NCBI GenBank assembly: GCA_016875535.1
Contig: VGPF01000003.1
Coordinates: 1-64,000 of the forward strand
Direction: 5' to 3'
Source of the DNA: Chloroflexota bacterium
Lineage (GTDB): Bacteria > Chloroflexota > Dehalococcoidia > SHYB01
DNA length: 64,000 bases
The translations under genes were made by a program, and so were the position numbers. Position 1 is the first letter of the stretch. Each line of letters starts with the position of its first letter. The notes beneath the pieces were generated by a model, which had not been told where the DNA came from, ran no database searches, and worked only from the letters and a program-made list of their open reading frames with translations. Of the stretch, positions 1-64,000 are shown one piece after another.

Positions 1-66
1 GGGCGCACGGCCGCGCGCCTTGGCGGTCACACCTTCCCGGCTCGCTGTCCTGGCGAAGGCTTACAC
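1..66 (-). ncRNA. candidate structured RNA, copy 1 (runs off window)
   Basis: The 29-base core at 32-60 matches 43612-43640 at 27 of 29 positions, and both copies lie just downstream of a TTGACA promoter on the minus strand. On that strand the core begins CCTTCGCCAGG and ends GCCGGGAAGG, so CCTT can pair with AAGG. In copy 2 the closing bases are CCTT and GAGG, which still pair. No function is known to me. The transcript continues past the left edge, so it could also be the 5' leader of an unseen gene. Confidence 0.35.
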
Positions 67-71
67 GTAAA

Positions 72-101
72 GATATACCATGCCATCTGCGTAAGTGTCA
101 A
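72..101 (-). promoter_or_regulatory. sigma-70 promoter for the left-edge RNA
   Basis: On the minus strand a perfect TTGACA -35 box (96-101) is followed after 18 bases by TATATC (72-77). A TGG directly upstream makes it an extended -10. It would start transcription at about position 65, reading toward the left edge. Confidence 0.6.
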
Positions 102-370
102 GTTGTGAGGAGCGGAGAAATGTAGGAACCGGGAACGAGGGAAGAGGAGCGGAGAGTAATCCACCGAGGGCACAGAGAGCACAGAGGCAAGAACGGAGTA
201 TCGTCCGCAGATATCGCAGAGAATGCAGATGTGAGGAGGAAGCAGGGTATCCGGAGACAAAGATGATGCGCTGAGAGCGCTGAAGTCACTGAGCGGAGGA
301 GAGTAAGTCGGAGGGAGCGGCTTGCTACGATGTGAAGAGGGAGTTCCGGCATGCGCCTTCATCGGCCCGG
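102..370. other. intergenic stretch without a recognisable gene
   Basis: This purine-rich stretch has short low-complexity echoes such as gcacagagagcacagagg but no open frame with protein-like composition. I see no gene, tRNA or terminator. Short echoes of the same kind (tctgtggaatctgtggcg) occur near 33561, so this may be degenerate dispersed-repeat material. Confidence 0.4.
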
Positions 371-373
371 TTT

Positions 374-381
374 GTTATACT
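374..381 (+). promoter_or_regulatory. extended -10 promoter of the DUF1015 gene
   Basis: TGTTATACT gives an extended -10 (TATACT at 376-381) 33 bases before the start at 415. No good -35 box is visible. Confidence 0.45.
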
Positions 382-414
382 TTTCGGGCTGAATCTCCCC
401 TGTGAGGCACGCTT

Positions 415-1707
415 ATGGCCGATGTGCGGCCCTTCCACGGCATCCGTTTCAATCCGGCGCGCGTTCCCGACGTGGGCGCGGCGCTCTGCCCGCCGTTCGA
501 CATCATCTCCCCGGAGGAGCAATCGCGGCTGTACGCGAAGAGCCCGCATAACATCGTGCGGGTGGAGCTGACGAGGGAGGAGGGCGGGAGAGAGAAGTAT
601 GCGCTGGCGGCGGAGACGATGCGGGCCTGGCGCGCGAGCGGCGTGCTGATGCAGGAGCCGGAGCCGGCGTACTACGCGGCGGAGCACGATTTCACCTATC
701 GCGGGAAGACGATGACGCGGCTGGAGCTGACGGCGGCGATCCGGCTGGAGGATTTCCCCGGGGCGGTGAAGCCCCACGAGGATACGCGGAAGGGGCCGAA
801 GGAAGACCGCCTGAAGCTGATGACGGCGACGGAGGCGAACGTCAGTCCCATCATGCTTCTGTACCAGTCGTCGCCGATGGTGCGAGAGGTGCTGCAGAAG
901 GCGCGGGCGACGGCGAAGCCGCTGGCGGTGGAGCTGGGCGGCGGCGAGCGGTTCCGCCTATGGCCAGTGACGAACCCGGTCTTTCTGGCGGCGCTGCAGC
1001 ACGCCTTTTCTCAGGAGTATCTCTACATCGCGGACGGGCACCACCGGTATGAGACGTCGCTCTATTACAGCAAGCAGAACCCCGGGAAGGGCGAGGCGGC
1101 GGCGCATGTGCTGGCGACACTGATCGCTTTTGACGATCCGGGGCTGTTGAGCCTGCCGTACCACCGGGTGCTGAAGGGGCTGGACGGCGCGGCGATGGCG
1201 AAGCTGAAGGGGGCGGTGGAGGGGCATTTCACGATCGAGCGCCACCATGCGCGAGGGCCATCGGAGGGCACCGCGGGGGCGATCCTGGACAGCCTGGCCA
1301 GGGAGGATGTGCTGTTCGAGGTGTGGGGGATGGAGCCGGAGCGCCGGTGGACGCTGCGGCTATCGGATAGGGGAGTGATCGAGAAGATCGCGGGAAGCGA
1401 CCATTCGAAGTCGTGGGCGGGCCTGGGGGCGACGCTCTTTCGGGAGCTTATCCTGCTGCCGACGCTCGGCGTGAAGGAGGAGGAGGCGGAGAAGGAGGGG
1501 AGGCTGACCTTCGCGAAGGATGCGATGGAGGCGGTGGAGCTGGTGGGCAAGGGGGGCTATCAAGTTGCTTTCCTTCCGCACGCAGTGCCGATGGCTGGGC
1601 TGAAGGAGGTCTCCGACCGGCAGGAGAGGATGCCGCCGAAGGCGACGTATTTCCATCCGAAGCTGCCGACGGGGTTGGTGATGAAGTCGTTGGCGGGGGG
1701 GTTGTAG
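415..1707 (+). CDS. DUF1015 family protein
   Basis: This 430-residue protein matches DUF1015 (PF06245) along its whole length. It opens with a Pro- and Phe-rich stretch (RPFHGIRFNP) and has the family hallmark ADGHHRYET near residues 205-214. The biochemical role of DUF1015 is not established; in some genomes it sits near serine or phosphoglycerate metabolism genes, which I do not see here. The start at 415 is the first ATG after the TGTTATACT promoter, with a weak GAGG upstream. It appears to be a single-gene transcript followed by a hairpin-rich repeat. Third codon positions favour G, as in the next genes. Confidence 0.85.
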   Translation: MADVRPFHGIRFNPARVPDVGAALCPPFDIISPEEQSRLYAKSPHNIVRVELTREEGGREKYALAAETMRAWRASGVLMQEPEPAYYAAEHDFTYRGKTMTRLELTAAIRLEDFPGAVKPHEDTRKGPKEDRLKLMTATEANVSPIMLLYQSSPMVREVLQKARATAKPLAVELGGGERFRLWPVTNPVFLAALQHAFSQEYLYIADGHHRYETSLYYSKQNPGKGEAAAHVLATLIAFDDPGLLSLPYHRVLKGLDGAAMAKLKGAVEGHFTIERHHARGPSEGTAGAILDSLAREDVLFEVWGMEPERRWTLRLSDRGVIEKIAGSDHSKSWAGLGATLFRELILLPTLGVKEEEAEKEGRLTFAKDAMEAVELVGKGGYQVAFLPHAVPMAGLKEVSDRQERMPPKATYFHPKLPTGLVMKSLAGGL

Positions 1708-1727
1708 GGGGAGACCTCTCCCTTGGT

Positions 1728-1801
1728 CCCTCCCCTGCGAGGGGAGGGATAGGGGCTGCTGGAGCAGCCCAGTCCAGTGGTTGGGTTGCGAGGGCAACCC
1801 A
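1728..1801. repeat. cluster of three intergenic hairpins
   Basis: Three consecutive perfect inverted repeats: CCCTCCCC/GGGGAGGG (1728-1735/1741-1748), GGGCTGCT/AGCAGCCC (1753-1760/1763-1770) and TGGGTTGC/GCAACCCA (1782-1789/1794-1801). The first hairpin recurs near 47624-47641. It looks like a REP-type element and may also end transcription of the upstream gene. Confidence 0.6.
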
Positions 1802-1910
1802 GGGAGCGTAGGGCCGTTTTGTTGTGGCAAGTACCATCGCCGATGCTCAGGATGATGGGGGAGAGGGTAGTGTGAGCGGGGTTGCGGTGTGGCGAGATGG
1901 AGCGAGGGCG

Positions 1911-1919
1911 TGGTATACA
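1911..1919 (+). promoter_or_regulatory. extended -10 promoter, probably leaderless
   Basis: TGGTATACA lies with its -10 hexamer ending 8 bases before the ATG at 1928. No Shine-Dalgarno sequence fits between them, so the mRNA probably begins at or next to the start codon. Confidence 0.5.
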
Positions 1920-1927
1920 ATTTGGCC

Positions 1928-3034
1928 ATGAGCAGACCATATCGCATCATTTCAGCAGATTCGCACGTGAATCCTTCGCCGGCGATCTATGCCGAGCGGC
2001 TGCCGCGGGAGTATCGGGACCGGGCGCCGAAGGTCTTTGAGAAGGGCGGCGAGGAGGTCGCCGTTTTTGAGGGGCGGGAGGAGAAATTCGAGATGCTGGC
2101 CTCGGTGGCTGGGATGGGCTATGAGAACTACAAGGCGGATGCGAAGAGTTATCAGGAGGGCAGGGCGGGCGGGTATGACGCGAAGGCGCGCCTTGTTGAT
2201 ATGGATACGGACGGCATCCAGGCGGATGTGCTGTTCGGGAGCGGGAGCGGCGGCGGCGTCCGGTTGAAGACGGAGGATAGGCCGTTCCGCTTTGCGCTGA
2301 TGCAGGCGTATAACGATTGGCTGGGCGACTATTGCAAGGTCGCGCCGGGCAGGCTGATCGGGATCGCGGAGATACCGCACTGGGACGTGGAGCTTGCGGT
2401 GGGCGAGGCGAGGCGGGCGCGGAAGATGGGCTTGCGCGGCGTGGCGATCCCCGCGATCCCGACGATCGCGCCGGGGGACCGCTCGTACCTGGACCGGGTG
2501 TACGAGCCGCTGTGGTCGGCGCTGGAGGAGCTGGAGATGCCGGCGCACATGCACCTGGGGACGCGCCCGGTGACGGCGGGGATAGACCGGAATTTCTTCG
2601 TGCGGCTCTCCACGAACAAGGCGGTGATGGCGGAGCCGATCGCAAGTATGCTCTTTTCCGGCGTGCTGGAGCGGCACCCGGAGCTGAAGGTGGTCTCCGT
2701 GGAATCGGGAGTGGGCTGGATGGCCTTTCTTGTGCCGTGGATGGACAACGTATACGAGCGGCACCGGCACTGGACGAAGCTGCGGCTGCCCGAGAAGCCG
2801 AGCCACTATTTCCAGCGGCAGGTGCGCGCGACGTTCATCGAGGACCCGGTGGGCGTGCGGGAGCGGCACACGATCGGGATCAGCGTGATCATGTGGTCGA
2901 ACGATTACCCGCACAGCGACAGCACGTGGCCGCATTCGCGGAAGGCGATAGACGAGCAGTTCGCGGGCGTGCCCGCGGCGGACCGGGATGCGATGGTGTA
3001 CGGGAACGCGGCGGCGCTGTACGGGGTGAAGTGA
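1928..3034 (+). CDS. metal-dependent amidohydrolase (Amidohydro_2 family)
   Basis: The 368-residue protein belongs to the amidohydrolase 2 / ACMSD-like TIM-barrel family (PF04909). It begins with the metal-site strand ISADSHVNPSP and has the C-terminal WSNDYPHSDSTWP motif that supplies a metal-binding Asp. Family members hydrolyse or decarboxylate cyclic and aromatic acids; the substrate cannot be read from sequence. An ATG 13 codons upstream is in frame but would place the promoter inside the gene, so 1928 is preferred. It is one of six members in this window. Confidence 0.85.
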   Translation: MSRPYRIISADSHVNPSPAIYAERLPREYRDRAPKVFEKGGEEVAVFEGREEKFEMLASVAGMGYENYKADAKSYQEGRAGGYDAKARLVDMDTDGIQADVLFGSGSGGGVRLKTEDRPFRFALMQAYNDWLGDYCKVAPGRLIGIAEIPHWDVELAVGEARRARKMGLRGVAIPAIPTIAPGDRSYLDRVYEPLWSALEELEMPAHMHLGTRPVTAGIDRNFFVRLSTNKAVMAEPIASMLFSGVLERHPELKVVSVESGVGWMAFLVPWMDNVYERHRHWTKLRLPEKPSHYFQRQVRATFIEDPVGVRERHTIGISVIMWSNDYPHSDSTWPHSRKAIDEQFAGVPAADRDAMVYGNAAALYGVK

Positions 3035-3118
3035 GGCTAAGGGCGCGCGCTCCGGTGAAGCACACGGAGTCCTTCAGAAAGGACCGCGCGCTGACATCAG
3101 CGGCCACTGCGCGGGCGG

Positions 3119-3268
3119 AGAGGTGATTTCATCCGTCGCGCCGCCTGCGATGTGGTCGTAGGTGGGGCCTGGGAGACGCGCCTTCGCCAGAGCTTCGTAG
3201 TCGAAGATGTTGATGGCTTCATGGCAGGCACCGAGGCCAATCGGAGGCCACGGTAGCACAGAAGGCAC
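3119..3268 (-). pseudogene. N-terminal fragment of an FMN-dependent alpha-hydroxy-acid dehydrogenase
   Basis: The minus strand encodes a stretch with INIFDYEALAKARL and YDHIAGGATDEIT, which is the usual N-terminus of lactate/glycolate-oxidase-type FMN enzymes. After about 50 residues the similarity ends and the frame runs into unrelated sequence, so over 300 residues are missing. It is a gene remnant in the 3035-3380 gap; nothing else in the gap looks coding. Confidence 0.55.
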
Positions 3269-3380
3269 CGAAGCTCAATTCCAGGGACAGGGCGAAGAAG
3301 GACCGCTTTGGACAACGGGTCCGATTCCCAAGGCGCCCGCTCCGGGCCAGAGGGCACGGGCTCTTGGCGCGGCGTCGCGG

Positions 3381-4559
3381 CTAGCCGTTGAGGTAGGCGA
3401 GGGCGCTGCGGACGAGGGCTTCGACGCCGACCGGAAGGGCGGCTTCATCGAAGTCGAACTGGGGATGATGGTGCGGCTTGTCCAGGCCTTTTTTGAGATT
3501 GCCGGAGCCGACCATGATGTAGCAGCCGGGGGCGTGATCGAAGAAGTAGGCGACATCGTCGCCGGTGGTGGCCTGGTCAACGGTGACGACGCGCTTTTCG
3601 CCGAAGGCCTTGGCGCAGACGCCGCGGACGAACTCGGTGAGCTTGGGATCGTTGACGAGGGGTGGGCAGCAGAAGCGGGCTTCGAAGTCGTACTCGCAGC
3701 GCATGGCCTGGCAGATGCCTTTGATGAGACCTTCGATACGGCCGATGAGGTGGTCGCGAAGCTTCATATCGTAGGTGCGGAGGGTGCCGCTCATGGTGAC
3801 TTGCTCGGGGATGATGTTGTAGGCGGTGCCGCCCTTGATGGAGCCGACGGTGAGGACGACGGGATGGAAGGGCGAGACTTCGCGGCTGACGAGCTGCTGG
3901 AAGGCCATGACGATCTGGGCGGCGGTGGGCATGGGATCAATGGTCTGGTGGGGCAGGCCGCCGTGGCCGCCCTTGCCGCGGATGGTGATGCGGAGATCGT
4001 CCACACTGGCCCAGAGGGCGCCGCTGCGAAGGCCGACGGTGCCGACGGGGAGGTAGTTCCAGAGGTGGATGGAGACCATCGCGTCCGGCTTGGGGTTCTT
4101 CATGGCGCCGTCCTGGATCATGGCGACCGCGCCGTTGGCCGTCTCTTCCGCGGGCTGGAAGATGAACTTGACCTGGCCTTTGAGCTCGGGGGCCAACTTG
4201 GAGAGGACGTAGGCGGCGCCGGCGACGATGGCGGCATGGCCATCATGCCCGCAGGCGTGCATGACGCCGGTGTTCTTGGAGCGATAGACGCGGTCGGCGG
4301 TTTCGGTGATGGGGAGGGCGTCTATATCGGCGCGGAGGGCGACGGTCTTGCCCTTTGCGCCGCCCTTGAGGAGGCCGACGACGCCGGTTTTGCCGACGCC
4401 GGTCTGGACGGGGATGCCGAGGCTTTCCAGGTGTTTAGCGAGGACCTGGGCGGTGCGCTGTTCGTGGAAGGAGAGTTCGGGGTGGATGTGGAGGTCGCGG
4501 CGGAGGGAGACGACGTCCGGGGTGATGCGGGCGATGGTCTGCTTGAGGTCGGTGGGCAT
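3381..4559 (-). CDS. M20 family amidohydrolase (N-acyl amino acid hydrolase type)
   Basis: The 392-residue protein is an M20D metallopeptidase-like amidohydrolase, a family that cleaves N-acyl, hippurate or IAA-type amides. HPELSFHE lies near residue 26 and the metal-binding HACGHDGH at 101-108. The Glu-Glu pair PAEET (about 136) provides base and metal ligand, and a dimerisation domain follows. The length is typical. The start at 4559 is the ATG that opens the conserved part; longer frames upstream are out of homology. It is predicted to be cytosolic, as no signal peptide is seen. Confidence 0.88.
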   Translation of the reverse strand: MPTDLKQTIARITPDVVSLRRDLHIHPELSFHEQRTAQVLAKHLESLGIPVQTGVGKTGVVGLLKGGAKGKTVALRADIDALPITETADRVYRSKNTGVMHACGHDGHAAIVAGAAYVLSKLAPELKGQVKFIFQPAEETANGAVAMIQDGAMKNPKPDAMVSIHLWNYLPVGTVGLRSGALWASVDDLRITIRGKGGHGGLPHQTIDPMPTAAQIVMAFQQLVSREVSPFHPVVLTVGSIKGGTAYNIIPEQVTMSGTLRTYDMKLRDHLIGRIEGLIKGICQAMRCEYDFEARFCCPPLVNDPKLTEFVRGVCAKAFGEKRVVTVDQATTGDDVAYFFDHAPGCYIMVGSGNLKKGLDKPHHHPQFDFDEAALPVGVEALVRSALAYLNG

Positions 4560-4696
4560 CTGGCTCCTTCGGCGGTATTTTAGCTTTCGCGCCGGGGTGT
4601 GTCGAGGAGAGGCGGAGGGAGGCCGCACCCCCGATGCGGCATCGGGGCCGAAGGTCCGGCCTGAGGACAGATCTCGATGACTCGACCTGTGAGTGC

Positions 4697-4765
4697 TTTC
4701 TCCCGGCCGCTCCGATGAATCGGAGTTGGGAGAGGGTAAGGGCGCAGTGATGCGCCCGATGGGGA
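4697..4765. repeat. intergenic hairpin repeat, family A copy 1
   Basis: Outer arms CTCCC (4700-4704) and GGGAG (4728-4732) enclose CTCCGAT/ATCGGAG (4710-4716/4719-4725). A second hairpin GGCGCA/TGCGCC (4741-4746/4751-4756) follows. The same order recurs at 49387-49451 with different inner stem bases that still pair. Confidence 0.6.
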
Positions 4766-4770
4766 TGGAG

Positions 4771-6078
4771 TTACCTCGTGGAGGGATACCAACCGAAGGG
4801 GTCGTTCCAGGGGTCGCGGGCGCCGTTTTCGAGGCGCTGCCACATGGGGCCGCGAGGGCCGGAGAAGCCGCTGGGGAGGGATTGCTCGCCCCACATGCCT
4901 TGAAACTGGAGCCAGGGAGCGTCGTCGCTGATGAGGGCGATGACGTATTCATCGGGCGTGAAGGTGCGATCTTCGTAGGTTTCATCTTCGTTGTGGGAGC
5001 TTTTGGAGTCTTGCCGCTCGTCTTCGTCATCGAAGTAGTTGGCGTGGGAGCCGGCGCCGACATAGACGACGGGCGCTGAGCCGAGCTTTTCGACGGCGGG
5101 CCAGGGACGCGCCGCGCCGACGCCGTGCCTCGAGTAGACGAGCTCGACCGGGGGCGTGCCGGAGGCGATGGCGGCGAGGTCGTCGGTGGCGAAGTTGACC
5201 TGGAGCCATTCCCAATCGCCTTCATGGTCGTTGTAGTAGTCGTTGAAGAAATAGAAGAGCCAGTACTGGATGAAGAACCTGCCGTCTTTCGCGCCTGCGC
5301 GGGCATAGAGGGTGACGGGGTAGCGGCCTTTGTTCTCGCGAAGGATAGCGTTGTAGAGGTTGCGGGCACCCGTATGGTCCAGGATGCGGTTGCCCTTGGG
5401 CTCAAGGTCCGGCACATCGAGGAATGAGGTGGGCTTGTTCCATATGCTGTTGATCAGCTGTGCGGAGGAAGGGCGCCGGAGAACAGGCTGTGTGTCCCGC
5501 GAGAGGCGGAGAGAGGAGTGATCGAGGAGGATGTCCACGGGCATGGGGGCGAAATCGCGTCGGGCTAGGTGAAGCGCAGGGGCGTAGCGTTCGGCGATGG
5601 CGGCGAGGCGGGTGTCGCGATCGGCGATGGTGAGCCAATCGGCGTGACTTGCCGAGGCGTAGCGGACGGAGCTGGGAAGCGTTGTGGCGCCGCTCCAGAG
5701 CTCGAAGTCCACGGCGTAGCGGCCCGGGCGGGCGTTGGTGGGAACGATGAAGGGGCGCGTGCAGACGTGCCGTTCGGCCTGGGCGGGAACGGGGCACGAG
5801 GCCTCACGGAGGCGATCGGGGATCGCGCCGTCCGGCCCGATGATGGAGAGACCGAGGCGGACGTTGACCGCTTTCGTGTTGGGATTGCGGATGACGTAGG
5901 TGGCAGTGAAGGGCTCGCCTGGGCGAAGGGCGATGGGATAGATGCCGGAGGAGGCGCCGCCGGGCGAGATGCCGCCATCTTGCAGCGCAAGGGGAAGTTT
6001 GACGGCGGAGTCGCCTCCGCAGGAAATGAGGAGGAGGCCTGCGGCGGCGATGGCGATAAGGAGAGCGGAGAGGCGCAT
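4771..6078 (-). CDS. secreted lipoprotein with a Vps62-like domain
   Basis: This 435-residue protein starts with a hydrophobic signal ending in the lipobox LLISC, so it should be a lipid-anchored extracytoplasmic protein. The N-terminal 130 residues look like a beta-sandwich (PGEPFTATYVIRNPN). The C-terminal half carries FIQYWLFYFFNDYYN followed by HEGDWEW, as in Vps62-related (PF06101) proteins of unknown function. The start at 6078 is the ATG that gives the signal peptide. It is transcribed away from GAPDH and ends next to a family A repeat. Confidence 0.7.
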   Translation of the reverse strand: MRLSALLIAIAAAGLLLISCGGDSAVKLPLALQDGGISPGGASSGIYPIALRPGEPFTATYVIRNPNTKAVNVRLGLSIIGPDGAIPDRLREASCPVPAQAERHVCTRPFIVPTNARPGRYAVDFELWSGATTLPSSVRYASASHADWLTIADRDTRLAAIAERYAPALHLARRDFAPMPVDILLDHSSLRLSRDTQPVLRRPSSAQLINSIWNKPTSFLDVPDLEPKGNRILDHTGARNLYNAILRENKGRYPVTLYARAGAKDGRFFIQYWLFYFFNDYYNDHEGDWEWLQVNFATDDLAAIASGTPPVELVYSRHGVGAARPWPAVEKLGSAPVVYVGAGSHANYFDDEDERQDSKSSHNEDETYEDRTFTPDEYVIALISDDAPWLQFQGMWGEQSLPSGFSGPRGPMWQRLENGARDPWNDPFGWYPSTR

Positions 6079-6184
6079 GATCGGGCTTTCTGAGCCTGTC
6101 CTTTCGGCGATGGGTCTAGCGACGGACACTACCGTACTAGATGCGCGGGCCTTCGCCAAGGTTCCATGGCGCCAGGAGTGAAAA

Positions 6185-6214
6185 TTGACTCTGACGGAGG
6201 GCCTTTGGTAGAGT
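6185..6214 (+). promoter_or_regulatory. GAPDH promoter
   Basis: TTGACT (6185-6190), an 18-base spacer, and TAGAGT (6209-6214) preceded by TGG. This leaves a 5' leader of about 80 bases before the start at 6301. Confidence 0.5.
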
Positions 6215-6300
6215 GGACGCGCCCCAGAAAGGCAAGCAACTTCCCAGAGGCGCGTTCCAGAGGCGCGCACGGCCGCCGAGGGCGGCGCAAGGAGAGGCGC

Positions 6301-7314
6301 ATGGCGACAAAGATCGGCATCAACGGCTTCGGCCGCATCGGACGGCAGGTTTTCCGGGCGATCCACGAGCGGTACCCCGGCACGCTGCAGGTGGCGGCGG
6401 TGAACGACCTGACGGACGCCAAGTCCAACGCGCATCTGCTGAAGTACGACACGAACTACGGCCAGTTCCCCGGGAAGGTGGAGGCGAGCAACGGGAACCT
6501 GGTGGTGAACGAGCGCACGATCAAGGTCTTCGCGGAGCGTGACCCGGCGAAGATCCCCTGGCGCGATGTGGGGGCTGAGTTGGTGATCGAGTCCACGGGC
6601 GTCTTCACGGACGCGGACAAGGCCGCGGGCCACACGAAGGGCGGCGCGAAGAAGGTGATCATCTCCGCGCCGGCCAGCGGCGAGGACCAGACGCTGGTGC
6701 TGGGCGTGAACGACAAGGTTTTTGCGCCGGGGAAGCATACGATCGTCTCCAACGCCTCCTGCACGACGAACTGCGTGGCGCCCCTGGCGAAGGTGCTGCA
6801 CGATACGTTCACGATCAAGCACGGCTTGATGAGCACGGTGCATTCGTACACGAACGACCAGAAGATCCTGGATGTGGTGCACAGCGATCTGCGACGGGCG
6901 CGGGCGGCGGCGATGAACATCATCCCGACGACGACGGGCGCGGCGAAGGCCGTGGGCCTCGCGCTGCCGGAGCTGCAAGGCAAGCTGCACGGGCTGGCCT
7001 TCCGGGTGCCGACCTCGACGGTCTCCGTGATTGATCTGGTGGTGGAGGTCGGGCGCAAGGTGACGGTGGAGGAAGTGAACGCGGCCTATAAGAAGGCGGC
7101 GGACGGCCCGATGAAGGGCATCCTGCAGTATTCGGACGAGCCGCTGGTGAGCAGCGATTTCAAGGGGAATGCGCACAGCTGCATCTTCGACGCGCCACTG
7201 ACGATGGTGATGGACGGCACGATGGTGAAGGTGGTGGGCTGGTACGATAACGAGTGGGGCTACAGCTGCCGGGTGGCTGATCTGGCGAATTTCATCGCGT
7301 CCAAGGGGTTGTAG
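6301..7314 (+). CDS. gap: glyceraldehyde-3-phosphate dehydrogenase
   Basis: The 337-residue enzyme catalyses phosphorylating oxidation of glyceraldehyde 3-phosphate in glycolysis/gluconeogenesis. The Rossmann motif [10 protein letters not shown] opens the protein, the catalytic Cys154 sits in SNASCTTNC, and the C-terminal [12 protein letters not shown] is diagnostic. The start at 6301 has AAGGAG at 6289-6294. It stands alone rather than next to pgk or tpi, which is common in split glycolytic sets. The adjacent divergent gene encodes a lipoprotein, so no functional link is implied. Confidence 0.97.
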
Positions 7315-7430
7315 AGGGAATAGCGGCCGTTTCGGCAGAAGACGATGCGAGGGGAGGGTCACAAACCCTCCCCTCATGATTTCGCCGAGAGCTTTTGGCG
7401 ATGACGGCTTTTCAGTGAGGAGGCACGACC

Positions 7431-7874
7431 ATGACGACACGGCCGAAGTCGTTCATCTACAACACGAGCCTGCGGTGGCAGAGGGATGTGGAGGGCGTGC
7501 TCTCGGCGCCTGGGAAGCCGGATATCAAGGTATCGTCGCCGCCGGAGTTCAAGGGGCCTGAGGGGAACTGGACGCCGGAGAACCTGTACATCGCCGCCAT
7601 CGAGACGTGCCTGATGCTGACGTACCTGGCCTACTGCCGCTCGCGGAAGGTGGAGCTGGCTTCGTACACCAGCGCCGCCGAAGGCGTGCTGGAGCCAATC
7701 TCCGGGGTGCAAATCATCAGCAAGGTGACGGTGCGTCCGAAGATCGTGGTGAAGGGCCAGGAGCATCTGGCGCAGGCGCAGGAGATCGCGAGCTTCGTGC
7801 AAGAGAAGTGCTTCATCTCCAATTCGGTGGAGAGTGACGTGATCGTGGAGCCGGAGATCTCAGTCGCGGGGTAA
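7431..7874 (+). CDS. OsmC-like peroxiredoxin family protein
   Basis: The 147-residue protein fits OsmC/Ohr-like proteins, which reduce organic hydroperoxides with two cysteines. The first Cys is in AIETCLMLTYLAYC and the second in VQEKCF, close to the usual arrangement, followed by a C-terminal strand. A GAGGAGG-like ribosome site lies about 10 bases before the ATG. Its last 15 bases overlap the convergent nucleotidyltransferase gene. The family assignment is firmer than the activity. Confidence 0.8.
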   Translation: MTTRPKSFIYNTSLRWQRDVEGVLSAPGKPDIKVSSPPEFKGPEGNWTPENLYIAAIETCLMLTYLAYCRSRKVELASYTSAAEGVLEPISGVQIISKVTVRPKIVVKGQEHLAQAQEIASFVQEKCFISNSVESDVIVEPEISVAG

Positions 7875-8243
7875 GGCGCCTTGGCGGCGGTAGATCTCCA
7901 CGCCCTCGGCCAGGGCGTGGGCGATGAACTGGTTGCCCTCGCTTTGCATCTTGTGCAGTTCGGCCTCCGTATAGGCGAAGAGGTCAACGGGGATGCCGAC
8001 GGGCGGAAGCCTGTAGTCGTCGAAGCGCTTCATGAAGGGCTTGGCGCTGTGCTTGAGCACGAGCAGGACATCGGCGTCACTGCCTGGGACGGCATCGCCG
8101 CGGGCGAGGGAGCCGAACAAGAGAGCGCGAAGGACCTCCGGGCGGCGCGCCGCGAGGCGACGCACGGCGGCGCGGACTTGATCGCGGGCGCGCCGGCGGT
8201 CAAGCGATATGATTTTCACAGAAGCGGACGATCTTGCGGGCAT
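7860..8243 (-). CDS. MNT-domain nucleotidyltransferase (antitoxin partner)
   Basis: The 127-residue protein has the minimal nucleotidyltransferase signature: GSLARGD, then the exact GS-x10-DxD spacing ending SDADVLL (about residues 70-85), with a third Asp in VDLFAY. In MNT/HEPN modules the MNT protein acts as antitoxin, in studied cases by AMPylating the HEPN toxin. The start at 8243 overlaps the upstream HEPN gene by 44 bases; an in-frame GTG at 8219 would reduce this to 20. The overlap implies one mRNA. Confidence 0.8.
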   Translation of the reverse strand: MPARSSASVKIISLDRRRARDQVRAAVRRLAARRPEVLRALLFGSLARGDAVPGSDADVLLVLKHSAKPFMKRFDDYRLPPVGIPVDLFAYTEAELHKMQSEGNQFIAHALAEGVEIYRRQGALPRD

Positions 8244-8616
8244 GGATGACCGCTTCGGCCGCCTCTGCCTTTGTGTAGTAGTCAAAGGGCGCTCCTGCAG
8301 GGTGGGCATCTGGATATCTCGACGGGATGTAGTGCCTATCGAGGAGACGCGCCGATTCGCCCAATTCGAGCGGCACGCGCTCGCGACGCTTCAGCGCCTC
8401 AAGCATCTGCCTGAGAGAATGACCGGCCACAACGCGCATGCCACGCTTGAGGAAGAGGGCTTTGAGCGCCTTTTCGCTCGCTTGATGGGCGGCGAAGCAT
8501 GACCATTCGAAGTGGCCTGCTTTCGCGGCGTCTTCCGCGTGGTCGAAGTCGCGCTTGGCCTGCGCGAGCCAATCGGCGTGACGGCTTGGCACTGGTCTGC
8601 TCCCGGAAAGAGTCAT
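8200..8616 (-). CDS. HEPN-domain protein (toxin partner of the MNT protein)
   Basis: This 138-residue all-helical protein matches HEPN (PF05168): FAAHQASEKALKALFLK in the middle, RYPDAHP after it, and a C-terminal helix ending RFCENH. RFCENH fits the RX4-6H RNase motif, so the toxin may be active. It is translated first and overlaps the MNT gene. The promoter TGGTATACT ends only 4 bases before the ATG, so translation may be leaderless or start at an in-frame GTG eight codons later. Confidence 0.8.
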   Translation of the reverse strand: MTLSGSRPVPSRHADWLAQAKRDFDHAEDAAKAGHFEWSCFAAHQASEKALKALFLKRGMRVVAGHSLRQMLEALKRRERVPLELGESARLLDRHYIPSRYPDAHPAGAPFDYYTKAEAAEAVIHARKIVRFCENHIA

Positions 8617-8620
8617 GTGC

Positions 8621-8629
8621 AGTATACCA
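8621..8629 (-). promoter_or_regulatory. extended -10 promoter of the HEPN/MNT pair
   Basis: On the minus strand TGGTATACT covers 8629-8621, with the -10 hexamer four bases from the HEPN start codon. Confidence 0.5.
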
Positions 8630-8658
8630 GCACGCCCGGAAAGACCCGGGGGAAAGAG

Positions 8659-8687
8659 AAAGGCTCCGGCGCACAGCCGGAGCCTTT
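8659..8687 (-). terminator. rho-independent terminator
   Basis: A 12-bp perfect stem, AAAGGCTCCGGC/GCCGGAGCCTTT, with a 5-base loop, followed on the minus strand by TTTCT. It separates the amidohydrolase gene ending at 8717 from the HEPN promoter. Confidence 0.8.
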
Positions 8688-8716
8688 CGTGCGAGGCCGC
8701 TGGATCGAACTAGCCG

Positions 8717-9859
8717 TTATTCCGGGTCGTTCTTGAGGCCGTAGAGCTGCATGGCGTTGCCGCAGAGGATCTGGTGTTTTTCCGGCTCGGAGACGCCATC
8801 GAACATCTCATTGATGACCTTGCGGGTGTAGGGCCAATCGCAGCCGTGGTGGGGGTAGTCCGTGGACCACATCATGGTCTGGACGCCGATATCGTGGCGA
8901 TTCTTGACGCCGAAGCGGTCAATGATGAAGGTGACGAGCCAGTTATCGAAGAAGTACTGGCTGGGGAGCTTCTTGAGCTCGCAGTGGGCCATGGTGCGGT
9001 TGCGCCAGTAGCGATCGTCCCACCAGGCGAGGACGGCGGGGATCCAGCCGGCTTGGACTTCGACGCCGACCATCTTGAGCTTGGGATAGCGATCGAAGAC
9101 GCCGGAGTGGATGATCTCAGAGCAGGCGTTGGGGAAGTTGCCGAAGGGGATGCCGCCGAGGAGACGCTTGAGGTCTTCCGAAGACTGGGCGGCCTTGATG
9201 GCCGCTTCGCGGGCGTTGCGCTCGCCGCCGCCGATGTTGATGTGGATGTGGACGGGGAGGCCCATCTCCTGCGCCGTGGCCCAGAAGAGGTCGTCGTCCT
9301 TGCTGATATTGGGCTTGCCGCTGGGATAGTGGGTGAGGATGACGCCGCGGAAGCCCTCCTTGCGCGCGCGCTTGAGCTCCGTGACGGCCGTTTCCAGGCC
9401 GAGGTTTGGCATCTGGTACATGGGGATGAGGCGCTTATGGTCGGCGCCTGAGAACTCTTCATAGATCCACTTGTTGTAAGCGTCCACGCCGGCGCGGTGG
9501 AACTCCAGGTCGTCGCTGCCGGTGAAGTAGGTCATGGTGCGCTGGGAGGGATAGAGGACTTCAGCGTCCACGCCATCGAAGAGCATCTCCTGGACTCGGG
9601 ACTTGCCGTCCCAGCAGCCCTTGTTGATGGACTGATAGGTGGAGCCGTACCAGTGGAAGTCCTCATAGCGCTTGCCAGCGGTGGTGACCATGCCGATGGC
9701 GCTGGAGGGGACGTCCGGATAGAACTGCCAGGCGTCGCCGCCCTTCTTGTCCTTGACCACTTTAGGGATCCGGTCATGGAACTTCTTGGGCATATAGCGC
9801 TGCCACATATCGGGTGGCTCGATGGTATGGCCGTCGGCGTTGATGACGTTGTACTTCAT
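8717..9859 (-). CDS. metal-dependent amidohydrolase (Amidohydro_2 family)
   Basis: The 380-residue protein has the family's N-terminal NADGHTIEPPDMW and the C-terminal MWSTDYPHHGCDWP with the metal-site Asp. HIHINIGGG (about residues 208-216) supplies the barrel histidines. The start at 9859 is preceded by a strong GGAGGAG. It is closest in style to the 1928 and 58382 proteins, all with a substrate-specific insert after the first 60 residues. It is a single-gene transcript ending in the terminator at 8659-8687; the substrate is unknown. Confidence 0.87.
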   Translation of the reverse strand: MKYNVINADGHTIEPPDMWQRYMPKKFHDRIPKVVKDKKGGDAWQFYPDVPSSAIGMVTTAGKRYEDFHWYGSTYQSINKGCWDGKSRVQEMLFDGVDAEVLYPSQRTMTYFTGSDDLEFHRAGVDAYNKWIYEEFSGADHKRLIPMYQMPNLGLETAVTELKRARKEGFRGVILTHYPSGKPNISKDDDLFWATAQEMGLPVHIHINIGGGERNAREAAIKAAQSSEDLKRLLGGIPFGNFPNACSEIIHSGVFDRYPKLKMVGVEVQAGWIPAVLAWWDDRYWRNRTMAHCELKKLPSQYFFDNWLVTFIIDRFGVKNRHDIGVQTMMWSTDYPHHGCDWPYTRKVINEMFDGVSEPEKHQILCGNAMQLYGLKNDPE

Positions 9860-9959
9860 AGCTCCTCCACTCTCAATGCTTCGCATGCGATTGGGCGTTG
9901 GTTGGCGGATTTTGCTCCTGCCGTAGGCGAAAATCAAGCCGCTGGGGATGAGGCTCATA

Positions 9960-9986
9960 CTGCCATGACGAGAATCGTCATGGCAG
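9960..9986. promoter_or_regulatory. perfect 12-bp inverted repeat, possible operator
   Basis: CTGCCATGACGA, a 3-base loop GAA, then TCGTCATGGCAG, in the gap between the divergent amidohydrolase and SDR operon. It has no T-tract on either side, so an operator or RNA hairpin is as likely as a terminator. A second, weaker repeat CCGGTG/CACCGG lies at 10057-10074. Confidence 0.45.
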
Positions 9987-10121
9987 GCAGGCGCGGCTTT
10001 GGGAGACGCGGCGTATCCGACGGGAGGAGTCGCCGAATCTTGCCCGTGCGATACCACCGGTGTACCATCACCGGGCCCTGAAGGAAAGCAGCTAGCCCCA
10101 GGCCAGCCGCAAGGAGCGCCG

Positions 10122-10937
10122 ATGCCGTTGTCCGACTTTTCGATCGCGGGGAAGACGGCCGTGATCACCGGGGCGAGCCGAGGCATCGGCAAGGCGATCG
10201 CCCTCACGTTCGCCGAGGCCGGGGTGGACCTGTGCGTCACGGCCCGGAGCGGGGCCGACCTAGAGAAGGTGGCGGCGCAGGTGCGGGGGATGGGTCGCAC
10301 GTGCGTCGTCGCGGCGGCGGATGTGGCGAAGGCGGAGGAGGTGGACAGGATGGCGAAGACGGCCATCGAGGGACTGGGTCGCGTGGATATCCTGGTCTGC
10401 AACTCCGGCGTGAACTTCGGCAAGCCGCTGGTGCCGCTGCCGGGCTACAAGTCGGAGACGGCATCGGGCGACCCGAGCTACTACCAGCCGACTTCGGACG
10501 CGGAGTGGGACATGGTGCTGGACACGAACCTGAAGGGCGTCTTCCATTGCATCCGCGCTCTAGGGCCGCAGATGCTGGAGCGCAAAGATGGCAAGGTCAT
10601 CATCATGAGCTCCATCGGCGCGGTGAAGGCCTCCGTGAAGCGCGTGATGTATGACACGAGCAAGGCGGCGCTCTCCGGGCTGACGCGCTCGCTGGCGGTT
10701 GAGTGGGCGAAGCACCAAGTGCAGGTGAACGCCATCGGCCCCGGGGTGACGAGCGTGGAGTATCTGGAGAACGACCCGAACTTCCCGCGCATCAAACAGA
10801 CCATCGAGTCGCGCATCCCGATGCGTCGCCTCGCGACGACGCGGGAGGTGGCGCTGCTGGCGGCCTACCTCGCATCGCCCGCCGCTTCCTACATCACAGG
10901 CCAGACGATCTTTCTCGATGGCGGCGTGCTCGCCTAA
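10122..10937 (+). CDS. short-chain dehydrogenase/reductase
   Basis: The 271-residue classical SDR has the cofactor motif GASRGIG near the N-terminus, CNSGVN in place of the usual NNAG, and the catalytic YDTSK with Tyr177 and Lys181. The C-terminal ITGQTIFLDGG is typical. AAGGAG at 10111 fixes the start. It heads an operon with two acyl-CoA dehydrogenases, with a 13-base gap, which suggests oxidation of a hydroxyacyl-CoA or related alcohol in a beta-oxidation-like route. The substrate is inferred only from context. Confidence 0.88.
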   Translation: MPLSDFSIAGKTAVITGASRGIGKAIALTFAEAGVDLCVTARSGADLEKVAAQVRGMGRTCVVAAADVAKAEEVDRMAKTAIEGLGRVDILVCNSGVNFGKPLVPLPGYKSETASGDPSYYQPTSDAEWDMVLDTNLKGVFHCIRALGPQMLERKDGKVIIMSSIGAVKASVKRVMYDTSKAALSGLTRSLAVEWAKHQVQVNAIGPGVTSVEYLENDPNFPRIKQTIESRIPMRRLATTREVALLAAYLASPAASYITGQTIFLDGGVLA

Positions 10938-10950
10938 GGCAGGAGGGACG

Positions 10951-12129
10951 ATGGACTTCGCCTGGACAGCGGAAGATGCGGCCTTCGCCAAGGAGTTGGA
11001 CGATTTCCTGAAGGCGGAGCTTCCCCCGTGGTGGCGCGGCATGTTCACGAGCGGCGAGCGCGGCTGGGAGTACACGAAGGAGTTCTGCCAAAAGATCGCC
11101 AAGAAGGGCTGGCTCACGATGGCGTGGCCCAAGGAGTACGGCGGAGGGGACGCCTCCCTGTGGAAGCAGGTGATCTTCCGCGAGGCGATGGCGCGGGCCG
11201 GGGAGCCGCGGGGCTCGCAGTATATGAACACGAACTGGATCGGGCCGACGATCATGCAGTTCGGGACGGAGGAGCAGAAGCGCTACCACCTGACGCGCAT
11301 CTCCAAGGGGGATGTGCTGTGGTGCCAGGGCTTCAGCGAGCCGAACTTCGGCTCGGACCTCGCCTCGCTGCAGACGCGGGCGGCGCAGGACGGCGACGAC
11401 TATGTGATCAACGGACAGAAGATCTGGACGAGCTATGCGGAACGCGCCGAGTTCTGCTTCCTCCTGGCGCGCACGAACCAGGACGCGCCGAAGCACAAGG
11501 GCATCTCCGTCTTCATCGTGCCGATGAAGACGCGGGGCGTGACGGTGCGCCCCATCATGAGCATGGCGGGCGGGGACGACTTCAACGAGGTCTTTTTCGA
11601 GGATGTGCGGGTGCCGCGATCGGCGATGCTTGGGGCGAAGGACGAGGGATGGCGCGTGGTGACGGCCGTGCTCAACTTCGAGCGCATCGGCCTGGCGCGG
11701 TACGAGGCGGCGAAGTGGGCGGTGGACGAGGTGATCGCCTATGCGAAGCGGAGCGAGACCCACGGCCGATCTCTGGCGAAGGACCCGCTGCTGCGCCAGC
11801 GCGTGGCGGACGTCTATGCGCGCTACCGAGTGGCGCGGGCGCTGAACTATCGCCTGGCCTCGCTGATGTCCAAGAAGGGCGAATCGCCGGGGCCGGCCGA
11901 TGCCTCGCTGACGCGGATCCACAATATCCTGATGACGCGCCGCGCCGGAGACCTGGCGATGGAGGCGCTCGGCCTGGAAGGGCGCCTCTCCGAAGGGACG
12001 GCGGATGCGCCGCTGGCGGGCATGCTGGAGTATGAATGGCGCAAGTCTATCTCGGCGACGATAGCGGCGGGGACGCTGGAGATCCAGAAGGACCAGGTGG
12101 CGACACGCGGCCTGGGGCTTCCGAGGTAG
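10951..12129 (+). CDS. acyl-CoA dehydrogenase, large-type subunit
   Basis: The 392-residue flavoenzyme has the acyl-CoA dehydrogenase fold: a helical N-domain, a beta middle domain with WCQGFSEPNFGSDLAS and QKIWTSYAE, and a C-terminal helical domain ending TLEIQKDQVATRGLGLPR. It is followed after only 2 bases by a second family member, an arrangement also seen in heteromeric steroid and terpenoid side-chain dehydrogenases. It probably desaturates a bulky acyl-CoA. The start at 10951 has AGGAGGG upstream. Confidence 0.9.
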   Translation: MDFAWTAEDAAFAKELDDFLKAELPPWWRGMFTSGERGWEYTKEFCQKIAKKGWLTMAWPKEYGGGDASLWKQVIFREAMARAGEPRGSQYMNTNWIGPTIMQFGTEEQKRYHLTRISKGDVLWCQGFSEPNFGSDLASLQTRAAQDGDDYVINGQKIWTSYAERAEFCFLLARTNQDAPKHKGISVFIVPMKTRGVTVRPIMSMAGGDDFNEVFFEDVRVPRSAMLGAKDEGWRVVTAVLNFERIGLARYEAAKWAVDEVIAYAKRSETHGRSLAKDPLLRQRVADVYARYRVARALNYRLASLMSKKGESPGPADASLTRIHNILMTRRAGDLAMEALGLEGRLSEGTADAPLAGMLEYEWRKSISATIAAGTLEIQKDQVATRGLGLPR

Positions 12130-12131
12130 CG

Positions 12132-13256
12132 ATGGATATCACGCTGAGCGAGCAGGAGCGGATGCTGCAGGAGCAGGCGCGCAGCTTCCTGGCGAAGGAA
12201 GCGCCGCTGGAGCTGGCACGGGCGATGGAGCATGATGCGCGCGGCTATCCGCCCGCGCTGTGGAAGAAGATGGCGGAGCTGGGCTGGCTGGGCATCCCGC
12301 TGCCTGAGGCGCACGGCGGCGCGGGACTGGGCCTGCTGGAGCTGACGATCATCATCGAGGAGATGGGGAAGGCGCTGGCGCCGACGCCGCTGATCCCGAC
12401 GGTGGCGCTGGGCGCGATGGCGGTGGCGGAGGGCGGAAGCGAGGAGCAGCAGCGTCGCATCCTCCCGCGCGTGGCCGGCGGGGAGCTGGTGCTTTCGGTC
12501 GCTTACATGGAGCATGGGAGGCCCGACCTGGGCTGGGTGCGCGATGTGGTCGCCACGGCGGCGCACAAGACGAAGGACGGCTACACGGTCACCGGGCAGA
12601 AGCAGTTCGCGCAGTATGCCCACGTTGCCGATATGCTGTTGGTGCTGGCGCAGGAGGCAGCCTCGGGGAAGCCGCTCTGGCTGCTGGTTGACCGCAACGC
12701 GCCGGGGGTGACGGTGCGGCATCTTTCCACAACGGCGGCGGACCACCAGTGCCACGTGGAGCTGAAGAACGTGGCCGTGCCTTCGCAGGATGCGCTGCCC
12801 GGGGATGCGTGGACGCTGCTGGAGCGCATGCTGCAGCGCGGAGCCATCGCCACGTGCGCCGCCATGACGGGCGGGGCACAGCGCATGCTGGAGATCACGA
12901 CGGAGTATGCGAAGACGCGGGTGCAGTTCGGGAGGCCCATCGGGACGTTCCAAGCGGTGAGCCACCGGTGCGCCGATATGGCGGTGGAGACGGAGGGGGC
13001 GCGATATATCACATACGAAGCGGCGTGGGCCTATAGCCAGGGGCGCGATGCGGCGCTGGACGTCTCCACGGCGAAGGCCTATGTGAGCGATGCGGTGCGC
13101 GAGGTGATGCTGAACGGCCACCAGGCGCATGGAGCCATCGGCTTTTCCGAAGAGCACCCGGTGCCGCTCTATTCGCGGCGGGCGAAGATGGGAGAGGCGC
13201 TCTTCGGCAGCGCAAGCCTGCACCGGGAGCGCGTGGCGCGACTGCTGGGGATGTAG
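12132..13256 (+). CDS. acyl-CoA dehydrogenase, second subunit
   Basis: The 374-residue protein matches the acyl-CoA dehydrogenase family, with weaker active-site motifs than its upstream neighbour. YMEHGRPDLGWV replaces the usual flavin-contact signature, while QFGRPIGTFQAVSHRCADM is well kept. In two-gene pairs the diverged subunit usually contributes half the active site of a heterotetramer, which I infer here. It starts two bases after the first subunit's stop and the operon ends at a strong terminator. Confidence 0.88.
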   Translation: MDITLSEQERMLQEQARSFLAKEAPLELARAMEHDARGYPPALWKKMAELGWLGIPLPEAHGGAGLGLLELTIIIEEMGKALAPTPLIPTVALGAMAVAEGGSEEQQRRILPRVAGGELVLSVAYMEHGRPDLGWVRDVVATAAHKTKDGYTVTGQKQFAQYAHVADMLLVLAQEAASGKPLWLLVDRNAPGVTVRHLSTTAADHQCHVELKNVAVPSQDALPGDAWTLLERMLQRGAIATCAAMTGGAQRMLEITTEYAKTRVQFGRPIGTFQAVSHRCADMAVETEGARYITYEAAWAYSQGRDAALDVSTAKAYVSDAVREVMLNGHQAHGAIGFSEEHPVPLYSRRAKMGEALFGSASLHRERVARLLGM

Positions 13257-13327
13257 CGCGGGGCGCTTGGTCGTTACGGTTTTCCCCTTCGCCCAAGCAG
13301 ACCCATCCAACCTCTGTCCGGTAAGAC

Positions 13328-13363
13328 AAAGCGGCCGGTGACGGGACCCCGTCACCGGCCGCT
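13328..13363. terminator. bidirectional terminator
   Basis: A very long stem with arms AAAGCGGCCGGTGACGGG and its complement lies between the convergent acyl-CoA dehydrogenase gene and the minus-strand gene ending at 13392. GCTTT follows the stem on the plus strand and a TTTGTC run follows on the minus strand. Confidence 0.8.
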
Positions 13364-13391
13364 TTGCTTTTACAGAGGCCTTTTGCGGTTC

Positions 13392-13799
13392 TTACGAGAG
13401 GGCGATGGTCTGAACGCGGTCCGGATATGCCGCGCCGATCTCCACGCTCACGGCCGGACTGCCCGGGACATTTTCCCAACTGATCGTGGAGGCTTCGCCG
13501 TAGAACTCCCGCCCCCGACCGTTCGCCGGCTTCCGTCCCACGGGATCGTGCATGTAATACTGCTGCGCTTCACGATTTCGCACCACGGCCAAGCGCATCC
13601 CTTCGCCCACCGTGAACGGCCCGTAGGGCATGCTGGTATCCGAATAGTGGACGGCCAGGGTGCTCAGGGGTTTCTTTGGGAATGTCACGGCCCCCTGGGA
13701 GACCGGATAGCCTCGCGAGACCTGCCTCCTGGCATCCGGCAGATTGTCCAAGCCGCAGTTGGGGTTAAGATACAGGGGATGGCAACTCCTGCGCTTCAA
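13392..13799 (-). CDS. hypothetical protein
   Basis: I do not recognise this 135-residue protein. The frame opens with TTG at 13799; the Asp/Arg-containing body (PDARRQVSRGYPVSQG) and an aromatic middle (QQYYMHDPVGRKP) look protein-like, with no signal peptide or membrane segment. It ends 30 bases before a bidirectional terminator, which supports a real minus-strand transcript. A slightly longer plus-strand frame over the same DNA is rich in His and Arg and looks like a shadow. The start is uncertain. Confidence 0.5.
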   Translation of the reverse strand: MKRRSCHPLYLNPNCGLDNLPDARRQVSRGYPVSQGAVTFPKKPLSTLAVHYSDTSMPYGPFTVGEGMRLAVVRNREAQQYYMHDPVGRKPANGRGREFYGEASTISWENVPGSPAVSVEIGAAYPDRVQTIALS

Positions 13800-13848
13800 C
13801 CTGGCGTTGTGATGCTATCCTGGTGGCGATAGGAGCCATAAGACTGCC

Positions 13849-14148
13849 ATGCCCCTCATCTTCACGGAACGGGCCCGCGCCGCGCTGAAGCGTCTCTTGG
13901 ATGAGACGGAGCATGAGCCTGGGCAGGTCATCCGCATGCGGTCGGACGTGCACGGGCACTATCACCTCGTCTTGGGAGCGCGCCAGGAGGACGACCAGGC
14001 GGTGGAGCACGAGGGCGAGGTGGTGCTTGTCATAAAGGCGAGCGTTGGCGCGCATCTCGCCGAGCACTTGCGCGGGGCGGAGCTGGACATCCTCGAGACG
14101 GCCGAAGGACCCGTTCTTGACGTACCTAAAGTGCAGGAGGGGCGATGA
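13849..14148 (+). CDS. HesB/IscA-like protein without cysteines
   Basis: The 99-residue protein resembles HesB/IscA-like proteins in its opening (LIFTERARAALKRLLDE) and in the EGEVVLVIKASV strand. It contains no cysteine at all, so it lacks the three Cys that hold an Fe-S cluster. A scaffold function is therefore unlikely; such Cys-less relatives are of unknown role. Its TGA overlaps the ATG of a small downstream frame. Confidence 0.6.
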   Translation: MPLIFTERARAALKRLLDETEHEPGQVIRMRSDVHGHYHLVLGARQEDDQAVEHEGEVVLVIKASVGAHLAEHLRGAELDILETAEGPVLDVPKVQEGR

Positions 14149-14345
14149 CTAGGCTTTGGAAAGCTGCTGTGGGCCTGGCGAATTGGCTCAACGGTACAGG
14201 GGCACCGAAAGAGAGGGGCCGTTCAGCCCTTTCCAAGCGTGACTATGCCTTGGCGCTGGACCCGCTCTTCCGCTGAGAGGACGAGGCCCTCGCCGTCGGC
14301 GAGATCTACTCCCTCGCAGGCCTGAACCCCCGCACGCCGTACTGA
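14145..14345 (+). pseudogene. small protein gene interrupted by an in-frame TGA
   Basis: An ATG overlapping the previous stop, with CAGGAGG 7 bases upstream, opens a 43-codon frame ending at TGA 14274-14276. The same frame continues for 22 more codons to the next TGA at 14343, with strongly G/C-ending codons and a sensible sequence (EIYSLAGLNPRTPY). It looks like one 66-residue protein with an internal stop. A 6-bp hairpin (14289-14303) follows the TGA. I do not recognise the family. A mutation or sequence error is the simplest reading. Confidence 0.45.
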
Positions 14346-14408
14346 ATCCGCCAATCCGCAGCGGGTCTCAGCGCGTATACCAGAGCGACGCTACTCTAGG
14401 GGGCTGCT

Positions 14409-14987
14409 ATGCGACGTGCGCTCTTCCTCTCCACCTTGGCCATCGGCCTGACGTTGACCCTGGCCGCGTGCAGCGGCGACGACAAGCCCGCGCCGACGGC
14501 GACACGAGCGCCGCAGCAGCCGACGGCTGCGCCCGCCGCCACGGCAACGCCGGTTCCCACCGCTCCGCCGCCCACGGCCACCCGCCCACCGGCGACAGCA
14601 ACGTCTGCGCCCGCGACCAACACGCCTGTGTCGCCGACCGCGACGTCGCGCCCAGCCGCCACAAACACCCCGGCGCCCACGAACACGCCCGTTCCTTCGA
14701 CGGCGACTTCAGCGCCCGCCCCAGGGGGGCAGACGCGCGAATCGCTCATCTCCGGCTTCACCCTGGAGACGATCACGATTCGCAGAGGGACGGCGATAGC
14801 CTGGACGAACAGCGATCCCGCTCCCCATACAGCCACGTCCTCGCAAGGGGCGGTCCAGCGGTTCGATACCGGCATCTTGAATGGGAGCCAGCGCTCCGGG
14901 CCGATCGTCTTCAACACTGCGGGGACGATCAACTACTTCTGCGCCGTGCATCCCAGCATGACAGGGACGATCACCGTTACGCAGTAA
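14409..14987 (+). CDS. cupredoxin-domain lipoprotein
   Basis: The 192-residue protein has a signal peptide with lipobox LAAC, then about 90 residues of Pro/Thr/Ala-rich linker (repeats like TATRPPAT), then a plastocyanin-like domain. The copper ligands are visible: His in DPAPHTAT, then Cys, His and Met in FCAVHPSM. It is probably a lipid-anchored blue-copper electron carrier outside the membrane, though its partner is unknown. A terminator follows at 15011. Confidence 0.87.
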   Translation: MRRALFLSTLAIGLTLTLAACSGDDKPAPTATRAPQQPTAAPAATATPVPTAPPPTATRPPATATSAPATNTPVSPTATSRPAATNTPAPTNTPVPSTATSAPAPGGQTRESLISGFTLETITIRRGTAIAWTNSDPAPHTATSSQGAVQRFDTGILNGSQRSGPIVFNTAGTINYFCAVHPSMTGTITVTQ

Positions 14988-15010
14988 GCGCAACCGCGCC
15001 GCAATGAACC

Positions 15011-15037
15011 AAGAGGGAGGGGACGTCCCTCCCTCTT
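15011..15037 (+). terminator. terminator of the cupredoxin gene
   Basis: An 11-bp stem AAGAGGGAGGG/CCCTCCCTCTT with loop GACGT, followed by CTCTTTCATCTTT. Confidence 0.7.
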
Positions 15038-15074
15038 CTCTTTCATCTTTCACTGGATGCGTTCGCCGCGCGCG

Positions 15075-15083
15075 TGGTATAGT
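15075..15083 (+). promoter_or_regulatory. extended -10 promoter of the esterase gene
   Basis: TGGTATAGT, with the -10 at 15078-15083. Two in-frame ATGs follow at 15100 and 15112. Confidence 0.45.
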
Positions 15084-15111
15084 GCCGCCGACTTTCCCGA
15101 TGGAGAGAGCC

Positions 15112-16035
15112 ATGCCCCTTGACCCCCAGATGAAGGCCTATGTGGATATGATGGCGCACGTCCGCGCCGTGCCGATGGAGACGCTGACGCCCCAGGAGGC
15201 GCGCAATATGGTGCAGGCCGCGCCCCGCCCGCCCGCGCCGGAGCCGGCGAAGGTGGAGGACCGCACGATCAAGGGACCGCACGGCCCGATCCCCATCCGC
15301 ATCACCTGGCCCAAAGGGAAGGGCCCGTTCCCCGCCTTCGTCTGGTTCCACGGCGGCGGCTGGGTCATCGGAAGCATCGAGCTGACGGACCACCTGGTGC
15401 GGCACTTTGTGCACAACGCGGGCTGTGTGGGTGTCTCCGTGGACTACCGCCTGGCGCCGGAGAACAAGTTCCCCAAGGCGGTGAACGATTGCTACGCCGC
15501 CACCAAGTGGGTCTACGACAATGCGAAGGCGCTGAACGTGAACCCAAAGAAGCTGGCCGTGGGCGGGGATAGCGCGGGCGGCAACCTGTCCGCGTGCGTG
15601 GCGGTGATGGCGCGGGACAAGGGCGGCCCCAAGCTCTCCCACCAGGCCTGCATCTACCCGGTGATTGACCGCGATTTCACACGCAAATCATACGTTGAGA
15701 ACGCCGCCGGGCCGGTGCTGACGCGCGGCATGATGGAGTGGTTCTGGAAGCTGTACATGCGGACAGATAAGGATGCCAAGGATCCGTACGTCGCGCCGCT
15801 CTACGCGAAGAGCCTCAAGCGGCTCGCGCCGGCAACGGTCATCACGGCGGAGTTCGACCCGCTGCGGGATGAGGGAGACGCCTACGCCAAGAAGCTGAAG
15901 AAGGACGGCGTGCCGGTGGACTACAAGTGCTACGCCGGAGTCACCCACGGCTTCGTGAGCATGTGGCCGTATGTGGACATCGGCAAAAAGGGCGTCGAGC
16001 ACGTCTCGAAGAACCTGAAGAAGGCCTTCAAGTAA
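15112..16035 (+). CDS. alpha/beta hydrolase, hormone-sensitive-lipase type esterase
   Basis: The 307-residue esterase has the oxyanion motif HGGGW (about 82-86), the nucleophile motif GDSAGGN (about 151), the acid residue in EFDPLRDEG and the catalytic His in VTHGF near the C-terminus, all as in family IV lipases/esterases. A chain starting at the ATG at 15100 would be four residues longer; GGAGAG at 15102 favours 15112. It should hydrolyse short-chain esters in the cytosol. It is a single gene between two terminators. Confidence 0.9.
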   Translation: MPLDPQMKAYVDMMAHVRAVPMETLTPQEARNMVQAAPRPPAPEPAKVEDRTIKGPHGPIPIRITWPKGKGPFPAFVWFHGGGWVIGSIELTDHLVRHFVHNAGCVGVSVDYRLAPENKFPKAVNDCYAATKWVYDNAKALNVNPKKLAVGGDSAGGNLSACVAVMARDKGGPKLSHQACIYPVIDRDFTRKSYVENAAGPVLTRGMMEWFWKLYMRTDKDAKDPYVAPLYAKSLKRLAPATVITAEFDPLRDEGDAYAKKLKKDGVPVDYKCYAGVTHGFVSMWPYVDIGKKGVEHVSKNLKKAFK

Positions 16036-16057
16036 GCCGCATCATCGCTTGAAACGG

Positions 16058-16092
16058 AAGGGCTTGTCCGTCACGGAGAGGCCCTTTTTTTT
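16058..16092 (+). terminator. terminator of the esterase gene
   Basis: AAGGGC/GCCCTT arms with an inner TCCG/CGGA hairpin and a run of eight T. It lies between convergent genes. Confidence 0.85.
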
Positions 16093-16096
16093 ATTT

Positions 16097-16387
16097 CTAG
16101 CAGCCGAGCCGGTTCACCACAACGTCGCAGGGGTTGGCCTGCGTGATTTCAACGCTTCCCGCCATGGAGAAGGGCGTCATGAACTGCTTGACCTTCGCCT
16201 CGTTCGCCGAGTCCAGGATGAGGTAAAAGGTGTGCTTGCCGTCCAGCACGGCATCGGCGTGGATGTTGACGCCCATCTTTGCCGAGTTCTCCTTGGAGAC
16301 GTGATGGAGGAGCATCTGTCCCATCTTGGGGTCTTTGGCGGGGCAGCGCTCGGCGGGATGCTGATGCTTCACAACGAACAGGGCCAT
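16097..16387 (-). CDS. small conserved protein, ferredoxin-like-fold candidate
   Basis: The 96-residue protein is soluble with three Cys (RCPAKDP, NPCDV, and the C-terminal residue) and a His-rich start (VVKHQHP). The pattern of a strand, helix, HTFYLILDSANEAKVKQFM and a final strand is what dimeric alpha/beta-barrel proteins show. I cannot name a family with confidence. It lies 11 bases downstream of the CDGSH gene on the same strand, so the two are probably co-transcribed. Confidence 0.65.
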   Translation of the reverse strand: MALFVVKHQHPAERCPAKDPKMGQMLLHHVSKENSAKMGVNIHADAVLDGKHTFYLILDSANEAKVKQFMTPFSMAGSVEITQANPCDVVVNRLGC

Positions 16388-16398
16388 GGTCTTCTCTC

Positions 16399-16614
16399 CT
16401 AACCGGGTTTGACTTCTTCTTTCTTGACGATGCTGACAAACTTCATCTTGCTGTGGGAGCTATCGCAGAAGGGCTTGTTCTGGGAGTGGCCGCAGAGGCA
16501 GAGCCAGAACTCGCCCTCCGTGGGGATCTGGTTGCCTGCTGAGTCCTGCAGGACGACGGTCCCCTTCACATGATACGAGCCGTTCCGTGTCGCGCGAATC
16601 ACTACATCCGCCAT
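16399..16614 (-). CDS. CDGSH-type iron-sulfur protein
   Basis: The 71-residue protein carries the cluster motif CLCGHSQNKPFCDSSH, that is three Cys and one His ligating a 2Fe-2S cluster. The canonical CDGSH has become CDSSH. It lacks a membrane anchor, so it is cytosolic, and is probably a small redox or cluster-transfer protein. GAGGAGG lies 8 bases before the start at 16614. It pairs with the small Cys-containing gene downstream. Confidence 0.88.
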   Translation of the reverse strand: MADVVIRATRNGSYHVKGTVVLQDSAGNQIPTEGEFWLCLCGHSQNKPFCDSSHSKMKFVSIVKKEEVKPG

Positions 16615-16705
16615 GAAAACGCCTCCTCAGTCTTGCGATGTGGCACGCGAATCGCCATTGTACTTTGATGCCGTTCCGGGCGAAAGGTTCCAGGCTGCGG
16701 CAGCC

Positions 16706-17926
16706 TTACAGCAACGGCTCGCGCCCGATGATCTTCGCCGCCGCGAGCCGCGCCGTCTCGGCGTCGCTTCGCCCCAACAGCTCGCGTAGGGCGTATTCGT
16801 TGTGCTCGCCGAGCATCGGGGCCGGACGCTTCCACGGCACAGGCTCCCCTTGGACATGGAATGGCAGGCCGGGGTAGGGCTGCCTGCCGATGAGGTCGCG
16901 CTCGAGCCACTGGTTGAAGCCGCGCGCCTCCAGATGCGGGTCCTTGATCAGATGCACAGCATCGAAGGCCGCGCCCGCCGCGACGCCTGCGCGCTGAAGG
17001 GCCTCCATCGCTTCAACCTGGGTGCGCAGGCTGGTCCAGGCGGCGATGTGCGCGCCCAGGGCCTCCCTATTACGGTAGCGGCTCAGCGTGTTGGCGAAGC
17101 GAGCATCGTTCACCCACTCGGGCCGACCGATGGCATTGGCGAAGCGTTGCCATTCCTCCTCCGTGCGCACGCTGATGCCGACCCATTTGTCTTTGCCCTG
17201 GCATGGGTAGAAATCATGCGGCGCGGCCAGGGGTTCATCGTTGCCGGCGCGCATCGTCTCGCGCCCGGTGAGCTGGTAGGTGAGGAGGGACGGCCCGGCG
17301 AAGGCCGTAAGCGACTCTAAGTGCGCCAGGTCCACGAACTGCCCTTGGCCGGTGACGCGCCTGTGCTCGAGGGCGGCGAAGACGGCGAAGGCGCCGTGCA
17401 TGCCCATGATGGGATCGGCCGCGGCGCCGATGTTGCAGGGCGGGCCATCGGCGAAGCCGGTATGGTGCGCGATGCCGGAGAGCTGTTCCAGGTTGAAGGC
17501 GAAGCCGGTGAAGTTGCGCCAGGGGCCATCGTTGCCGAAGCCGGGCATGGAGACCATGATGAGCGATGGGTTGATCGGCCTCAGGTCGTCATAGCCCAGG
17601 CCCAGGTTGCCCATGACGCGTGCGCTGAAGTTCTCCAGCACCACGTCTGAGATGCGCACCAGCTCCTTCAGCGCCTTCTTCCCATCGTCGCGCGTCAGGT
17701 CCAGAGTGATGTCCTTCTTCATCATGTTGATGAAGTTATAGGTGGGGCCCTTCTCCCAGGCGTGCTCGCCCGTGGCCGCGGCGCTGCCGCGATAGCCGTC
17801 CACCCGCTGGATGGACTCCACCTTGATGACTTCGGCGCCCCAACCGGCGAGCTGGACGGTGGCGTACGGCCCTGCCCAGTAGTGGCTCAGGTCAATGATG
17901 CGGATGCCGGAGAGGGGGTAGCGCAT
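16706..17926 (-). CDS. CaiB/BaiF family CoA transferase
   Basis: The 406-residue protein is a class III CoA transferase, a family that moves CoA between carboxylic acids through an aspartyl-CoA. The N-terminal RIIDLSHYWAGPYATVQLAG and GAEVIKVES motifs are clear, and the catalytic Asp is expected at QFVDLAHLES. Its ATG overlaps the stop of the upstream paralogue (TGATG). With the second copy it may form a heteromer or act on successive substrates; the operon context points to activation of an organic acid. Confidence 0.92.
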   Translation of the reverse strand: MRYPLSGIRIIDLSHYWAGPYATVQLAGWGAEVIKVESIQRVDGYRGSAAATGEHAWEKGPTYNFINMMKKDITLDLTRDDGKKALKELVRISDVVLENFSARVMGNLGLGYDDLRPINPSLIMVSMPGFGNDGPWRNFTGFAFNLEQLSGIAHHTGFADGPPCNIGAAADPIMGMHGAFAVFAALEHRRVTGQGQFVDLAHLESLTAFAGPSLLTYQLTGRETMRAGNDEPLAAPHDFYPCQGKDKWVGISVRTEEEWQRFANAIGRPEWVNDARFANTLSRYRNREALGAHIAAWTSLRTQVEAMEALQRAGVAAGAAFDAVHLIKDPHLEARGFNQWLERDLIGRQPYPGLPFHVQGEPVPWKRPAPMLGEHNEYALRELLGRSDAETARLAAAKIIGREPLL

Positions 17927-19122
17927 CAGATGTCCCTCTGCTCGCGGAGCAGCGAAAGTTCGCCGCGCGAGAGGCCGAGCATGCCGCAGAAGACCTCTTC
18001 GTTATGCTGGCCGAGTCGCGGCGCGGGGGTTCGCAGGGCCCACGGCGAGCGCGTGAGGCCGATGGGCGCGCCCGGCTGCAGGGCATCGCCCATCTTGGGA
18101 TGGCGGGTCGTCACGTAGTAGTCGCGCGCCGCAAGCTGCTCCGATTCCAAGGCGTCCTTGGGCGTGGAGACAAGGCCCGTTGCCACTTGCCAGCCCTGGC
18201 CTTCATGGAAGAGTTCTTGCTTGGTGCGCGTGGCGAAGTAGGCCTCCGCCCTCTGGCGCAGGTAGGCGGAGTGCTCCCAGCGCCCGGGGCCGGTGGCGAA
18301 GCGCGGGTCCGCCAGGGCATCTTCCATCCCCAACCAGCCGCACATGAGCTCCCAGTGGCGCTCCGTGAGGGAGTTGAGGCCCACATAGCCGTCCTTGCAC
18401 TGCAAGATGCCCTGGCTGGGGAAGGGATACATGCCGCGCGTCTCCACCGCGCCGGTCATGGAATAGCGCAGCATGGAGCCGGGCAGCATCTGGTTGATCG
18501 TCTCCATGATGGAGAGGTCCACGCTCTGGGAGCGGCCCGTCTGCCGCGTCATCTCGCAGGCCGCGACGGCCGCCGAGGCCGCCTGGACGCCCGCGACGAG
18601 GAGCGAGAGATTCATCCCAGGCTGCAGGGGCTGGCGGTCCTTGTGCCCCAGGTATTGCGCCCACCCTGCCATGGCCGAAAGGGTCATGTGGTCGGCCTTG
18701 TAATCGCGATAGGGGCCCGTGAGGCCGAAGTTGGTGATGCTGAGGCATGCGGCGCGCGGGTTGGCCTTGGCGATATCGCGATGGGTCAGGTGCAGGCGCT
18801 CCAGGCTCGCGGGCGAATGGCCGGTGACGACGAGGGTGGCCCAGCGCATCAGCTCCCGGACGATCTCCTGCCCCCCATGCGTTTCCAGATTGATGGTGAC
18901 GCTCTTCTTGTTGCCGTTGAGATAGATGAAGGTCCCGCTGGCCTCGCTATCCGGCACGTCGTTTGGGAAGGGGCCGAGCCTGCGTGAGGAGTCGCCTTTC
19001 CCCGGGCGCTCGACCTTCAGGACGTTCGCGCCGTAATCGGCAAGGAACTTGGTGGCGTACGGCCCGGCGATGTGCTGGGTCAGGTCCAGCACTGCGATGT
19101 GCGAGAGGGCGCCCCGGCTCAT
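17926..19122 (-). CDS. CaiB/BaiF family CoA transferase, second paralogue
   Basis: The 398-residue class III CoA transferase opens HIAVLDLTQHIAGPYATKFLADYG and has ANVLKVERPGKGD. The catalytic Asp fits SQSVDLSIMET. The start at 19122 gives a 4-base ATGA overlap with the upstream VOC gene, so translation is coupled. It is clearly diverged from the downstream copy, so this is an old duplication or two different enzymes rather than a recent tandem copy. Confidence 0.92.
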   Translation of the reverse strand: MSRGALSHIAVLDLTQHIAGPYATKFLADYGANVLKVERPGKGDSSRRLGPFPNDVPDSEASGTFIYLNGNKKSVTINLETHGGQEIVRELMRWATLVVTGHSPASLERLHLTHRDIAKANPRAACLSITNFGLTGPYRDYKADHMTLSAMAGWAQYLGHKDRQPLQPGMNLSLLVAGVQAASAAVAACEMTRQTGRSQSVDLSIMETINQMLPGSMLRYSMTGAVETRGMYPFPSQGILQCKDGYVGLNSLTERHWELMCGWLGMEDALADPRFATGPGRWEHSAYLRQRAEAYFATRTKQELFHEGQGWQVATGLVSTPKDALESEQLAARDYYVTTRHPKMGDALQPGAPIGLTRSPWALRTPAPRLGQHNEEVFCGMLGLSRGELSLLREQRDI

Positions 19123-20006
19123 GTGTAGGTGACTCCCTTTGAGGGGATGGCCTTCCACACATAATCGGGCTCGCCGGGGTTGGGCCGCCGCATCACCAGG
19201 ATGCGCGCGCCCATGAGGGAGCGCGGGTGCAGGGTGAGCCGGTAGAGCGATTGCTCCTTCATGACGCCGACGCCTTTGGAGCGGAAATGGGTTGCCGCCT
19301 TGTCTATGTCCGTTGAGCTGAAGCCGACGCTGTGGATGCCTGCGCCCTGGCTCTTCATCACCTTGGCCAGGGTGGAATCGGGCGAGGCGGGCATGATGAC
19401 AGAGAACTGCGCGCCGCCGAGCATATAGAGGAGGGCCAGCTTCGCGTGGACGCCGTTCACCAGCGCGCCTATGGGCTTGGCGTGGAAGACCTCCTTCCAG
19501 AATTGCTCCGTCGCGCGCGTCTCTTCCACCAGGACGGACATGGAGCGCAGGCCCTGGATGCCCATGGGCGAGGCGGCCCAGCGCTCGGGCTTCCAACCCG
19601 GCTCGTTGCGCGGATCGCCGGGAAGGCGGGCGTCCGTGAACTCATAGCGCGCGCCGTGCATATCGTCCGGGTGGGCCGTGAAGCAATGGGCTCGCCTCTC
19701 GATGGTGCGCACCCCTGCCTTGTGCAAGGCCTCTTCGGCCGCCTTCAGGTCCTTGACGCCGAGGAGCATGGAGGTGAAAAGGCCCCCGTATCTCTTGATA
19801 TACGGCGATTCGCGCTCTTCCTTGGTCGCCGCCACAAGCTCGAAGCAGACTTCGCTCACCAGGAGGTGCGTGGCGGTGCGCCCAGTGACAGCCGCCTTGC
19901 CGCGATGGAAGACCTGCCCATCGAAGATGCGCTGGTACAGCTCTTCGGCGGCTGGAACGTCCGTGACGGTATGGGCGACGGAAAGGAGGCGCGTTATCTG
20001 AAGCAT
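19119..20006 (-). CDS. two-domain VOC (glyoxalase/dioxygenase fold) protein
   Basis: The 295-residue protein has two vicinal-oxygen-chelate domains, about residues 5-130 (LLSVAHTVTDVPAAEELYQ) and 150-290 (LRSMSVLVEETRATEQFWK). Paired beta-alpha-beta-beta-beta units like these form one metal site in extradiol dioxygenases, glyoxalase I or epimerases. I cannot assign a reaction. It is translationally coupled to the CoA transferases, which suggests it handles the same substrate. Confidence 0.8.
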   Translation of the reverse strand: MLQITRLLSVAHTVTDVPAAEELYQRIFDGQVFHRGKAAVTGRTATHLLVSEVCFELVAATKEERESPYIKRYGGLFTSMLLGVKDLKAAEEALHKAGVRTIERRAHCFTAHPDDMHGARYEFTDARLPGDPRNEPGWKPERWAASPMGIQGLRSMSVLVEETRATEQFWKEVFHAKPIGALVNGVHAKLALLYMLGGAQFSVIMPASPDSTLAKVMKSQGAGIHSVGFSSTDIDKAATHFRSKGVGVMKEQSLYRLTLHPRSLMGARILVMRRPNPGEPDYVWKAIPSKGVTYT

Positions 20007-20063
20007 GGGCGTGGTGACAGCCTATGGGAGGCTCGAAAACGAGTCAAGGGAAAGGGGGACGAG

Positions 20064-20900
20064 TCAGCCCACAAGCCGCCGGGCGTTCTCGCTCATGATG
20101 GCGCGCTTCGCCCCGGTGGGGAGCTTGGCCTTCGCCACCTGCTCGCCCAGGCGCGGCTGCGCGATGAGGGGCCAATCGGTGGCGAAGAGGATCTTCTCGT
20201 GGCCGATGAGCGTCGCCGCGGCCTCAAAGACCTTTGGCTCATAAAGGAAGGGCGAAGCGGCGGTATCGAAGTAAGTGTTCTTGAGCGCCTTGCGGACCTC
20301 CGGCATGAGGGCGTAGAAGGGGAGGCCGCCGCCCCAATGGGCCAGCACGATGGGCTGGTTGGGAAAGGTCTCCACAAAGGCGAGCAACCGCTCGGGCGTC
20401 ACGCGTCCCTTGCCCGGGTAGCGGTGGCCCACCGGCTCCGAGGCGTGCGCGGCGACGATGAGCCTGCGCCTGCGCGCCGCCTCCATCACCGGCGCCATCA
20501 CCCGCGCGTTGGCGATATCGTAGCCCTGGGTGTCCGGGTGCAGTTCGCCGAGGCCCCGAGCGCCTAGGGCGGCGCAGCGCTCGATCTCCTTGACCGCGAG
20601 GGCGCCCCACATGGGATTGACGGAGCAGAAGGGCACCAGCCGCTTGGGGTAGCGCTTGGCCGAGGCGAGGATGTAGTCGTTCGATTCCCGGCAGGCTGCG
20701 TAGGTCTGCCAGCCGATGTTCAGGACCCAGGCTGCATCGAAGCCGGAGCCATCAAGGGCCTGGACGAGCTCTTCAGCCTTCGCCAGCTTTGCCTTCGAGC
20801 TGCCGTACAGGTCGCCGAAGGTCGCGTCCGCCTTCGCTAGAGCCGTGCGCCTGCGGGCAAAGGAGGGGGGGAATATCTTGGTATGGGCGTCTATCTTCAT
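20064..20900 (-). CDS. metal-dependent amidohydrolase (short Amidohydro_2 type)
   Basis: The 278-residue protein is a compact TIM-barrel amidohydrolase. MKIDAHTKIFPP replaces the usual DxHxH, IVAAHASEPVGHRYPG supplies the next His, IVLAHWGGG the third, and LFATDWPLIAQPR the metal-site Asp. It is the first gene of the four-gene minus-strand operon with the VOC protein and CoA transferases. Decarboxylation or ring hydrolysis followed by CoA transfer is a plausible order of steps, but this is inference. Confidence 0.85.
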   Translation of the reverse strand: MKIDAHTKIFPPSFARRRTALAKADATFGDLYGSSKAKLAKAEELVQALDGSGFDAAWVLNIGWQTYAACRESNDYILASAKRYPKRLVPFCSVNPMWGALAVKEIERCAALGARGLGELHPDTQGYDIANARVMAPVMEAARRRRLIVAAHASEPVGHRYPGKGRVTPERLLAFVETFPNQPIVLAHWGGGLPFYALMPEVRKALKNTYFDTAASPFLYEPKVFEAAATLIGHEKILFATDWPLIAQPRLGEQVAKAKLPTGAKRAIMSENARRLVG

Positions 20901-21105
20901 CGAGAGTCATGATAGCAAAAGGTAAGCATCCAGCCCTTTGCCAGGCGCATCCAGCCTCGTTAATTTACACAAGGTGGCGGGATTGGCTGCCCTGCCGGTT
21001 AGATGGGCGTGACGAGCGGTAACATACCTGTAACAATGGGGTCTGTGAACCATGGAACTAACGAATCTCGTCAGAGTGGGTTCGGTAAATTGATGGACTT
21101 TTTGC

Positions 21106-21134
21106 TGGACATAGCCCCTCCCCCATGCCATAAT
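21106..21134 (+). promoter_or_regulatory. strong promoter upstream of ppsA
   Basis: TGGACA (21106-21111), a 17-base spacer and CATAAT (21129-21134) with TGC just before it. The two hexamers each match consensus at 5 of 6 positions. The transcript would have a leader of about 240 bases before ppsA. Confidence 0.6.
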
Positions 21135-21194
21135 TTCACCGCGTCGCCACCTGTAGCCCAGGCTGGCGGCGATCCGAAGCATCAGGAGGAGCAT

Positions 21195-21266
21195 ATGAAG
21201 AAGACCGTCCAGCACAGCCGCCCCTCCAGCTATCGTTTTGGAACAACAACCTTGTTTAGCCGGTAA
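21195..21266 (+). CDS. possible 23-residue leader peptide upstream of ppsA
   Basis: ATG at 21195 has a consensus AGGAGGA 6 bases before it and opens a 23-codon frame (MKKTVQHSRPSSYRF and so on) with three consecutive Thr codons, ending TAA at 21264-21266. It lies between the ppsA promoter and ppsA. The excellent ribosome site makes translation likely; a regulatory role (attenuation or coupling) is a guess. Apart from this frame I see no gene in 20901-21378. Confidence 0.35.
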   Translation: MKKTVQHSRPSSYRFGTTTLFSR

Positions 21267-21378
21267 CCCCACAGGCTGAACGAGGCGACGGATGTACCGG
21301 AAGCTCTCCCACGCTCTCTCGTCTGAATCTGACGCTGCTCCTCGCGCGGTTTCCCCACAGCAAGCTTTGGAGTCTGAC

Positions 21379-23640
21379 ATGGCTGTTACCAAATCGGCGG
21401 TGCGCTGGTTCAAAGATGTCGGCAAGGAGAACCTGGCCGAGGCTGGCGGCAAGGGCGCCAACCTTGGCGAGATGACACGCCACGGCATCCCCGTGCCTCC
21501 AGGTTTCGTCGTCACTGCCGGCGCCTACTTCGATTTCATCGGCCAGGCGGGCCTGCGCTCCCTTATCCGGGAGGCGACCCAGGGCCTGGACGTCCATAAC
21601 TCCGCCGCCTTGGAAAAGGCCGCCGAGCGCATCAAATCGGCCATCCTGTCCGCCAAGATGCCGGTGGACATCGTAGAAGAGGTCCGGGAGGCCTATCGCC
21701 AGCTTGGCGGCGGCTATGTCGCCGTGCGCTCATCGGCCACGGCGGAAGACCTGCCGGACGCCTCCTTCGCCGGACAGCAGAGCACCTTCCTCAACATCCT
21801 TGGGGAGGAAGAGGTCGTCCAGGCCGTCAAGGCCTGCTGGGCCAGCCTCTTTGAGGCGCGCGCCATCTTCTACCGCCAGGAGAACAAGTTCGACCACTTG
21901 AGCGTCGGCATCGCCGTCCCCGTCCAGCGCATGGTGGAATCGGAAGTCTCCGGCGTGATGTTCACCGCCGAGCCTATCTCCAGCGATACCTCCAAGCTCT
22001 TCATCGAAGCCGTCTACGGTCTGGGCGAGGCCATCGTCTCCGGCCAGGTGACGCCCGATACCTACCTTATAGACAAGGCTACGGCCAAGGTTGAGAAGTC
22101 CTCCGTCGCCCCGCAGGACTGGATGCTTGCCCGGAGTGTCAACGGCAGGGGGCCGGAGGGCGCGAACCACAGGGTCGCCATCCCCAGGGACAAGGTGCGC
22201 GCGCCCAAGCTCGATGAGGCCCTCGTCCACAAGCTCGTCGCCCTTGGCAAGCATCTTGAGGCGCACTACAAGCACCCGCAGGATATCGAGTGGGCCACCG
22301 AACGCGGCAACGTCTATATCCTGCAGACGCGCCCCATCACCACCCTCAAGCAGGGCGCGGCCAAGCCCGCCTCCGCCGGCTTCGATGCGCCCATCCTCGT
22401 CAAAGGCGCGCCTGCCTGCCCGGGCGTCGGCGCGGGCAAGGTCGTCATCCTTGAAGGGCCGCACGAGATAGACAAAGTGAAGAAGGGCGATGTTCTTGTG
22501 GCGGACATGACCACGCCCGATTACGTTCCCGCCATGAAGCGCGCCGCCGCCATCATCACCAACAAGGGCGGGCGCACCTGCCACGCCGCCATCGTCAGCC
22601 GCGAGCTGGGCGTCCCCTGCATCGTCGGCGCGGAGGGCGCGACGGGCCTTCTCAAGCCCGGCCAGGATGTCACGGTGGACGCCACCAACGGCAAGGTCTA
22701 CGCGGGGATTCTGCATTTTGAGACGCAGCAGATCGCAACCGTGGGCAAATACACAAAGACGCGCACCAAGCTCTATGTGAACCTGGCCGACCCGGCGCGC
22801 GCCGAGCAGATCGCGGCCATGAACGTGGACGGCGTCGGCCTCCTCCGCGCCGAGTTCATCGCCGCCCACATCGGCGAGCATCCGCACTACATGCTGGACC
22901 AGGGCAAGGGGCAGGAGTTCACGGACAAGCTCGCCAAAGGCATCCGCGCCTTCGCCAAGGCCTTCTATCCGCGCCCCGTCACCTACCGCACCACGGACTT
23001 CAAGACCAACGAGTACCGCAACCTCAAGGGCGGCAAGCAGTACGAGGATGAGGAAGAAAACCCGATGATCGGCTTCCGCGGCTGCTTCCGCCACCTGGCC
23101 GACGAGGCCGTCTTCCGCCTGGAGACGGATGCCATCAAGAAGGTGGAGCAGGAGTTCGATAACCTGAACGTCATGATCCCCTTCGTCCGCACGCCGAACG
23201 AGCTGCGCCAGATAAAAAAGGTCCTGGCCGACCACAAGGTCGCCAAGGGCAAACTCTGGATCATGGTGGAGATCCCCGCCACCGTCATCCTGCTCGATCA
23301 GTTCCTGGACGAGGGCGTGGACGGCATCTCCATCGGCTCCAACGACCTTACCCAGCTCGTCCTGGGCGTGGACCGCGATAACGCTAAGTACGCCGAGCTC
23401 TTTGACGAGCGCAACGAGGCCGTGCTCTGGTGCCTGGAGAAGATCATCGGCACCTGCCGCCGCCGGGGTATCACCGCCTCCATCTGCGGCCAGGCCCCCT
23501 CCTTCTATCCCGATTTGACCGCGAAGCTCGTGGATTGGGGCATCACTTCTGTGTCAGTGAGCCCTGACATGATCGTCCGCACTCGCGATATAATCGGCGA
23601 AGTGGAAGAGCGGATGAAGATCCTCCCGCCGCAGAGCTAG
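21379..23640 (+). CDS. ppsA: phosphoenolpyruvate synthase
   Basis: The 753-residue enzyme converts pyruvate, ATP and water to PEP, AMP and phosphate in gluconeogenesis. The N-terminal ATP-binding domain has GGKGANLGEM and RSSATAEDLPDASFAGQQ. The swivelling domain has GGRTCHAAIVSRELGVPC with phosphorylated His402. The TIM-barrel domain has SIGSNDLTQLVLGVDRD. A start at 21292 would add 29 non-conserved residues; 21379 gives the family N-terminus and has TTGGAG upstream. It reads in the same direction as dgt, 66 bases downstream. Confidence 0.93.
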   Translation: MAVTKSAVRWFKDVGKENLAEAGGKGANLGEMTRHGIPVPPGFVVTAGAYFDFIGQAGLRSLIREATQGLDVHNSAALEKAAERIKSAILSAKMPVDIVEEVREAYRQLGGGYVAVRSSATAEDLPDASFAGQQSTFLNILGEEEVVQAVKACWASLFEARAIFYRQENKFDHLSVGIAVPVQRMVESEVSGVMFTAEPISSDTSKLFIEAVYGLGEAIVSGQVTPDTYLIDKATAKVEKSSVAPQDWMLARSVNGRGPEGANHRVAIPRDKVRAPKLDEALVHKLVALGKHLEAHYKHPQDIEWATERGNVYILQTRPITTLKQGAAKPASAGFDAPILVKGAPACPGVGAGKVVILEGPHEIDKVKKGDVLVADMTTPDYVPAMKRAAAIITNKGGRTCHAAIVSRELGVPCIVGAEGATGLLKPGQDVTVDATNGKVYAGILHFETQQIATVGKYTKTRTKLYVNLADPARAEQIAAMNVDGVGLLRAEFIAAHIGEHPHYMLDQGKGQEFTDKLAKGIRAFAKAFYPRPVTYRTTDFKTNEYRNLKGGKQYEDEEENPMIGFRGCFRHLADEAVFRLETDAIKKVEQEFDNLNVMIPFVRTPNELRQIKKVLADHKVAKGKLWIMVEIPATVILLDQFLDEGVDGISIGSNDLTQLVLGVDRDNAKYAELFDERNEAVLWCLEKIIGTCRRRGITASICGQAPSFYPDLTAKLVDWGITSVSVSPDMIVRTRDIIGEVEERMKILPPQS

Positions 23641-23706
23641 ACGCCCCGTTCCCCGCCCGTCCCTCTCGCCGGAGCCCGCCGCTCTCTCCTTTGGGAAAGC
23701 TTCGCT

Positions 23707-24804
23707 ATGGCCATCTCTTCGACGATCCTTCAGCGCATCCGCTCCAAGGATGCCGCCCTCTCCCCTCACGCCGCTCGCCTGGCCACAACCAGGGGCCGCG
23801 AGCGCCCGGAGGCCGCCGATGCCTCGCGCGACGCCTACGCCGTGGACCGCGAGCGTATCGTCCGCTCCAAGGCCTTCCGCCGCCTCATGCACAAGACCCA
23901 GGTCTTCCTGGCCCCGCGTGGGGACCACTACCTCACGCGCCTTACGCACACCATGGAGGTCTCGCTCCTCGCCCGCGCCGTCGCCCGCAACCTCAACCTG
24001 AATGAAGAGCTGACGGAGGCCGTCTGCATGGGCCACGATCTGGGCCATGCCCCCTTCGGCCACCTTGGCGAGGCGACGCTGGCCGAAGTCTCCGGCTCCG
24101 GCTTCCGCCACAACCGCCAGAGCGTCCGCGTCATCGAGCTCTTGGAGAACGGCGGCAAGGGGCTCAACCTCACCTGGGAGGTGCGCCAGGGCATCCTGCG
24201 CCACTCCAAAGGGCGCGGAGGCATCGAAGGCCAGGCGGCGGAAGGGCTGGACACCCTGGAAGGGCAGATCGCCAAGATAGCCGACGCCCTGGCCTATGTG
24301 ACCCACGATACGGAAGATGCCGTCCGCGCCGGGATGATTACGGAGGCCGATATCCCTGCCTCCGTCACCGGCGTTCTGGGCAGGACGCGCGCCGAATGGA
24401 TACCCACCCTGGTGCGCGACCTCACCGAAACCTCGTGGGCCGCCGCCGGCGAACCCGCCGCGAGCGATGGCTCGATCCCCATCATCCGCATGAGCCCCCG
24501 CGTCAGCGCCGCCGCCAATGGATTGCGCGACTTCCTCTTCGCTCGCGTCTACGAGCCCGCCAGCGCCAACGACCAGGCGGAGCGCGCCCGGGAGATCATC
24601 CGCCTCCTCTACCGCCACTTCCTCGCGCATCCCGCTAGCGTCCCGGACGATTACAGCATCCCCGGCGAGCCGCCCGAGCGCCGCGCCCTGGACTACATCT
24701 CCGGCATGACGGACGGCTATGCCCTCCTCGTCGCCGAAGCGGTCAAGCCCGGCTGCACCACGGGCTTCTGGGAGCAAGGCGTCCCCCTCTCCCTGCCGCG
24801 CTAA
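23707..24804 (+). CDS. dgt: deoxyguanosinetriphosphate triphosphohydrolase-like HD protein
   Basis: The 365-residue protein is a dGTPase-type HD hydrolase that removes triphosphate from dNTPs. The metal site is visible: His81 in LTHTMEV and His110-Asp111 in GHDLGHAPFGHLGE, then DALAYVTHDTED. SKAFRRLMHKTQVF is the usual substrate-site stretch. The place upstream of dnaG and rpoD is the same as in several Gram-positive bacteria and Chloroflexota. The preferred name is the dgt-like family, since substrate range varies. Confidence 0.9.
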   Translation: MAISSTILQRIRSKDAALSPHAARLATTRGRERPEAADASRDAYAVDRERIVRSKAFRRLMHKTQVFLAPRGDHYLTRLTHTMEVSLLARAVARNLNLNEELTEAVCMGHDLGHAPFGHLGEATLAEVSGSGFRHNRQSVRVIELLENGGKGLNLTWEVRQGILRHSKGRGGIEGQAAEGLDTLEGQIAKIADALAYVTHDTEDAVRAGMITEADIPASVTGVLGRTRAEWIPTLVRDLTETSWAAAGEPAASDGSIPIIRMSPRVSAAANGLRDFLFARVYEPASANDQAERAREIIRLLYRHFLAHPASVPDDYSIPGEPPERRALDYISGMTDGYALLVAEAVKPGCTTGFWEQGVPLSLPR

Positions 24805-24856
24805 CCCCGCCTCCGGAACCGCCACATGGCCCTCTCACCATCAGCAGCGCGAATTG

Positions 24857-24865
24857 TGGTATACC
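24857..24865 (+). promoter_or_regulatory. extended -10 promoter of dnaG
   Basis: TGGTATACC, with the -10 at 24860-24865, ends 10 bases before the ATG at 24876. There is no Shine-Dalgarno sequence in between. Confidence 0.5.
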
Positions 24866-24875
24866 CCTTCTCACT

Positions 24876-26726
24876 ATGACCGTTGTTGACGATATAAAAG
24901 CCAAGATAGATATCGTGGACTACATCAGCGAGTCCGTCCCCCTTAAGAAGGCGGGGCGGAACTGGTCCGCGCCCTGTCCCTTCCATTCGGAGCGGACGCC
25001 TTCCTTCATCGTCTCGCCGGACCGCCAGACCTGGCACTGCTTCGGCGCCTGCAACACCGGCGGCGATGTCCTCCGCTTCGCGATGAAAAAGAACGGCGTG
25101 GAGTTCGGCGAGGCCTTGCGGATGCTGGCGCAGAAGGCCGGCATCGCGCTGGAGCCCGTCCACCTCTCCAGGGAGAAGGCCAAGAGCCATGAGCGGCTCA
25201 AGGCCCTGAACCGCGCCGCCGCGCTCTTCTTCCATGACACCCTCATGCACACCAAGGAGGCCGCCTTTGTCCGCGACTACCTGGAGAAGCGCGGCGTCTC
25301 CTATGACGCCATGGAAGAGTTCCGCCTCGGCTACTGCATAGACCAGCCGGGCCTCCTGGAACAGCGTCTCAAGGCCGCAGGCTTTCTGGAGAAGGAGCTC
25401 ATCGCCAGCGGCCTCTTGAAGGAGCGCGACGACGGCTCCATCGGCTCCTTCTTCCGTGGCCGCCTCATGATCCCCATCCAGGATGAGCGGGCCGATTACA
25501 TCGGCTTCGGCGCTCGCGCCATGGACGATTCGAACCCTAAATACATCAACACCTCCCAAACGGAGGTCTTTGAAAAGGGGAGCGTCCTCTACGCCATCCA
25601 CAAGGCCCGCGACGCCATCCGCAAGGAGGGCATTGGCATCATCGTGGAAGGCTACATGGACGCCCTGGCCGCCCACCAGCACGGCTATGCCAACGTCGTC
25701 GCCTCCATGGGCACGGCCCTCACTGAGCGCCAGGTGGGCGCTCTCACCAAGCTCGCCAGCCGCTTTGTTCTCGCCCTGGACCCCGATGCCGCTGGGGATG
25801 AGGCCACCCTGCGGAGCTTGGAGTCCTCCTGGCGCATCTTTGATCGCCCCCAGGCCAAAAGCCAGTCCGGCCCGGTGCTGACAGGCCCAGCCGCCAAACA
25901 GCCCGAGCTCCGGGTGATGAACCTCCCCAGGGGGCGCGATCCCGACGAAATCATCCGCGAAGACCCGGAGGGCTGGAAGCGTCTCGTCGAAACGGCCACC
26001 CCAGTGGTGGATTACGTCTTTGACGCCATCGTCAAGCGCTTTGACCCGGCGACGGCCCAGGGGAAGACAGAGATCACCAAGCGCCTAGCGCCCTTGATTC
26101 AAGGCTCCCCCGGCGTCTTTATGCAGCAGGAGCGGGTGAAAAAGCTTGCGCTCTTGCTGAAAGAGGACGAAAATATCATCTGGCGCGCTGTGGGCGGGCC
26201 GGTATCTCCCAAGGGCGGCTATAGGCCGAGAAAGGGGCCCGCTCCTGTCAGCGCTCCCTACTCCGACCCTGCGCCCAAGGAATCCTTAGAGGAGTATTGC
26301 CTTGCCACCTTGCTGCACTTCCCGGAGCTCCGCAAGCGCGCGGAGGAGCTGACGCCGGAACACTTCATCAACCCCGCCAACGCCGAAATCTTCAAGCGTC
26401 TCATCGCCATCAAAAATGTAGAGGATCTGCAAAGGGAATTAGACGAGGTTCTGGTCGGCCACCTGGAGGCGCTCAACGATTTCAAGATGCCTCCGGCCTA
26501 CGGCCAGCGTGAAGCAGGCCTGGCCGATTGCGTGATGCGGCTGGATGAGCGCAAAGTGAGATTCGAGATGGCCCTCCTGCAGGGCCAGATGAGTGAACAG
26601 ACGGAGAAGGAACATCCGGACGATCCGGAGGATGTCCAAGAGCTGATGCGGCGGGCCGAAGAGTTGCGACAGCGGCTCGCGGGCATCCATCAGAGCCGGA
26701 ATCTGCCGGCGGGTCGCGGCGCGTAA
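24876..26726 (+). CDS. dnaG: DNA primase
   Basis: The 616-residue primase makes RNA primers for the replisome. The CHC2 zinc domain shows CPFH near residue 33 and [11 protein letters not shown] near 55. The TOPRIM domain has [16 protein letters not shown] near residue 255 and [13 protein letters not shown] after it. The C-terminal helical region that should contact the helicase is present but diverged. The gene is probably leaderless from the TGGTATACC promoter and is followed 35 bases later by rpoD, the macromolecular-synthesis operon order. Confidence 0.95.
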
Positions 26727-26761
26727 GCCTAATAGGGAATACTGAAGATCGGTGGGGAAAG

Positions 26762-28825
<2,064 letters not shown>

Positions 28826-28848
28826 CGCAAGCCGCCATAGCGCGCATG

Positions 28849-28877
28849 AAAAGGCCCCCGGCTATCGGGGGCCTTTT
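28849..28877. terminator. bidirectional terminator between rpoD and rsmI
   Basis: A 12-bp stem AAAAGGCCCCCG/CGGGGGCCTTTT with a 5-base loop. The rsmI stop codon (28862-28864) lies at the edge of the loop, so its last sense codons form one arm. Confidence 0.85.
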
Positions 28878-29695
28878 GCTTTCCCTATCCACAGCTGATA
28901 GACCTCGCGCCGCGGCCTGCCCGTCTGCCGCGCGATCTCGCCCACCGCCTCGTTCGGCGCCACGCCGCTCCGGCGGAACTGCTCCACGAGCCTCGCCACA
29001 TCCTGCTCCGCCATCGCCGCAGGCGCGCTTTCGCCCGCCCCGCCGATGACCAGTGTGAACTCCCCCTTCGGCGCGGCGAAGCGCTCCGCCGCCTCCTGCG
29101 CCGTCCCGCGGAAGACCTCTTCATGGAGCTTCGTTAGCTCCCGGCAGACCGCGATGGGCCGCTCCGCGCCGAGTATCGCGGCGATATCCTTCAGCGCGCC
29201 CTGCACCCGGTGCGGCGATTCAAAGGCCACCAGCGTCCACGGCTGGCGCGCCAACGACTCCAACAGCCTGCGACGCTCGCCGGGCGCGCGCGGCAGGAAG
29301 CCGATGAAGGTGAAGCGGTCCGAAGGCAGGCCGGAGAGCGCGACGGCTGTCGGCACCGCCGAAGGGCCGGGGATGACTTCCACCCGGATGCCCTGCTCGA
29401 TCGCCGCGCGCACCAGGCCGAAGCCCGGGTCGCTGATGGAGGGCATGCCCGCCTCAGTGATGAGCGCCACGTCATGCCGGCGCAGGCGCTCCAGAAGCTG
29501 GGCAACTTTGCCGCCGGCCCCCTGCTCGTGATAGCTCACAAGGGGTGTCGAGATGCCGTGGCGCTGGAAGAGGACCTTGGCCCTTCGCGTATCCTCAGCC
29601 GCCGCCAGCGGCGCTTCCTTGAGGATGCGCAGCGCGCGAAGGGTGATATCCTCCAAGTTGCCGATGGGCGTCCCTACCAGATAGAGCGTCGGCAC
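28862..29695 (-). CDS. rsmI: 16S rRNA (cytidine(1402)-2'-O)-methyltransferase
   Basis: The 277-residue enzyme methylates the 2'-OH of C1402 in the decoding centre using SAM. The TP-methylase signature [18 protein letters not shown] opens it, followed by [29 protein letters not shown] and [18 protein letters not shown]. The C-terminal helical extension ([21 protein letters not shown]) is typical. It is the last gene of the minus-strand set prfA-prmC-rsmI, with a 94-base gap to prmC. Both neighbours are also translation-quality genes. Confidence 0.95.
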
Positions 29696-29789
29696 TTGGC
29701 TCCTCTCCTCTGTCCCATCCTAGTAGGGATCGGCCTATCCCTTCCGAGGGACGACCGTGCCTGGCACGGGAGAAGGCCGCCCCGCCCTC

Positions 29790-30638
29790 TCACAACCCAA
29801 TGATAAGCCCGCGCTCCATGCCGCCCAGATCGCGGTAGGCCGTCACCGTCGCCGTTGGGAAATAGCCCTTGGCTATGGCCGCCGCCCGCTCGGCCTGCCC
29901 TTCGCCAAGCTCCAGCACCAGCCACCTGGGCCTCTGGGCCAGCGCGAACGTCTGGCTCAGGAGCCGCGCAACCGTCTCCAGGCCGTCGCCCTCCGCAAAG
30001 AGGGCCTGCGGCGGCTCAAAGAGCCGGACCTCCGGCTGGAGCGATCCGGCTTCGCCGTGGGCGATATACGGCAGGTTCGCTACGATGATGTCCACCGGCG
30101 TTACAAGAGGCGTCAGCAGGTCGCCGTGCAGGAAGTGCACCCGGCCCTCAACGCCGTGGCGGCGGGCGTTCGCGGCGGCGACCTCCAGCGCATCCTTCGA
30201 GATGTCTATGGCGTAGAGCGCCGCCTTGGGCAGGTTCGCCGCCAGGCTCACTGCGATTGCCCCGCTCCCGGTTCCCACATCGGCGATGGCGCATGACCCG
30301 CGGTACGGCCCGCGGGCGATGTCCAGCGCCAGCTCCACCAGCGTCTCCGTCTCCTGTCGCGGCACAAGGACGCGGTGGTCCACCGTGAAGTCCAGGCCGA
30401 AGAACTCGCGCCGGCCCGTGATATAGGCCAGCGGCTCCCGCTGAAGCCGCCGTTCCAGATAACCTCCCAGGCGCTCTCGGGCGGTTATGGTCACCGGCTC
30501 GCCCAGCGAGGCATAGAGAGATTCCCGCGTCCGCTCGGCGGCGTGCATGACCAGCACCTCCGCCTCCAGCCGCGCTTCCTGGATGCCCGCCTCTTCCAGC
30601 GCCGTCCGCGCGGCGCGCAGGGCCTCCGCCGTCTTCAC
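29790..30638 (-). CDS. prmC: release factor glutamine methyltransferase
   Basis: The 282-residue SAM enzyme methylates the Gln of the GGQ loop in release factors. The fold shows VLVPRQETETLVE, the SAM-binding DVGTGSGAIAVSLA and the catalytic NLPYIA, where the more usual motif is NPPY. It starts with GTG at 30638, overlapping the prfA stop by 4 bases (GTGA), so it is translated with its substrate's gene. The N-terminal helical domain (AEALRAARTALEEAG) is complete. Confidence 0.95.
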   Translation of the reverse strand: MKTAEALRAARTALEEAGIQEARLEAEVLVMHAAERTRESLYASLGEPVTITARERLGGYLERRLQREPLAYITGRREFFGLDFTVDHRVLVPRQETETLVELALDIARGPYRGSCAIADVGTGSGAIAVSLAANLPKAALYAIDISKDALEVAAANARRHGVEGRVHFLHGDLLTPLVTPVDIIVANLPYIAHGEAGSLQPEVRLFEPPQALFAEGDGLETVARLLSQTFALAQRPRWLVLELGEGQAERAAAIAKGYFPTATVTAYRDLGGMERGLIIGL

Positions 30639-31717
30639 GCCGTCGCCTCCTCCAGCCGCCGCGATTGCTCGTGCGCCAGCAGCTGGTCAATGAGCCCTTC
30701 GATCTTGCCGTCCATGATTTCGGAGAGGTTGTGGAGCGTCACGTCCATGCGGTGGTCCGTCACCCGGTTCTGCGGGAAGTTATAGGTGCGTATCTTCTCG
30801 GAGCGGTCGCCGGTGCCCACTTGGGAGCGCCGCGCGCTGGAGATGGCCTGTTCCTGTTTCTGCGTCTCCATGTCCATCAGGCGCGCCTGCAGGACCTTCA
30901 TCGCTTTGGTCTTGTTCTTCAGCTGGGATCGCTCGTCCTGGCAGGTGGCGACGATGCCCGAGGGCAGGTGAGTGATGCGCACCGCTGTGGCGACCTTTTG
31001 GACGTTCTGCCCGCCGTGGCCTCCCGCGTGAAAGATGTCTATCTTCAGGTCGGCCGGGTTGATGTGGATGTCCACCTCCTCCACTTCCGGCAGCACCGCC
31101 ACTGTGGCCGTGGAGGTATGGATGCGCCCGCTGGCCTCCGTCTCCGGCACCCGCTGGACGCGGTGGACGCCGCTTTCGTGCTTCAGGCGGCTATAGGCCC
31201 CCTTGCCGCGCACCTCAAAGATGATTTCCTTGAAGCCGCCGGCCCCGGAATCACTGCTGTCCATCACTTCCGCCGCCCAGCCCTTCATGGCGGCGTAGCG
31301 CGTGTACATCCGGTAGAGGTCGGCGGCAAAGATGCCCGCCTCGTCGCCGCCCGTGCCTGCGCGTATCTCCACGATGACGTTCTTCTCATCGTTCGGGTCC
31401 ACCGGCAGGACCGCCACTTGCAGGTCTGGCCCCAGCCGGTCCCGGCGCCTCTCCAGGCTGGCCAGCTCGTCCTTCGCCATCGCCAGCATCTCGGCGTCGC
31501 CGCCGGAGGCGACCATCGCCTTCGCCTCGGCGATCTCCTTCTCGATGCGCTTGTATTCGCGGTAGAGCGTCACCGCCCGCTCGAGGGAGGCGCGCTCCTT
31601 GGCAAGCCCTTGCACCTTCTGGAAATCGGTCACGATATCGGGCCTGCCCATCATTTCGGCAAGCTCGTCGTACCGGCGCTCCTGGGCCTTCAGTTTCGGC
31701 AGCAGTTTTTCGATCAT
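30635..31717 (-). CDS. prfA: peptide chain release factor 1
   Basis: The 360-residue factor ends translation at UAA and UAG. It has the codon-recognition tripeptide PET in VQRVPETEASGRIHTS, as in many Gram-positive RF1, and the catalytic GGQ in GGHGGQNVQKV near residue 235. The N-terminal coiled region and GTGGDEAGIFA are standard. It is followed directly by prmC. UAG is used as an ordinary stop by many genes in this window, consistent with a working RF1. Confidence 0.97.
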   Translation of the reverse strand: MIEKLLPKLKAQERRYDELAEMMGRPDIVTDFQKVQGLAKERASLERAVTLYREYKRIEKEIAEAKAMVASGGDAEMLAMAKDELASLERRRDRLGPDLQVAVLPVDPNDEKNVIVEIRAGTGGDEAGIFAADLYRMYTRYAAMKGWAAEVMDSSDSGAGGFKEIIFEVRGKGAYSRLKHESGVHRVQRVPETEASGRIHTSTATVAVLPEVEEVDIHINPADLKIDIFHAGGHGGQNVQKVATAVRITHLPSGIVATCQDERSQLKNKTKAMKVLQARLMDMETQKQEQAISSARRSQVGTGDRSEKIRTYNFPQNRVTDHRMDVTLHNLSEIMDGKIEGLIDQLLAHEQSRRLEEATA

Positions 31718-31734
31718 ATGCGTCTATCGTGAGA

Positions 31735-31755
31735 AAGCCCCCGTCGCGGGGGCTT
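31735..31755 (-). terminator. hairpin in the prfA leader, possible attenuator
   Basis: AAGCCCCC/GGGGGCTT with loop GTCGC lies between the -10 box and the start codon of prfA, and on the minus strand it is followed by TTTCTC. It could be an attenuator or a leftover terminator from hisS-side transcription. Confidence 0.4.
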
Positions 31756-31766
31756 GAGATAGAGAA

Positions 31767-31772
31767 AGTATA
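31767..31772 (-). promoter_or_regulatory. putative prfA promoter (-10)
   Basis: A consensus-like TATACT preceded by GGGG on the minus strand, 49 bases before the prfA start. No clear -35 box. Confidence 0.4.
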
Positions 31773-31849
31773 CCCCACCTGGGCATAGAGCGGTTTCCAG
31801 AAGGGCGGGCCGCGACACATCAAGGCTCGTTATCAAGGCTCCTGGGCGG

Positions 31850-31879
31850 TTGACTCCCCTGCCGCTCCCTCGCTATGCT
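31850..31879 (+). promoter_or_regulatory. promoter in front of a truncated amidohydrolase
   Basis: TTGACT (31850-31855), an 18-base spacer, and TATGCT (31874-31879), about 45 bases before the fragment at 31925. Confidence 0.4.
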
Positions 31880-31924
31880 CCCACTTCCTCGGGCGATGGC
31901 GGCGCAACCATGGAGGGCAGCGGG

Positions 31925-32061
31925 ATGCTGATGGAGAAGGACTTCTCGGTCTTCGATTGCGATGCCCATATCAACGAGCCGCACACCATCTGGTCCGACT
32001 ACGTAGAGCCGGAGTACAGAGAGGCCGTCAAAGCCGCCTTCTGGAAGGACGAAGACTTCGC
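31925..32061 (+). pseudogene. N-terminal fragment of an amidohydrolase gene
   Basis: With its own ribosome site (GGAGGG), this frame encodes MEKDFSVFDCDAHINEPHTI and YVEPEYREAVKAAFW. This is closely similar to residues 12-50 of the 58382-59788 protein. After about 45 codons the homology stops exactly where the hisS stop codon begins on the other strand, so over 300 residues are missing. It is a remnant left by a rearrangement or deletion. Confidence 0.65.
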
Positions 32062-33312
32062 CTACCTGACCGCCGCCGCCGCCTCGCTCATCGCCACCTG
32101 CCGCTGGGAGCCATCCGCCATCCGCTTCACCGCCACCACGCCTTGCCGCACCTCGTCGTCGCCCAGGATGAGCGCATAGGCTGCGCCCACGCTCTCCGCA
32201 TAGCGCATCTGCGCCTTCATGCTCTTTCCGCCCGGCGCCAGCACCGCCGTCACGCCCTGCTCCCGAAGGGAGGAGGCCAGCGATAGCGCGTGCGCCCTCG
32301 CCCCATCGCCAAGGTGCACCACCACGGCCGTGATGCCGCGCTGTCCCGGCACGGCGATGCCCTGCCGCTTCAGGTTCAGGATGATGCGCTCCATCCCTGT
32401 GGCGAATCCCACGGCGGGAGTAGGCTTGCCGCCCAGCTGCTCGATGAGCCCATCGTACCGTCCGCCGCCGCCGATGGTGCTCTGCGCCCCATCCTCCTGC
32501 GGCACGATCTCGAAGACCGTGTGCGTGTAATAGTCCAGGCCTCGCACCAGCCGATGGTCTATCGTGAACGGGATATGCAGCGTCTTGAGTGAGGCGGTCA
32601 GCTCGTTCCAGTGCCCCCGCGAAGAGTCCGAAAGAAAGTCCAGCGTGCGCGGCGCCTGCTCCGTATGCGGCCGGCACGTCTCCTTCTTGCAGTCCAGGAG
32701 CCGCAGCGGGTTCGTCTCCAAGCGGCGCTTACAATCGCCGCAGAGCTGCGCCGCCAGGGGTTCGTAGTACCTCTTGAGCGCGGCGATGTACGTGGGCCTA
32801 TCGCTCCTGTCGCCGATGCTGTTCAAGACGACCGTCAGGTTCCTCAGCCCCAGCTTCGCGAAGAGCCGCCACGCCATCTCGATGATTTCCACATCCACCG
32901 CCGCCTCTTGGCTTCCGATCGCCTCCACGTTCACTTGATGGAACTGGCGATAGCGCCCGGCTTGCGGGCGGTCGTAGCGAAACATTTGCGCGTGGATGGA
33001 GTAGAGGCGCACCGGCTGGGGCAGGACGTGCATCCCGTGCTCGAGGTAGGCGCGGCAGACCGGGGCCGTCCCCTCCGGGCGCAACGTCAGATCGTCGTTC
33101 CCCCGGTCCTTGAAGCTGTACGTCTCCTTCTCAACGATGTCCGTCGCCTCGCCCACCGAGCGGTTGAAGAGCTTCGCATCCTCGAAGATCGGCGTCTCTA
33201 TGCGCCCATAGCCGAATCGCTCGCACAGCTCCGCAGCCGTGGTCTCCACATAGCGCCAGTACGGCTGGTCGGCGGGCAGGATATCAGCGGTGCCGCGGGG
33301 AGACCTAAACAA
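32062..33312 (-). CDS. hisS: histidine--tRNA ligase
   Basis: The 416-residue class II synthetase charges tRNA-His. RGTADILPADQPYW opens it, motif 2 is in FRYDRPQAGRYRQFHQVNVEAIG (about 112), the His-specific RGLDYYT follows, and motif 3 is in VGFATGMERI. The C-terminal anticodon domain is present but ends close to the junction with the truncated amidohydrolase, so a few terminal residues may be replaced. Initiation at TTG 33312 overlaps the hicB-like gene by 8 bases; no strong ribosome site is seen. Confidence 0.95.
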   Translation of the reverse strand: MFRSPRGTADILPADQPYWRYVETTAAELCERFGYGRIETPIFEDAKLFNRSVGEATDIVEKETYSFKDRGNDDLTLRPEGTAPVCRAYLEHGMHVLPQPVRLYSIHAQMFRYDRPQAGRYRQFHQVNVEAIGSQEAAVDVEIIEMAWRLFAKLGLRNLTVVLNSIGDRSDRPTYIAALKRYYEPLAAQLCGDCKRRLETNPLRLLDCKKETCRPHTEQAPRTLDFLSDSSRGHWNELTASLKTLHIPFTIDHRLVRGLDYYTHTVFEIVPQEDGAQSTIGGGGRYDGLIEQLGGKPTPAVGFATGMERIILNLKRQGIAVPGQRGITAVVVHLGDGARAHALSLASSLREQGVTAVLAPGGKSMKAQMRYAESVGAAYALILGDDEVRQGVVAVKRMADGSQRQVAMSEAAAAVR

Positions 33313-33475
33313 AGGGAGCCCCCGACCGGACGGCCAGACACTCTTTGATGGCCTTGCGCACGTTCTTCCCCGCCTCCGCCCGAGTCTTCCCTTGGCTGAA
33401 GCACCCTGGGATGGAAGGACATTCGGCGATGAACATCCCGTCTTCGTCCTGGGATATCGTGATAGGCAACTTCAT
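33305..33475 (-). CDS. HicB-like antitoxin family protein
   Basis: The 56-residue protein has the UPF0150/HicB core: a strand, EDGMFIAECPSIPGCFSQG, then a helix TRAEAGKNVRKAIKECL. There is no HicA toxin gene beside it, and the C-terminus is shorter than usual. The start at 33475 has GAAGAG upstream. The stop overlaps the TTG of hisS by 8 bases, so hisS may be translated by coupling to it. Its role as an antitoxin is doubtful without a partner. Confidence 0.75.
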   Translation of the reverse strand: MKLPITISQDEDGMFIAECPSIPGCFSQGKTRAEAGKNVRKAIKECLAVRSGAPFV

Positions 33476-33505
33476 CTCTTCAGTCCAAATACGGCCTGCC
33501 GACTC

Positions 33506-33511
33506 AGTATA
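33506..33511 (-). promoter_or_regulatory. putative hicB-hisS promoter (-10)
   Basis: TATACT on the minus strand, 30 bases before the hicB-like start. The -35 region is weak. Confidence 0.4.
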
Positions 33512-33599
33512 CCTGTTCAAGGCACAAGCGTATCTTCTCTTCACCATCTATCTCAGTGCGTCTGTGGAATCTGTGGCGAAATCTCCCCATCCGTGGATG

Positions 33600-33605
33600 T
33601 ATAAT
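33600..33605 (+). promoter_or_regulatory. putative folC promoter (-10)
   Basis: A consensus TATAAT 29 bases before the folC start at 33635. Confidence 0.4.
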
Positions 33606-33634
33606 TCCCCTGGTATCGTCACCACGGCCAACCC

Positions 33635-34993
33635 ATGGACTACCCACGCGCCCTCCAGTACGTCCTCTCCTTCGCCGATTACGAACGCGCCTCCACGTCG
33701 CGCGTGAAGTACCGCGACTTCAACCTGAAGCGCGTCCGGGAGATGCTTCGCCGCCTCGGCAACCCGCACCTGGTCTATCCCTCTGTCCACATCGCCGGGA
33801 CCAAGGGTAAGGGCAGCACCGTCGCCATGGTCGCCTCCATCCTCACTACGGCGGGCTATAAGACGGGCCAGTACACCTCGCCGCACCTGCATACCGTCCG
33901 CGAGCGCATCGCCATGGACGGCGAGCCCATCTCCGAACGCGACTTCGCCCAGCGCGTCACCGAGGTCCGCCAGGTCGTAGACATGGTCAACGCCGATCCC
34001 GTCCTCGGCCCTGTCACCGTCTTCGAAGTCCTTACTGTTCTCGCCTTCCTCCACTTCCGCAGAGCAGGCGCACACATCGCCGTTGTCGAAGTCGGCCTCG
34101 GCGGCCGCCTGGACGCCACCAACGTCCTGACGCCCAGGCTATGCGCCATCACCAATATCAGCCTGGACCACACGGAGGTCCTCGGCGATACGCTGGCCAA
34201 GATCGCGGAGGAGAAGGCCGGCATCATCAAGCCCGGCGTCCCCGTCGTCGTCAGCGCCCAGCAGCCCGAAGCGCTGGAGGCCATCGTGCGCATAGCCCAG
34301 GCCAAAGGGGCGCCTCTGGTGAACGCCGGCCGCGATACGTCCATCGAACTGCTCTCCAAGGACATCACCGGCCAGGAGTTGTCCATCACCACCGTCAAGC
34401 AGACCTATCGCGTGCGCCTGCCCCTCCTTGGCGATTTCCAGCGCGAGAATGCCGCCGCCGCCATCGCCATCTGCGAGACCCTCGGTGGCCTCGGCGCCAC
34501 CATCACCCCCGAGGCCATCGTCCGCGGCCTCTCGCGCGTCAAGTGGCCCGCGCGCGTGGAGGTCGTCGCCCAAGAACCGCTCGTCATCGTGGACGGCGCG
34601 CACAACCCCTACTCCATCGCCCGCCTCCGCGAAAGCCTTCAGCACGATTTCACCTACGCCAATGCCCACCTCATCTTCGGCGTCAACCGCACAAAGGACC
34701 TTGGCGGCATGGTTGCCGCGCTCAAAGGACTGCCGGGCGATGTCATTGCCACAGCATCCCAGCATCCCAAGGCGGTCCCCGCCCAGGAGGTCGCGCAAGC
34801 CCTGGCGAGCGGCGGCATCCTCGCCATCACCAAGCCGGATACGGCCGCCGCCCTCGCCTATGCGAAGAGCCGCTACCGCAAAGGCGACCTCATCATCGCC
34901 ACCGGCTCCCTCTTCATCGCCGGAGAGGTACGCGAAGCTGTCCTCGGCATCATCCCGGACGCCTACCCCGCCTCCAGCCCCACTGCGATATAG
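33635..34993 (+). CDS. folC: bifunctional folylpolyglutamate/dihydrofolate synthase
   Basis: The 452-residue Mur-ligase-type enzyme adds glutamate to folates. The P-loop is in HIAGTKGKGSTVAM (about 51-64). SPHLHTVRERI, FEVLTVLAFLHF, VVEVGLGGRLDATN and the second-domain DGAHNPYS follow in the expected order. The stop TAG at 34991 sits inside a putative -10 box for fabF. Whether it has the dihydrofolate synthase activity as well cannot be told from sequence. Confidence 0.93.
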   Translation: MDYPRALQYVLSFADYERASTSRVKYRDFNLKRVREMLRRLGNPHLVYPSVHIAGTKGKGSTVAMVASILTTAGYKTGQYTSPHLHTVRERIAMDGEPISERDFAQRVTEVRQVVDMVNADPVLGPVTVFEVLTVLAFLHFRRAGAHIAVVEVGLGGRLDATNVLTPRLCAITNISLDHTEVLGDTLAKIAEEKAGIIKPGVPVVVSAQQPEALEAIVRIAQAKGAPLVNAGRDTSIELLSKDITGQELSITTVKQTYRVRLPLLGDFQRENAAAAIAICETLGGLGATITPEAIVRGLSRVKWPARVEVVAQEPLVIVDGAHNPYSIARLRESLQHDFTYANAHLIFGVNRTKDLGGMVAALKGLPGDVIATASQHPKAVPAQEVAQALASGGILAITKPDTAAALAYAKSRYRKGDLIIATGSLFIAGEVREAVLGIIPDAYPASSPTAI

Positions 34994-34994
34994 T
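34989..34994 (+). promoter_or_regulatory. putative leaderless fabF promoter (-10)
   Basis: TATAGT overlaps the folC stop and ends 6 bases before the fabF ATG, the exact spacing for a leaderless mRNA. Read-through from folC is also possible. Confidence 0.35.
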
Positions 34995-35000
34995 GGATGC

Positions 35001-36263
35001 ATGCCTAAGCACCGTCCCCCCTCCCAGCGCGTCGTCATCACCGGCCTTGGCGCGCTCACCCCTATCGGCAACACCGTCGCCGACTATTGGAAATCCCTCG
35101 TCGAAGGCCGCTCCGGCATCGCCCACTTCACCCTTATCAATCCCGAAGGCTACCCCTGCACCTATGCCGGCGAAGTGAAGGGCTTCTCGCCGGAAAACGT
35201 CATCGAGCCAAAGGCCGCGCGCCGCATGGCCCGCTTCTCCCAGTTCGCCGTCGTCGCCGCCGCCCAAGCCATCGCCGATGCCAAGCTCGATATGACCAGG
35301 GAAGACCCCTTCAAGGTCGGCGTCCTCCTCGGCAACGGCAACGGCGGCTACCCGACTATCGAAGAGGGCGTCCGTACCCTCGTCGCCAAGGGCGGTATGC
35401 GCCTCAGCCCCTTCTTCTTCCCCATGACCCTGCCGAACATGGCCGCCTCCCAAGTGAGCCTTACCTATGGCCTCAAGGGCTACTCCTCCACCGTCGTCAC
35501 GGCCTGCGCCGCGGGCAACCAGGCCATCGGCGAGGCGGCGGAGGTGATTCGCCGCGGCAACTGCGACGTCATGGTCACCGGCGGCGTCGAGGCAGGCATC
35601 AGTCTCCTGGGCCTGGGCGGCTTTGCCGTGATGAAGGCCCTCAGCACCGGCTTCAACGATGATCCCTCCAAGGCCAGCCGCCCTTTCGATGCCAAGCGCG
35701 ACGGCTTTATCCCCGCCGAAGGCGCGGGCATCCTCATCATCGAAAGCCTGGAGCACGCCATGCGACGCGGCGCAACCATCCACGCCGAGATCCTGGGCTA
35801 CGGCGCATCGGCCGACGCCTTCCACATCGTCGCGCCCGATGAAGACGGCGCAGGCGCCGCCAAGGCCATGGAGCGCGCCATCGAGGATGCGGGCCTCGCG
35901 CCGGAAGAGGTGGACTACATCAACGCCCACGGCACCTCAACGCCCCTCAACGACCTCACGGAGACCCTCGCCATCAAGCGGCTCTTCGGCAAGCGCGCTT
36001 TCCAGGTACCCATCAGTTCGTCGAAATCCATGATCGGCCATGGCCTGGGCGCCGCGGGCGGCATGGAGGCTGTGGCCTGTGTGAAGACCATCACGGAAGG
36101 CATCATCCATCCCACCATCAACCAGGAAGTCCCCGACCCCAAGTGCGACCTCGATTACGTCCCCAATATCGCCCGCAAAAAAGAGGTCCGGGTCGCCATC
36201 AAGAACAGCTTCGGCTTCGGCGGCCAGAACGCCTGTGTCGCCTTTGGCCGCTTCGAAGCGTAG
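35001..36263 (+). CDS. fabF: beta-ketoacyl-ACP synthase II
   Basis: The 420-residue condensing enzyme extends acyl-ACP in fatty acid synthesis. The active-site Cys169 lies in VVTACAAGNQAIG, the two His in NAHGTSTPLND and SMIGHGLGAAGG, and the C-terminal NSFGFGGQNACVAF is typical. The start at 35001 is 7 bases after the folC stop. The last 47 bases of the gene are repeated at 36865-36911 beyond a toxin-antitoxin cassette, so the cassette may have inserted at this 3' end. Confidence 0.95.
   Translation: MPKHRPPSQRVVITGLGALTPIGNTVADYWKSLVEGRSGIAHFTLINPEGYPCTYAGEVKGFSPENVIEPKAARRMARFSQFAVVAAAQAIADAKLDMTREDPFKVGVLLGNGNGGYPTIEEGVRTLVAKGGMRLSPFFFPMTLPNMAASQVSLTYGLKGYSSTVVTACAAGNQAIGEAAEVIRRGNCDVMVTGGVEAGISLLGLGGFAVMKALSTGFNDDPSKASRPFDAKRDGFIPAEGAGILIIESLEHAMRRGATIHAEILGYGASADAFHIVAPDEDGAGAAKAMERAIEDAGLAPEEVDYINAHGTSTPLNDLTETLAIKRLFGKRAFQVPISSSKSMIGHGLGAAGGMEAVACVKTITEGIIHPTINQEVPDPKCDLDYVPNIARKKEVRVAIKNSFGFGGQNACVAFGRFEA
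36217..36263 (+). repeat. direct repeat, left copy (3' end of fabF)
   Basis: This 47-base end of fabF, including its stop codon, is repeated at 36865-36911 with two mismatches (positions 36246 and 36260). It is the left border of the toxin-antitoxin cassette. Confidence 0.85.
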
Positions 36264-36283
36264 GCCCGAGTTCCGGCCTATTG

Positions 36284-36292
36284 TGGTATCTT
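36284..36292 (+). promoter_or_regulatory. extended -10 promoter of the toxin-antitoxin cassette
   Basis: TGGTATCTT, with the -10 at 36287-36292, about 30 bases before the antitoxin start. Confidence 0.4.
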
Positions 36293-36321
36293 GCTTGGAG
36301 GAATGAGGCAGGAGGACGCGG

Positions 36322-36603
36322 ATGGCTCAGGCACAAATGAAACCCCGCAGATCAAACCGCGAGCAGTTGCATCGCCTTGTGGATCTTCTTCCCCGGAAGA
36401 ATCTTTCTACCGCTCGCCGCCTTTTAGAGGAACTGAAGTCAAAGGATGACCCGGTTCTTCGGGCCGTCCTCAATGCCCCCTTCGATGATGAGGAGCTTTC
36501 AGAAGAGGGGGAAGCGGCTATCGCTGAAGGCCTTGCTGATTACAAAGCTGGGCGTGTGGTTCCCCACGAAGAGGTTCGACGAAGAAGCACTCGTCGCCAA
36601 TGA
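36322..36603 (+). CDS. RelB-type antitoxin candidate
   Basis: The 93-residue acidic protein has a basic Arg/Lys start, a helix (STARRLLEELKSKDDPVLRAVL) and an acidic C-terminal part ending AGRVVPHEEVRRR. This is the layout of antitoxins paired with RelE/ParE toxins, in which the C-terminus wraps the toxin. AGGAGGA lies 6 bases before the ATG. Its stop overlaps the toxin start by 4 bases (ATGA). No cognate domain name can be assigned with certainty. Confidence 0.8.
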   Translation: MAQAQMKPRRSNREQLHRLVDLLPRKNLSTARRLLEELKSKDDPVLRAVLNAPFDDEELSEEGEAAIAEGLADYKAGRVVPHEEVRRRSTRRQ

Positions 36604-36854
36604 TTTGGCGACTTACCTGGTCAATCCGCGCCAGGAAAGATCAGACACGCCTCGATGAGGAGACCCACCAGCGGGTTCTTCGGGCCTTGGAGCGTTTCTG
36701 CGAAATAGGCTACGGTGACGTCAAGCTCCTTCACGGGCGTGAGCGCATTTCTCGGTTGCGGGTGGGGGACTGGCGCGTCTTTTTTGTTTTAGATTCACAA
36801 TCTGAAACATTGACCGTTCTTCGAGTCCTCCACCGCCGTGAGGCCTATCGCTAG
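36600..36854 (+). CDS. RelE/ParE-type toxin
   Basis: The 84-residue basic protein has the RelE/ParE C-terminal strands RISRLRVGDWRVFFVLD and LTVLRVLHRREAYR, with a His-Arg-Arg-Glu-x-Tyr end that matches the active region of RelE-like mRNA nucleases. It would cleave ribosome-bound mRNA if RelE-like, or poison gyrase if ParE-like; the sequence favours the RelE/HigB side but does not settle it. The cassette is short and lies inside a duplicated fabF tail. Confidence 0.85.
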   Translation: MIWRLTWSIRARKDQTRLDEETHQRVLRALERFCEIGYGDVKLLHGRERISRLRVGDWRVFFVLDSQSETLTVLRVLHRREAYR

Positions 36855-36864
36855 CCTTCCCTTC

Positions 36865-36911
36865 TCGGCGGCCAGAACGCCTGTGTCGCCTTTAGCCGCT
36901 TCGAAGCCTAG
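36865..36911 (+). repeat. direct repeat, right copy
   Basis: It matches 36217-36263 at 45 of 47 bases and has no function as coding sequence here. Together with the left copy it brackets 601 bases that hold only the toxin-antitoxin pair. Confidence 0.85.
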
Positions 36912-36920
36912 TTTCTCCTG

Positions 36921-36958
36921 TTGTGGACTTTGACAAAAAGTTCACAATCCACTATATT
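36921..36958 (+). promoter_or_regulatory. glnA promoter with overlapping dyad
   Basis: TTGACA (36930-36935), a 17-base spacer and TATATT (36953-36958) form a near-consensus sigma-70 promoter. A dyad TTGTGGAC (36921-36928) and GTTCACAA (36940-36947), with 7 of 8 matching bases, flanks the -35 box and could be an operator for a nitrogen regulator. Confidence 0.7.
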
Positions 36959-36964
36959 TTCAGT

Positions 36965-37087
36965 TCATCTTTTATCAGGACGCCCAGAGGCGCGGCCCCA
37001 GGCGCGGAAGCCGGAGAGGCAACCGGCCCTCGCCCACAGCCCCGCTGCTGGACCTCCGCCCAGCGCTTGGACGGGCGAGCGTAGGAC
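36965..37087 (+). other. structured glnA 5' leader
   Basis: This leader of about 123 bases is GC-rich, with possible stems GCCGG/CCGGC and GCCC/GGGC. The ribosome site before the ATG at 37088 is weak (gtaggac). It may be a regulatory RNA, but I do not recognise a riboswitch class. Confidence 0.35.
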
Positions 37088-38425
37088 ATGGCTACCAGGG
37101 ACAACAAGGAAGCTCGGGACTTCGTTTTCCATACGGTCAAGGAAAACGATGTCAAATTCATTCGCCTCTGGTTCACCGATATCCTCGGGAACCTGAAGGG
37201 CTTCGCCATCACGGTGGAGGAGCTCCGGGAGGCCATGGAGCGCGGCAAGCTCTTCGATGGCGCCGCCATCGAAGGCTACGCCCGCCACGGCGAGAGCGAT
37301 ATGATCGCCATGCCCGATCCCACCACCTTCACCCTGCTCCCCTGGCGTCCCAAGCAGAACGCCGTCGCCAAGATGTTTTGCGATGTGCTGACCCCCGAGG
37401 GCAAGCCCTTTGAAGGCGACCCGCGCCAGGTCCTCAAGCGCAACCTCAAGCGCGCCAGCGATATGGGCTACACCTATTACACCGGCGTCGAGCTGGAGTA
37501 CTTCTATTTCAAGGACAGCATCGGCGCGCAGATCGTGGACCAGGGCGGCTACTTCGACCAGATCGCCCAAGAGCTCGGCGGCGACCTCCGCCGCGAGACG
37601 GTGCTGACCCTGGAGCAGATGGGCATCTCCGTCGAATACAGCCACCACGAAGGCGCCCCCAGCCAGCACGAGATTGACCTTCGCTACGGCGACGCCCTCA
37701 CCATCGCCGATAGCATCATCACCTTCAAAGCCGTCGTCAAAGAGCTCGCCACCAAGCAGGGCGTCTACGCCAGCTTCATGCCCAAGCCCATCTTCGGCGT
37801 CAATGGCAGCGGCATGCACTTCCAGCAGTCTCTCTTTAAGGACGAAGGGAACGCCTTCGCCACCAAGAAGGGCCAGCACCAGCTCTCGGATATCGCCCAA
37901 AAGTTCCTGGCGGGACAGCTGCGCCACGCCCCGGAAATCACCATCGCCACCAACCAGTGGGTCAACTCCTACAAACGCCTCGTCCCCGGCTTCGAGGCCC
38001 CCATCCACGTCACCTGGTCCCGGGGCCGCAACGACCTCGCCCGCATCCCGGCCCACCGCCCCGGCCGCGAAGACGCCACGCGCATCGAATACCGAGCGCC
38101 GGACGCCGCCTGCAACCCCTACCTCGCCCTCAGCGCCCTCCTGGCCGCCGGCCTGGAAGGCATCGAGAAGAGCGCCCCGCTCCCGCCTCCTATGGAGCAG
38201 GACGCGGCCTCCCTCACCGAGGCCGAGCGCGCCAAGCTCGGCATAAAGAGCCTGCCGCGCAGCCTCCGCGAGGCAATCGAGGCGGCGGAGCAGGGCGCGC
38301 TCCTCCGCAAGGCCCTCGGCGACCATACCTACGAAAGCTTTATCGAGAACAAGCGCCTGGAGTGGGAGCAGTATCGCACCCAGGTGCACGATTACGAGAT
38401 CAAGCGGTACTTACCGGTCCTGTGA
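37088..38425 (+). CDS. glnA: type I glutamine synthetase
   Basis: The 445-residue enzyme makes glutamine from glutamate, ammonia and ATP. The N-terminal beta-grasp (VKFIRLWFTDILGNLKGF) is followed by ELEYFYF and EGAPSQHEIDLRY with metal ligands, GVNGSGMHFQQSLF, and TRIEYRAPDAACNPYLAL at the active site. Its length and lack of a visible C-terminal insertion fit the shorter GSI-alpha type, usually not adenylylated. gltB follows 26 bases downstream, so the GS-GOGAT pair is probably one operon. Confidence 0.96.
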   Translation: MATRDNKEARDFVFHTVKENDVKFIRLWFTDILGNLKGFAITVEELREAMERGKLFDGAAIEGYARHGESDMIAMPDPTTFTLLPWRPKQNAVAKMFCDVLTPEGKPFEGDPRQVLKRNLKRASDMGYTYYTGVELEYFYFKDSIGAQIVDQGGYFDQIAQELGGDLRRETVLTLEQMGISVEYSHHEGAPSQHEIDLRYGDALTIADSIITFKAVVKELATKQGVYASFMPKPIFGVNGSGMHFQQSLFKDEGNAFATKKGQHQLSDIAQKFLAGQLRHAPEITIATNQWVNSYKRLVPGFEAPIHVTWSRGRNDLARIPAHRPGREDATRIEYRAPDAACNPYLALSALLAAGLEGIEKSAPLPPPMEQDAASLTEAERAKLGIKSLPRSLREAIEAAEQGALLRKALGDHTYESFIENKRLEWEQYRTQVHDYEIKRYLPVL

Positions 38426-38451
38426 CCGGAAGCAACCCGGTGGAGCACGGC

Positions 38452-42975
<4,524 letters not shown>

Positions 42976-43171
42976 GGGAGCAGGTTCTACCCTGCAACGG
43001 AGTCACCCTCTCCTTTTGTCCCTCCTCCATCTTCGCTCCCGAGGACGGGAGCTAGGGAGAGGAGAGGAAGCGGAGGGGCAGAGGGAGCAGGTTCCACCCT
43101 GCAACGGAGTCACCCTCTCCTTTTATTCCTCTCCCATCTTCGCTCCCGAGGACGGGAGCTAGGGAGAGGAG
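42976..43171. repeat. tandem duplication of a 107-base unit
   Basis: The unit starting gggagcaggtt at 42976 repeats at 43083 with few changes (offset 107). Each unit holds ACCCTCTCC and GGGAGAGG arms and an inner GCTCCCG/CGGGAGC hairpin. It follows gltB directly and may act as its terminator region. Confidence 0.8.
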
Positions 43172-43216
43172 GGGGAGACGGGGGTGCAGGGGGCGCTGGC
43201 CCATTTGGTGGGAGTC

Positions 43217-43239
43217 AGGGGCGCGTGCCCCGCGCCCCT
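43217..43239. repeat. perfect 9-bp hairpin
   Basis: AGGGGCGCG and CGCGCCCCT with a 5-base loop. It lacks a T-tract. GCCCCTAC-type ends recur at several intergenic sites (46313, 46529, 48361, 49508, 56093). Confidence 0.5.
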
Positions 43240-43279
43240 ACAGGTTGTCCATCTTGTTGCCTCCTGATGTTTTGTTCAT
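43238..43279 (-). CDS. possible 13-residue peptide
   Basis: ATG at 43279 is preceded at normal spacing by AAAGGAG and encodes MNKTSGGNKMDNL before a TAG. It lies at the far end of the candidate RNA transcript. The good ribosome site is the only evidence. Confidence 0.2.
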   Translation of the reverse strand: MNKTSGGNKMDNL

Positions 43280-43668
43280 TCCGTCGGCTCCTTTCTTGGT
43301 TCTGAATGACTGAGTGGCGCGATGTGTGCGCAGGCGGCCCTTCTTTTCGAGTCTCGTTCCGCGAACGGAACGCCAAGTCCAATGCCCGCCGGTGGGCTGC
43401 ACGTTCACCCGGAGGTGAGCGTCCGCAGTTGTGCACAGCGACATCCGTCGGCCGTATGAACCTGGCGCGGTCGTCATCCTTTCGCCAAATTGTGCTCCGG
43501 AACAGCCAAGGGCCGCCTGCGTCTTTTCGACCACGGCAGTTCATGACCTGCCGCAATCGGGACAAAAAGAAAGGGAGACGTCCCGATGCGGGCGGAAGCC
43601 CGAGCGGGACGCCTCCCCGGCTCTCTGTCCTGGCGAAGGCGTGAGCGTAGCGATACGCTCACGAAACA

Positions 43669-43697
43669 ATACTAAACGGAGTAGGAGAGAGTGTCAA
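43669..43697 (-). promoter_or_regulatory. sigma-70 promoter of candidate RNA copy 2
   Basis: TTGACA (43692-43697), a 17-base spacer and TAGTAT (43669-43674) on the minus strand. Confidence 0.65.
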
Positions 43698-43811
43698 GTA
43701 CACGGCAGATTGAGAATCACGATGTCATCTGCTGATTGACATACAGCAACCGGTCAAGCAGTATTACGTTACTAGCAGTCAATTTCGTATAGCGCAAGCT
43801 GAGTTGCATCC

Positions 43812-44622
43812 ATGCGCAGCCCTCTGACCACAAGAATTAACAGCAACCGAAGCCCAGAGTCTTCCGGCGGTTTTATATATCGGGGCCACGCTGAGGGCTC
43901 ACGGGAGAAGGCATGCCGAAAGCCGCGCCTTCTGGATCTTTTTTGTTGCGCGGGTGGAGCTGGGGTAGGCTACAGTCAAGCCGGGTTTGAGGTTGTGGGT
44001 GTGGACATCGACTCGCAGCCCAATTATCCATTTGCTTTTCTGCAGGCTGATGCACTCTCTCTCGATCCTGTGTTGATTACTCAGTTCGATGCAATCCACG
44101 CCCCTCTCCTCCTTGTCAGTCGTACTCCGACCTTGCGAAGCGTAATCGCAACGGCGATAAATGGCCGCGTTTGATCGAATTGGTACGTGACATGCTGCTT
44201 CAAATCGGACTGCCGTACGTTATCGAGAACGTGGAGGGAGCGCCCCTGCGAGACCCAATCGTTCTCTGCGGGACGATGTTCCCAGGTCTGCGCGTTTTAC
44301 GGCATAGGCTCTTTGAATCAAACTTTCCGATTCTTGTCCCGGCACACAGTACGCACCCCCGAGTACACACCTTCGATCTCGAAAGTCCCATTTCGGAAAG
44401 ACGAATGAGTGGACGGATTTCGTGCAAGTCACAGGAGGCGGAAACTGCTCTCTGGCAGCGGCGCGGTCGGCTATGGGAATTGATTGGATGAGCAAGGGGG
44501 AAATAAATGAGGCGATCCCCCCTGCCTACACGAAGTTTATCGGCGCACAGCTACTACAGTATCTGAGAATTTCCCGACAGGAACCAGTCGAAGCTTATGG
44601 CAACGCGAAGGCCGGGGTCTAA
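43812..44622 (+). pseudogene. C5-cytosine DNA methyltransferase, two frameshifts
   Basis: Three frames join into one Dcm-type methyltransferase. Frame 1 (to about 44102) has [20 protein letters not shown] and VVGVDID. Frame 2 (44105 to 44377) has the catalytic [14 protein letters not shown], then VIENVEGAPL and LFESNFPILVP. Frame 3 (from 44380) has RKSHFGKTNEWTDF, GGGNCSLAAARSAMGIDW and AIPPAYTKFIG. Each junction leaves two surplus bases (44103-44104 in a C4 run, and 44378-44379). Sequence error cannot be excluded. The base composition is less GC-rich than its neighbours, as for transferred DNA. Confidence 0.8.
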
Positions 44623-45169
44623 AGAACGAATCAGACAGTTCCTGCTTGCACACGTAGGAGAAGTGGTCACGTCCCTACAGATCCGTGATGCAGTCGGCCG
44701 CGATGTCAGTGAATGGGCGAGGCGTCTGCGCGAATTACGGGAGCAAGAGGACTGGCCGATCATCTCGCACAACGACAGCGCAAAGCTCAAGCCGGGCGAG
44801 TATATGCTTTAGCGCAGGCCGACAGAAAAGGCCGTGACATTCGCGCGCGGCATCTCTGCGAAGCTCAGAGCAGAGGTCCTTGATCGCAACGGGTTCACGT
44901 GTCAGATGTGCGGCTTGACGCCGGGCGAGATTGACCCGGCCACCGGACGGAAGGTTCGACTGCACTTAGGACATATCAAGGATAAGGACCTGGGCGGCAA
45001 AGATGAATTGGCGAACCTTCGAACGCTCTGCTCCACATGCAATCAGGGCGCAAAGAACATCACGACCGAAAAACCGACAACGATCTGGCTTCTCTCCCAA
45101 GTACGACGAGCAGGCCAGGATGAGCAGAAAGCCGTCTACGAATGGCTTTCTAAGAAGTTTCGCCGATAG
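44597..45169 (+). pseudogene. HNH endonuclease of the methyltransferase island, split by an in-frame TAG
   Basis: The first part, 71 codons from 44597, is a winged-helix domain (RIRQFLLAHVGEVVTSLQIR). The second, from about 44813, holds the HNH/zinc motif CQMCG, LHLGHIKDKDLGGKDELANL and CSTCNQGA. Both lie in one frame separated only by TAG at 44810-44812. Homologues known to me as one fused protein of about 180 residues suggest a Gln codon mutated to TAG. GTG/ATG starts after the stop could still give the nuclease alone (45169 end). Confidence 0.65.
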
Positions 45170-45573
45170 TGGACCGAGTCTCTAAGCAACGGCGCAGCGC
45201 GAATATGCGCGCCGTCAAGGGTCGAGACACAAAGCCTGAGTTGGCAGTCCGCCAGCTCGTGCATCGAATGGGCTATCGTTTCCGTCTCAACCGAGCCGAT
45301 CTACCGGGGAAGCCCGATCTTGTCTTTCCAGGCCGCAGGGCAGTCATTTTTGTCCACGGCTGCTTTTGGCATGCTCATTCCTGCAAACGAGGGTTGAGCA
45401 CGCCTAAGACTCATGCGACCTTCTGGGCAAAGAAACGTGCTCAGAACGTGAAGCGTGACACGGCCAATCTGGTCAGTCTGAGAAAAATGACTTGGCAAGC
45501 GCTCACTGTCTGGGAGTGCGAATTGAGAAACGCACGCCGATTACGCTCAAAGATACGGCGTTTCCTCGGGTAG
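45169..45573 (+). CDS. vsr: very short patch repair (Vsr) mismatch endonuclease
   Basis: The 134-residue nuclease nicks next to T:G mismatches arising from deaminated 5-methylcytosine. RRSANMRAVKGRDTKPELAVRQ, YRFRLNRADLPGKPDLVFP with the catalytic Asp, and FVHGCFWHAHSC with the zinc and catalytic His are intact. It starts with GTG overlapping the TAG of the HNH gene by one base. Unlike its two neighbours it has no break, so it outlived its methyltransferase or both breaks are recent. Confidence 0.9.
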   Translation: MDRVSKQRRSANMRAVKGRDTKPELAVRQLVHRMGYRFRLNRADLPGKPDLVFPGRRAVIFVHGCFWHAHSCKRGLSTPKTHATFWAKKRAQNVKRDTANLVSLRKMTWQALTVWECELRNARRLRSKIRRFLG

Positions 45574-45698
45574 AATTCATAGAGGTTGTCTCTGAGATGG
45601 CCTCCGTCTTCTCTGCGGTTGACGCCTCAGGCAACCCGTGCCATCATCATGTGACCCTCGGGGAGGCCCTGGGGCGACCCTGTGCCGAAGGAGGCGCC

Positions 45699-46160
45699 GT
45701 GAGCCAGCAAACCGCCACCATAGACTTCCCATCCCTCGCCTTCATGGAGGCCCTCGCCAGAAGCGTCAACGGCAATCCCAACTTTCGCTCCCTCGGCACC
45801 ATGGACCTGGCCCTCGGCATCCGCATCCTGGCCGATGGGAAGCACAGGCAGACCCACCTCTACACCTTCCTCTTCGACGGCTACACCTGCGAGCATGTCG
45901 CCGAGGCCTCCGCCGGCGCCGTCCCGGACCTGGACTTCGTCATCGAAGGCACCTACAGCGCCTGGAAGGAGATGTTCCAGAACATCCAGGCCAACGGCCG
46001 CGCCGACACCAAGCACACGCTGAACCACCTGACGATGCTCGACGACCCGATGCGCGCCGTCGGCCCGGACCAGACGCGGATAGACAAGCTCTACCGGTAC
46101 AACTACGGCATCCAGTCGTTCCTCCACGAAGCGGCCAAGATCCCGACACGATATGCGTAG
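45699..46160 (+). CDS. SCP2 sterol-binding domain protein
   Basis: The 153-residue protein has an SCP2-like lipid-binding fold, with LGIRILADGKHRQTHLYTFLFDG in the middle strands and IEGTYSAWKEMFQNIQANGRAD. A GTG start at 45699 with AAGGAG 5 bases upstream is preferred over longer frames that reach into vsr. Such domains bind fatty acyl or sterol ligands; the ligand here is unknown. Its codons are C-ending like folC to gltB, in contrast to the genes after 46569. Confidence 0.7.
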   Translation: MSQQTATIDFPSLAFMEALARSVNGNPNFRSLGTMDLALGIRILADGKHRQTHLYTFLFDGYTCEHVAEASAGAVPDLDFVIEGTYSAWKEMFQNIQANGRADTKHTLNHLTMLDDPMRAVGPDQTRIDKLYRYNYGIQSFLHEAAKIPTRYA

Positions 46161-46206
46161 CGTCGTCACCCTGAGCGCCAGTCGTTTTCTCAGGAGCGAA
46201 GGGTCT

Positions 46207-46330
46207 ACGAGTCCGGTAGGGGCCGTCGGCTCTGCGACCGTCTTCGGCCCTGAGGGCGGCCCGGAGCGGAAGCGGGCTGGGCATGGCCCCGACTTCGTCG
46301 TCCCGAGGACGGGCAGCCCCTACACGTTTC
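46207..46330. repeat. 124-base direct repeat, copy 1
   Basis: The copy begins ACGAGTCCGGTAGGGG and ends TACACGTTTC; it recurs at 46420-46543 with about 5 differences. It contains internal complementary arms but no frame. Together with copy 2 it fills most of the 46161-46568 gap. Confidence 0.85.
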
Positions 46331-46419
46331 GACAGAACCCTCGGAGGTTACCCATGAGGGCGATGCGTGAAGCAATAGCATCCTCTCCTCTCGCCCCGTC
46401 ATGGGAGAGAACGTTGGCA

Positions 46420-46543
46420 ACGAGTCCGGTAGGGGCCGTCGGCTCTGCGACCGTCTTCGGCCCTGAGGGCGGCCCGGATCGGAAGCGGGCTGGGCATAGC
46501 CCCGACGTTGTCGTCCCGAGGACGGGCAGCCCCTACACGTTTC
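46420..46543. repeat. 124-base direct repeat, copy 2
   Basis: It lies 213 bases after copy 1 and 25 bases before the next gene's start at 46569; a GGAGG ribosome site is just downstream. The left-to-right change in base skew occurs around this pair. Confidence 0.85.
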
Positions 46544-46568
46544 AATAGAACTCCCCGGAGGTTTTTTT

Positions 46569-47606
46569 ATGAAAGCGACGTACTTCACCGAGTTCGGCGG
46601 GCCTGAGGTCTTCAAGTACGGCGATGTGCCGGAGCCGGCCATCGGCCCGAACGAGGTCCTGATCCGGGTACGCGCCTCGGCGCTCAACCACCTGGACCTG
46701 TGGCGCCGGGCGGGACAGCGCGGCACCAAATCGTCGCTCGCGGGGCCGATGATCCTGGGCTGCGACATCGCAGGCGAGGTGGCGGAGACCGGCGCACAGG
46801 TGAAGGGCGTGGCCAAGGGCGACCGGGTGGTGGTGAACCCGGGCATCACCTGCGGCCGCTGCGACTTTTGCCTCTCCGCCAGGGACAACATGTGCAACGG
46901 TTACGTGATGATCGGCTCGATGGCGAACGGCGGCTACGCCCAGTATGCCAAGGCACCGCAAGAGAACGTCCACCTGTTGACCGCCGACCTCACGTGGGAA
47001 GAGGCGGCCGCGATGCCGCTCACCTTTCTCACGGCCTACCACATGCTGATGACGCTGACGAAGCTGCGCCCAGGGGAGACGGTCCTGATCCAGGCCGTCG
47101 GCTCCGGGGTAGGCGTGGCGGCGCTGCAGATCGCGAAGCTGGTCGGCGCGCGGACCATCGTCACCGCCAGCACGGACGGCAAGCTGGGCAAGGCGCGGCT
47201 CTTGGGAGCCGACCATACGATCAACTATGACCAGCACGACTTCGCCGCCCGGGTGAAGGAGATCACCGAGGGCAAGGGCGCGGACGTCGTCTTCGACCAC
47301 GTTGGACAGGCGACGTTCGAGAAGGACCTGCAGAGCATGGCCAAGGGGGCGCGCTTCGTGAGCTGCGGCATCACCAGCGGCTACGAGGCGAAGCTGCACA
47401 TGGGGGTGCTGTTCACCAAGCAGATCCAGCTCTTCGGCTCCTACATGGGGACGAAGGCCGAGATGGGCGAGGTGATGCGGTTAGTGAACCAGGGGAAGCT
47501 GCGGGGCATCGTGAGCAAGACGTTTGAGCTGAAGGACGCCGCGGAGGCGCACAAGACGATGGAGAGCCGGGACTTGTTCGGGAAGCTGGTGCTGGGGATA
47601 CCGTGA
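46569..47606 (+). CDS. zinc-binding MDR alcohol dehydrogenase/quinone reductase
   Basis: The 345-residue medium-chain dehydrogenase has a structural zinc lobe with four Cys in CGRCDFCLSARDNMC (about 97-111), the domain-interface GCDIAGEVAETG, and the cofactor motif GSGVGVAALQIAK in the Rossmann domain. The catalytic zinc ligands are not obvious, so a reductase or crotonyl-CoA-type role is possible. GGAGG lies 8 bases before the ATG. Its substrate cannot be inferred. Confidence 0.9.
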   Translation: MKATYFTEFGGPEVFKYGDVPEPAIGPNEVLIRVRASALNHLDLWRRAGQRGTKSSLAGPMILGCDIAGEVAETGAQVKGVAKGDRVVVNPGITCGRCDFCLSARDNMCNGYVMIGSMANGGYAQYAKAPQENVHLLTADLTWEEAAAMPLTFLTAYHMLMTLTKLRPGETVLIQAVGSGVGVAALQIAKLVGARTIVTASTDGKLGKARLLGADHTINYDQHDFAARVKEITEGKGADVVFDHVGQATFEKDLQSMAKGARFVSCGITSGYEAKLHMGVLFTKQIQLFGSYMGTKAEMGEVMRLVNQGKLRGIVSKTFELKDAAEAHKTMESRDLFGKLVLGIP

Positions 47607-47623
47607 ACCTCTCCCTCTTATCC

Positions 47624-47641
47624 CTCCCCTGCGAGGGGAGG
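47624..47641. repeat. CCTCCCC/GGGGAGG hairpin
   Basis: An 18-base hairpin like that at 1728-1748, followed by a diverged direct repeat: GACGATTTGTTGAACTTAAC near 47642 and GATGATTTGTTGGACTTAAC near 47822. Confidence 0.55.
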
Positions 47642-47853
47642 GACGATTTGTTGAACTTAACACAGGCAATCCCGTGGAGCGCAACAGAAGAAAGAGCGGT
47701 GATGCAGGCGTATTCTCATACCATCTCCACGAGAGGATAGACCTCTGAGCAGCTTCCTCTTATCCCTCTCGTAGCTCGCGGACGAGCGTAGGCCATCAGA
47801 ATGAGCACGGCGAGGAGGAGGGATGATTTGTTGGACTTAACAAAGACGACCCC

Positions 47854-48273
47854 GTGAAACGAACCGGAGTAGTGAAACAGCGGTCATCGGTGCACTTGTC
47901 ACGCAATGTTGTGAGACGGCAGGAGATTAGCGAGGATAAGCGGGAAATCGTGAAGTTGTTGCGGCGGGAGATGACAGGCGCCGAGAAAGTTCTCTGGAGG
48001 CGATTGAGGGGCAACCAGGTCGGCGGACTCCATTTTCGCAGGCAGCAGATCATCCAGGGTTTCATCGTGGATTTCTATTGTGATAGCGCTGCGCTGGCAA
48101 TCGAAGTGGACGGCGATATCCACCTGTCCACTCAGGAATACGACCGGGACCGTGACCGAAGCATCGAGGGGTTGGGGATTCGAGTTCTTCGCTTTTCCAA
48201 CGAGCAAGTCCAGCGTGATATAGAGGCAGTCCTCATTTCAATTACGACGGCGGCCATTGACGCTCCCCCATAA
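47854..48273 (+). CDS. DUF559 endonuclease-like protein
   Basis: The 139-residue protein carries DUF559, a PD-(D/E)xK-like fold related to Vsr. REMTGAEKVLWRRLRGNQVGG, FRRQQIIQGFIVDFYC and AIEVDGDIHL hold the likely catalytic Asp and Glu; IRVLRFSNEQV closes the core. The first 30 residues are weakly conserved, so the start could be further in. DUF559 genes often travel as mobile accessories, and repeats flank this one on its left. Confidence 0.8.
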   Translation: MKRTGVVKQRSSVHLSRNVVRRQEISEDKREIVKLLRREMTGAEKVLWRRLRGNQVGGLHFRRQQIIQGFIVDFYCDSAALAIEVDGDIHLSTQEYDRDRDRSIEGLGIRVLRFSNEQVQRDIEAVLISITTAAIDAPP

Positions 48274-48406
48274 GCAGAGCATTAGGTTGACTGTGCCAAA
48301 GAGCCTACGTACAGACATGCGAATAGCCCCTTCCCTCGCAGGGAAGGGGTAGGGGGCTAGGTAGACTGCGGGCCGCCCCTACAAAAAGGACCAAGGAGGG
48401 TGAGCA

Positions 48407-49363
48407 GTGCCTACACAGCCGATACGCTTCGGACTGCAGACGGCGCCTGAGGGAGCGGTCTGGTCGGAGCTGGTGAAGGTCTGGAAGTTCGCGGACGACC
48501 TGGGCTACGACAGCATGTGGACGTCCGACCACTACATCACGACGCTCTACATGGAGAACCTGGACACGCCGGTCTTCGACGGGTGGACGGCACTGGCGGC
48601 CCTGGGAGCGCTGACGAAGCGCGTGCGCATGGGGGTGATGATTACGGGGAACACGTACCGCCACCCGCCGCTGCTGGCGAAGATGGCGGTGACGATAGAC
48701 CACATCACGAACGGGCGGCTGATCATGGGCATCGGCGCCGGGTGGTACGAGCGGGAGCACGCGATGTTCGGGATCCCGTTCCCGGCGCCGGGCGAGCGCG
48801 TCCACCGCATGGGCGAGGCGATCCAGATCTTCGACAGGCTCTGGCGGGAGAAGCGCGTCACGTTCAACGGGAAGTACTACACGCTGCAGGACGCCATCTG
48901 CGATCCGAAGCCGGTGCAGAAGCCGCGGATCCCCATCTGGGTGGGCGGCTGGGGCGAGCAGCTGACGCTGAAGTATTGCGCGATGTACGGCGACGGCTGG
49001 AACCTCACGGGGTCGCCGATCAACCTGGCGCCGAAGGTGGAGGCGCTGAAGCGCCACTGCGAGGCGGTGGGGCGGAACATCGCCGAGATCGAGAAGTCGG
49101 TGATGCACATGCGGCTCATCATGACGGACGACCAGGCCTACGTGAAGGAGTACGTGCAGTCGCGGCGCTATAAGCGGGCCGACAGCTACGAGGACATGCA
49201 CGGGCACTTCATGATCGGGACGCCGGACGATATGAAGCGCACCATCGAGCGGCTGCTGAAGCTCGGCTTCACCCACTTCGTCGCGGAGGTGGTGCAGCCG
49301 TACGACTACCGGGCCATCGAGCGGTGGTACAGGGAAGTGGCGCTGGAGTTCAAGGGGAGGTAG
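48407..49363 (+). CDS. LLM-class F420-dependent oxidoreductase
   Basis: The 318-residue luciferase-like flavin or F420 enzyme has the barrel start IRFGLQTAPEG, DSMWTSDHYIT, RVRMGVMITGNTYRHP, GRLIMGIGAGWYEREHAMFG and the phosphate site PIWVGGWGE. Start GTG 48407 has GGAGGG about 10 bases upstream. Such enzymes oxidise or reduce small organic substrates with F420 or FMN; these paralogues are numerous in SAR202-type genomes. The cofactor here is inferred from family, not read. Confidence 0.87.
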   Translation: MPTQPIRFGLQTAPEGAVWSELVKVWKFADDLGYDSMWTSDHYITTLYMENLDTPVFDGWTALAALGALTKRVRMGVMITGNTYRHPPLLAKMAVTIDHITNGRLIMGIGAGWYEREHAMFGIPFPAPGERVHRMGEAIQIFDRLWREKRVTFNGKYYTLQDAICDPKPVQKPRIPIWVGGWGEQLTLKYCAMYGDGWNLTGSPINLAPKVEALKRHCEAVGRNIAEIEKSVMHMRLIMTDDQAYVKEYVQSRRYKRADSYEDMHGHFMIGTPDDMKRTIERLLKLGFTHFVAEVVQPYDYRAIERWYREVALEFKGR

Positions 49364-49386
49364 GGGATAAGGAGACCTCTCCCTGG

Positions 49387-49512
49387 CCCTCTCCCGGCCG
49401 AAGCCAGCTTCGCTGGATTCTGGGAGAGGGTAAAGGCGCGATGTTTGCGCCCGATGGGAAGGGCTGGCCCCTCCGATGGAGTCGGAGCCCTTTGGAAAGG
49501 GGAGGCCAGCCC
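49387..49512. repeat. intergenic hairpin repeat, family A copy 2
   Basis: CCCTCTCCC/GGGAGAGGG (49387-49395/49422-49430) encloses CCAGC-TTC-GCTGG. GGCGC/GCGCC (49435-49439/49447-49451) follows, then GGGCTGGCC with GGCCAGCCC at 49504-49512. It matches 4697-4765 in layout but not in the inner stem sequence. Confidence 0.65.
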
Positions 49513-49589
49513 CTACCAGGATGGTGAGTGGGTTGCGGAGGCAGCCCAGACCGTTAGGGCGTTCCGACCGACTTACTGACGCAGCATGC

Positions 49590-49645
49590 TTGACAGGCAC
49601 TTTTTCGTAGTGTATTTTACCAATTAGTTCATAAACGGATTGGTA
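49590..49645 (+). promoter_or_regulatory. promoter and operator of the ArsR operon
   Basis: TTGACA (49590-49595), 17-base spacer, TATTTT (49613-49618). A perfect inverted repeat TACCAAT (49618-49624) and ATTGGTA (49639-49645) follows directly, as expected for an autorepressed ArsR gene. Confidence 0.7.
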
Positions 49646-49653
49646 ATATACCG

Positions 49654-50025
49654 ATGCCAGCCGACCACCTTGATACAACGTTTGCGGCGCTTGCTGACCC
49701 GACGCGTCGGGCGATCCTTGCGCGCCTGGCCTCGGGAGAGGCCTCAGTCACCGAGCTGGGCGAGCCGTTCGATATGACGCTCCCCGCGATCTCAAAGCAC
49801 CTGAAGGTGCTGGAGCAGGCTGGGCTGATCACGAAGGGCCGAGAGGCGCAGCGGCGGCCGTGCACGCTGAACGCAGCGCCGCTGAAAGAGGCCGCTGACT
49901 GGGTGGAGCGCTACCGGCAGTTCTGGGAGGAGAGTTTCGATCGCCTGGACGACTATCTGCGCATCCTGCAGAAAAGACGAAAGAAGAGAGGCAAGAAAAG
50001 GAGAGGACATAGAAAAGGTAGATAA
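49654..50025 (+). CDS. ArsR-family transcriptional repressor
   Basis: The 123-residue winged-helix protein has the ArsR pattern DPTRRAILARLASGEASVTELGEP and the recognition helix in LPAISKHLKVLEQAGLI. No cysteine cluster for metal is seen, so it probably senses something other than arsenite. The C-terminus is a Lys/Arg-rich tail. No ribosome site precedes the ATG. It opens an operon of SRPBCC, DUF1801, SRPBCC and VOC genes, an arrangement known for ArsR plus AHSA1 pairs. Confidence 0.88.
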   Translation: MPADHLDTTFAALADPTRRAILARLASGEASVTELGEPFDMTLPAISKHLKVLEQAGLITKGREAQRRPCTLNAAPLKEAADWVERYRQFWEESFDRLDDYLRILQKRRKKRGKKRRGHRKGR

Positions 50026-50953
50026 GGCGAAGCGAGAGCTGACGATCATCCGGGAGTTCAACGCGCCGCGGGAGATGGTCTTCGAGACCTTCACCTCGTG
50101 CGCGCACGTGAAGAAGTGGTGGGGCCCGCGCACGTGGCCGCTCTCTGCCTGCACGATGGACCTCCGGCCGGGCGGCGTCTGGAATTATTGCCTGCGCGGA
50201 CCGAAGGGCGAGGAGGCCTGGGGTAAGGCCGTCTACAGCGAGATCGCAAGGCCGGAGCGCATTGTCTATACGGACTATTTTTCGGACAAGGACGGCAACA
50301 CGGCGCAGAACATGCCTGTCTCGGTCATCACGACGAGATTCGAGGCAAAGGGCCGCAAGACGCTGCTGACGAGCACTGCCATATACGGCACCCTTGAGGC
50401 ACTGGAGCAGGTGCTGGCGATGGGCGTGGTGGCGGGGATCAATGAGACGTTCGACCGGCTGGACGAGTACCTGGCGAAGATGCAGAAGGATGGCGAGACA
50501 AAGGAGACCACACCTCCGCCTCTTGTCAACACAAGGGTCTTCGATGCGCCGCGAGATCTGGTGTGGGAGGCGTGGACAAAGCCGAAGCAGATGGCGAAGT
50601 GGTGGGGGCCGAACGGATTCACAAATCCGGTCTTTGAGATGGACGTTCGTCCGGGTGGGGCCATCCTGATCCACATGAAGAATCCTCGGGACGGGTCGGA
50701 GTATCCCGTAACCGGCGCTTTCCTTGAAGTTGTGCGGCCTGAGCGGCTGGTGTTTACCCATTGCGCTTGGGATAACGAACTTTTGAACACGGTTACCTTT
50801 AGTGAAACGCACGGCAAGACAACGATGCGACTTGAAGTCGCGCTCACAAAGTCGAGTGGGTGGAACGCTCAAGCGATGGAGGGCGCGAAGATGGGCTTCA
50901 CCCAGAGCTTTGAGCGGCTGGCCGCGCTATTGGCGGAAGTCCGGAATGGGTGA
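50009..50953 (+). CDS. double SRPBCC (AHSA1-like) protein with unusual ATA start
   Basis: Two START-like domains form one 314-residue chain: residues about 1-150 (REFNAPREMVFETFTSCAHV, KKWWGPRTW) and 165-310 (TRVFDAPRDLVWEAWTKPKQ, KWWGPNGF). The natural N-terminus (KRELTIIREFNAPR) lies before the first ATG at 50075. In that frame the only candidate start is ATA at 50009, exactly 5 bases after AAGGAG. It overlaps arsR by 17 bases. Lipid- or small-molecule binding is typical; its ligand is unknown. Confidence 0.75.
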   Translation: MEKVDKAKRELTIIREFNAPREMVFETFTSCAHVKKWWGPRTWPLSACTMDLRPGGVWNYCLRGPKGEEAWGKAVYSEIARPERIVYTDYFSDKDGNTAQNMPVSVITTRFEAKGRKTLLTSTAIYGTLEALEQVLAMGVVAGINETFDRLDEYLAKMQKDGETKETTPPPLVNTRVFDAPRDLVWEAWTKPKQMAKWWGPNGFTNPVFEMDVRPGGAILIHMKNPRDGSEYPVTGAFLEVVRPERLVFTHCAWDNELLNTVTFSETHGKTTMRLEVALTKSSGWNAQAMEGAKMGFTQSFERLAALLAEVRNG

Positions 50954-50956
50954 CAA

Positions 50957-51355
50957 ATGATGGGAAAGGGAGACATCGGCAAAAAGGGAGCGAAGATGGA
51001 CGTAGGGGGATACTTGACGTCACTGCCGCCCGACAGGAAGGCGACGCTGGCACAGGTGCGGGCGGCGATCAGGGCCGCCGCGCCCCAGGCGGAGGAGGGC
51101 ATCAGCTACGGGATGCCGGTCTATAAGCGGAACGGCATGCTGGTGGGGTTCGCGGCCTTCAAGGACCACTGGAGCCTGATGCCCATGAACGGCACGTATG
51201 TGGCGGCGCATGCGGCGGAGCTGAAGGGCTACACGACGACGAAGGGGACGATCCACGTGCCGTACGGGAAGTCACCGCCGCTGGCGCTGGTGCGGAAGCT
51301 GGTGAAGGAGCGGCTGGCGGAGAACGAGGCGAGGCTGAAGGAGAAGAAGAGATGA
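50957..51355 (+). CDS. DUF1801 domain protein
   Basis: The 132-residue protein is DUF1801 (YdhG-like): a helix VGGYLTSLPPDRKATLAQVR, then EEGISYGMPVYKRNGMLVGF and KDHWSLMP. Some members are described as frataxin-like iron chaperones, but this is not shown for most. An alternative start at 50996 has GGGAG upstream. It lies 3 bases after the previous stop and overlaps the next gene by 4 bases, so the whole set is one mRNA. Confidence 0.8.
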   Translation: MMGKGDIGKKGAKMDVGGYLTSLPPDRKATLAQVRAAIRAAAPQAEEGISYGMPVYKRNGMLVGFAAFKDHWSLMPMNGTYVAAHAAELKGYTTTKGTIHVPYGKSPPLALVRKLVKERLAENEARLKEKKR

Positions 51356-51864
51356 AGAAGGTGGCGAAGCGAGTGGGGAAGATGACGGTGGAGAGGCGCG
51401 GCGACCGAGAGCTTGTCCTGACACGGGAGTTCGACGCGCCGCTGGCGCTGGTCTTCGAAGCCTTCACGAAGGCGGAGCACATCGTGAACTGGTGGGGGCC
51501 GCGCAGATACGCGACGATCGTGGAGAGGCTGGACCTACGGCCCGGCGGGAAGTGGCGCTTCATCAACCGGGAGGCGAACGGCACGGAGCACGGCTTCCGG
51601 GGCGAGTTCCGCGAGGTGATGCCGCCGGAGCGGCTGGTCTGGACCTTCGAGTACGAGGGGTTCCCGGGGCATATCTCGGTGGAGACGGCGACGTTCGAGG
51701 AGCGCAACGGCAAGACGCTGCTCACGGCGCGGGCGGTCTATTCGACGCCGGAAGACCTGCTGGCCATCCTCCAGACCGATATGGCGGAGGGTGCGGCGGA
51801 GAGTTACGACAGGCTGGAGGAGTTATTGCAGAAGCTTTCAAAAGGAAAGCGCGGCAGGAAGTAG
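51352..51864 (+). CDS. SRPBCC (AHSA1-like) protein
   Basis: The 170-residue single-domain START-like protein has ELVLTREFDAPLALVFEAFT, KAEHIVNWWGPRRY and the final helix ESYDRLEELLQKL. It is similar to each half of the double protein upstream, so the operon holds three copies of the domain. It starts at ATG overlapping the DUF1801 stop. The tail is Lys/Arg-rich, as in ArsR here. The ligand is unknown. Confidence 0.87.
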   Translation: MKKVAKRVGKMTVERRGDRELVLTREFDAPLALVFEAFTKAEHIVNWWGPRRYATIVERLDLRPGGKWRFINREANGTEHGFRGEFREVMPPERLVWTFEYEGFPGHISVETATFEERNGKTLLTARAVYSTPEDLLAILQTDMAEGAAESYDRLEELLQKLSKGKRGRK

Positions 51865-51883
51865 AGGCGATGCAAAGGAGCAC

Positions 51884-52345
51884 ATGAAGAAGGTCACACC
51901 GTTCCTATGGTTTGACGGCACGGCGGAGGAGGCGGCGACGTTCTACGTCGCGCTCTTCAAGGATGCAAGGATACTTGAAGTCTCGCGACGGGGGCCGAAG
52001 GGGCCCGTCTTCATCGTGCGGTTCACAGTCGCCGGGCAGGAGTTGCTGGCGCTGAACGGCGGGCCGACGTTCAAGTTCACGGAGGCGATATCGCTCTACG
52101 TGAACTGCGAGACGCAGAGGGAAGTGGACCGCTTGTGGAAAAAGCTATCCTCTGACGGTGGAGCCGAGGGCCAGTGCGGTTGGGTAAAGGATAAGTACGG
52201 CCTCTGGTGGCAGATCGTGCCGACGATCCTGCCGAAGTTGCTGCAGGACAAGGACCCGGCGAAGGCCGGCCGCGTGACGCAGGCGATGCTCAAGATGAAG
52301 AGGCTGAACATCAAGGGACTGAAGGCGGCCTACGTAGGGAAATAG
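51884..52345 (+). CDS. PhnB-like VOC protein
   Basis: The 153-residue protein is a 3-demethylubiquinone-methyltransferase-like (PhnB) VOC protein with VTPFLWFDGTAEEAATFYVA, ELLALNGGPTFKFTEAISLY, WGPV-type strand replaced by GQCGWVKDKYGLWWQIVP, and a C-terminal MLKMKRLNIKGLKAAY. AAAGGAG precedes the ATG at 51884; longer frames overlap the upstream gene. PhnB-like partners of ArsR/SRPBCC genes are common, but the reaction is unknown. It is the last gene of the operon. Confidence 0.87.
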   Translation: MKKVTPFLWFDGTAEEAATFYVALFKDARILEVSRRGPKGPVFIVRFTVAGQELLALNGGPTFKFTEAISLYVNCETQREVDRLWKKLSSDGGAEGQCGWVKDKYGLWWQIVPTILPKLLQDKDPAKAGRVTQAMLKMKRLNIKGLKAAYVGK

Positions 52346-52427
52346 CAGTCCAGTTGCATTCTGCTACCCTGGATATGTTTGCACTCGTGATGCCCACTTT
52401 CTAGGAACATAGAAATAGGAGACCCCT

Positions 52428-54580
52428 GTGAAGTCGCTCGCTCAGTTCTGCTATCGGAAACGCCGCACGGTTGTCATCGCGTGGATCGTGCTGTTGCTCG
52501 GCCTCTTCGCCATCTCCGGCGCAGTGGGCGGGGAGTACAACACAGAGTTCAAGCAGCCCGACTCGGAGAGCGCGCGGGCGATCACCTTGCTCAAGGAGCG
52601 CGGCCTGAGCGAGCGGACAGGCTTCCAGGGTCAGATCGTCTTCAAGGCGGAGAAGGGCGTGAACGACCCGGGCGTGAAGAGCCGGATGGAGGAGTTCTTC
52701 GCCAAGGTGGGGAACGTGCTGGAGGACGAGCAGATCGTCAGCCCGTACGGGCCGCAGAACGTGCACCAGATCTCCAAGGACGGCAAAGCGGCCTACGCGG
52801 AGATCAACCTCTCGGAGCGAGACAACAAGCAGTACCTGGACGACGGGAAGGCCGTGCGCGAGGTGTGGAAGGATGCCCCGAGAGACGGAATCCAGGTGGA
52901 ACTGGGCGGCGATATCTTCGCCGAGCAGATAGATTTCTCCAGCGAGATCATCGGAATCGGGGCGGCAATCATCATCTTGATCGTCGCGTTCGGCTCGCTG
53001 CTGGCGATGGGCCTGCCGATCGTCACGGCCTTGTTCGGCATCGGCTGCGGATTCGCCATCATCCGCATCATCCCCGCGTGCTCCAGACGCCCGATTTCAC
53101 GGGCGCCATGGCGGCAATGATCGGCATCGGCGTGGGGATAGACTACGCGCTGCTCATCGTGACGCGATATCGCCAGGGATTGCGGGACGGACTGTAGCCT
53201 AAGGAGGCGGTCAGCCTCGCGCTGGACACCTCGGGCCGAGCGGTGGTCTTCGCGGGCATCACCGTTGTCATCTCGCTGCTCGGCATCTTCATCATGAATC
53301 TGGATTTCATGCGCGCCGTCGCCATCGCGGGCGTCTCCGCCGTGGCGATGACGATGCTCGCGGCGGTGACGCTGCTCCCGGCGCTGCTGGGCTTCGCGGG
53401 GCGCAACGTGGACCGCCTGCGCGTGCCCATCCTGGGCGGGAAGAAAGAGGGGGAGATGGCAGGCTCCTTCTGGTACCGGTGGAGCCGTGTCATCCAGGCG
53501 CGCCCGTGGCCTGCGCTGATCGTGAGCGCGGGGCTTCTCATCCTTATCGCGGCGCCGGTCTTTTCGATGCGGCTGGGCTTCCCCGATTCGGGCAACCGCC
53601 TCACGAGCGATACAACGCGCCGGGCGTACGACCTTCTGGCGGACGGCTTTGGGCCGGGCTTCAACGGCCCGATCCTGATGGTGGCGGACACGCCCGGAGG
53701 CCAAGCGGACGCGCCGAAGGTCCAGCAGCTGGCGAAGGCGATCAAGGCTACGGAGGGCGTGGCCTCCGTGGTGGAGCCACAGATCATCCCGGACGCGAAG
53801 GTGGCGCTGATCACCGTTTTCCCCGCCACGGCCTTCCAATCCAAGGAGACGACGGACCTGGTGCACCGGCTGCGGAAGGAGACGGTGCCGCCGGTGGAGC
53901 AGAGCACCAAGCTGGAGATCTATGCCTCGGGCGGGCCGCCCTTCATCGTTGACTTTTCGGACTACATGGGGCGCCGGCTGCCCTATTTTATCGGCGCGGT
54001 GCTGGTCCTCTCGTTCCTGTTGTTGCTCGTCGTCTTCCATAGCGTCGTGGTGCCGCTGAAGGCCGTGGTCATGAACATGCTCTCCATCGGCGCGGCCTTC
54101 GGCGCGACGGTGGCGGTCTTCCAGTGGGGGTTCGGGGCATCACTGATCGGCGTGAAAGAGGGTCCCGTTGACGCCTGGGTGCCGATGATGCTCTTCGCCA
54201 TCGTCTTCGGCCTTTCGATGGACTACGAGGTCTTTCTGCTGACCCGGGTGCGGGAGGAGTATGACAAGACGGGCGATAACGCGCGCGCCGTTGCAGACGG
54301 CATGGCGGCCACGGGGCGGGTGATCTCGGCGGCCGCGGCGATCATGGTCTGCGTCTTCGCCAGCTTCATGCTGGGCGACGACCGGTCGCTGAAGCTCTTT
54401 GGCTTCGGCCTCGCGGCCGCCGTCTTCATAGACGCCACCCTGGTGCGCCTGGTGCTGGTGCTGGCGGCGATGGAGCTGATGGGCAAGGCGAACTGGTGGG
54501 CGCCGGATTGGCTGGCGCGCCGCCTGCCGACCATCCGTGTAGATAATGTAGAAAAGACGACGCCGAGGCCACGGGGATAG
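52428..54580 (+). pseudogene. MMPL-family transporter broken by a frameshift and a TAG
   Basis: A large RND-type MMPL membrane transporter of about 717 codons. Frame 1 from 52428 has the first membrane helix and the periplasmic domain to GCGFAIIRII. At 53073-53074 two surplus bases (in a C4 run) shift the frame to VLQTPDFTGAMAAMIGIGVGIDYALLIVTRY. In that frame TAG at 53195-53197 interrupts GL*PKEAVSLAL. The rest (to 54580) has five or so more helices, intact to the C-terminus. The gene should be inactive unless the sequence is wrong. Confidence 0.85.
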
Positions 54581-54719
54581 GCGGGCGACGACGATCTCTA
54601 GGTAGTCCTATCTCTCAAACTGTAAGGATGCTGTAATAGGCAATGGCAGAAATCCGCTCTGCCTTCGGTTATCGTTTGCTGGTTGGGAAGGCAAACATCA
54701 TTGACCGAGGTGAGCAGCG

Positions 54720-55055
54720 ATGAAGAAGTACCTGGTTATCTATCAGTCGTCCGTTTCCGCGATGGAGCAGATGGCAAAGGCGACGCCGGAGCAGGCAAAG
54801 GCCGGGATGGCGGCCTGGATGACGTGGGGCGAAAAGAATAAAGCCGCCATCGTGGATATGGGTTCGCCCGTAGGCAATCCGCAGAGCTTCAAGTCCGGCG
54901 GGGGCTCCTCAATCAAGAGCGCCATCGGCGGATATTCCATCCTGCAGGCGGCTTCGCAGGACGGCCTGAAGAAGGCACTGGCGAATCAACCACACCTGAT
55001 GATGGCGGGGAATACTATCGAGGTGCACGAGTTCCTACCGATCCCCGGCATGTAG
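54720..55055 (+). CDS. YCII-related (dimeric alpha/beta-barrel) protein
   Basis: The 111-residue protein opens MKKYLVIYQSSVSAMEQM and has DMGSPVGNP, GGYSILQA and the final strand TIEVHEFLPIPG, all typical of YCII-like small proteins found next to sigma factors and SRPBCC genes. GAGGTGAG lies 10 bases upstream. No catalytic residue is obvious. A 6-bp hairpin at 54645-54663 precedes it and may end MMPL transcription. Confidence 0.8.
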   Translation: MKKYLVIYQSSVSAMEQMAKATPEQAKAGMAAWMTWGEKNKAAIVDMGSPVGNPQSFKSGGGSSIKSAIGGYSILQAASQDGLKKALANQPHLMMAGNTIEVHEFLPIPGM

Positions 55056-55071
55056 CGGCAGGCGCCGCTGT

Positions 55072-55998
55072 CTAAAAAATCGCCATGGGGTTGATGGGCG
55101 AGCCGGTAGCGCCGACGACTTTCAGCGGCGACATGGCGAGCATGAAGTCGTAGCGCTTCTCCTCCGCGCAGGCCTGGGCCAGCGGCTCCAGGAGGGCGTT
55201 GTCCACAAGGGCCATGCCGTAGCTGAAGAGGACGCCGTGGACGGGGATGAGGAGGTCGTAGCCGCTGGGGCGCGCGTCAATCATGTCCCAGACGAGCATC
55301 GAGGCGTCGCACTCCCGGATGAACTCGAGGCAGGAGGCGTGGAGGCCGGGCTGCTGTCCCTGGAGCTCGTGACAGCCCCAAGGCGTCTCCGCGTGGGCGC
55401 GCTGCCAGGCCTCGCGGCCGCAGTGAATGACGAGGGCATCGCCCGGGGTAATCTTGACGCCTTGGGCCTTGACGGCGGCCTCCAGGTCCCAGCCGTGGAC
55501 GGGCTCGCCGATCTCCACGAACGTGCCGCGCAGTTTGGGGATGTCCAGCAGGACGCCTCGGGTGGCGATGCCATCGGCCCAGGCTTCGATGGAGCCCCAG
55601 GTGGCGCCGTTGTAGGTGATCTCCTTATTCGGGTCGCGGCCGTTCCACATAACGCCGTTGTCCCAGACGTGGCAGAGGGCGTCTATGTGGGTGGCGCCGC
55701 CGCCGTGGTAGAAGATGCCGATATAGTCCACCGCCGAGCCGAAGCGTCCCGGGAGGGACGATTTGCGCATCCAGTGGTCGGCGGGATAGTGGTTGCCGGG
55801 GCGCGGCTTGGTGGGGAAATCGCGGCTGAGTGAGACGAGGCGGCCGGACTTCACGAGCTTCGCGGCTTCTATGCGCTTCTGCGGCGTGATGAGGTTCAGT
55901 GCACCTTTCTGATCGTCCTTGCCCCAGCGTCCCCAGTTGCTGCCCTTCTTGAGCATCTGGTTCACTTCTTGCTGGGTGGGAATGCGGCGGGATTTCAT
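55072..55998 (-). CDS. cyclase-family protein (metal-dependent hydrolase), copy 1
   Basis: The 308-residue protein belongs to the cyclase family PF04199, which includes kynurenine formamidase-like and isatin-hydrolase-like enzymes. The metal site is GGGATHIDALCHVWDNG (His-x-Asp and His), and PVHGWDLEAAVKAQG and GDALVIHCGREAWQ follow. The start at 55998 lies after GAAAGTAGGT. A second copy follows upstream at 56115 with about half of its residues the same. Cyclic-amide hydrolysis is plausible; the substrate is unknown. Confidence 0.88.
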   Translation of the reverse strand: MKSRRIPTQQEVNQMLKKGSNWGRWGKDDQKGALNLITPQKRIEAAKLVKSGRLVSLSRDFPTKPRPGNHYPADHWMRKSSLPGRFGSAVDYIGIFYHGGGATHIDALCHVWDNGVMWNGRDPNKEITYNGATWGSIEAWADGIATRGVLLDIPKLRGTFVEIGEPVHGWDLEAAVKAQGVKITPGDALVIHCGREAWQRAHAETPWGCHELQGQQPGLHASCLEFIRECDASMLVWDMIDARPSGYDLLIPVHGVLFSYGMALVDNALLEPLAQACAEEKRYDFMLAMSPLKVVGATGSPINPMAIF

Positions 55999-56114
55999 TG
56001 TGACCTACTTTCAGAGAGAGGTTTAGGCATGGAGTTGCCCGATCGGCAGATGCTCTGATGGACGCAAGTGAGGGCGAGACAAGTCTGCGCGGCTCGCCCC
56101 TACGGGCTGGAACG

Positions 56115-57044
56115 TCAAAATAGGGCGATGGGGTTGATGGGGCCGCCGGTGCCGCCCATGAGCCGGAGCGGCGCGAGGGAGACCATGAAGTCGTAGCGCT
56201 TCTCTTGCGCGCAGACCTGGGCCAGCGGCTCCAGGAGGGCGTTGTCCACAAAGGCCATGCCGTAGGCGAAGATGGCGCCGTGGACCGGGACGCCGAGGCT
56301 ATAGCCGCTGGGCGTGGCGTCCATCATGTCCCAGATGAGAACGGCGGAGTCATAAGCCTTGAAGAACTCCAGGCATGAGGCGTGGAGGCCCGGCGTCTGG
56401 CCTGCGGGGCCGCCCTGGGCGTAGCCTTTGCCGGGGTTGGCGCGCTGCCATTCTTCGCGGCCGCTATAGACGCAGAGAGCGTCCCCAGGCTCAAGCTTCA
56501 GGCCCTGGGCCTTGGCGGCGGCCTCAAGCTCCCAGCCGTGGACGGGCGCATCCAGTGTGACGAAGAACTTTTTGCGGAACTTGGGGATGTCTATCAACAC
56601 GCCCCGGGTGACGATGCCTTCGGCCCAGGCATCAATGCCGCCCCAGGTGACGCCGTTGAAGGTGATGTGCTTCTTGGGGTCGCCGCCGTTGTAGATGCCG
56701 TCCCTGCCCCAGAAGTGGGAGAGGGCGTCTATATGGGTGTTGGCATAGCCGTGGAAGTAGATGCCGATGAAATCGCCGGAAGAGCCATAGCCCTCCGCCT
56801 GGTGGGCCTTCATGTAGTGCTGGACGGGCCGGGCATTGTTGGGCGCCGACATGGTCGCCAGATCGCGCGTGAGGGAGACGATGCGGCCGGTCTTCACGAG
56901 CTTGGCGGCGGCGGCGCGCTTCTTGGCCGTGATGAGATTGATCGCGCCCTTCTGATCGTCCTTGCCCCAGCGTCCCCAGTTGTTCTTTTCATAGAGCCAG
57001 GAGCGGAGGTCTTTCTCCGTGGGGACGCGCTTGCTGAGGGGCAT
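56115..57044 (-). CDS. cyclase-family protein, copy 2
   Basis: The 309-residue paralogue has the same layout: WGRWGKDDQKGAINLITAKK near the start, the metal motif GYANTHIDALSHFWGRDG and APVHGWELEAAAKAQG, GDALCVYSGREEWQ. It diverges from copy 1 mainly at residues 65-90 and around residue 220, likely the substrate pocket. The gene reads toward 55998 with a 116-base gap and is next to two amidohydrolases in the same direction, so the four genes may serve one pathway. Confidence 0.88.
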   Translation of the reverse strand: MPLSKRVPTEKDLRSWLYEKNNWGRWGKDDQKGAINLITAKKRAAAAKLVKTGRIVSLTRDLATMSAPNNARPVQHYMKAHQAEGYGSSGDFIGIYFHGYANTHIDALSHFWGRDGIYNGGDPKKHITFNGVTWGGIDAWAEGIVTRGVLIDIPKFRKKFFVTLDAPVHGWELEAAAKAQGLKLEPGDALCVYSGREEWQRANPGKGYAQGGPAGQTPGLHASCLEFFKAYDSAVLIWDMMDATPSGYSLGVPVHGAIFAYGMAFVDNALLEPLAQVCAQEKRYDFMVSLAPLRLMGGTGGPINPIALF

Positions 57045-57122
57045 GAGGGCTCCTTACGAAGTGGGGGCAGGATTAGAGCCTGGCTGGGCCAGCCCCGGCA
57101 GCCCCCAGGGAAGGCGAGCTGT

Positions 57123-58310
57123 TTAGACCGGGACCTTGGTCTTGAGGCCGAAGAACTTGGCCGCGTTCTCTCCCATGAGCTTGCGGATGATATCGCCGGA
57201 GAGGCCGCCGCGCTCCAGGTTGGCGATGGCCTCCACGGCGTCCGAGGCGTCATGGCCGGGATACCGGGAGCCCCATGCGCCGACGTCTTCATAGAGATCG
57301 GGCAAGCGGGAGACGCAGGACTCCCAGGTATCGAAGTTGACGAGAGAGGGCCGGTTATGGAAGACCTCTTGGGGCTCAAGGCTGACGGGCTTGGCCTGGG
57401 GAAAGAGCCAGAGGTAGGTCTCCGACTTCTCCAGGGCGAGGGGGACCCAATAGCCCCCGGAATGAAAGTAACCGAGCTTGAGGCGAGGGTAGTCCTCCAT
57501 ATGCCCGAAGAAGCAGATGGCGCTCAGGAAGAGGCCGCCATCCATGCCGGGGGCGATGACCTCAGCAACGGGCTGGCCGATGCGGAGGACGGAGGCAACG
57601 CGCTCGATGAAGGGGCCTTCCGAGGTCCATTCCGGGTTGGTGACGCCGGAGGAGGGGGTGATGCAGGCGGCGATGCCGAGGCGCTCGATCTCCGCCCAGA
57701 GGGCGTTGTACTCCGGGGCGTTGGGATAGCGGCTGTGGTAGAAGGAGGGCCGGATGGAGACGCCCTTGAAGCCGGCCTTGGCGGTCCGCTGAAGCTCCTT
57801 CATGGCGAAGGCGGGCGATTGCATGGGCAGGATGGCCATGGGGAAGAGGCGCTTGGGATCGGCCTTGGCCAGGTCCAGCGCCCAGTTGTTGTAAGCGCGG
57901 GCCAGTGCGTAGGCCACATCCGGGTTCTCCACCACGGGGAGATATTCGGCGAAGAGCGTGGGGAAGACGATGGCCTGGTCTATATCCATGGCGTCCATGT
58001 CTTTCAGCCGCATCTTGCCGTCCCAGGCGCCGGGGTTGGCCGGATGGGACTTCTTGGGGTCCAGGGCGCCGATCTCCTTGACGGTCATGCCGGGCCGGTA
58101 GATGGTGTGGCGGTTGAGCTTGCCATCGGCGAAGGCGGGTGCCGGGGAGCCGTTGAGGATGACGACGGGCGTGCTATCCGTGCTGACTTCATGCCAGAAG
58201 GAGGATCGGGCCAGCGTGCGGTATTCCGGCTCCAGGTATTTGGTCCAGATCTCCGCGGGCTCATAGACATGGCTATCGGCGTCAATGACAGTATAGTTGT
58301 GCTTCTTCAT
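57123..58310 (-). CDS. amidohydrolase (Amidohydro_2 family) with altered metal-site Asp
   Basis: The 395-residue protein has the N-terminal VIDADSHVYEPAEIW and a substrate insert (STDSTPVVILNGSPAPAFAD). The C-terminal site that reads WSxDYPH or WASDAYHH in its relatives reads AWGSRYPGHDASDAVEAI, with Arg where the metal-binding Asp is expected, though an Asp follows three residues later. It may use a shifted ligand or have a changed activity. The start at 58310 is the ATG before the conserved N-terminus. Confidence 0.83.
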   Translation of the reverse strand: MKKHNYTVIDADSHVYEPAEIWTKYLEPEYRTLARSSFWHEVSTDSTPVVILNGSPAPAFADGKLNRHTIYRPGMTVKEIGALDPKKSHPANPGAWDGKMRLKDMDAMDIDQAIVFPTLFAEYLPVVENPDVAYALARAYNNWALDLAKADPKRLFPMAILPMQSPAFAMKELQRTAKAGFKGVSIRPSFYHSRYPNAPEYNALWAEIERLGIAACITPSSGVTNPEWTSEGPFIERVASVLRIGQPVAEVIAPGMDGGLFLSAICFFGHMEDYPRLKLGYFHSGGYWVPLALEKSETYLWLFPQAKPVSLEPQEVFHNRPSLVNFDTWESCVSRLPDLYEDVGAWGSRYPGHDASDAVEAIANLERGGLSGDIIRKLMGENAAKFFGLKTKVPV

Positions 58311-58381
58311 CGCGTGCTCCTTGGTGCGTTCGTCCCTTCCACATGCGGGACGACGCTTGCGAAGGTCTCAGGCGGCCGCCG

Positions 58382-59788
58382 TTAATGGCCGGCGCGGCCC
58401 GCCATCATCTTGGCCTGCCACTCGCGGGCCAGCTTGGGGTCCTTCTGGACGCGGGCGAACTCTTCGAGCTCCGCAGGCTTGGGGAACCAGGCCGGGCGCT
58501 CGATGGGTTTCTGCTCATGGACGAACATCTTAGGCTCGATGCGGTACATGCGGTAGGCGTTGCCGCCGAGCATCTTGGCCTGAACGGCCTCCGGCACTTC
58601 CACTTCGCTCATCTCGCGGATGGCGCTCCAGGAGTCGGAGGCGTCATGGTGGTAGGCGTCCGAGGCCCAGACGGCGACGTTTTCAAACTTGTCCCACTGG
58701 CGGAACATTGGCGTCTCATCCGATTCGAAGGAGATGAACATCTGGTCGTAGAAGGCCTCGCTGGGCAGGCGCTTCACGGGCGCGGTGCGCTGGCTGGCAT
58801 AAAGGTGGAAGTAGCGGTCCAGGCGCTCCAGGATGCCGGGGAGCCAGGTGGAATTGGACTCCAAGATGGACATCTTGAGCTTGGGGTAGCGCTCCAGGAA
58901 GCCGGAGAGGAGGACCTGGGCGAGCCAGGTTGTGGCTTCATAGATGAAGCTGAGGGTCTGGGAGTTGATACCCTGGGCCATGCCGTTGCCGTGGGCCGTG
59001 AGGTCTATGAGCTCACCGGGGGTGAACATGGGCTTGTCCGTGGGGCCCACGCCGGTGGTGGGGAAGGTGTGCATGCCGACGACGGTATTCGTCTCCTCGA
59101 AGGCGCGGAAGACCTTGTCCCAGTTGATGCCGCCCCAGCTGGGGTAGATCTTGTTCGGGTAGTTGCCCTGGGCGTCAATGGGGCGCACGAGGGCAACGCG
59201 GACGCCCATCTTGGCGATGCGGCGCAGCTCATCGGCGGCGTACTCGGCGTTCTGCACGGGGAGCCAGCCTGCGGCGTGGAGGCGCTCGCGGTTGGCGCTG
59301 CAGAAGTCGTCGGCCCAGTTGTTGTAGGCGCGGGCCAGGGCGGCTGCGCCATCGGCGTTTTCAATGAAGGGGAAGTGGCCGACGAGGAGGGTGGGGATGA
59401 TCATGACGGCGTCTATGCCCATCAAGTCTAGGTCCTTGATGCGGGCATGGGGCTCGTAGGCGCCCTGGTGCTCGAGGTAATCTTTCTGGTCCTCGTTGAG
59501 CTGGCTATAGATGAGCTTGCGCTTGATGGGCTTGGTCATCCCCGGGCCGGAGATGCAGATGGGGTTGAAGCCGGGGGAAAACTCGTAGCGCGCGCCGCCG
59601 ATGACCTTCTTTTTGCCGTTGAGGATGGCCTGCTTCTCGTTGCGCCAGTAGGATTGCTGGACCAGATCCTTGTATTTCGGCTCTACGTACTCCCAAATCT
59701 TGAGCGGATCATTGATGTGGGCGTCGCAATCGAAGACCGGGAAGTTCTTGGTCATCTTGCCGTTAGCCATGCCGCCGTTTTTCGACAT
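58382..59788 (-). CDS. amidohydrolase (Amidohydro_2 family)
   Basis: The 468-residue protein is the longest copy here. FPVFDCDAHINDPLKIWEY opens it, followed by a large insert (to about residue 110), HTFPTTGVGPTD in the barrel and VWASDAYHHDASDSW with the metal-site Asp. Its first 50 residues are the closest match to the fragment at 31925. AGGAGGGG is followed by two ATGs; the second (59788) has usable spacing. It is the first gene of the minus-strand group with 57123 and the cyclases. Confidence 0.85.
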   Translation of the reverse strand: MSKNGGMANGKMTKNFPVFDCDAHINDPLKIWEYVEPKYKDLVQQSYWRNEKQAILNGKKKVIGGARYEFSPGFNPICISGPGMTKPIKRKLIYSQLNEDQKDYLEHQGAYEPHARIKDLDLMGIDAVMIIPTLLVGHFPFIENADGAAALARAYNNWADDFCSANRERLHAAGWLPVQNAEYAADELRRIAKMGVRVALVRPIDAQGNYPNKIYPSWGGINWDKVFRAFEETNTVVGMHTFPTTGVGPTDKPMFTPGELIDLTAHGNGMAQGINSQTLSFIYEATTWLAQVLLSGFLERYPKLKMSILESNSTWLPGILERLDRYFHLYASQRTAPVKRLPSEAFYDQMFISFESDETPMFRQWDKFENVAVWASDAYHHDASDSWSAIREMSEVEVPEAVQAKMLGGNAYRMYRIEPKMFVHEQKPIERPAWFPKPAELEEFARVQKDPKLAREWQAKMMAGRAGH

Positions 59789-59910
59789 CATCCCCTCCTG
59801 TGGCTTTGGGTTTGATCGAGGGTAGCAAAGCGCAACGGGGGTGTCAATCGGCGGGCCGGGGAGACCCATGCCTCTGGGGTGGACGAATCCATCGGGCGGT
59901 AGCCATCGTC

Positions 59911-59919
59911 TGCTACAAT
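59911..59919 (+). promoter_or_regulatory. extended -10 promoter of the MoxR gene
   Basis: TGCTACAAT, with the -10 at 59914-59919. It overlaps an ATG at 59918, which makes that ATG unlikely as the start codon. Confidence 0.5.
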
Positions 59920-59959
59920 GGCCCGACGCCGAGCGGCCAATCCATGGGTGGAGGGTGCT

Positions 59960-60922
59960 TTGACCAACGCTAAGGCTATAGCCGAAAAGGTGATCGGGAA
60001 CGTCGAAAAGGTCATCATCGGCAAACGCCCGGAAGTCGAGCTCGCCCTTATCGCCCTCATCTGCCGCGGCCACGCCCTCATCGAAGATGTGCCCGGTGTG
60101 GGCAAGACGACGATGGCGAAGAGCCTGGCGCGCTCCATCAGCTGCAGTTTCAAGCGCATCCAGTTCACGCCGGACATGCTGCCGACGGATATCACGGGCG
60201 TCTCCATCTTTAACCAGAAATCTGGGGACTTTGAGTACCGCCCCGGCCCGATCCTGGCGCAGGTGGTGCTGGCTGATGAGATCAACCGCGCCACGCCGAA
60301 GACGCAATCGGCGCTCCTGGAAGTGATGGAGGAGCAGCAGGTGACGGTGGACGGCGTGCCGCACCCGATGCCGCAGCCCTTTATCGTGCTTGCGACGCAG
60401 AACCCCATCGAGTACGAAGGGACATTCCCGCTTCCGGAGGCCCAGCTGGACCGCTTCTTCCTGCGCATCTCCATGGGCTATCCCACGGCCGCCGCCGAGG
60501 TGCAGATACTGGACATGCAGCAGAAGAGCCACCCTGTGGACTCGCTGACGCCCGTGGCCTCCGCCGACGAGGTCATCTCGATCCAGAACGCCGTCCGCGA
60601 TGTCTATGTGGATACGCTCATCAAGAGCTATATCGTCTCGATCGCAGAGGCGACGCGGCGACACGAGGCGATCTATCTGGGCGCATCGCCGCGCGGCTCG
60701 CTGTATCTCTTCCACGCCGCCCAGGCGCGCGCCCTTTTACAGGACCGCGACTACGTGACGCCGGACGATGTGAAGGCGCTGGCGGAGCCGGTGCTTTCAC
60801 ACCGCCTGCTGGTGAACCCCGCCTCCCGCATGAAGGATGTAACGGGGCGCACGATCGTCGCCGCCGTGTTGGACCAGGTGCCGGTGCCAGGCGCGCGTCC
60901 TCGCGATAAGGTCCGCTCCTAG
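59960..60922 (+). CDS. MoxR-type AAA+ ATPase
   Basis: The 320-residue ATPase has Walker A GVGKTTMA, Walker [16 protein letters not shown], the sensor [11 protein letters not shown] and [12 protein letters not shown], typical of MoxR chaperones that activate other proteins, often with VWA-domain partners. The 59918 ATG is inside the -10 box, whereas TTG at 59960 has GGAGGG at 4 bases and fits the family length, so it is preferred. No DUF58 or VWA partner follows, so its client is unknown. Confidence 0.92.
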
Positions 60923-61009
60923 GCGCGGCCCGGGCCTTCTGCCAACCGCCCCTTCCCTTACCTTCCAAGGAAGGACTAGGATTGACGGACTGAGCAGGAG
61001 GGCCGAAAG

Positions 61010-61531
61010 ATGGAACCGCAACTCTGTTACGCCACGGAAAAGACGCCTTGGGGCTACATCGCCCTTGTGGCCTCCGATAGGGAGCTCGTGCGGCTGACGC
61101 TGCCGTGCGAACGGGAGCAGGAGGCCCTGGCGGAAGTGGCAGATGCGCTCAACGGCTACGCTGTGCTGGATCACAAGCCCTTCGCCGAGCTGCTCTCGCG
61201 GCTGACGCGCTACTTCGCGGGCGAGGCCGTGGACTTCAGCGATGTTGCGCTGGATGATTCGAAGGCGACGCCCTTCCGCCGCCGCGTGATGAAGGCGGTA
61301 CGCGGCATCCCGCGGGGCAAAGTGATGAGCTACCGCCAGGTAGCTTCGAAGGTGGGGCGGCCCCTGGCGGCGCGGGCAGTGGGGGCGACGATGGCGGCGA
61401 ACCCGGTCTGCATCATCGTGCCGTGCCACCGGGTGGTGGGGAGCGACGGCAGGCTCGTGGGATTCGGGGGCGGGCTGGAGATGAAGCAGCGGATGCTGGA
61501 GATGGAAGGGGCGGCGGTAGTTCGCTCCTAG
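61010..61531 (+). CDS. ogt: methylated-DNA--protein-cysteine methyltransferase
   Basis: The 173-residue suicide enzyme removes methyl groups from O6-methylguanine. The acceptor Cys is in IVPCHRV. TPFRRRVMKAVRGIPRGKVMSYRQVA is the DNA-binding helix-turn-helix and RAVGATMAANP the Asn hinge. There is no N-terminal AdaA-like domain, so it is the Ogt/MGMT type. It lies 87 bases after MoxR and meets the next gene tail to tail with a 4-base overlap. Confidence 0.95.
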   Translation: MEPQLCYATEKTPWGYIALVASDRELVRLTLPCEREQEALAEVADALNGYAVLDHKPFAELLSRLTRYFAGEAVDFSDVALDDSKATPFRRRVMKAVRGIPRGKVMSYRQVASKVGRPLAARAVGATMAANPVCIIVPCHRVVGSDGRLVGFGGGLEMKQRMLEMEGAAVVRS

Positions 61532-61752
61532 TCGGCGATCTCTCCAACAAGCTCTTCCAGTAGCTTCTTCGCTTCTTCCAACTGGTCTTGGCGCACCAGG
61601 ACGCGCACGGGGAGGACGGACTGGGCGAGGAAGTAGGGCATCTTGGCCTCGGGCGCGGCGGCGGCGATGCCGTTGGCAATGAGCAACTCCACCCAGCTTT
61701 CCGCGATGATGGCGTTGGGCGCAGTGACTACCCGAACCCAATCGCTCGGCAT
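61528..61752 (-). CDS. DUF2007-type small protein
   Basis: The 74-residue protein has WVRVVTAPNAIIAESWVELL, GIAAAAPEAK and LPVRVLVRQDQLEEAKKLLEEL, the layout of DUF2007 (a putative signal-transducing domain related to PII-like folds). Start at 61752 is two bases after the stop of the upstream gene, so the pair is co-translated. No ligand residue is known. Confidence 0.75.
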   Translation of the reverse strand: MPSDWVRVVTAPNAIIAESWVELLIANGIAAAAPEAKMPYFLAQSVLPVRVLVRQDQLEEAKKLLEELVGEIAD

Positions 61753-61754
61753 GC

Positions 61755-62150
61755 CTATCGCTTCTGGTAGCGGAAGGTCGGCGTTTTCAGACGCTTCAAG
61801 ACGTCCTTCCAGTCCACCTTGCCATCGGGCGCGGTCCATTCGACGAAGGCCGCGCCTTCGCCGGCCCACTGGGCGAAGCGCTTGGTGGCGGTGAGGTGCG
61901 GCTCGGCCTGGACGAAGGCGCGCATGGCGGCGCGGTCGCGCCAGGCGGAGACGGTCCAGAACTTCTTGCGCCGCATGTCTGTGTTAAGGGCGTAGCGGAC
62001 CGCGCCGTCTGTCCGTTTCACCTGCTTGGCCACGCGCGTGCTGAAAGCCAGGAAGGCCGGGATGTCTCGATAGCGCCGCAGGGGAAGAACCGTCGCGCTC
62101 CACTCAACGTTGCCCGTCGCCGCAGGCTTCACCAGGCCGCCCGTCTTCAT
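61755..62150 (-). CDS. dimeric alpha/beta-barrel protein (DUF3291/monooxygenase-like)
   Basis: The 131-residue protein has the ferredoxin-like pattern VEWSATVLPLRRYRDIPAFL, KFWTVSAWRDRAAMRAFVQA and EPHLTATKRFAQW, which fits DUF3291 or antibiotic-monooxygenase-like proteins. The start at 62150 has GGTGGAG 7 bases upstream; the frame upstream of it overlaps the dnaE end. Function unknown. Confidence 0.7.
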   Translation of the reverse strand: MKTGGLVKPAATGNVEWSATVLPLRRYRDIPAFLAFSTRVAKQVKRTDGAVRYALNTDMRRKKFWTVSAWRDRAAMRAFVQAEPHLTATKRFAQWAGEGAAFVEWTAPDGKVDWKDVLKRLKTPTFRYQKR

Positions 62151-62164
62151 CGCTCCACCGCTTT

Positions 62165-64000
62165 CTAGGCTATCTGAATGGCTTCCGAGCCGACCAATGC
62201 CGCGATCTTGTTGAGCACTTCCGTCTCGCAAGAGGTCTTGAGGTCTTCAAAGGTGAGCGTCTTTTCGCCATCGAAGGACTTGATGGTGAAATAGACGGAG
62301 TCCGGGCCGCTCTTGGAGCGGACGATGCCGAGAATCTCCCGGAAGAGATTGATGTCCGCCTGGGAATCATCCGTCTCCTGGAGGACGATGGTCATGGCCC
62401 TGGGCGCAGGCTTTGCGGCGGGTTTCTTGTGGGCGCCGTTGCCGTTCATGTGGCCGTTGCCGTTGAGAGCGGCGGCCTTGGGCGGTGGCGGCGGCTCGAC
62501 GATCTTTTCGACGGCGGCAACGGGATCGGCATCCACTGCGGCGACGGGCGGCTCATCAAGGACGACCTGTGCTCCCGCATCGCGGCCGCCGATGACGGCA
62601 TCGAGGGGCTCGGCGCTATCGCAGGCGACGGAGATGCGGTCGTTGCGGGAGCGGACCTTGCCCTTCACCACCAGCATCATGTCGTCGCGCCAGAGATGGG
62701 CTGTCTTCTCATAGGTGCCGGGCCAGACTGTGACTTCCACCTTGCCGTTCAGGTCGTCTTCCAGCGTGGCGACGGCGAAGCTGCGGGCATCGCGCTTGGT
62801 CTGCAGGATGCGCACGGCGGAGACCTGGCCCGCGATGGTGACGGCCTTGTTCTCCAAGTCAATAGTGATGTTGCCGCAGGGCGTGATTTCCGGGCCCAGT
62901 AGGGCCACGGCCTTTGTAAGGGGGTGGTCGTCTAGGTAGACGCCCAGCAGCTCCTTCTGCCACTGGAGGCGCGTCTGCTGAGGCACCTCGCTCCCCTGGC
63001 CGGGGACGGCGATCTCCGGGACGGGCACAGGGACGGAGGCGCCGAAGAGATCGAACATGGTGGACTGGCCGCTCTCCTTGCGCCGCGCTTCCTGCTGGGC
63101 GAGGGAGAGGATGCGGTCTGCGCTGGCAAGGAGACCTTCGCGGCTACCAAAGCCATCCAGCGCGCCGACCATAATAAGGCTCTCCAGCGCGCGCTTGTTG
63201 AGGCTCTTGAGCGGGGCGCGCCTGGCGAAGTCCTCTACATTCTTATAGGGGCCGCCGCGCTCCCGCTCTTCGATGATGGGCAGGACGGCGGCTTCGCCGA
63301 CGTTCTTGATGGCGGCCAGGCCGAAGCGGATACCGGGCTTGCCGGAGCTTTCATCTATCGTGAAGCCGGCGCTGCCGGCGTTGACGTCCGGGGTCAGCAC
63401 CGGGATGCCCAAGCGGCGGCACTCGGTGATGGTGGTGGCAACTTTGTCTGTGGCGCCCTGGAAGCAGCTGAGGAGGGCCGTCATGGATTCCAAGGGGTAG
63501 TTGGCCTTGAAGTAGGCAGTCCAGTAGGCGATGAGGGCGTAGCTGATGCTGTGGGCCTTGTTGAAGGCGTACCCGGCGAAGGGCTCGATGAGGTTCCAGA
63601 CGGTCTCCGCCATCTGGGCTGTGTGTCCCTGGGTCATCGCGCCCTTCACGAAGTCGCTCTTCTGCTCCTGCATGAGCGCAGCGATCTTCTTGCCCATGGC
63701 CTTGCGGACGATATCGGCCTTGCCCATGCTGTACCCGGCGAAGTGTCGCAGGACCATGAGCACTTGATCTTGATAGACGATGATGCCGTAGGTCTCGTCC
63801 AGGATCTCCTTGAGCGCGGGATGGGGATAGCTGACCTCGCGGCGGCCGTGCTTGGAGTCTATGAAGGCCGGGATCTGCTCCAGCGGCCCCGGGCGATAGA
63901 GGGCGATCATGGCGGAGAGGTCGCCGAGGGTGGAGGGGCGCAGCTCTTTAATGTAGCGGCGCATGCCGGTGCTTTCCAGCTGGAAGATGCCCGTCGTCTC
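62165..64000 (-). CDS. dnaE: DNA polymerase III alpha subunit, C-terminal part
   Basis: The gene runs off the right edge, so only the last 611 codons are present, without the polymerase catalytic Asp residues. Recognisable parts are TGIFQLESTGMRRYIKEL, IALYRPGPLEQIP, YGIIVYQDQVLMVLRHFAGY, FNKAHSISYALIAYWTAYFK, the tandem helix-hairpin-helix (GFGSREGLL), and the OB fold (ITIDLENKAVTIAGQVSAVR). A Pro/Ala/Asn-Gly linker (PPPPPKAAALNGNGHMNGNG) precedes a last domain of about 85 residues. Confidence 0.95.
   Translation of the reverse strand, partial: ETTGIFQLESTGMRRYIKELRPSTLGDLSAMIALYRPGPLEQIPAFIDSKHGRREVSYPHPALKEILDETYGIIVYQDQVLMVLRHFAGYSMGKADIVRKAMGKKIAALMQEQKSDFVKGAMTQGHTAQMAETVWNLIEPFAGYAFNKAHSISYALIAYWTAYFKANYPLESMTALLSCFQGATDKVATTITECRRLGIPVLTPDVNAGSAGFTIDESSGKPGIRFGLAAIKNVGEAAVLPIIEERERGGPYKNVEDFARRAPLKSLNKRALESLIMVGALDGFGSREGLLASADRILSLAQQEARRKESGQSTMFDLFGASVPVPVPEIAVPGQGSEVPQQTRLQWQKELLGVYLDDHPLTKAVALLGPEITPCGNITIDLENKAVTIAGQVSAVRILQTKRDARSFAVATLEDDLNGKVEVTVWPGTYEKTAHLWRDDMMLVVKGKVRSRNDRISVACDSAEPLDAVIGGRDAGAQVVLDEPPVAAVDADPVAAVEKIVEPPPPPKAAALNGNGHMNGNGAHKKPAAKPAPRAMTIVLQETDDSQADINLFREILGIVRSKSGPDSVYFTIKSFDGEKTLTFEDLKTSCETEVLNKIAALVGSEAIQIA

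Follow-up and report, generated by a model that had tools for sequence, protein, structure and literature searches.

The conserved element at the left edge of the window (the whole stretch of 64,000 nt analysed here) is probably the 5′ end of one member of a gene family for large structured non-coding RNAs, which would act in trans as RNA. This view comes from comparison of the sequences: it showed that the copies have promoters of their own, covarying helices and a non-coding nature, and that they occupy intergenic slots shared by two species, in which their directions are sometimes inverted. The RNA family is previously undescribed, and we found no description of it in the open-licence literature; in kind it resembles OLE, GOLLD and ROOL.

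Results

Copies in the window

The window holds two cores, at 32-60 and 43612-43640 in plus-strand coordinates, and the transcript is the minus strand. The cores differ at 2 of 29 positions, with 0 matches expected in 100 shuffles. The first-pass annotation had reported both of them, each with a TTGACA promoter, and we confirmed the coordinates and the minus-strand promoters. The features are as follows.

1-66, minus strand: 5′ part of the left-edge RNA copy, cut by the contig end, core 32-60 included
72-101, minus strand: promoter of the left-edge copy (-35 TTGACA at 96-101, -10 TATATC at 72-77)
43277-43662, minus strand: copy 2 of the large RNA, approximate extent, with ends predicted from the promoter position and the P1 arms
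43669-43697, minus strand: promoter of copy 2 (TTGACA at 43692-43697, 17-nt spacer, TAGTAT at 43669-43674)
43641-43662, minus strand: small 5′ hairpin GUGAGCGUAUCGCUACGCUCAC, found in some copies only
43612-43640, minus strand: conserved 5′ core GCCUUCGCCAGGACAGAGAGCCGGGGAGG
43560-43630, minus strand: long 5′ hairpin GGACARMSAG..CCUYCCCUUUUSUUUGYCC, covarying among copies
43508-43521, minus strand: 5′ arm of the closing helix P1, CGCAGGCGGCCCUU
43458-43467, minus strand: 5′ arm of pseudoknot helix b, CGCCAGGUUC, with letters unlike other copies and pairing kept
43437-43453, minus strand: conserved hairpin GGC-N-GAC-N4-GUC-GCY, here GGCCGACGGAUGUCGCU
43371-43380, minus strand: 3′ arm of pseudoknot helix b, GGACUUGGCG
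43329-43342, minus strand: 3′ arm of the closing helix P1, AAGGGCCGCCUGCG
43250-43294, minus strand: A-rich 3′ tail with Shine-Dalgarno-like AAAGGAG and AGGAGG

Over 127 nt, the left-edge copy matches the end of contig C33 without a difference, and the RNA goes on in that contig; the copy there is full-length, running from P1 to P1′ within 454 nt.

Other repeats were noticed in the window. Positions 161-186 belong to a dispersed repeat, CTCTGTGCCCTCGGTGG, with 40 places in the same genome at up to two mismatches (reversed control, 2). It often lies 100-300 nt upstream of RNA promoters (C4:24514, C6:67824, C9:8297, C12:21138, C34:267 and C64:8454) and is sometimes accompanied by T/C-rich TTCCTACNTTCC stretches. 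A short palindromic repeat, TAGGGGCGCGGGGCACGCGCCCCT, at 43220-43242 also occurs within peripheral loops or directly after several RNA copies. By eye, positions 43920-44100 resemble a fragment of a cytosine-5 DNA methyltransferase.

Conserved pairing

Alignment of the copies in the transcript direction revealed a 5′ hairpin, GGACARMSAG-CC-GGGRAGG...CCUYCCC-UU-UUSUUUGYCC, in which 91% of the cells are paired, compared to at most 66% in slid controls; AAACAG with UUGUUU in some copies, for example, corresponds to AGAGAG with UUCUUU in others. The 5′ arm of P1 follows this hairpin and the 3′ arm lies hundreds of bases downstream, so that the helix (14-22 bp) joins the ends of the RNA. In the 15 copies used for counting, P1 spans 207-746 nt. 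Compensatory changes were found at 12 of its 16 pairs, and both sides had changed in 45 cells, compared to 17.3 in shuffles. Paired cells made up 91.7% of P1, a level that none of 500 shuffles reached and that contrasts with 29-47.2% in slid controls.

The domain enclosed by P1 contains a block, GGCUCAC-NN-GCGAGNNUG-RC-N-GGCWGAC-N4-GUCGCC...GUGGGCC...NNCUCGC, that folds into two crossing helices and a hairpin. The helices follow the pseudoknot order a-b-a′-b′ (helix a, GGCUCAC/GUGGGCC; helix b, GCGAG-/-CUCGC), the hairpin inside them, GGC-N-GAC-N4-GUC-GCC, is almost invariant, and 91.4% of the pseudoknot cells are paired, compared to at most 44.4% in slid controls. In copy 2 of the window, P1 and one of the pseudoknot helices are retained although their letters differ. 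Outside the set from which helix b was derived, and from which copy 2 had been left out, this helix is kept with new letters in the window (CGCCAGGUUC/GGACUUGGCG), in C12 (GCGAACGU/ACGUUCGC) and in contig C192 of the same-genus genome G001 (CGAGCAUC/GAUGCUCG). The alignments were built from hand-chosen anchored blocks, a procedure biased towards pairing at the anchor, but the results for both types of control (slid and shuffled) and for the copies outside the derivation set argue that this bias does not explain the pairing.

The compensated pairing claimed by the first-pass annotation was found, though in other helices. Its closing stem of CCTT with AAGG or GAGG can be drawn but is not the conserved pairing: two copies (L138 and L140) retain GCCUUCGCC though its proposed partner is gone, and the GRAGG segment forms covarying pairs with a downstream CCUYCC arm. 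Nor is the RNA small, as had been supposed. The core is the front of an RNA with long-range and pseudoknotted helices, whose length predicted from sequence is approximately 290-820 nt across copies.

The copies differ in their arrangement. Class I copies carry the core and the long hairpin ahead of P1. Class II copies are without the core; behind their promoter, P1 lies nearly at the 5′ end, and AAGGAGG is followed first by a palindrome (GGAUCGAUCC, AGAUCGUACGAUCU or GGAUCGCGAUCC) and then by the pseudoknot. In a third arrangement, that of L138 and L140, GCCUUCGCCANGAC is kept and the hairpin is absent. Several loops contain other dispersed repeats.

Promoters, tails and coding potential

TTGAC lies within 75 nt upstream in 25 of the 27 full copies, which bears out the earlier suggestion of a conserved transcript start linked to a promoter; the other two carry TTAACA and TGGACA instead. 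The combination of a -35 box, a spacer of 16-19 nt and TAnnnT was found at 8 copies, compared to 0.1 in shuffles. At the other end, AAGGAG or AGGAGG occurs within 100 nt after P1′ in 16 of the 27 copies, compared to 1.6 in shuffles. Because no consistent start codon was found after these Shine-Dalgarno-like sites, our guess is that the tails are linked to the 3′ end of 16S rRNA rather than to translation.

All three codon positions have similar shares of the substitutions, the lengths of many indels are not divisible by three, and open runs in the copies are about as long as in shuffles. Over P1, the pseudoknot and the 5′ hairpin, there are 87 G-U pairs compared to 21 A-C mismatches. This excess indicates that the transcript strand is the paired strand, since the complementary strand would show the reverse. 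Taken together, these results show that the family does not code for protein and that it is the transcribed strand that is structured.

At one place in the window's own genome (C1:58248, L142), a promoter and the 5′ module stand directly before a 255-aa ORF without a Pfam match. This place appears to be a leader-only derivative.

Copy number and distribution

The census of copies rests on pattern and model searches. In the window's own 2.5-Mb genome, a degenerate core pattern found 13 exact places and 2 with two mismatches, another core pattern added one place at a contig edge, and a covariance model of the 5′ region added C1:58248 and C15:33313, which puts the core at about 18 places; reversed controls of the two core patterns had no matches in this genome. 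The pseudoknot-block pattern found 16 places there and 9 in G001, with no control matches in either, and a model of the pseudoknot core found 21 places in the own genome at E<1e-4. Combining both searches gave 32 places, two of them leader-only, and up to four of the 32 may be second halves of contig-split copies, giving a range of 28-32. G001, the only same-genus genome searched, has about 16 places. A lack of additional copies in related genomes would have refuted the first-pass annotation; the core is indeed present at several places in this second species.

The two genomes are the only carriers, and both are fragmented assemblies. A number of copies lie at the ends of contigs, which is what a repeat that breaks short-read assembly would produce. 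The searches further covered about 780 genomes, namely 391 other members of the class and 400 genomes drawn from the phylum, a draw that overlaps the class sample; their only matches, in coding DNA, were judged to be chance. The large phylum search used stricter filters, with which distant members could have been missed. The family is apparently restricted to one genus.

Several candidates were rejected. Pseudoknot-model matches in G521 and G656 were judged chance matches in coding DNA, and one-mismatch core matches in other class members were without the hairpin and promoter. In a contig collection, the core pattern had three matches, one of which was the same-genus MAG and two of which lacked the element; 29 matches in viral contigs were judged to be chance from sequence context.

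Intergenic slots and direction

Seven orthologous intergenic slots, identified by blastp of the flanks and blastn, hold an RNA in both species. At four of the seven, the direction of the RNA relative to the flank is inverted: both flanks are collinear at G001:C4/window 43.6 kb and at C51/C12, and one flank supports the inversion at C48/C3:113 kb and at C109/C46. The direction is unchanged at C177/C2, C192/C53 and C7/C26. Several slots hold different subfamilies in the two species, and the C48/C3 slot holds the same subfamily, inverted. At nearly all copies, flanking inverted or direct repeats were not found above the level of shuffles, and hence none that could flip the unit. The copies precede genes of either direction, as judged from mechanical ORFs.

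Near an apparently truncated RNA copy in G001:C177 (L034), part of the 5′ half of a tRNA was seen in duplicate just upstream of the seemingly intact tRNA.

Discussion

We suggest that each copy would be transcribed from its own sigma-70-like promoter, that P1 would join the 5′ and 3′ ends around a pseudoknot-cored domain, and that palindromes could serve as self-pairing loops between RNA molecules. A constant core, a closed 5′-3′ helix and expandable loops are probably the anatomy of a trans-acting scaffold RNA. The RNA may then be abundant and act in trans as a scaffold or an oligomer, and its tails may touch the 16S 3′ end. Copies would turn over inside fixed intergenic slots; given this turnover, whole units of the family are probably copied or moved as well.

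Some of this behaviour could also be that of a selfish, non-autonomous mobile element, of which the folded RNA or single-stranded DNA is moved and whose structure and promoter serve spread and not the cell. Such an element would fit the 28-32 dispersed places, the nearly identical bodies that follow different promoters in C13, C33 and C8, and the presence of different subfamilies in the same slots with four of seven inverted. We consider it unlikely, because the own genome has no Y1 transposase (PF01797) or reverse transcriptase (PF00078) domain by a search in which control genomes were positive, with the caveat that a different type of enzyme could do the mobilising, or that its gene could be absent from the assembly. 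Nearly all copies also lack flanking repeats above chance, slots common to both species suggest old and retained positions, and retrotransposition at the RNA level would not copy a promoter that lies outside the transcript.

The first-pass annotation had thought of a riboswitch-like leader. If the copies were cis-acting leaders of downstream genes (riboswitches or attenuators), the 5′ hairpin and its U-tract would be a regulated terminator; a hairpin followed by UUUUCUUU is indeed present, in canonical form in G001:C42, and three places, the only ones that resemble leaders (C1:58248, C43:10685 and G001:C42), carry just the 5′ module directly before an ORF. For the family as a whole there is little chance that this is correct. 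The RNAs occur irrespective of which way the neighbouring genes point and of what kind they are: downstream neighbours vary and lie in either direction, the direction relative to flanking genes is inverted at four of seven orthologous slots, and no consistent position or direction upstream of functionally related genes was found. Moreover, a long P1-closed domain under pairing constraint follows the hairpin, and class II is without the hairpin. That the copies are DNA-level repeats of the REP or MITE kind, with P1 arms that are merely terminal inverted repeats, is very improbable despite the many copies and the position of the arms near the ends, because the arms vary yet remain complementary, G-U is far above A-C, crossing internal helices covary and promoters precede the copies. 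Glycine-riboswitch, B12-box and terminator-only readings were considered and dropped.

The window had 0 matches in Rfam 15 at the gathering threshold and nothing at relaxed thresholds, in agreement with the earlier opinion that no known family is recognisable and that similarity to a T-box or B12 box is weak. In eight loci with full copies, a search at E up to 0.5 found just two matches, both below the threshold and due to chance. T-box and cobalamin riboswitches share with our RNAs a promoter and then a conserved structured start, but neither was matched even at relaxed thresholds. The Chloroflexi-1 RNA motif (RF01698) is a structured RNA candidate of the same phylum (PMC2864571), but scanning the window and the full copies against Rfam did not report it. 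REP/REPIN or MITE units are likewise dispersed, intergenic, inverted-repeat units of many copies, whereas the RNAs are long, promoter-driven and covarying on the transcript strand, and no Y1 transposase domain was found.

As in large ornate RNAs, the predicted transcripts are long, non-coding and of conserved secondary structure including a pseudoknot. With OLE, GOLLD and ROOL they share large size, heavy structure, a non-coding nature, pseudoknots and palindromic symmetric loops. ROOL and GOLLD are carried by phages and prophages, in many cases close to tRNA islands (PMC12286853). The present family differs from these three in its lack of an Rfam match, its 28-32 chromosomal places per genome, its apparent restriction to one genus and its direction switching in slots.

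Palindrome changes in OLE and GOLLD have been used as evidence for homo-oligomer contacts; in OLE, symmetric-loop palindromes covary from GGCC to GAUC or AGCU (PMC12286853). In our copies, palindromes of at least 10 nt number 39, compared to 18.3 expected, and those of at least 12 nt number 19, compared to 4.9, with ordinary hairpins among them. The palindrome that follows AAGGAGG varies in its centre (none, GC or GUAC) and keeps its self-complementarity. By analogy, such changes may point to homo-oligomer contacts, but the independent variants are few and the result is suggestive only; the palindromes could be plain hairpins. We put forward only tentatively, and with considerable doubt, a self-assembling, homo-oligomeric multigene family of large RNAs, with about 30 loci in a 2.5-Mb genome, that would be recurrently replaced and inverted in fixed slots by a copying mechanism.

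The switching of direction in conserved slots is a genome dynamic without explanation. Large structured RNA classes are few in bacteria, and the functions of several of them are open questions. A single small genome with dozens of divergent paralogues yields a strong covariation record, and it could be tested directly in this family whether palindromes that covary are a sign of RNA self-assembly.
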